From: Phycisphaerales bacterium
GTDB lineage: Bacteria; Planctomycetota; Phycisphaerae; Sedimentisphaerales; Anaerohalosphaeraceae
Direction: 5' to 3'
DNA length: 19,236 nucleotides
Assembly (NCBI GenBank): GCA_011053245.1
Contig: DRGS01000055.1
Span: forward strand, 1-19,236
The notes beneath the pieces are model-generated. The model made no database searches. It was not told the origin of the DNA and saw nothing but the letters and a program-made list of their open reading frames with translations. Both the position numbers and the translations under genes were made by a program. Shown in pieces: positions 1 through 19,236 of this stretch. How positions within the stretch are numbered: the first letter of the stretch is position 1; each line of letters begins with the position of its first letter.

Positions 1-1
1 C

Positions 2-241
2 GCAAGAGGTGTTATACTACAACGGGCCGCCGAAGCCGGCGCTTCGGTAAAAAGCTTTGCCGCGACGAGAATAAAGAAATCGCTGACCGGACACGGCAGG
101 GCGAGTAAAGGGCAAATGCAAAGGGCGATCCAATCGATACTTGGCTTGGCCAGCGTCCCGGAGCCCAACGATGTAGCCGACGCGATAGCGGTAGCACTTT
201 GTTGCGCGAATGAAAAATCTCTTTCAGGAGTAAAACTATAA
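2..241 (+). CDS. ruvC: RuvC Holliday-junction endonuclease, C-terminal part (5' end outside window)
   Basis: RuvC is the nuclease that cuts Holliday junctions held by the RuvAB complex. Only the last 79 codons are present; the frame is open from the window edge and ends in TAA at 239-241. The visible part begins ARGVILQRAAEAG and continues with a KKSLTGHGRASKGQMQR stretch, both typical of the RuvC C-terminal half. The segment PNDVADAIAVALC carries the two closely spaced acidic residues (D..D) that belong to the RuvC four-acid active site, so the visible half of the catalytic centre is intact. The stop codon directly abuts the ruvA ATG at 242, indicating a translationally coupled ruvC-ruvA-ruvB operon. 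The remaining acidic residues lie upstream of the window. Confidence 0.93.
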   Translation, partial: ARGVILQRAAEAGASVKSFAATRIKKSLTGHGRASKGQMQRAIQSILGLASVPEPNDVADAIAVALCCANEKSLSGVKL

Positions 242-874
242 ATGATCGCTCAGATCGAAGGCGAACTCGTTAAGATGTCAACGGCAAGCGGCATTGTCCG
301 TGTGGGTCCGGTCTGCTATGAGGTGATGATGCCCGGCTATGTGGTGAGCGCACTCGGTAATAAGATCGGTTCGCAGATTACGCTGGCAACGATGGAATAT
401 TACGAAGGTACGCCTGGCGGCGGCAACCTTATACCGCGAATGATCGGTTTTCAGAGCAATGCCGAAAAGGAATTTTTCGTAAAGTACACAAAGGTAAAGG
501 GCCTCGGCATAAAGAAGGGTCTAAAGTCACTTGCAATGCCAGTCGCTACGATCGCGGCGGCGGTCGAAGCAGGCGACGAGAAGATCCTCATGTCGCTACC
601 GTCTATTGGTAAGAGACTCGCCCAACTCATCATAGCAGAACTTAAGGGAAAGCTTTCCGATTTTGCGGCGGCGAATCTTTCGCAATCGGCAAAACAGGGA
701 GCGGCTTTCGATGCGTATCAGGTGGAGGCGATGGAGATTTTGATCGCCTGGGGCGAAAAGCGGACCGAAGCTATGGAGCTTATCGCGCTTGCATGTTCGA
801 GGCATCCGGATATTAAAACGGCTGAGCAGCTTGTGCCGCTGGTATACCGGATTAAACAAGGGATTGAAGTTTAG
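242..874 (+). CDS. ruvA: Holliday-junction branch-migration protein RuvA
   Basis: RuvA is the DNA-binding subunit that holds the four-way junction flat and recruits the RuvB motor. The 210 residues match the family length. Residues 1-70 form the OB-fold domain (start MIAQIEGEL). Two helix-hairpin-helix motifs follow: KVKGLGIKKGLKSL around 84-97 and LPSIGKRLAQLIIAELK around 119-135. A flexible linker is followed by the RuvB-binding helical domain III at about 158-208. A small PGGGN insertion near residues 58-62 lengthens the hairpin before MIGF compared with E. coli RuvA. The ATG follows the ruvC stop without a gap, and ruvB begins 12 bases after the ruvA stop. Confidence 0.95.
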   Translation: MIAQIEGELVKMSTASGIVRVGPVCYEVMMPGYVVSALGNKIGSQITLATMEYYEGTPGGGNLIPRMIGFQSNAEKEFFVKYTKVKGLGIKKGLKSLAMPVATIAAAVEAGDEKILMSLPSIGKRLAQLIIAELKGKLSDFAAANLSQSAKQGAAFDAYQVEAMEILIAWGEKRTEAMELIALACSRHPDIKTAEQLVPLVYRIKQGIEV

Positions 875-886
875 AAAGTTTATGGT

Positions 887-1939
887 ATGGCAATCGATAG
901 AGTATTGAGTGCGGATTCCGGCGGGCAGCAGGAAGAGACGTTTAACTTCGCTCTGCGTCCCCAAAGCCTTGACGAGTGCATCGGTCAGGAAAACGTACGC
1001 GAGAAACTATCCATCGCTATCACCGCCGCCAAGCAGCGAGGGGAACCGTTGGAGCATATCCTGTTCTACGGCCCGCCCGGATTGGGTAAGACTACGCTTG
1101 CGAATGTGATCGCCAATGAGATGTCGGCTTCGATCCGGTCATCGTCTGGTCCGGCACTTACGAAACAAGGTGACGTGATGGGCCTGTTGAGCAACGTAGG
1201 CGAAGGGGACGTGCTTTTCATTGACGAGATACACCGTTTGAGCGCACCGGTCGAAGAGTTCATGTATCCTGCGATGGAAGATTTCAAAGTGGACTTCACC
1301 GTCGACAGCGGCTTGCACGCAAAGACCATAAACTTTCCCCTCAAGCGATTTACACTCGTAGGAGCCACAACAAGGGCGGGACTCTTAAGCGCACCTTTAC
1401 GCGGCCGCTTCGGCATGACGTATCATCTTAAATTTTATTGTGCCGATGAGCTTACGAGAATCGTCGCCCGCTCGGCTGGATTGTTGGAACTGGACCACGT
1501 TGACGGCTCACTCGAAATGATCGCGGCACGATCGCGCGGAACACCTCGTATCGCCAACCGACTTTTGAAAAGGGTCCGCGACTATGCGCAGGTTAAAGGT
1601 ACGGGCAAGTTGACGCTCGATATAGTCGAACAATCACTGGAAATGGAACAGATCGACGAACTCGGCCTTGACGAACTGGACAGGTCGTTCCTTCGGGCAC
1701 TGATAAACATCTACGATGGCGGCCCGGCCGGTATCGAAGCGATAGCCGCAACGTTAGGCGAAGAACGTGATACGCTTGAAGATGTCGTCGAACCGTATCT
1801 TCTGCAAGTCGGATTCGTTCGCAGAACCAGACGCGGCAGAGAAGTAACAAAAGCTGCTTGCGATCATCTCGGATTGCCTTATAAAGCAAAGGTAGACGCC
1901 AACAGTTCGCCAGAGCTTTTTGAAGGCAGCGACTCTTAA
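887..1939 (+). CDS. ruvB: Holliday-junction branch-migration ATPase RuvB
   Basis: RuvB is the hexameric AAA+ motor that pumps DNA through the RuvA-bound junction. All expected elements are in order: RPQSLDECIGQ (about 24-34), Walker A GPPGLGKT (62-69), Walker B VLFIDEIHRL (109-118), sensor 1 and the RuvB signature in LVGATTRAG (157-165), and the arginine-finger stretch APLRGRFG (169-176). The C-terminal winged helix covers roughly 260-335 (LGEERDTLEDVVEPYLLQ, RTRRGREVT). The length of 350 is normal. An in-register ATG at 887 is used; the ATG at 882 is out of frame and stops quickly. The stop codon shares bases with the recO stop codon on the other strand, so the two operons converge with no spacer. 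Confidence 0.97.
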   Translation: MAIDRVLSADSGGQQEETFNFALRPQSLDECIGQENVREKLSIAITAAKQRGEPLEHILFYGPPGLGKTTLANVIANEMSASIRSSSGPALTKQGDVMGLLSNVGEGDVLFIDEIHRLSAPVEEFMYPAMEDFKVDFTVDSGLHAKTINFPLKRFTLVGATTRAGLLSAPLRGRFGMTYHLKFYCADELTRIVARSAGLLELDHVDGSLEMIAARSRGTPRIANRLLKRVRDYAQVKGTGKLTLDIVEQSLEMEQIDELGLDELDRSFLRALINIYDGGPAGIEAIAATLGEERDTLEDVVEPYLLQVGFVRRTRRGREVTKAACDHLGLPYKAKVDANSSPELFEGSDS

Positions 1940-2667
1940 AGAAAATATTTCGCCATCTTCGGCCTGCGGTGCATCATTGCGCTGAAGTCCTCCACGAGGA
2001 CACGTTCCATTTCGTTAAGAGTTTGCCGGCTGGCAGTTCCTATCTGCCTTATATCGCTGAAGCAGGCGGCGCAATCTTTGCCTATGCGCATTTTATCTTC
2101 AAAAGATGTTTCACAATCCGGACAGAGCAAACCGTTTGCGGCAGAGCTGAAATATACCCGCTGCCAGTTTTCGTTATATGCTGCCTTGCAGTTGGCGCAT
2201 CTGCCCAGTACCGGCCTTGTCCCGATCTCCTCTAACAGTGAAAGCTGGAAAAGTACAAGAAAACAAAGCCCCTGAGCGTCATCGACACTGCTCTGGACAT
2301 CTTCAAGGAATTGCACCATCGCGTCAAACAAAGCCGGATGCCGGTCGTGCTCATGCGTCAAATTATCGATAAGCTCTACGGCGAAGAAACCGCAGTTAAG
2401 CGCAAAAAGTCTGTTTCGTAATTGCCTGAAGATTGGACGCTGGCCAAACTCGGTTAGCGTTGCAAGTTTTCCCGAAGCGGGAGTGGAAAAGACGATCTGC
2501 CCGAATGAAAAAACTTCGATTGGCCCTTCAAAGGCAGATTTTGCCCGCTTTGACCCTTTTGCTATCGCGGATATCTTACCGCTATTTCTGCCGAAGAGGG
2601 TTACGATCTGCGAAGTATCGGAGTAATCGACCGTACGCAAACATATCGCCTGATCTTTTTCGAGCAT
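1936..2667 (-). CDS. recO: DNA repair protein RecO
   Basis: RecO helps RecR load RecA onto SSB-coated single-stranded DNA in RecF-pathway repair. The 243 residues show an N-terminal OB-fold (KDQAICLRTVDYSDTSQIVT, then KISAIAKGSKR near 31-41), a central helical region, and the zinc-binding motif CANC (157-160) paired with CPDC (182-185). The conserved EEIGTRPVLGRC stretch precedes the first cysteines. A further CAAC at 199-202 is an extra pair. The ATG at 2667 has no strong SD; the gene begins 18 bases after the stop of the CorC-type gene and is probably the last gene of the long - strand operon. Its stop overlaps that of ruvB by four bases. Confidence 0.93.
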   Translation of the reverse strand: MLEKDQAICLRTVDYSDTSQIVTLFGRNSGKISAIAKGSKRAKSAFEGPIEVFSFGQIVFSTPASGKLATLTEFGQRPIFRQLRNRLFALNCGFFAVELIDNLTHEHDRHPALFDAMVQFLEDVQSSVDDAQGLCFLVLFQLSLLEEIGTRPVLGRCANCKAAYNENWQRVYFSSAANGLLCPDCETSFEDKMRIGKDCAACFSDIRQIGTASRQTLNEMERVLVEDFSAMMHRRPKMAKYFL

Positions 2668-2685
2668 AGAGTCACCGTTGCGATC

Positions 2686-3936
2686 TTAACCGGGAGTTAT
2701 CTTGATCCTTATTCGTTTTATTTCCCTCGTCTCGGCAAGGACTATGGTAAATCCCATGCCTTCGTAATCGAACGTCTCGCCCGTCTTCGGAATATAGCCC
2801 AGATGCGAGAATACAAAACCGCCAACCGTATCGTAATCCTCCTCCTCTGGAAGGTTCAGCTCGAAATCGCGGTTAAGGTCATCGATGTAAATTCTTGCTT
2901 CAAGTTCTATGGTATTATCATCGATCTTCTTAACGGCTATGGGCGGAGTATCTTCATATTCGTCAACTATTTCGCCGACAAGCTCTTCGAGAATATCTTC
3001 GATAGTAACGATACCGGCGGTTCCGCCATACTCGTCCAGAACGATCGCGATGTGCAGCTTTTGATTCTGAAATTCATGAAGCAATACTCTCAGTGGCTTG
3101 GTCTCAGGAACAAAGTAAGCATCCCTTATCTTTTCGTGCAGCTTAAAATCCTTCGGATCCTTACCGATCTCAGCCAGAAGATCCTTTGCGTAGATCAATC
3201 CGGTGATATTGTCGATGTTCCCTTTATAGACTGGTATTCGGGAGTGACCGGCTTTGGTTATTGTCTCAAGAACCGCCAGAAGATCGTCATCGATATCGAC
3301 GGCAACCATATCCGTTCGGGGAGTCATGATCTCGTCGGCTGTGCTGTCGCTAAGTTCGAGTACGTTTTCGATCATCTCCATTTCTTCTTCGTCGACGACA
3401 CCTTCAAGTTTCCCCTGCTCGACGAAACTGAGTATCTCTTCCTGTTTTTCTTCCTGCGTCTGGTCGAAGGTTGCCTCCGTTATCCCGGCAAGACGACGTA
3501 CGAGACTGTCGTTAAGTTTTAATAGGACAAGCACAGGTTTTGCCGCTGCCGATAGTATCCTGAGCAAGCCGTATGTCTGGGCAAGCGAACTTTCGCCCGT
3601 ATATCTGGCCCAGAAATGCGGAATGGTAAGGCAAAGGAATTCGAATATCACAACCGCCACTACGAAAGAAAACAGGCGGCCCTTGGCGGCGAATAATACC
3701 GCAAGCACAATCACTACGCCGGTATCGGCGATGAGTTTGAATAAAAGACACGTTAGCAAAAGCGATTCGTTATTTTCCACAAGACCATCAAAGAGTTCAT
3801 CTTTCCCTCTCTTCTTAAAAGCCTCCTGAAGCTTTACGCGTGAAAATGAGCGAAGCGCCAGACCATTCAAAGAAAAAAACAGCGATGCCGCCGCAAGAAT
3901 GCAAATCAATAATATCGACCAGTCCGCTTCATTCAC
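2686..3936 (-). CDS. CorC/HlyC-family membrane CBS protein (CNNM-like, YbeX-related)
   Basis: This has the full architecture of the hemolysin-C/CorC/CNNM family, implicated in divalent cation (Mg/Co) handling and, for E. coli YbeX, ribosome-related phenotypes. The order is a DUF21-like transmembrane domain (residues about 1-150, with hydrophobic segments near 7-28, 60-85 and 88-108), a linker, CBS domain 1 beginning EIMTPRTDMVAVD (about 203-257), CBS domain 2 ending LDEYGGTAGIVTIEDILEEL (about 273-323), and a C-terminal CorC_HlyC domain containing YDTVGGFVFSHLG. Length 416 is typical. The start is GTG at 3936, preceded by AGGG about 10 bases away; the nearby ATG at 3932 is in another frame. 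It lies 24 bases after ybeY, matching the ybeY-ybeX order of E. coli. The exact ion or role cannot be read from sequence. Confidence 0.9.
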   Translation of the reverse strand: MNEADWSILLICILAAASLFFSLNGLALRSFSRVKLQEAFKKRGKDELFDGLVENNESLLLTCLLFKLIADTGVVIVLAVLFAAKGRLFSFVVAVVIFEFLCLTIPHFWARYTGESSLAQTYGLLRILSAAAKPVLVLLKLNDSLVRRLAGITEATFDQTQEEKQEEILSFVEQGKLEGVVDEEEMEMIENVLELSDSTADEIMTPRTDMVAVDIDDDLLAVLETITKAGHSRIPVYKGNIDNITGLIYAKDLLAEIGKDPKDFKLHEKIRDAYFVPETKPLRVLLHEFQNQKLHIAIVLDEYGGTAGIVTIEDILEELVGEIVDEYEDTPPIAVKKIDDNTIELEARIYIDDLNRDFELNLPEEEDYDTVGGFVFSHLGYIPKTGETFDYEGMGFTIVLAETREIKRIRIKITPG

Positions 3937-3960
3937 TTGTTATTATCCCTTTCAAAAAAA

Positions 3961-4416
3961 TTACTTTTCATACACGATGCCGTATCCGGCTTCTTGCAGT
4001 ATCTTGTCTTCCATAGCGTGCATCTTCCTTGCATCTTCTTCGTCGATGTCGTCGAAACCCAAATTATGAAGCAAACCATGCGTTATATAAAGGGCAAGTT
4101 CGGCTTGCTGTAAGTGGCCCCTGCTTTGGGCCTGCCGAAGCGCCTGGTCGGCATTGACTACGAGTTCGAAAACTTTCAAAGTCTCATTTTCATCCGAAAG
4201 ATCAAAACTTATCACATCCGTCTGCTCGTTAGAGTCGAGAAACTCCTTGTTCACCCTCAACATCTCTTCGTCGCCGACTATCGCAATGCTTACCGTCACA
4301 GGGCATACGCCAAAACGCCCGCATATCTGACCGGCGAGTTCTTCAAGTTTGCCGGTATCGACCTCAAGGGCTTCAATATCACAGGTAATCTCAACATTCA
4401 CTTCTTTGTCGCTCAT
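3961..4416 (-). CDS. ybeY: Endoribonuclease YbeY (rRNA maturation factor), variant metal site
   Basis: YbeY is a small metal-dependent RNase acting in 16S rRNA 3' end maturation and 70S quality control. The chosen start, ATG at 4416 (MSDKEVNVEI...), gives 151 residues, the usual family size, and lies 7 bases after the pgpH stop. Extending upstream to 4599 would run inside pgpH and add an arginine-rich, non-homologous leader. The family core is clear: EQTDVISFDL (64-73) and the metal motif HGLLHNLGFDD (113-123). Two departures are visible. The third ligand of the HxxxHxxxxxH motif is Asp123 instead of His. The conserved Arg of the LNxxYR segment is Leu60 (VNKEFLDSNEQTDV). Asp can still bind a metal, as in HExxHxxGxxD metalloproteases, so activity is possible but unproven. 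Confidence 0.9.
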   Translation of the reverse strand: MSDKEVNVEITCDIEALEVDTGKLEELAGQICGRFGVCPVTVSIAIVGDEEMLRVNKEFLDSNEQTDVISFDLSDENETLKVFELVVNADQALRQAQSRGHLQQAELALYITHGLLHNLGFDDIDEEDARKMHAMEDKILQEAGYGIVYEK

Positions 4417-4423
4417 TCGGCAC

Positions 4424-6016
4424 TCAATCCTCACCGACAGGCTTTGGCGATTGCGACGATTCACCGGGTGTATTATCCGATGTGTCGCCGCTTTCATCGG
4501 GCTTATCCTCTGATTCCGAGATCGGTTCATCCGGGGCTGTCGGGTAAGCGATACGTCCGTGATGATGTGCGGCAAGCGATTTGGAAAGAGCTTTCTCAAT
4601 GAAACTCAGCTCTCTAAGCGTCAGATCGCACTCATCGAATTGCCCATCCTGTAAACGTTTCATCGCCATATTATGAACCACTGCTTCGACCTTCGTTGGC
4701 GACATATCTGAAAGTGACCGCGATGCGCTCTCGCTGGCATCTGCAAGCATGACTATCGCAGCTTCTTTTGATCGCGGTTTCGGGCCGGGGTATCTAAACT
4801 CCGATTCCGATACCGGGGTCTGCTTGTCATCCTGCTTTTTCTTTGCTGCATGGAAAAAATATTCGATCAACGTGGTCCCATGGTGCGTTTCAATGAACTG
4901 TCTGAGTATCGCGGGCAGTCCGTATTCTTTTGCTATCTCAATGCCGTCTTTGACATGGCCGACAATTACCAACTGGCTCATTGCCGGCGACAACTGTTCA
5001 TGGCGACTGGCCGAACCCATCTGGTTCTCAACAAAATAAGGAGACTTGTTGATCTTGCCGATGTCATGATAGTATGCTCCGACGCGACAGAGCAGACCAT
5101 TTGCGCCTATCGTTTCCGCAGCGGATTCGGCAATGGTTCCTATCAAAAGGCTGTGGCTAAATGTTCCGGGGGCCTCCATCGCAAGTTTTTTGAGAAGCGG
5201 CTGGTTTGCGTCACTGTAGTCCATGAGCGTCATGCTGGTCGCTATCCCGAAAGCCTTTTCGATGATCGGTAAGAACCCCTGAATGACAAGTCCGACAGCT
5301 ACGGTAACGGCGGCGGCGGCACCTGAATCAAGAAATATTCTTATGGTATCTTTCTGCTGGATAATTCCAATTGCCGTTGCTGTAACAAATACCGCGACCG
5401 AAGCCAGCGTCGATACTTCGATCAACTTCATGCGTGTCCGTATTTCTCTCAGTGAAAAACAGCAGGTAACGACACCGGCCATCATCGTCAGGAAAAGTTC
5501 CACTGTCGCGATCTCACTTACCGCAAAGCAGGCAAGTATGCAGTAGAACAATGTCATTCCGAGAGCAAATCGCTGATTGTATGCTATCGTCAGTATTATC
5601 GCGCTCGTAACGGCGGAACCGGTCGCGAGGTATATCCACTCTTCGAAAAGCGAACCGACCCTTGTAAGAACCAACAGGACGAGGAACAATCCCGCCAGTG
5701 CGATCATTCTTGTCGGTTTGGACATAACCCTTTTCTGATAGTGATGTACATAAAACGCCGCTCCGACGCAGACGAGTATGGTGATCGCAGTGATCGCCGA
5801 GACCGCTGCCAGCGGCCGCCATCTGAAGGGGAACAGGCCGCCTGCGGTATCTATGCTAAGCAATGTGATAACCGATGCTGTAAACAATACTAACACTGTG
5901 ATAGCAACCGGCAGAGTGCTGTTGAGGAACTGCCTTAAATATACAAAGCGATCCGCAGTTATGTTATCACGCACATGCTGGCGTCTTGCACTGACTTTCT
6001 TTTTCTTTATGGCCAT
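4424..6016 (-). CDS. pgpH: 7TM-HD family c-di-AMP phosphodiesterase (PgpH-like) lacking the extracellular domain
   Basis: PgpH-type proteins hydrolyse the second messenger c-di-AMP through a cytoplasmic HD domain. Here a basic N-terminus is followed by about seven membrane segments (near 35-55, 67-90, 103-119, 127-146, 150-187, 200-218, 226-250). The HD domain, about 283-485, contains all expected metal ligands: GTFSHSLL (H288), AYYHDIGK (H317-D318), VGHVKDG (H354), ETHHGTT (H378-H379) and MLADASES (D426). The signature FVENQ is also present. Family members are often about 700 residues because a large extracellular HDED domain sits between the first two helices; here only about a dozen residues lie there, giving 530. 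The tail from 493 is acidic and Pro/Ser-rich, probably disordered. It lies between phoH (15 bases upstream) and ybeY (7 bases downstream). Confidence 0.88.
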   Translation of the reverse strand: MAIKKKKVSARRQHVRDNITADRFVYLRQFLNSTLPVAITVLVLFTASVITLLSIDTAGGLFPFRWRPLAAVSAITAITILVCVGAAFYVHHYQKRVMSKPTRMIALAGLFLVLLVLTRVGSLFEEWIYLATGSAVTSAIILTIAYNQRFALGMTLFYCILACFAVSEIATVELFLTMMAGVVTCCFSLREIRTRMKLIEVSTLASVAVFVTATAIGIIQQKDTIRIFLDSGAAAAVTVAVGLVIQGFLPIIEKAFGIATSMTLMDYSDANQPLLKKLAMEAPGTFSHSLLIGTIAESAAETIGANGLLCRVGAYYHDIGKINKSPYFVENQMGSASRHEQLSPAMSQLVIVGHVKDGIEIAKEYGLPAILRQFIETHHGTTLIEYFFHAAKKKQDDKQTPVSESEFRYPGPKPRSKEAAIVMLADASESASRSLSDMSPTKVEAVVHNMAMKRLQDGQFDECDLTLRELSFIEKALSKSLAAHHHGRIAYPTAPDEPISESEDKPDESGDTSDNTPGESSQSPKPVGED

Positions 6017-6031
6017 TGAAACCCGTCGCTG

Positions 6032-6973
6032 TTATTTTTTCTTTTTCCTTTTGTCATACGCCTGAACAATATTCTGCACAAGGGTATGCCTTACAATATC
6101 ATGTTCGCCAAGTTTTGTACACCCAATTCCTTTGACTCCTTTGAGAGTCTCTATCGCATCGACCATACCGCATTTCTGCCCCTTTTCCAGATCCATCTGC
6201 GTTATGTCGCCGGTAATGATCATCTTTGACCCGCGTCCGAGGCGTGTCAGGAACATGAGCATCTGCGAAGGCAGTGTATTCTGGGACTCGTCACAGATGA
6301 CAATCGCTTCGTTAAGCGTTCTGCCTCGCATAAATGCAAGCGGGATCACCTCTATTATATCCATTTCGATAAATTTTTTCATCTGAGAAAAATCCATCAT
6401 ATCCTCAAGGCTGTCGAATAGCGGCCTTAGATAAGGATTGACCTTTGCCTGCAAATCTCCGGGAAGAAACCCCAGTTTTTCTCCGGCTTCGACGGCTGGT
6501 CTTGCCAGTACGATCTTTCTTACCTGTCTTTTCTTGAGCATTGAAACGGCGACCGCCACGGCAAGGTATGTTTTACCGGTACCGGCAGGGCCGGTGCAGA
6601 AGGTAAGATCCCGGGACAGCATCATTTTGATATACTTGCGTTGGCCCTCGGTAAAAGGTTCGATCACGCCCTTGTTTGAGTACACTACAAGTTTCTCGTC
6701 TTTTTTAGGATGCAAATTGGCCCTGATCTGCGTGAGCAGTTCGGTAATGTCCGAATCGTCGAGAGATTTTCGTTCCGTCAGGCGTTCCTGCATCCGGGAG
6801 ACGACCTTAGCTACGGCTTCGGCGGGCTCCTTGGTCCCGGTTATCGTTACGATGCCGCTACGCGCACTTATCTTGACATCGAACTCTTTACGCAAGATCC
6901 GCAGATGCTTGTCAGCCGGACCGAAAAGCTCCATTCGCTGTATTTCAGAGTCTAATTCAATTTTGATTTCCAA
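6032..6973 (-). CDS. phoH: PhoH-family ATPase (YbeZ-like)
   Basis: PhoH/YbeZ proteins are P-loop ATPases related to helicase cores that act with YbeY in RNA metabolism. The 313 residues begin with a KH-like RNA-binding region (about 10-65, LFGPADKHLRILRKEFDV), followed by the ATPase: EPFTEGQRKY (105-114), Walker A GPAGTGKT (128-135), LARPAVEAGEKLGFLPGD (156-173), Walker B VICDESQNT (225-233) and the FLTRLGRGSKMIITGD block (241-256). The more usual DEAQNT reads DESQNT here. The start is TTG at 6973, supported by GGAG seven bases upstream; no in-frame ATG fits the family N-terminus better. The tail is very lysine-rich (KRKKKK). It lies 12 bases downstream of cdsA and 15 bases upstream of pgpH. 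Confidence 0.95.
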   Translation of the reverse strand: MEIKIELDSEIQRMELFGPADKHLRILRKEFDVKISARSGIVTITGTKEPAEAVAKVVSRMQERLTERKSLDDSDITELLTQIRANLHPKKDEKLVVYSNKGVIEPFTEGQRKYIKMMLSRDLTFCTGPAGTGKTYLAVAVAVSMLKKRQVRKIVLARPAVEAGEKLGFLPGDLQAKVNPYLRPLFDSLEDMMDFSQMKKFIEMDIIEVIPLAFMRGRTLNEAIVICDESQNTLPSQMLMFLTRLGRGSKMIITGDITQMDLEKGQKCGMVDAIETLKGVKGIGCTKLGEHDIVRHTLVQNIVQAYDKRKKKK

Positions 6974-6985
6974 ACGGTTTCTCCG

Positions 6986-7852
6986 TTATTTATTCAAAAG
7001 CGTAAAGAAAAAGTATGCCAGCGGAGCCGTCGCCAGCGGTGAGTCAAGAATATCAAGCACCCCGCCGAAACCGGGTACCTTGTCAGACGAATCTTTCTGC
7101 TCGGCATCCCTTTTCAACATCGACTCGGCCAGATCGCCAAACTGTCCGGCAAAGGCGAATACCCCACCGAAAACAATTGCCAACCACCACGGCATTATAT
7201 CGCAATTGAGCGAAAATATCACAGATATAACGGCTGCAAATATTACCGCTCCGCACATACCTTCCCATGTTTTGCCGGGACTAATACTGGGTGAGAATTT
7301 GTGTTTTCCAAATAATTTACCCGTGGTATAGGCACCGATGTCCGAACACTTTATAACGGCAACGAACATGAAAAGTGGCCATATTCCGAATTCTATTCGC
7401 ACGCCTAACACGAAACTGCTCAGGAATCCAAGATAGAATATCGCGAATAAGTTGCCCGCACAATTTCGTATTACCCCTGCGTTCTTAAAACATTTTGCCT
7501 GATAAACGAAAAGGAGCAGCACTGTAAATGCACTCACAAAAAGCAAGTAGTACAGGTGGAACCCGATCGGATCCGAAAAGAACTGCCGCCAATACCAACT
7601 CGTCGCAAGCAGCATCGAAGAAACCAAAGCTAATGGTTTGAAAACAGTCGCTCCGGTTCTGCCGATAAGTCCGGCTAATTCGATTATGGCAGGGATCGTC
7701 AGCACCGCGACCAATACGCAAAGGATGCTCCCCTGTAAATCCTTGTCAGGAGTCGATGCCAGCAGCGAACCGTCGAGCCAGGCGTCAAAGACGATCAAGC
7801 CGATAAAGGTAAGAGCCATCAGAGTTCCGAAGATAAGTCTATATTTCAGCAT
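6986..7852 (-). CDS. cdsA: Phosphatidate cytidylyltransferase CdsA
   Basis: CdsA makes CDP-diacylglycerol from phosphatidic acid and CTP, the branch point of phospholipid synthesis. The protein is 288 residues with around eight hydrophobic segments (for example 8-25, 41-62, 75-90, 98-117, 137-166, 199-215, 222-236, 272-285). The C-terminal catalytic signature is recognisable: CSDIGAYTTGKLFGKHKFSP (169-188), SPGKTWEG (191-198), QFGDLAESMLKRDAEQKD (237-254), PGFGGVLDILDS (260-271). Relative to the common motif, the His before GG is Phe262 and the Arg of DRxD is Ile268. The aspartates and lysines of the family are kept. It follows uppS by 40 bases, the classic uppS-cdsA pair, but the usual neighbouring dxr and rseP are not here. 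ATG start with only a weak SD. Confidence 0.92.
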   Translation of the reverse strand: MLKYRLIFGTLMALTFIGLIVFDAWLDGSLLASTPDKDLQGSILCVLVAVLTIPAIIELAGLIGRTGATVFKPLALVSSMLLATSWYWRQFFSDPIGFHLYYLLFVSAFTVLLLFVYQAKCFKNAGVIRNCAGNLFAIFYLGFLSSFVLGVRIEFGIWPLFMFVAVIKCSDIGAYTTGKLFGKHKFSPSISPGKTWEGMCGAVIFAAVISVIFSLNCDIMPWWLAIVFGGVFAFAGQFGDLAESMLKRDAEQKDSSDKVPGFGGVLDILDSPLATAPLAYFFFTLLNK

Positions 7853-7892
7853 AGAGAACCAAAATTAACAGTACAAGTTTTTTCTCTGAATC

Positions 7893-8669
7893 CTAATTGA
7901 CGGTTTTCGGTTCAACGTCACCAAAACGTCGCAATCGCTGCGAGTACGCTATTATTGCTTTGTCGAGTTCTTCGTTGCTAAACGCCGGCCAGTGGGTGTC
8001 GGTAACATAAAACTCGGTATATGAGATCTGCCAGAGCAGGAAATTGCTGATCCTCATCTCGCCGGAAGTTCTTATCAGCAGGTCGGGATCGGGAAGATTC
8101 GCCGTATCCAGATGGCGGGCTATGCAGTCTTCGTCAATATCTTCCGGGTTAAGCTCACCTGCAATGCATTGAGCCGCGATCTTTTTGACGGCGTCTGTTA
8201 TTTCCGTTCTGGCTCCGTAATTCAGTGCAAGACCCAGGATCATACCGTCATTATCGCAGGTGATCTCCATCGTTTCTTCAAGGGCATCGACGACCTTATC
8301 CGGCAGTCGTTCTTTTTGGCCCAGATGTACCAATCGGATATCATTTTCTATAAGCTGTGGCCTTATCCCTTCGAGGTAGGCGGTATAAAGATACATGAGG
8401 AATTCGACTTCTTCGGCGGGCCTCTTCCAATTCTGCATGCTGAACGAATAGATCGTCACACTCTCGATCCCGATGTCCACGCTGTGAAGGATGATACTCT
8501 CAAGGGTCTTGCCGCCTTCTTTATGACCTTCAAATCGCGGCAGTCCGTGAGCCTTGGCCCATCTGCCGTTGCCATCCATGATAATAGCAATGTGACGAGG
8601 TATCGACTCCGGCGACAGGTCCAAACGCTGTGCCGCACGTTGACGTTTTTGTTCAAAGCTTTCTCTCAA
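7893..8669 (-). CDS. uppS: Isoprenyl transferase (undecaprenyl diphosphate synthase, UppS)
   Basis: UppS builds the C55 lipid carrier used for peptidoglycan and other envelope glycans by adding isopentenyl units in cis configuration. Family motifs are plain: PRHIAIIMDGNGRWA (24-38, catalytic Asp32), GHKEGGKT (48-55), YSFSMQNWKRP (74-84), LNYGAR (149-154) and LIRTSGEMRISNFLLWQ (198-214) followed by YTEFY. The usual Glu in FSxENW is Gln79. The longest frame starts with TTG at 8669 and has only a weak SD; the TTG at the RLDL codons is an alternative that would better fit the common N-terminus, so the exact start is uncertain. Length 258 is normal. It is directly upstream of cdsA. Confidence 0.93.
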   Translation of the reverse strand: MRESFEQKRQRAAQRLDLSPESIPRHIAIIMDGNGRWAKAHGLPRFEGHKEGGKTLESIILHSVDIGIESVTIYSFSMQNWKRPAEEVEFLMYLYTAYLEGIRPQLIENDIRLVHLGQKERLPDKVVDALEETMEITCDNDGMILGLALNYGARTEITDAVKKIAAQCIAGELNPEDIDEDCIARHLDTANLPDPDLLIRTSGEMRISNFLLWQISYTEFYVTDTHWPAFSNEELDKAIIAYSQRLRRFGDVEPKTVN

Positions 8670-8726
8670 AACTTCGCTTTCAAGTTAATATCCATTCCCA
8701 CAAGAACACCATCGCCGGCTGATCGC

Positions 8727-10001
8727 CTATCTGAAAATCGCCTGACTTCGCTTTGGCCCTACGCCCAGGATCGTAATAGGTACACCGGCGAGGTCCTCGA
8801 TAAGTTTAACGTAACTATGTACCGTTGCCGGAAACTGATCGTAATTGGTTATCTCCGACAGATCCTCGTCCCATCCATCGACGGTCTCGTAAACACATTC
8901 GGCTTTGGCAAGTTCGTTAGCATCGGACGGGAAGAACGTAGTTTCCACACCGTCTATTTTATAGGCTTTGCAGACTTTCAACTTTTTCATCCCCCTGAGC
9001 GTATCGAGGTGCATCATCGCTATTTCCGTTATGCCGCCGATCGCAGCGGTGTATTTGACCGCAACGGCATCGAACCATCCGCATCTTCTGGGCCTGCCGG
9101 TTGTCGTTCCGTATTCGTGCCCCTTTTCGCGTATAAGGTCGCCGATGTCATTGTCCTGCTCTGACGGAAAGGGCCCTGCTCCTACTCTCGTGGCATAGGC
9201 CTTTACGAGTCCGACGAATCTGTCGACCTTCTGAGCCGGAACACCGCAGCCCGGGCCCATGCCGAGAGCGCTGGCATTTGAGCTTGTTACAAAGGGAAAC
9301 GTTCCATGATCGAGGTCGAGCAGTGCCCCTTGGGCGCCTTCGAAAAGAATATTTTTATTTGCAGCGATCGATTCGTGCAGATAACGCGTCGTGTTTGTGA
9401 TAAACCCGCCAAGCCTTTCCTTATAGACCTTGCACTTTTCGAATATTTCGTCGCTATTTATTGGGTCGGCTTCGTACAATGCTGAGAATATTTTGTTCTT
9501 ATAATCTACGATCCTGGCGAGCCGGTCCCTCAGTGAATCCATATCCCTGAAGTCAGCCATTCTGACGGCATAGCTTCTGCCGGTCTTGTCGGCGTAGCAC
9601 GGGCCTATGCCTCTGGCTGTGGTGCCGATCTTGTTCTTGCCTAACGACTCTTCGCGAAGCATATCCTCTGCTTTGTGATAATCGAGAACGACATGCGCAT
9701 TTTCGCTGATCAGCAAACGTCCCTCAAGGCTGATGCCCCTTGCGTTTAGCCCGTCGATCTCCCCTATCAATATCGCGGGATCAACTACGACACCATTTCC
9801 GATAACGCAAGTCATTCCTTTACGAACAGCGCCGCTCGGCATTATATGAAGAGCAAACCGCTCGTCACCGATAATGACTGTATGGCCGGCATTTGCGCCG
9901 CCGCCGTATCTGACCACTACATCGCTCTGTTCGGCTAAGATATCGACTACCTTACCCTTGCCCTCGTCGCCCCACTGTAATCCTACTACGCAACAATTCA
10001 T
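8727..10001 (-). CDS. purA: Adenylosuccinate synthetase PurA
   Basis: PurA joins IMP and aspartate using GTP to make adenylosuccinate, the first committed step to AMP. The 424 residues carry the phosphate-binding loop QWGDEGKGK (9-17, with the catalytic Asp12), YGGGANAGHT (32-41, catalytic His40), the IMP-binding stretch GTTARGIGPCYADK, the GATTxRxRR-type block here seen as TTTGRPRRCGWFD, and the C-terminal GVGPKRSQAI. Nothing expected is missing. ATG at 10001 is preceded by AAAGGA about 10 bases away. It follows a small membrane protein by 32 bases and precedes uppS by 57 bases, so it is likely part of the same transcript although the neighbours are metabolically unrelated. Confidence 0.97.
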   Translation of the reverse strand: MNCCVVGLQWGDEGKGKVVDILAEQSDVVVRYGGGANAGHTVIIGDERFALHIMPSGAVRKGMTCVIGNGVVVDPAILIGEIDGLNARGISLEGRLLISENAHVVLDYHKAEDMLREESLGKNKIGTTARGIGPCYADKTGRSYAVRMADFRDMDSLRDRLARIVDYKNKIFSALYEADPINSDEIFEKCKVYKERLGGFITNTTRYLHESIAANKNILFEGAQGALLDLDHGTFPFVTSSNASALGMGPGCGVPAQKVDRFVGLVKAYATRVGAGPFPSEQDNDIGDLIREKGHEYGTTTGRPRRCGWFDAVAVKYTAAIGGITEIAMMHLDTLRGMKKLKVCKAYKIDGVETTFFPSDANELAKAECVYETVDGWDEDLSEITNYDQFPATVHSYVKLIEDLAGVPITILGVGPKRSQAIFR

Positions 10002-10033
10002 TGAAATACAATCCTTTGTTTGAATTTTTTCAT

Positions 10034-10519
10034 TTAACTTATTTTCGCTACGATATGGTCCAGTACCGCCGGCAGGTTGTCGTACGTTCTGTCGCTGAGT
10101 TTATAATCCACTTCGCTGCCGCCGTCATCTTTATAGGTGATAACAAAATACCCCTTTGAATCGAAATGTGTCTTGTCTATTTTTTCGATAGAATCGTATG
10201 TGATCTTTGTACCGTCGTATACACTCAGTTCGTTTTCGTCAGCAATGGCCTTCCTGTCCTTTGTCATCATGTATTTCAAGCCAAAAAAGACTGCACCAAC
10301 GATAAGAAAAGGCGGAAGAGTCTGGTTGAACTTCATGGTACCGTCGGCTTGGTTGCCATTGTCCACGAAGTGTTCCTGATAGAAACCCTGCCTCTTCGAC
10401 CATTCATATTTGCTAAAATAGCCATCGTAAGCAAATATAACGGCTACGACAACACATATAATAGCGTATAACCTGAGAGTCTTCAAATTGTAACTGCTTA
10501 TTCCCGCTTCGATCGCCAT
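10034..10519 (-). CDS. Uncharacterised two-span membrane protein with soluble C-terminal domain
   Basis: I do not recognise this 161-residue protein. It has two clear hydrophobic segments, about 17-34 (YAIICVVVAVIFAYDGYF) and 68-85 (LPPFLIVGAVFFGLKYMM), separated by a 30-residue hydrophilic loop. A soluble domain follows at about 95-160 with alternating short strands (SVYDGTKITYDSIEKIDK, GYFVITYKDDGGSEVDYKL) and a terminal helix (LPAVLDHIVAKI). The strand-rich pattern with a final helix resembles the PH-like domains of small bacterial membrane proteins, but that is inference. The ATG at 10519 has an excellent SD (AAGGAG, 8-base spacing). It sits between an uncharacterised soluble protein and purA. 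The annotation as a real gene rests on SD, composition and operon position. Confidence 0.75.
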   Translation of the reverse strand: MAIEAGISSYNLKTLRLYAIICVVVAVIFAYDGYFSKYEWSKRQGFYQEHFVDNGNQADGTMKFNQTLPPFLIVGAVFFGLKYMMTKDRKAIADENELSVYDGTKITYDSIEKIDKTHFDSKGYFVITYKDDGGSEVDYKLSDRTYDNLPAVLDHIVAKIS

Positions 10520-10555
10520 ACTATATTCTCCTTAATAACTTCGTTGTCCTTATTA

Positions 10556-11311
10556 TTATTTGCGATGCTGTGCGATAGCGTTCATCAGCGGATGCACAAA
10601 ATCGGGTACGATCTTCTCGGCCATCAATTCCTCTGCCATAGCACACTGCCATTTGAACGATTCCTTTGCATTGAACTTACCGTAAGGATTCGGGTACTGG
10701 CGAACAGTAAAATAAAGGCTTATCGGCTCGTTTGGTTTGTATTTTTCGTTCCTGAGTTCGTGAACGGTCGTTCGCGGCTCGATCGCGATCCGTAACTGTT
10801 TTCGGCAATCCTCGCTAAGGGCCACCACCACCGTCGGAGCAAAACCAACCGGCTTTGCGCCCGGCAGGTCAAGCAGACTGCCAAAAGCTGTTGCGCCGAA
10901 AAACGCATCGGCTATGATCTCATCGTGATTGCCGCGATAATCAAAATCCATCGTAAAGGTTACATCAAGCGAACTGATATCCAGATGACTTACTCCCAAC
11001 ATGTAAGGAGCAATATCGAGTACCAGTTCGTCAAGGACATACGCATCCTCAAAGTTTTCCGGATTCGCACAGCCGGTGCATATACGATCCATCTCAAGAG
11101 CGACCCAGCGGTATTTTTCGCCGTCCCTCTCCTCTTCAAGACAGAAGTCATTGGACTCCCTTTGCGTAAAGTTCCCCATCGCCGGAAACTGACGCTGGAT
11201 ACGCTCGAAAAATGTTAAAACCGTATCCCGCTCGCTCGGAAGCTCAAGCTCCGTATTTATATGCATGTCGACGTAAAAGTCGTCGCAAAGTGAACCAAAA
11301 CTATTTGTCAT
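10556..11311 (-). CDS. Uncharacterised soluble protein
   Basis: I do not recognise this 251-residue acidic protein. There is no signal peptide and no membrane segment. A possible domain boundary is near residue 65-110, where a CTGC pair (78-81) occurs within DRICTGCANPENFEDA. The C-terminal half contains VTFTMDFDYRGNHDEIIADAFFG split by a turn, then a strand-rich core (VVVALSEDCRKQLRIAIEPR), a segment ending in ISLYFTVRQYP, and a final helix (WQCAMAEELMAEK). The start is placed at ATG 11311 because GGAG lies nine bases upstream; a TTG at 11326 in the same frame would add five residues but has no SD. A promoter-like pair is seen upstream at 11416-11444. It is 36 bases upstream of the two-span membrane protein, so the two may work together. 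Confidence 0.75.
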   Translation of the reverse strand: MTNSFGSLCDDFYVDMHINTELELPSERDTVLTFFERIQRQFPAMGNFTQRESNDFCLEEERDGEKYRWVALEMDRICTGCANPENFEDAYVLDELVLDIAPYMLGVSHLDISSLDVTFTMDFDYRGNHDEIIADAFFGATAFGSLLDLPGAKPVGFAPTVVVALSEDCRKQLRIAIEPRTTVHELRNEKYKPNEPISLYFTVRQYPNPYGKFNAKESFKWQCAMAEELMAEKIVPDFVHPLMNAIAQHRK

Positions 11312-11373
11312 TTCTCCGCACTCCAAAAAACAAAAAAGCCATCCATAACCTATATACCGGTCAGCTTGATAAA

Positions 11374-11393
11374 GTGTGCGTCAGGCGCAACAC
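11374..11393 (-). other. Small hairpin in the leader of the 251-residue protein
   Basis: GTGTGCG (11374-11380) can pair with CGCAACAC (11386-11393), leaving one bulged A and a five-base loop. On the - strand it would lie in the untranslated leader between the proposed promoter and the start at 11311. No tract of T follows on either strand, so it is not a standard terminator. It may be incidental. Confidence 0.3.
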
Positions 11394-11415
11394 ACCCATA
11401 GCACACACATTTGGT

Positions 11416-11444
11416 ATTGTCGCATAAACTCAATTATTTGACAA
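11416..11444 (-). promoter_or_regulatory. Predicted sigma-70-type promoter for the 251-residue protein
   Basis: Read on the - strand, TTGTCA (11444-11439; five of six to TTGACA) is followed after exactly 17 bases by GACAAT (11421-11416; four of six to TATAAT). The start codon lies about 100 bases downstream. It could also serve the genes after it (two-span protein, purA and onward). Assigned by motif and spacing only. Confidence 0.45.
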
Positions 11445-11488
11445 GTAATAATAATGAAAGTTAATTTGCACCTATTATATTTGGGTGG

Positions 11489-11513
11489 CACGGTCAAGCT
11501 TGGCTTGGCCGTG
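11489..11513. repeat. Strong hairpin, REP-like palindrome
   Basis: CACGGTCAAGC (11489-11499) pairs with GCTTGGCCGTG (11503-11513) over 11 positions with one G-T pair and a three-base loop TTG. There is no T tract after it on either strand, so it is unlikely to be an intrinsic terminator by itself. The GC-rich stem in AT-rich surroundings is typical of dispersed repetitive extragenic palindromes. Copies elsewhere in the genome cannot be checked here. Confidence 0.55.
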
Positions 11514-11611
11514 GAAATTCTCACATAACTCCAAAGCCTATGTAAATAACCGAATCGGCTCTAAATAACTAAATGATAAGGGATAAATAATGGCGACAAT
11601 AAGGCAATTTA

Positions 11612-11633
11612 ATTAGGGACAGTCACCTATTTA
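11612..11633. repeat. REP/RAYT-type short palindrome at the 3' end of the kinase-like gene
   Basis: The segment around AGGGACAGTCACCTATTT can fold imperfectly: TAGG pairs with CCTA, and GAC pairs with GTC across a single base with a bulge. From memory, closely similar AGGGACAGTCACC-type sequences flank Y1/IS200-like REP-associated transposases in many environmental bacteria. No transposase gene is nearby, so this would be a solitary non-autonomous copy. It touches the TAA stop codon (11631-11633) of the large gene. Family assignment is inference. Confidence 0.4.
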
Positions 11634-14141
11634 TCGCGTTTCAGGGCGTAAATCCGGGTCCGGCAGCTTCAATTCTGTGATAATAGCTCCGATTGTCATG
11701 AAAATGGCAAATACAAATAACCTCCATACCCCCGCGGAAATTATCTGTTTTGGCAAAATTTCACTGCCTGAAACCTGGAATACGGTTATGCCGGTATAGA
11801 TCAGGCTCCCAGACAGCCCGCAAATGGATGCTGTTATAATGCGTTTTCCCAAAGTTGCCCCCCCGCACCACAAAGTCACTATCGCTCCCATGGCAAGCGG
11901 CATTACGAAACTCAACCACCAAAGCCCGCTTACCGCATTGGCTTGTATCATCTCCTGAAGCTGCAAACGGTCGAACATTCCGAAAACCGCAGCTATCGCT
12001 ATCGCGCACAAACCCGCATGCCAGTATCTCGGAGTCAGTGTCGCCCGCAACTCGGCGCGTTTTTGCATCCGCCTCCGCAACGTCAGCGGCAAGTTATAAA
12101 ACAGACTGAACACCCGATGCTCCAGCAAGGCTCCTCTTTCACCGAACACCGGAACGATATGCGTCGCCTCCGTCGCCCAGTGGCCCGCCATGAAACGTGA
12201 CAACGCCGGATAATGATGAGCCATCTGAATAGGAAAGGCAAGATACCCGACATATTTGAAATAACTCAGGAATAGTGCGATATTGTAATCCTTGAAGTTG
12301 CGGTCATGGATCGCCAGACAAGTTGTGTATAAACCCCTGCATATTGAACCCGGGGAAATCGGCGTAAGCTGAAATGCGATAAGTATTCCGGCTACCGCTG
12401 CAGTTGCCTGCCCAGAAGTTAGTTCCGGATGGGTCCTGACATATATCCAGCTTACCAATATAGAGACGATCTGTGTAACCGGCAGCGTCAAAAGATGTAC
12501 CACGAGGCTCACCAAATATTTCTGAATATAAGGCTCGTCTATCTGCGAAAGTATTGTCCGGGCGTCATCGTCCATAAGAATATGTTTTTTCCGGCCTTCG
12601 TTTATCATGTCCCTTAACCACTGCTCGCGCATCTGGCGATCAAAATACAACCGGATAGGGCGAACGAAGATGAATGAAAACTTTTCTTTCATGAATTGAC
12701 TGTCGCTCAGGAATCGATGAAGTCCGCCGGGCAATATTGACAATGGAAGATGATACATAAAATGTAGCGTTGAATTTGCGATGGTTTCGGCTTTTTCAGC
12801 GGTTACTCTCCCGGCCCTGTGCCAGCCGATAGTCTTTTCAATTATTCTTGCCTTTATCGACCGGCTGAGATATTCGCTGCTTGTCAGTAGTGTTCTGTAA
12901 TGCTCTCTCCAGTCCGCTCTTCCCCACATCTTTCTCAATGCCCTGCCTAAGAACGGCACAAGGCCGCCGATAGCGAAGATGATCGTTGACATCCTGCATT
13001 TTCTGAGTTTCTTTGCACTGTCGTCATCCAGGAGATTGCGCACCCGCCAGCCGGTTACGGCACTGTCAAAGATCGTCGACCACAACTTGCGGTCGTACAA
13101 CAGCCGAACATGGTTATGCGTAATGTCTATCAAAGAGTCGCGGTATATTCGCTCATCGGCTTTAAGCTCTTCAAGCACATCGGCCATGTCCAGGAAATCT
13201 TCCCGGTACTCGTCCATAAATCTTTCGAGTTTTTTTGTATCACCCCTGTCAAACTGAACCAGCGAACCGCGTTTTATCCCGTTGCCGATAAGCTTAAAAT
13301 CACCCGGACTCATTGGCAAAAACGGAAGCAATGTAAGACCCGCCCTGAAATCCACCGCTACAAGACCGGCGTCTGGGTCGCCCTCTGTTTCTTTAAGCTT
13401 AAGGCAATTCGGCTGACTTTTACACGTTGACCATTCGTATTGTCTTGCGAATTCATGGGCTCCGATCTCATGGAGGAGTTTGACAAAATCATGCATGAAT
13501 TTATGTTTGGCACGGAACTCTGGAGAATTCAAAAATTTCTCATTTACCGGTTTTTTCTTTCGCCAAAGCTTCAGGGCATCGAGATGGTCATCGACTTCCA
13601 GCCGCCATGTTCTGCCTTCGACCCAGTCGCTTAACTCGCCGCAACTGCCTAACTGATGATCGACAAAAGTTGCGTGAATATCGTTTACCGCACCTTCGTT
13701 ACCGAATTTAACCCGCGCGGCCCGGCGAATGAATTTCTGCCAGAGCGCACCCGAACGAGCGGCGGTGGGATTGGTCTGAAGTTGGAACGGCCCTTGAAAA
13801 CCAATAGCATAAAGAATGTTACGGAAAAGAAGAGAACCGCGGTTCGGCGGAATGAGAATTTTCATCGCGTAAATACCGCCGACTTCGAGACCGGCCAGCG
13901 GTCTGTCAGATTCTGTATAGGTGACCTTTACCTGATAAACCTGTCCGGCAAACCCTCCGCCTACGAACTTTTCGACATTTAGCCTGACTTTCCCCTCGTT
14001 AGCTGGAAATATCCCGGTAACATCGTATGATAACTCCGTGCCCGGCTCGAAACGTTCCGTTCGCATTGGCCGGTGCAGACCCTTTGACTCAAAGAGTTCT
14101 TTGAGCCGGTTACATGTTTCAATCGAATATTCTACTGCCAT
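11631..14141 (-). CDS. Kinase-like protein fused to a multi-span membrane domain
   Basis: I do not recognise this 836-residue protein as a named family. The N-terminal ~370 residues resemble a protein-kinase-like fold: a glycine-rich loop VGGGFAGQVYQV (about 60-71), a YAMKIL lysine (Lys94), a candidate helix-C Glu in FGNEGAVND, a hinge-like LSDWVEGRTW (about 170-179), LLHEIGAHEF, then CKSQPNCLKL where kinases have HRDxKPxN, and VAVDFRAG (about 262-269) in place of DFG. The metal-binding Asp is present but the catalytic-loop Asp appears absent. From about 385 on there are eight to nine hydrophobic segments (near 385-400, 543-568, 580-610, 620-640, 706-722, 739-763, 768-788, 804-822). ATG 14141 is chosen because AGGG lies six to seven bases upstream; TTG 14156 would add five residues. 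It starts 19 bases after pgpA, suggesting a shared transcript and an envelope or lipid role, possibly like LPS (WaaP/KdkA) kinases. Function unproven. Confidence 0.75.
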   Translation of the reverse strand: MAVEYSIETCNRLKELFESKGLHRPMRTERFEPGTELSYDVTGIFPANEGKVRLNVEKFVGGGFAGQVYQVKVTYTESDRPLAGLEVGGIYAMKILIPPNRGSLLFRNILYAIGFQGPFQLQTNPTAARSGALWQKFIRRAARVKFGNEGAVNDIHATFVDHQLGSCGELSDWVEGRTWRLEVDDHLDALKLWRKKKPVNEKFLNSPEFRAKHKFMHDFVKLLHEIGAHEFARQYEWSTCKSQPNCLKLKETEGDPDAGLVAVDFRAGLTLLPFLPMSPGDFKLIGNGIKRGSLVQFDRGDTKKLERFMDEYREDFLDMADVLEELKADERIYRDSLIDITHNHVRLLYDRKLWSTIFDSAVTGWRVRNLLDDDSAKKLRKCRMSTIIFAIGGLVPFLGRALRKMWGRADWREHYRTLLTSSEYLSRSIKARIIEKTIGWHRAGRVTAEKAETIANSTLHFMYHLPLSILPGGLHRFLSDSQFMKEKFSFIFVRPIRLYFDRQMREQWLRDMINEGRKKHILMDDDARTILSQIDEPYIQKYLVSLVVHLLTLPVTQIVSILVSWIYVRTHPELTSGQATAAVAGILIAFQLTPISPGSICRGLYTTCLAIHDRNFKDYNIALFLSYFKYVGYLAFPIQMAHHYPALSRFMAGHWATEATHIVPVFGERGALLEHRVFSLFYNLPLTLRRRMQKRAELRATLTPRYWHAGLCAIAIAAVFGMFDRLQLQEMIQANAVSGLWWLSFVMPLAMGAIVTLWCGGATLGKRIITASICGLSGSLIYTGITVFQVSGSEILPKQIISAGVWRLFVFAIFMTIGAIITELKLPDPDLRPETR

Positions 14142-14160
14142 TTTTGTCCCTGCCAAGCTG

Positions 14161-14649
14161 TCAATTCAATCCCGCGATCCAGGTTCGTATACATATCTGC
14201 AAAATTATAGCCGCATATACGCCTGCCATTATATCATCGGCAAGTATGCCCAAACCCTTTGGTAATTTCTCAAGTCTGCGGCAGGGAGCAGGTTTCATGA
14301 TATCGAATAATCTAAACGCCGCAAAACCGACGACCGCAGTAACAACACCCGCTATACCCGCAAAGCTCATCGCTGCTATATATGTGACCGCCTGACCGGC
14401 GACTTCGTCGGCAACAACTTCCGATGGATCTTTTTTGCCCGTCCTTTCGATCACTTCGGGTGCAAAAGAAATGCAGGCAAGCGAAGCGCCAACCGCAATA
14501 AGCACCATAACGACCGAAATTGCCAGCGTAGATACACCCGACAGGCTCAAAGCCAAAAAGACCACCACCACTGGCAGCGAACCGCATGTACCCGGAGCAA
14601 ACGGCATAAGGCCCAAGCCAAAACAAGATGTCAGTAACCTCTTCAGCAT
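14161..14649 (-). CDS. pgpA: Phosphatidylglycerophosphatase A (PgpA)
   Basis: PgpA removes phosphate from phosphatidylglycerophosphate to give phosphatidylglycerol. The 162 residues fit the family length. Seen in order: GLGLMPFAPGTCGSL (11-25), KDPSEVVADEVAGQ (73-86, acidic active-site cluster with Asp81-Glu82), FRLFDIMKPAP (112-122) and LPKGLGILADDIMAGVYA (129-146, with Asp138-Asp139). Membrane segments surround these (about 26-38, 43-61, 88-112, 142-157). ATG 14649 has SD AAGGA with eight-base spacing. The kinase-like membrane gene follows 19 bases downstream. With cdsA about 7 kb further down the same strand, two steps of phosphatidylglycerol synthesis are on this strand; pgsA is not present. 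Confidence 0.93.
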   Translation of the reverse strand: MLKRLLTSCFGLGLMPFAPGTCGSLPVVVVFLALSLSGVSTLAISVVMVLIAVGASLACISFAPEVIERTGKKDPSEVVADEVAGQAVTYIAAMSFAGIAGVVTAVVGFAAFRLFDIMKPAPCRRLEKLPKGLGILADDIMAGVYAAIILQICIRTWIAGLN

Positions 14650-14704
14650 ATCAAGTGTCCTTAAAATTACAGAGTTCTATACAATAGCTTTTTTGCTCGA
14701 TAAG

Positions 14705-15799
14705 TCAATCATCTTTAAGCAGCGTCATGCAGAATCTGTCAGTCATCCCGGCTATGTAATCGCAAACCACCCGCTCCAGGCCTTCCTGCTGGATCAGTTT
14801 TTGATAAAATTCAGGCATCGCATCGGGTTGCTCGCAGAACCTGTTAAATAACTTTTCGAGCCAGCCTTTTACCTGTATTGCGGTCCGCGTTATTTCTTCG
14901 TGCTGATACATCTTTTCGAGCAAAAACTTTTCAAGTTCACCAAGCTGTTTTTCCGATTCGCTACCAAGCCCTATAAGTCTGCCCTCCCAGCCGTACACAT
15001 TCTCTAAAGTTTCTATGCCGGCTTTGCGTATCGCGGTTTCGCTTGTATCGATGCAATCGCTTACGAGTATGTTGATGACCGATTTTGCCGTTCGTACCCA
15101 TCTTACGGAATCGTCGGTGATCTCTTCGGCATTGATCCTGCTTTGTGCTTCGGAAAAAAGACTCAACCCCTTAAGCTCTTCTTCGTTTATAAGCCCGCCT
15201 CTTAGTCCGTCTTCAAGATCATGACAGTTGTATGCGATTCGGTCGGCTATGTCGGCGATCTGGCCCTCCAACGAACAATTCGGCTCACTAAAAGAATCCG
15301 GTTTCGGATCGTCATAAGGGCTTTGATGCCTGGCAAAACCAAGCCGCGTTTCATACATCAGGTTCAGCCCGTTCATTCCGGGATAAGGATGTTCAAGAAG
15401 ATCCGCTATTCGCAGTGACTGGGCGTTATGTTCAAAACCGCCAAAGCCGGCCATCAGATTGTTGAGCGTATCTTCGCCGCAGTGACCGAAAGGACTGTGC
15501 CCCAGATCATGACCGAGACATATCGCCTCTGTAAGACTTTCGTTTACGTTAAGAGCCTTGGCTATCGTTCTGCCGATCTGTGCCACTTCGATACTGTGCG
15601 TCAGCCGTGTTCGATAATGATCGTTAACGCCCGGAGTAAAAACCTGCGTCTTGCCCTCAAGCCTCCGAAAAGCCAAACTGTGCATTATCCGGTCACGGTC
15701 ACGCTCAAAAGCCGACCGGTAGGGATGCTCCGTTACCGGAAATTGTCTCTTACGGCTTCGTTGCTCGGTAACGGCATAACTGGCAAGTTCTTCGGGCAT
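14705..15799 (-). CDS. dgt: dGTPase-like deoxynucleoside triphosphate triphosphohydrolase
   Basis: Dgt-family HD enzymes split dNTPs into deoxynucleoside and tripolyphosphate and help set the dNTP pool. The 364 residues show the family start RMxxSLAFRRLEGKTQVF pattern (HSLAFRRLEGKTQVF, 40-54), the HD metal site TRLTHSIEVAQIGR (64-77, His68) with ICLGHDLGHSPFGHCGED (93-110, His97-Asp98), FEHNAQSLRI, and a second acidic group in IADRIAYNCHDLEDGLRGG. Length and motif order match the type-2 (shorter) dGTPase-like group rather than the about 500-residue E. coli Dgt. ATG 15799 has AGGA five bases upstream. It lies between a HIT hydrolase and pgpA; substrate preference among dNTPs cannot be predicted. 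Confidence 0.92.
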   Translation of the reverse strand: MPEELASYAVTEQRSRKRQFPVTEHPYRSAFERDRDRIMHSLAFRRLEGKTQVFTPGVNDHYRTRLTHSIEVAQIGRTIAKALNVNESLTEAICLGHDLGHSPFGHCGEDTLNNLMAGFGGFEHNAQSLRIADLLEHPYPGMNGLNLMYETRLGFARHQSPYDDPKPDSFSEPNCSLEGQIADIADRIAYNCHDLEDGLRGGLINEEELKGLSLFSEAQSRINAEEITDDSVRWVRTAKSVINILVSDCIDTSETAIRKAGIETLENVYGWEGRLIGLGSESEKQLGELEKFLLEKMYQHEEITRTAIQVKGWLEKLFNRFCEQPDAMPEFYQKLIQQEGLERVVCDYIAGMTDRFCMTLLKDD

Positions 15800-15840
15800 G
15801 TTAATCCTGTTAAGAAATTTATGCGAATAGTCCGCCGGAA

Positions 15841-16350
15841 CTAAACTTTCGGCAGGTTCATCGTTGCGCTTATTTCCTTCAATTCATCGTAGAGTTCCGT
15901 CAGGGACTGGCTTATCACATCGGTATCGCTGCAAACGTGCATGTAATTCGTATCGCCGTTCCACCTCGGAACGACATGGACATGCATATGGTCCGGCAAC
16001 CCCGCTCCTGCGCATCTGCCAAAATTCATTCCAACATTAAACCCATGCGGCTTTATCGCCTCTTTCAGAGCCGTTTGACAGTCCCTTGTCAGTTTGGTCA
16101 GTTCCAGAAGCTCCTCATCGCTGGCATCGTCGAGATTGCCGATGTGTCTTACAGGCGCTATCAGAAGATGCCCATTGTTATAGGGGAACTTATTGAATGT
16201 GACAATGCAATGATCCGTCCGCCACAGCACAAGGTTTTCGCGGTCGTCATCAGGCCTCTTGATATAATCACAGATGAAGCACTCGCTATCTTCGAATAGC
16301 CCCTTGATATATTTGATCCGCCACGGTGCCCAAAGGTTCTTACGTTCCAA
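15841..16350 (-). CDS. HIT-family nucleotide hydrolase/transferase (Ap4A phosphorylase-like)
   Basis: Histidine-triad proteins act on nucleoside mono- or dinucleoside polyphosphates. The motif HMHVHVVPRW (121-130) holds the triad His121, His123 and His125; NKFPYNNGHLLIAPVRHIG (53-71) is the conserved substrate strand. The N-terminal LWAPWR (6-11) and the CFIC pair (24-27), probably zinc-binding, are typical of the branch related to actinobacterial Ap4A phosphorylase. Length 169 is normal for that branch. The start is TTG at 16350, strongly supported by AGGAGG ten bases upstream. Neighbour dgt (41 bases downstream) suggests a nucleotide-sanitation theme. The exact substrate is not predictable from sequence. 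Confidence 0.92.
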   Translation of the reverse strand: MERKNLWAPWRIKYIKGLFEDSECFICDYIKRPDDDRENLVLWRTDHCIVTFNKFPYNNGHLLIAPVRHIGNLDDASDEELLELTKLTRDCQTALKEAIKPHGFNVGMNFGRCAGAGLPDHMHVHVVPRWNGDTNYMHVCSDTDVISQSLTELYDELKEISATMNLPKV

Positions 16351-16360
16351 ATTACAAAAA

Positions 16361-16366
16361 CCTCCT
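16361..16366 (-). promoter_or_regulatory. Perfect SD deciding a TTG start
   Basis: AGGAGG on the - strand sits ten bases before TTG at 16350, and no in-frame ATG lies nearby, so it fixes the HIT gene start at a TTG codon. Confidence 0.7.
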
Positions 16367-16395
16367 GATCTTTTGCTGCTCAGTTTTCGCCACTG

Positions 16396-17376
16396 CTACT
16401 TGACAAGCTCGACGGTTAATTTCTGATCGACTGTCAACATAGGCGGCGTATCGCCAAGCGGCAGCATAAAACTTGCGCTAACTTCCATTTTGTATTGCTG
16501 GGTATCTTTTTCTATTAAGTTTCTCTTAAGGTCAAACACCTGCGTGCCGCCGCCCTCGATAGAAAGAAATCTATATTGTATCAGGAAACCAAAAACACCC
16601 TTCATTTGAAACCTGCCTGAATGCGGCTTGGGCCAGTCACCAAGTTTCTCGTCACTAATAGCATAAGTACTCTTGATCATTGCCTTTCGCTCCTGCTCCG
16701 TTTCGATCACCTCATCCAGCACATACGTTGTCTCTCTTGTCGGTGGCCAATGTATCGACATGGGGATCATTTGCAGAGCCTTCCACTCGGAGCCTATTGC
16801 AACCCCTTTGATAGGATCCTTGATCGTCGAAATCGAATCCCACAGATACCACTGAAGCGCAACGAAGTCATGGAGCATGTCGGGGTTTTTCACCAGCCTC
16901 CGACCTTCCTTTTTCGGGTCAAAGGCCGTTTTGCCTACCTTTTCGAGAAGGCTGGTAAGCTCGGAGTACTCGACGATCTTTCCGGTAGGCGTTAGTTTGA
17001 ACGTGAAACTCTTTCCGGCAAGATTTTCGACTGCGTCTTTCTTTCCACCTCTACTCGTGAAAGATTTCCTTTTTACTTTCGCCGACTTACATGTTGCCTC
17101 TATCGTGCTAAGTCCATACGGGTTGACCTCGACAGGTTTGTACACCATGACAAGCTCAAGTCTTTCGCTCATCTTATCCGTCTTGCTTGTGTTTTTTGCC
17201 TTTGATGCGATCGTAAGATCGATATTTCTTTGTGAGACCATTTTGTATTCCAGTTCCTGGCCTGCTTCAAATGACAATACGAGAAGTTCCCGCCCGCCGC
17301 CAACTTCGCAACCGCCGGCAATAGCCCCAACAATGCAAGTACATACAAATACGATAATATTTTTCATGCTGAACAT
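16396..17376 (-). CDS. Uncharacterised secreted lipoprotein, paralogue of the next upstream gene
   Basis: Function unknown. The 326-residue product starts at ATG 17376, chosen because AGGAAGG lies about ten bases upstream. It begins with a signal peptide (MFSMKNIIVFVCTCIVGAIAG) ending at Cys23, consistent with lipid attachment. The mature part is strand-rich with segments LSFEAGQELEYKMV (35-47), LAGKSFTFKLTPTGKIVEY (119-137), PDMLHDFVAL (165-174), IGSEWK (194-199) and IHWPPTRETTYVLDEV (208-223). The same blocks occur in the same order in the adjacent 333-residue protein, indicating an ancient tandem duplication. It most resembles the broad DUF6263-like class of periplasmic lipoproteins, but this is only a suggestion. 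It is 45 bases upstream of the HIT gene. Confidence 0.8.
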   Translation of the reverse strand: MFSMKNIIVFVCTCIVGAIAGGCEVGGGRELLVLSFEAGQELEYKMVSQRNIDLTIASKAKNTSKTDKMSERLELVMVYKPVEVNPYGLSTIEATCKSAKVKRKSFTSRGGKKDAVENLAGKSFTFKLTPTGKIVEYSELTSLLEKVGKTAFDPKKEGRRLVKNPDMLHDFVALQWYLWDSISTIKDPIKGVAIGSEWKALQMIPMSIHWPPTRETTYVLDEVIETEQERKAMIKSTYAISDEKLGDWPKPHSGRFQMKGVFGFLIQYRFLSIEGGGTQVFDLKRNLIEKDTQQYKMEVSASFMLPLGDTPPMLTVDQKLTVELVK

Positions 17377-17466
17377 AAAACGCAAACCTTCCTGACGATA
17401 ATTAAAGCGACAATGACTTCGCAGCCGCATCTTCCACTTAGCGTACCGCACAGATCCAACTTTCCA

Positions 17467-18468
17467 CTAATTCTGCTTTTCGATACTGATCGACCGGATA
17501 AATCCCATCGTCAGTGCATCCGGCTCCATCTCGGCACTTGCACCTGACGGCATTTCCGCCGCGACATAGGTGCCGACGAATTTCTCGTTGTAATTTTCAA
17601 CTCTTCCGTCTTTGAGAACGATCTGGCCGGTGTACTTTTCTTCAGGATCGAATATCTTTGAGAACGGCCCCATACCCCTCACTTTTTGACCGTCAATTGC
17701 ATCAAAATTCTCTATGGCATTCATTTCGATCTGGACCGACTGCTGGCCATCTTCTTTAGCTACTTGCTTTACCGTATAGGTCTTTGCAAAAGATTTTGGT
17801 GCCCAGCGAAGACCCGGGTGAGATGCCTCTATCCTCTTCCACGACTGACCTTTACTAACCGAACTACTCCCGCTATCCGGTAGAGCGAGTATCGAATGCA
17901 GTGTGACCAGCCTGTCGTCATTTAAAAGCCCCCTTGCCACTTGGCTGTCCTGGCCTGTTTTTACGGCTTTTCTTATGGCGTTAGCGTCAACTACTGTTAC
18001 ACTACCGTCAGGTGACATCTTGATCTTGTAGCTTTGACCTATCAGTTTCGCAAAAGGTTTCTTCAGGTCAGCTTGACGGGTACTGTCAAAGTCAAAATTT
18101 ACTTTGTTTTTTGTCTCGGAATGATATGTGATAGCCTCAATAGTGATCTTGACGACAGCGTCCCCATTTTCTTCGACGCTTTCGATCTCCTGAAGGGATG
18201 TTATACTGATCTTGGTACCGCTTTTCTTTTCGTCCAATTTCTTCAGCGAGGGCTGTTCGAACTTATAGTCTATTCTTGTTTCCGTCACCGTCTTATAGGT
18301 CGCTTTTTCTCCGGCGACAAATTGCAACTGCACATCGGCTTTTTGCAAACTTTCCTTGGTTGCAGCGGTTCCTTTAAGCCCCGGATCTCCTTGCGGCCCG
18401 CACCCGGCACCAAAAAACATTAGACAAGTACAGCTTAATATGGACCAAACCGTAATTTTCCGTAACAT
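17467..18468 (-). CDS. Uncharacterised secreted lipoprotein, first gene of the - strand run
   Basis: Function unknown. The start is ATG 18468, with GGAG six bases upstream; an in-frame TTG at 18483 would add five residues and lacks an SD. The 333-residue product has a signal peptide (MLRKITVWSILSCTCLMFF) ending before Cys23, the same lipidation position as its paralogue. A GPQGDPGLKG linker follows, then a strand-rich domain with LQFVAGEKATYKTV (48-61), LIGQSYKIKMSPDGSVTVV (142-160), DDRLVTLHSILALP (184-197), KGQSWK (206-211) and LRWAPKSFAKTYTVKQV (220-236). These align block for block with the downstream lipoprotein although identity is low. A leftward promoter candidate lies at 18543-18570. 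The 90-base gap to the paralogue has no clear terminator, so the two are probably co-transcribed. Confidence 0.82.
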   Translation of the reverse strand: MLRKITVWSILSCTCLMFFGAGCGPQGDPGLKGTAATKESLQKADVQLQFVAGEKATYKTVTETRIDYKFEQPSLKKLDEKKSGTKISITSLQEIESVEENGDAVVKITIEAITYHSETKNKVNFDFDSTRQADLKKPFAKLIGQSYKIKMSPDGSVTVVDANAIRKAVKTGQDSQVARGLLNDDRLVTLHSILALPDSGSSSVSKGQSWKRIEASHPGLRWAPKSFAKTYTVKQVAKEDGQQSVQIEMNAIENFDAIDGQKVRGMGPFSKIFDPEEKYTGQIVLKDGRVENYNEKFVGTYVAAEMPSGASAEMEPDALTMGFIRSISIEKQN

Positions 18469-18542
18469 ACTCTTCTCCTTCAATATCTAAAGTAAATTGA
18501 TATAACTGCTATTGCAGTAAGACTTTTCAAACACAATGCTCA

Positions 18543-18570
18543 ATTATATACATTCTTCAGATAATCGCAA
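18543..18570 (-). promoter_or_regulatory. Predicted sigma-70-type promoter for the lipoprotein gene
   Basis: On the - strand, TTGCGA (18570-18565) is followed after 16 bases by a perfect TATAAT (18548-18543), about 75 bases before the ATG at 18468. It is likely the head promoter for at least the first genes of the leftward run. Motif-based only. Confidence 0.45.
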
Positions 18571-18571
18571 C

Positions 18572-18584
18572 ACATATTATATGT
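18572..18584. promoter_or_regulatory. Perfect 13-base palindrome, possible operator
   Basis: ACATAT-T-ATATGT is a perfect inverted repeat placed immediately upstream of the leftward -35 element and between the two divergent promoters, where a regulator binding site would be expected. AT-rich palindromes of this size also arise by chance. Confidence 0.3.
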
Positions 18585-18606
18585 AAATTACCCTATCTTT
18601 TGTATG

Positions 18607-18628
18607 GGCCTGTTTTTCCGGCCTGTTT
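18607..18628. repeat. Two 9-base direct repeats upstream of the ilvD promoter
   Basis: GGCCTGTTT occurs at 18607-18615 and again at 18620-18628, a 13-base period. It lies about 45 bases upstream of the rightward -35 element. It could be a protein-binding site; nothing further can be said from one copy pair. Confidence 0.3.
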
Positions 18629-18670
18629 GCTTTGTTTTGTGGCGGTCTGGTATATTTTTGAATTTTACGG

Positions 18671-18699
18671 TTTATACCTATTTCCAAAAAAGCTATAAT
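18671..18699 (+). promoter_or_regulatory. Predicted sigma-70-type promoter for ilvD
   Basis: TTTATA (18671-18676, four of six to TTGACA) and a perfect TATAAT (18694-18699) are separated by 17 bases. Transcription would begin near 18706, giving a leader of about 58 bases before the ATG at 18764. The leader includes a short GTCG-cata-CGAC stem but no leader peptide or attenuator was recognised. Confidence 0.55.
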
Positions 18700-18763
18700 A
18701 GGCAGTGTTGCGTGTTGTCGCATACGACCTAAAAAGTTTTAAGTCCTTATGGAGAAAGATATT

Positions 18764-19113
18764 ATGAGAAGTGACACAGTAAAAAAAGGTTTCCAGCGTG
18801 CCCCTCACAGAGGCCTGCTCCACGCCTGCGGCCTCAAAGATGAAGATATATCCAAGCCGTTCATCGCCGTTGCCAACAGTTTTTGTGAGGTCGTACCCGG
18901 CCATGTTCATCTTAATAAGGTCGCCCAAACGGTCAAAGACGCTATCCGCCAGGCAGGCGCGGTTCCCTTTGAATTCAACACGATCGCCATCTGCGACGGA
19001 ATAGCAATGGGTCATAGCGGCATGAAATACTCCCTTGCATCACGCGAGATCATCGCCGATTCCGTTGAAACCATGGTACAAGCCCACCGTTTCGACGGCA
19101 TGGTATGTATTCC
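18764..19113 (+). CDS. ilvD: Dihydroxy-acid dehydratase IlvD, N-terminal part, interrupted by an inverted junction
   Basis: IlvD is the Fe-S enzyme that makes the 2-keto acid precursors of valine, isoleucine and leucine. The ATG at 18764 has GGAG nine bases upstream; the in-frame ATG at 18749 overlaps that SD and is not preferred. The product follows the family closely: [50 protein letters not shown] (with a likely cluster or metal-ligand Cys and Asp), [10 protein letters not shown] and [10 protein letters not shown]. After CIP the family expects NCDK, but the reading frame continues with unrelated residues to a TGA at 19157-19159. From about 19113 the opposite strand instead encodes a later part of IlvD. 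The gene as presented is therefore broken; whether this is biological or an artefact is discussed under findings. Confidence 0.9.
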
Positions 19114-19235
19114 GAGCAGCTTCCCTCGCCGGGACAGCCGGAACATTCGAGTTCCTTGAGTTCATCTTCGCCAATATTACCTGCATTGAAAGCGGCGATG
19201 CCCTCAAAAATGCTGATCAGGTCAACGGTTTTGCC
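19113..19235 (-). pseudogene. ilvD: Inverted internal fragment of ilvD
   Basis: Read on the - strand from 19235 to 19113, the frame is fully open for 41 codons. It begins [19 protein letters not shown], continues with [18 protein letters not shown] and ends SCS. This is the IlvD stretch that normally lies downstream of the CIPNCDK motif and directly before GMFTANSMNC, and includes the Cys of the GSC iron-sulfur ligand motif. So the same gene appears first forward to CIP and then backward from GSCS. The segment between CIP and GKTVDL (a few tens of codons in family members) is not in the window. The fragment runs to the window edge. Confidence 0.85.
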
Positions 19236-19236
19236 G

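Follow-up and report, generated by a model that had tools for sequence, protein, structure and literature searches.

Chimeric joins formed during multiple displacement amplification (MDA) are the closest described counterparts of the structure analysed here. In a study of single-cell MDA (Lasken and Stockwell 2007, PMC1855051), 85% of 475 chimeras were inverted, usually with the sequence between the two segments deleted. Priming at 2-21 complementary bases accounted for more than 70% of the junctions, and the joined segments tended to be ones less than 10 kb apart.

The window, which is the whole stretch of DNA that we analysed, is one entire contig of 19,236 bases, since its plus-strand IlvD product (P0001) is recorded on a single contig of exactly that length, and the join that we found in its ilvD gene is therefore located at a contig end, 125 bases from the tip. 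As in the MDA chimeras described in that study, the second segment is inverted (window 19235-19112 against 3443-3566 of L001, the closest genome locus fetched, a planctomycete MAG contig), an intervening stretch is skipped (nt 351-455 of the gene), and the breakpoints lie 230 nt apart, well within 10 kb. Two bases are certainly shared at the join and up to four may be, which also agrees with that study, although this is a weak criterion. The likeness to MDA chimeras concerns the anatomy of the join, which is known here from the contig sequence alone. A fold-back in ordinary library preparation would yield the same join anatomy. Our literature searches on library fold-back chimeras and on misassembly at contig ends yielded nothing useful here. 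The features at this contig end are as follows.

18749..19113, plus strand: 5' part of ilvD (dihydroxy-acid dehydratase), from translation, Pfam and comparison with L001
19112..19115, no strand: junction, bases fitting both arms; CC certain (19112-19113), CCGA at most
19114..19159, plus strand: spurious tail and stop of the plus-strand reading frame, read through the inverted arm, from translation
19112..19236, minus strand: inverted later ilvD segment (gene nt 456-580), GKTVDL...CPGEGSCS, running to the contig end, from translation, Pfam and L001

The forward arm has two in-frame ATG candidates, at 18749 (MEKDIMRSD...) and 18764 (MRSD...). Its translation follows IlvD as far as ...FDGMVCIP (about 19113), and is continued by unrelated residues up to a stop at 19157-19159. 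The product matched profile positions 1-88 of PF00920 (E 5.7e-38, score 131.3, gathering score 27), and blastn aligned window 18764-19113 with L001 2987-3336 in the forward direction at 78% identity. The preliminary description had read the plus strand as correct IlvD up to about 19113, and translation, Pfam match and alignment all bear this out. Numbered from the 18764 ATG, the arm is colinear with the gene up to nt ~350, so that 350 of about 1,665 nt, roughly the first fifth of the gene, are in normal orientation in the window.

The minus strand of 19113-19235 translates to a 41-residue later segment of IlvD. When searched as a protein, this frame aligned to profile positions 122-160 of PF00920 (E 1.5e-06, score 28.1, gathering score 27), and blastn placed window 19235-19112 on L001 3443-3566 in the reversed direction (77%, E 1.35e-20), in agreement with the earlier assignment of this strand to a later part of IlvD and with the outcome that a protein search was expected to give. 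At E 1e-10, the DNA-level match of the inverted arm was found in L001 and L006 only, among 80 loci. At the level of sequence, the match of the inverted arm to ilvD is far beyond chance, and by their Pfam scores, each above the gathering score, both arms are assigned to the IlvD family PF00920. In the numbering of the relatives' genes, the contig end runs from nt 1-350 of ilvD straight into inverted nt 580-456 and lacks nt 351-455; the two breakpoints are 230 nt apart.

The two arms had been described as sharing a few bases at most (CC or CCG), and this holds: CC is certain and CCGA is the maximum. The four-base overlap would hold with CCG at the unseen codon 117, the codon found there in some relatives; the relatives read CC[C/G/T]AA at codons 117-118, and L001 reads GCTGCTCGGG at codons 191-194. 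Microhomology at the join is weak evidence, because by our own calculation a match of at least 2 bases is expected in ~16% of random joins. The DNA around the join is unremarkable as a hairpin (z-score -1.87; 8/200 shuffles fold at least as well). At the other contig end, no fold-back with an arm derived from within the contig was detected. We considered whether a de Bruijn k-mer of k=127 had determined where the contig ends and dropped the idea, as the arm including the certain shared bases is 125 bases long. An arm of this length may exceed what one short read adds at a large assembly k-mer, so that its support may come from more than a single read, a point against the chimera.

Apart from its tip, the contig looks like an ordinary bacterial chromosome in its predicted gene content. 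Pfam identified RuvA, RuvB, RecO, YbeY, PhoH, a cytidylyltransferase, undecaprenyl diphosphate synthase, adenylosuccinate synthetase, PgpA and members of the HD and HIT families among the other genes. The named best protein matches of the contig products are planctomycetes, several of them carrying the Sedimentisphaerales label. Upstream of ilvD and on the opposite strand, two neighbouring proteins matching DUF6263 are encoded (window 16399-18483, minus strand). A reading frame at 5216-6001 of the locus L094 is placed divergently beside its ilvD like this pair, and the likeness is one of position alone.

The preliminary description had called for comparison with the ilvD of a close relative. 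We searched with the inverted segment followed by a relative's continuation, and among the best 120 of 8000 scored candidates found P0123, an intact and colinear IlvD of 560 residues on a different contig of 7964 bases, with 98% identity across the 60 residues that this search scored. P0123 is identical to the plus-strand product at 114/118 aligned residues, residue 118 being already past the join, and to the inverted product at 40/41 residues. The 35 residues missing between the arms of the window are present in P0123 in normal order. Since both arms are near-identical to P0123, both derive from one ordinary gene. They are thus parts of one IlvD of the ordinary planctomycete type (PF00920) and, unlike the usual IlvD genes, the copy in the window ends in what is very probably a chimeric tip.

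The same order was found in more distant relatives. In all 79 testable loci (80 were fetched), the counterpart of the inverted segment lies downstream in normal orientation; the one locus left out, L031, ends 20 bases after its N-terminal match. Three relatives checked singly each had one ilvD match, which was intact. In the set of 161 genomes from the order of L001's genome, at least 113 carry a single IlvD match on one strand from query residue 7 or lower to residue 559 or higher of 560, counted by eye among the matches listed, and one stop mark was seen in 5 of those 113 rows. The remaining 48/161 are partial, distant or matchless, with 15/161 having no match by the rows listed. We also searched for a genome of the same species with the DNA of the 5' part. 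It matched 129/161 genomes with a best identity of 79%. No same-species genome is thus among the 161, and the evidence for an intact gene therefore rests on P0123, which is a protein record, and on more distant relatives. As to plasmid records, 60 matched the query, none of them over 80% of its length, and the 20 matches listed reach no further than query base 367, which is the join.

Taken together, these results make it very probable that the contig tip is an artefactual chimeric join from amplification or library preparation. The preliminary description had preferred template switching at a contig end to an inversion or a switch, and the position at the contig end, the intact colinear genes of relatives, the minimal microhomology, the lack of inverted repeats beyond chance and the likeness to most MDA chimeras support that choice. 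We infer that ilvD is intact and colinear in the window's own organism, and that a chimeric molecule was formed as follows. During amplification or library preparation, a 3' end of DNA lying at nt 580 of ilvD (...TCGG) would fold back and anneal to its own strand or the sister strand at nt 349-352, where CCGA or CC is complementary to it. These 2-4 bases would prime synthesis at nt 350, which lies 230 nt upstream, and extension would produce a molecule with ilvD nt 1-350 beside inverted nt 580-456. The assembler would retain this molecule as a dead end of the contig, while the living cell would keep its ilvD intact and colinear.

The alternative that survives best is a real, recent intragenic inversion of ~230 bp (nt 351-580), carried by some or all members of the population and inactivating ilvD. 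The join looks as the left end of such an inversion would, but the near-identical relative P0123 has an intact gene, the 79/79 testable loci are colinear and the join is located at a contig end, so that we consider this reading improbable. An inversion would also have a right-hand piece, and among the best 120 of 8000 scored candidates no C-terminal fragment from the same species starting with (G)MFTANS was found. In that search, with the last 362 residues of P0123, only the intact P0123 itself exceeded 90% identity among the best 120 of 8000; this is a weak negative, because fragments below ~199 residues were not candidates and other contigs of the organism may be outside the database. P0301 (361 aa, starting with MFTANS) was considered as the right-hand fragment and rejected: with 79% identity to the query, it is too distant for the species of the window. 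A literature search on ilvD inversions found none. That a recent 230-bp inversion in ilvD is polymorphic in a planctomycete population and yields branched-chain amino acid auxotrophs in nature is more doubtful still.

A site-specific switch is unlikely. What speaks for a programmed invertible segment turning ilvD on and off is the inverted orientation itself and nothing further, and the opposite orientation occurs in 0/79 testable loci. The surroundings of the breakpoints in 12 relatives contain no inverted repeat beyond chance: within +-50 bases of the two breakpoints, the longest exact inverted match was 5-8 bases, and at least 49/500 shuffles reached it each time. This test used the relatives' flanks on the right side rather than the window's own, and the window itself holds only short partial inverted pairs. 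The earlier remark that the join lacks long inverted repeats agrees with these results. No site-specific recombinase was named by Pfam among the 18 main ORFs (of 54 listed) on the 19-kb contig, where ruvA, ruvB and recO are present and 3/18 ORFs have no Pfam match; the scan covered this contig, and a recombinase gene may lie elsewhere in the genome. A literature search on intragenic invertible DNA found none. With all this evidence, we give such a switch hardly any chance, and the inverted tip is most likely an ordinary artefact rather than a new genetic switch.

Finally, a genuine partial inverted duplication adjoining an intact or truncated ilvD, that is, a genomic fold-back rearrangement, would give a join identical to that of an artefactual fold-back, but the contig stops 125 bases past the join with no continuation visible, the three singly checked relatives each have one intact ilvD match and 79/79 testable loci are colinear, which leaves this reading with barely any probability.

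The probable chimera at the tip matters for annotation. It yields a false 'IlvD' of 131-136 residues with an apparent stop codon, which is open to misreading as a pseudogene, as auxotrophy or as an inversion switch. Automated annotation should therefore be treated with caution, and contig ends should be inspected for inverted arms ahead of such claims.

Broken ilvD genes were also observed elsewhere. Four contigs, from four genomes of the order-level set, end inside ilvD (L097, G025 C12; L098, G036 C118; L099, G074 C310; L100, G051 C112). Their breaks fall at about P0123 residues 201-224, just past the conserved GSCSGMFTANSMNCLCEA, and the match stops no more than 2 bases short of the contig end. 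Assembly breaks may be favoured past GSCSGMFTANSMNCLCEA because its DNA is conserved between species.

Other IlvD matches are shortened within long open frames, and inteins were considered for them. The three that we read show runs of X at the break, with ilvD interrupted after query residues ~455 (L094, G034), ~417 (L095, G030) and ~343 (L096, G032), and the sequence beyond the runs is not IlvD-like by eye. Runs of X, which are N in the DNA, are gaps or masked stretches, so that these three loci show no sign of an intein and their long fused reading frames are not real proteins. The IlvD match of G008 is also shortened. Four partial IlvD proteins (P0004, P0007, P0045 and P0073) have aberrant tails right after FDG[LM][VI] or slightly later, which may be frameshifts or chimeras; P0073 was found on 27 contigs.
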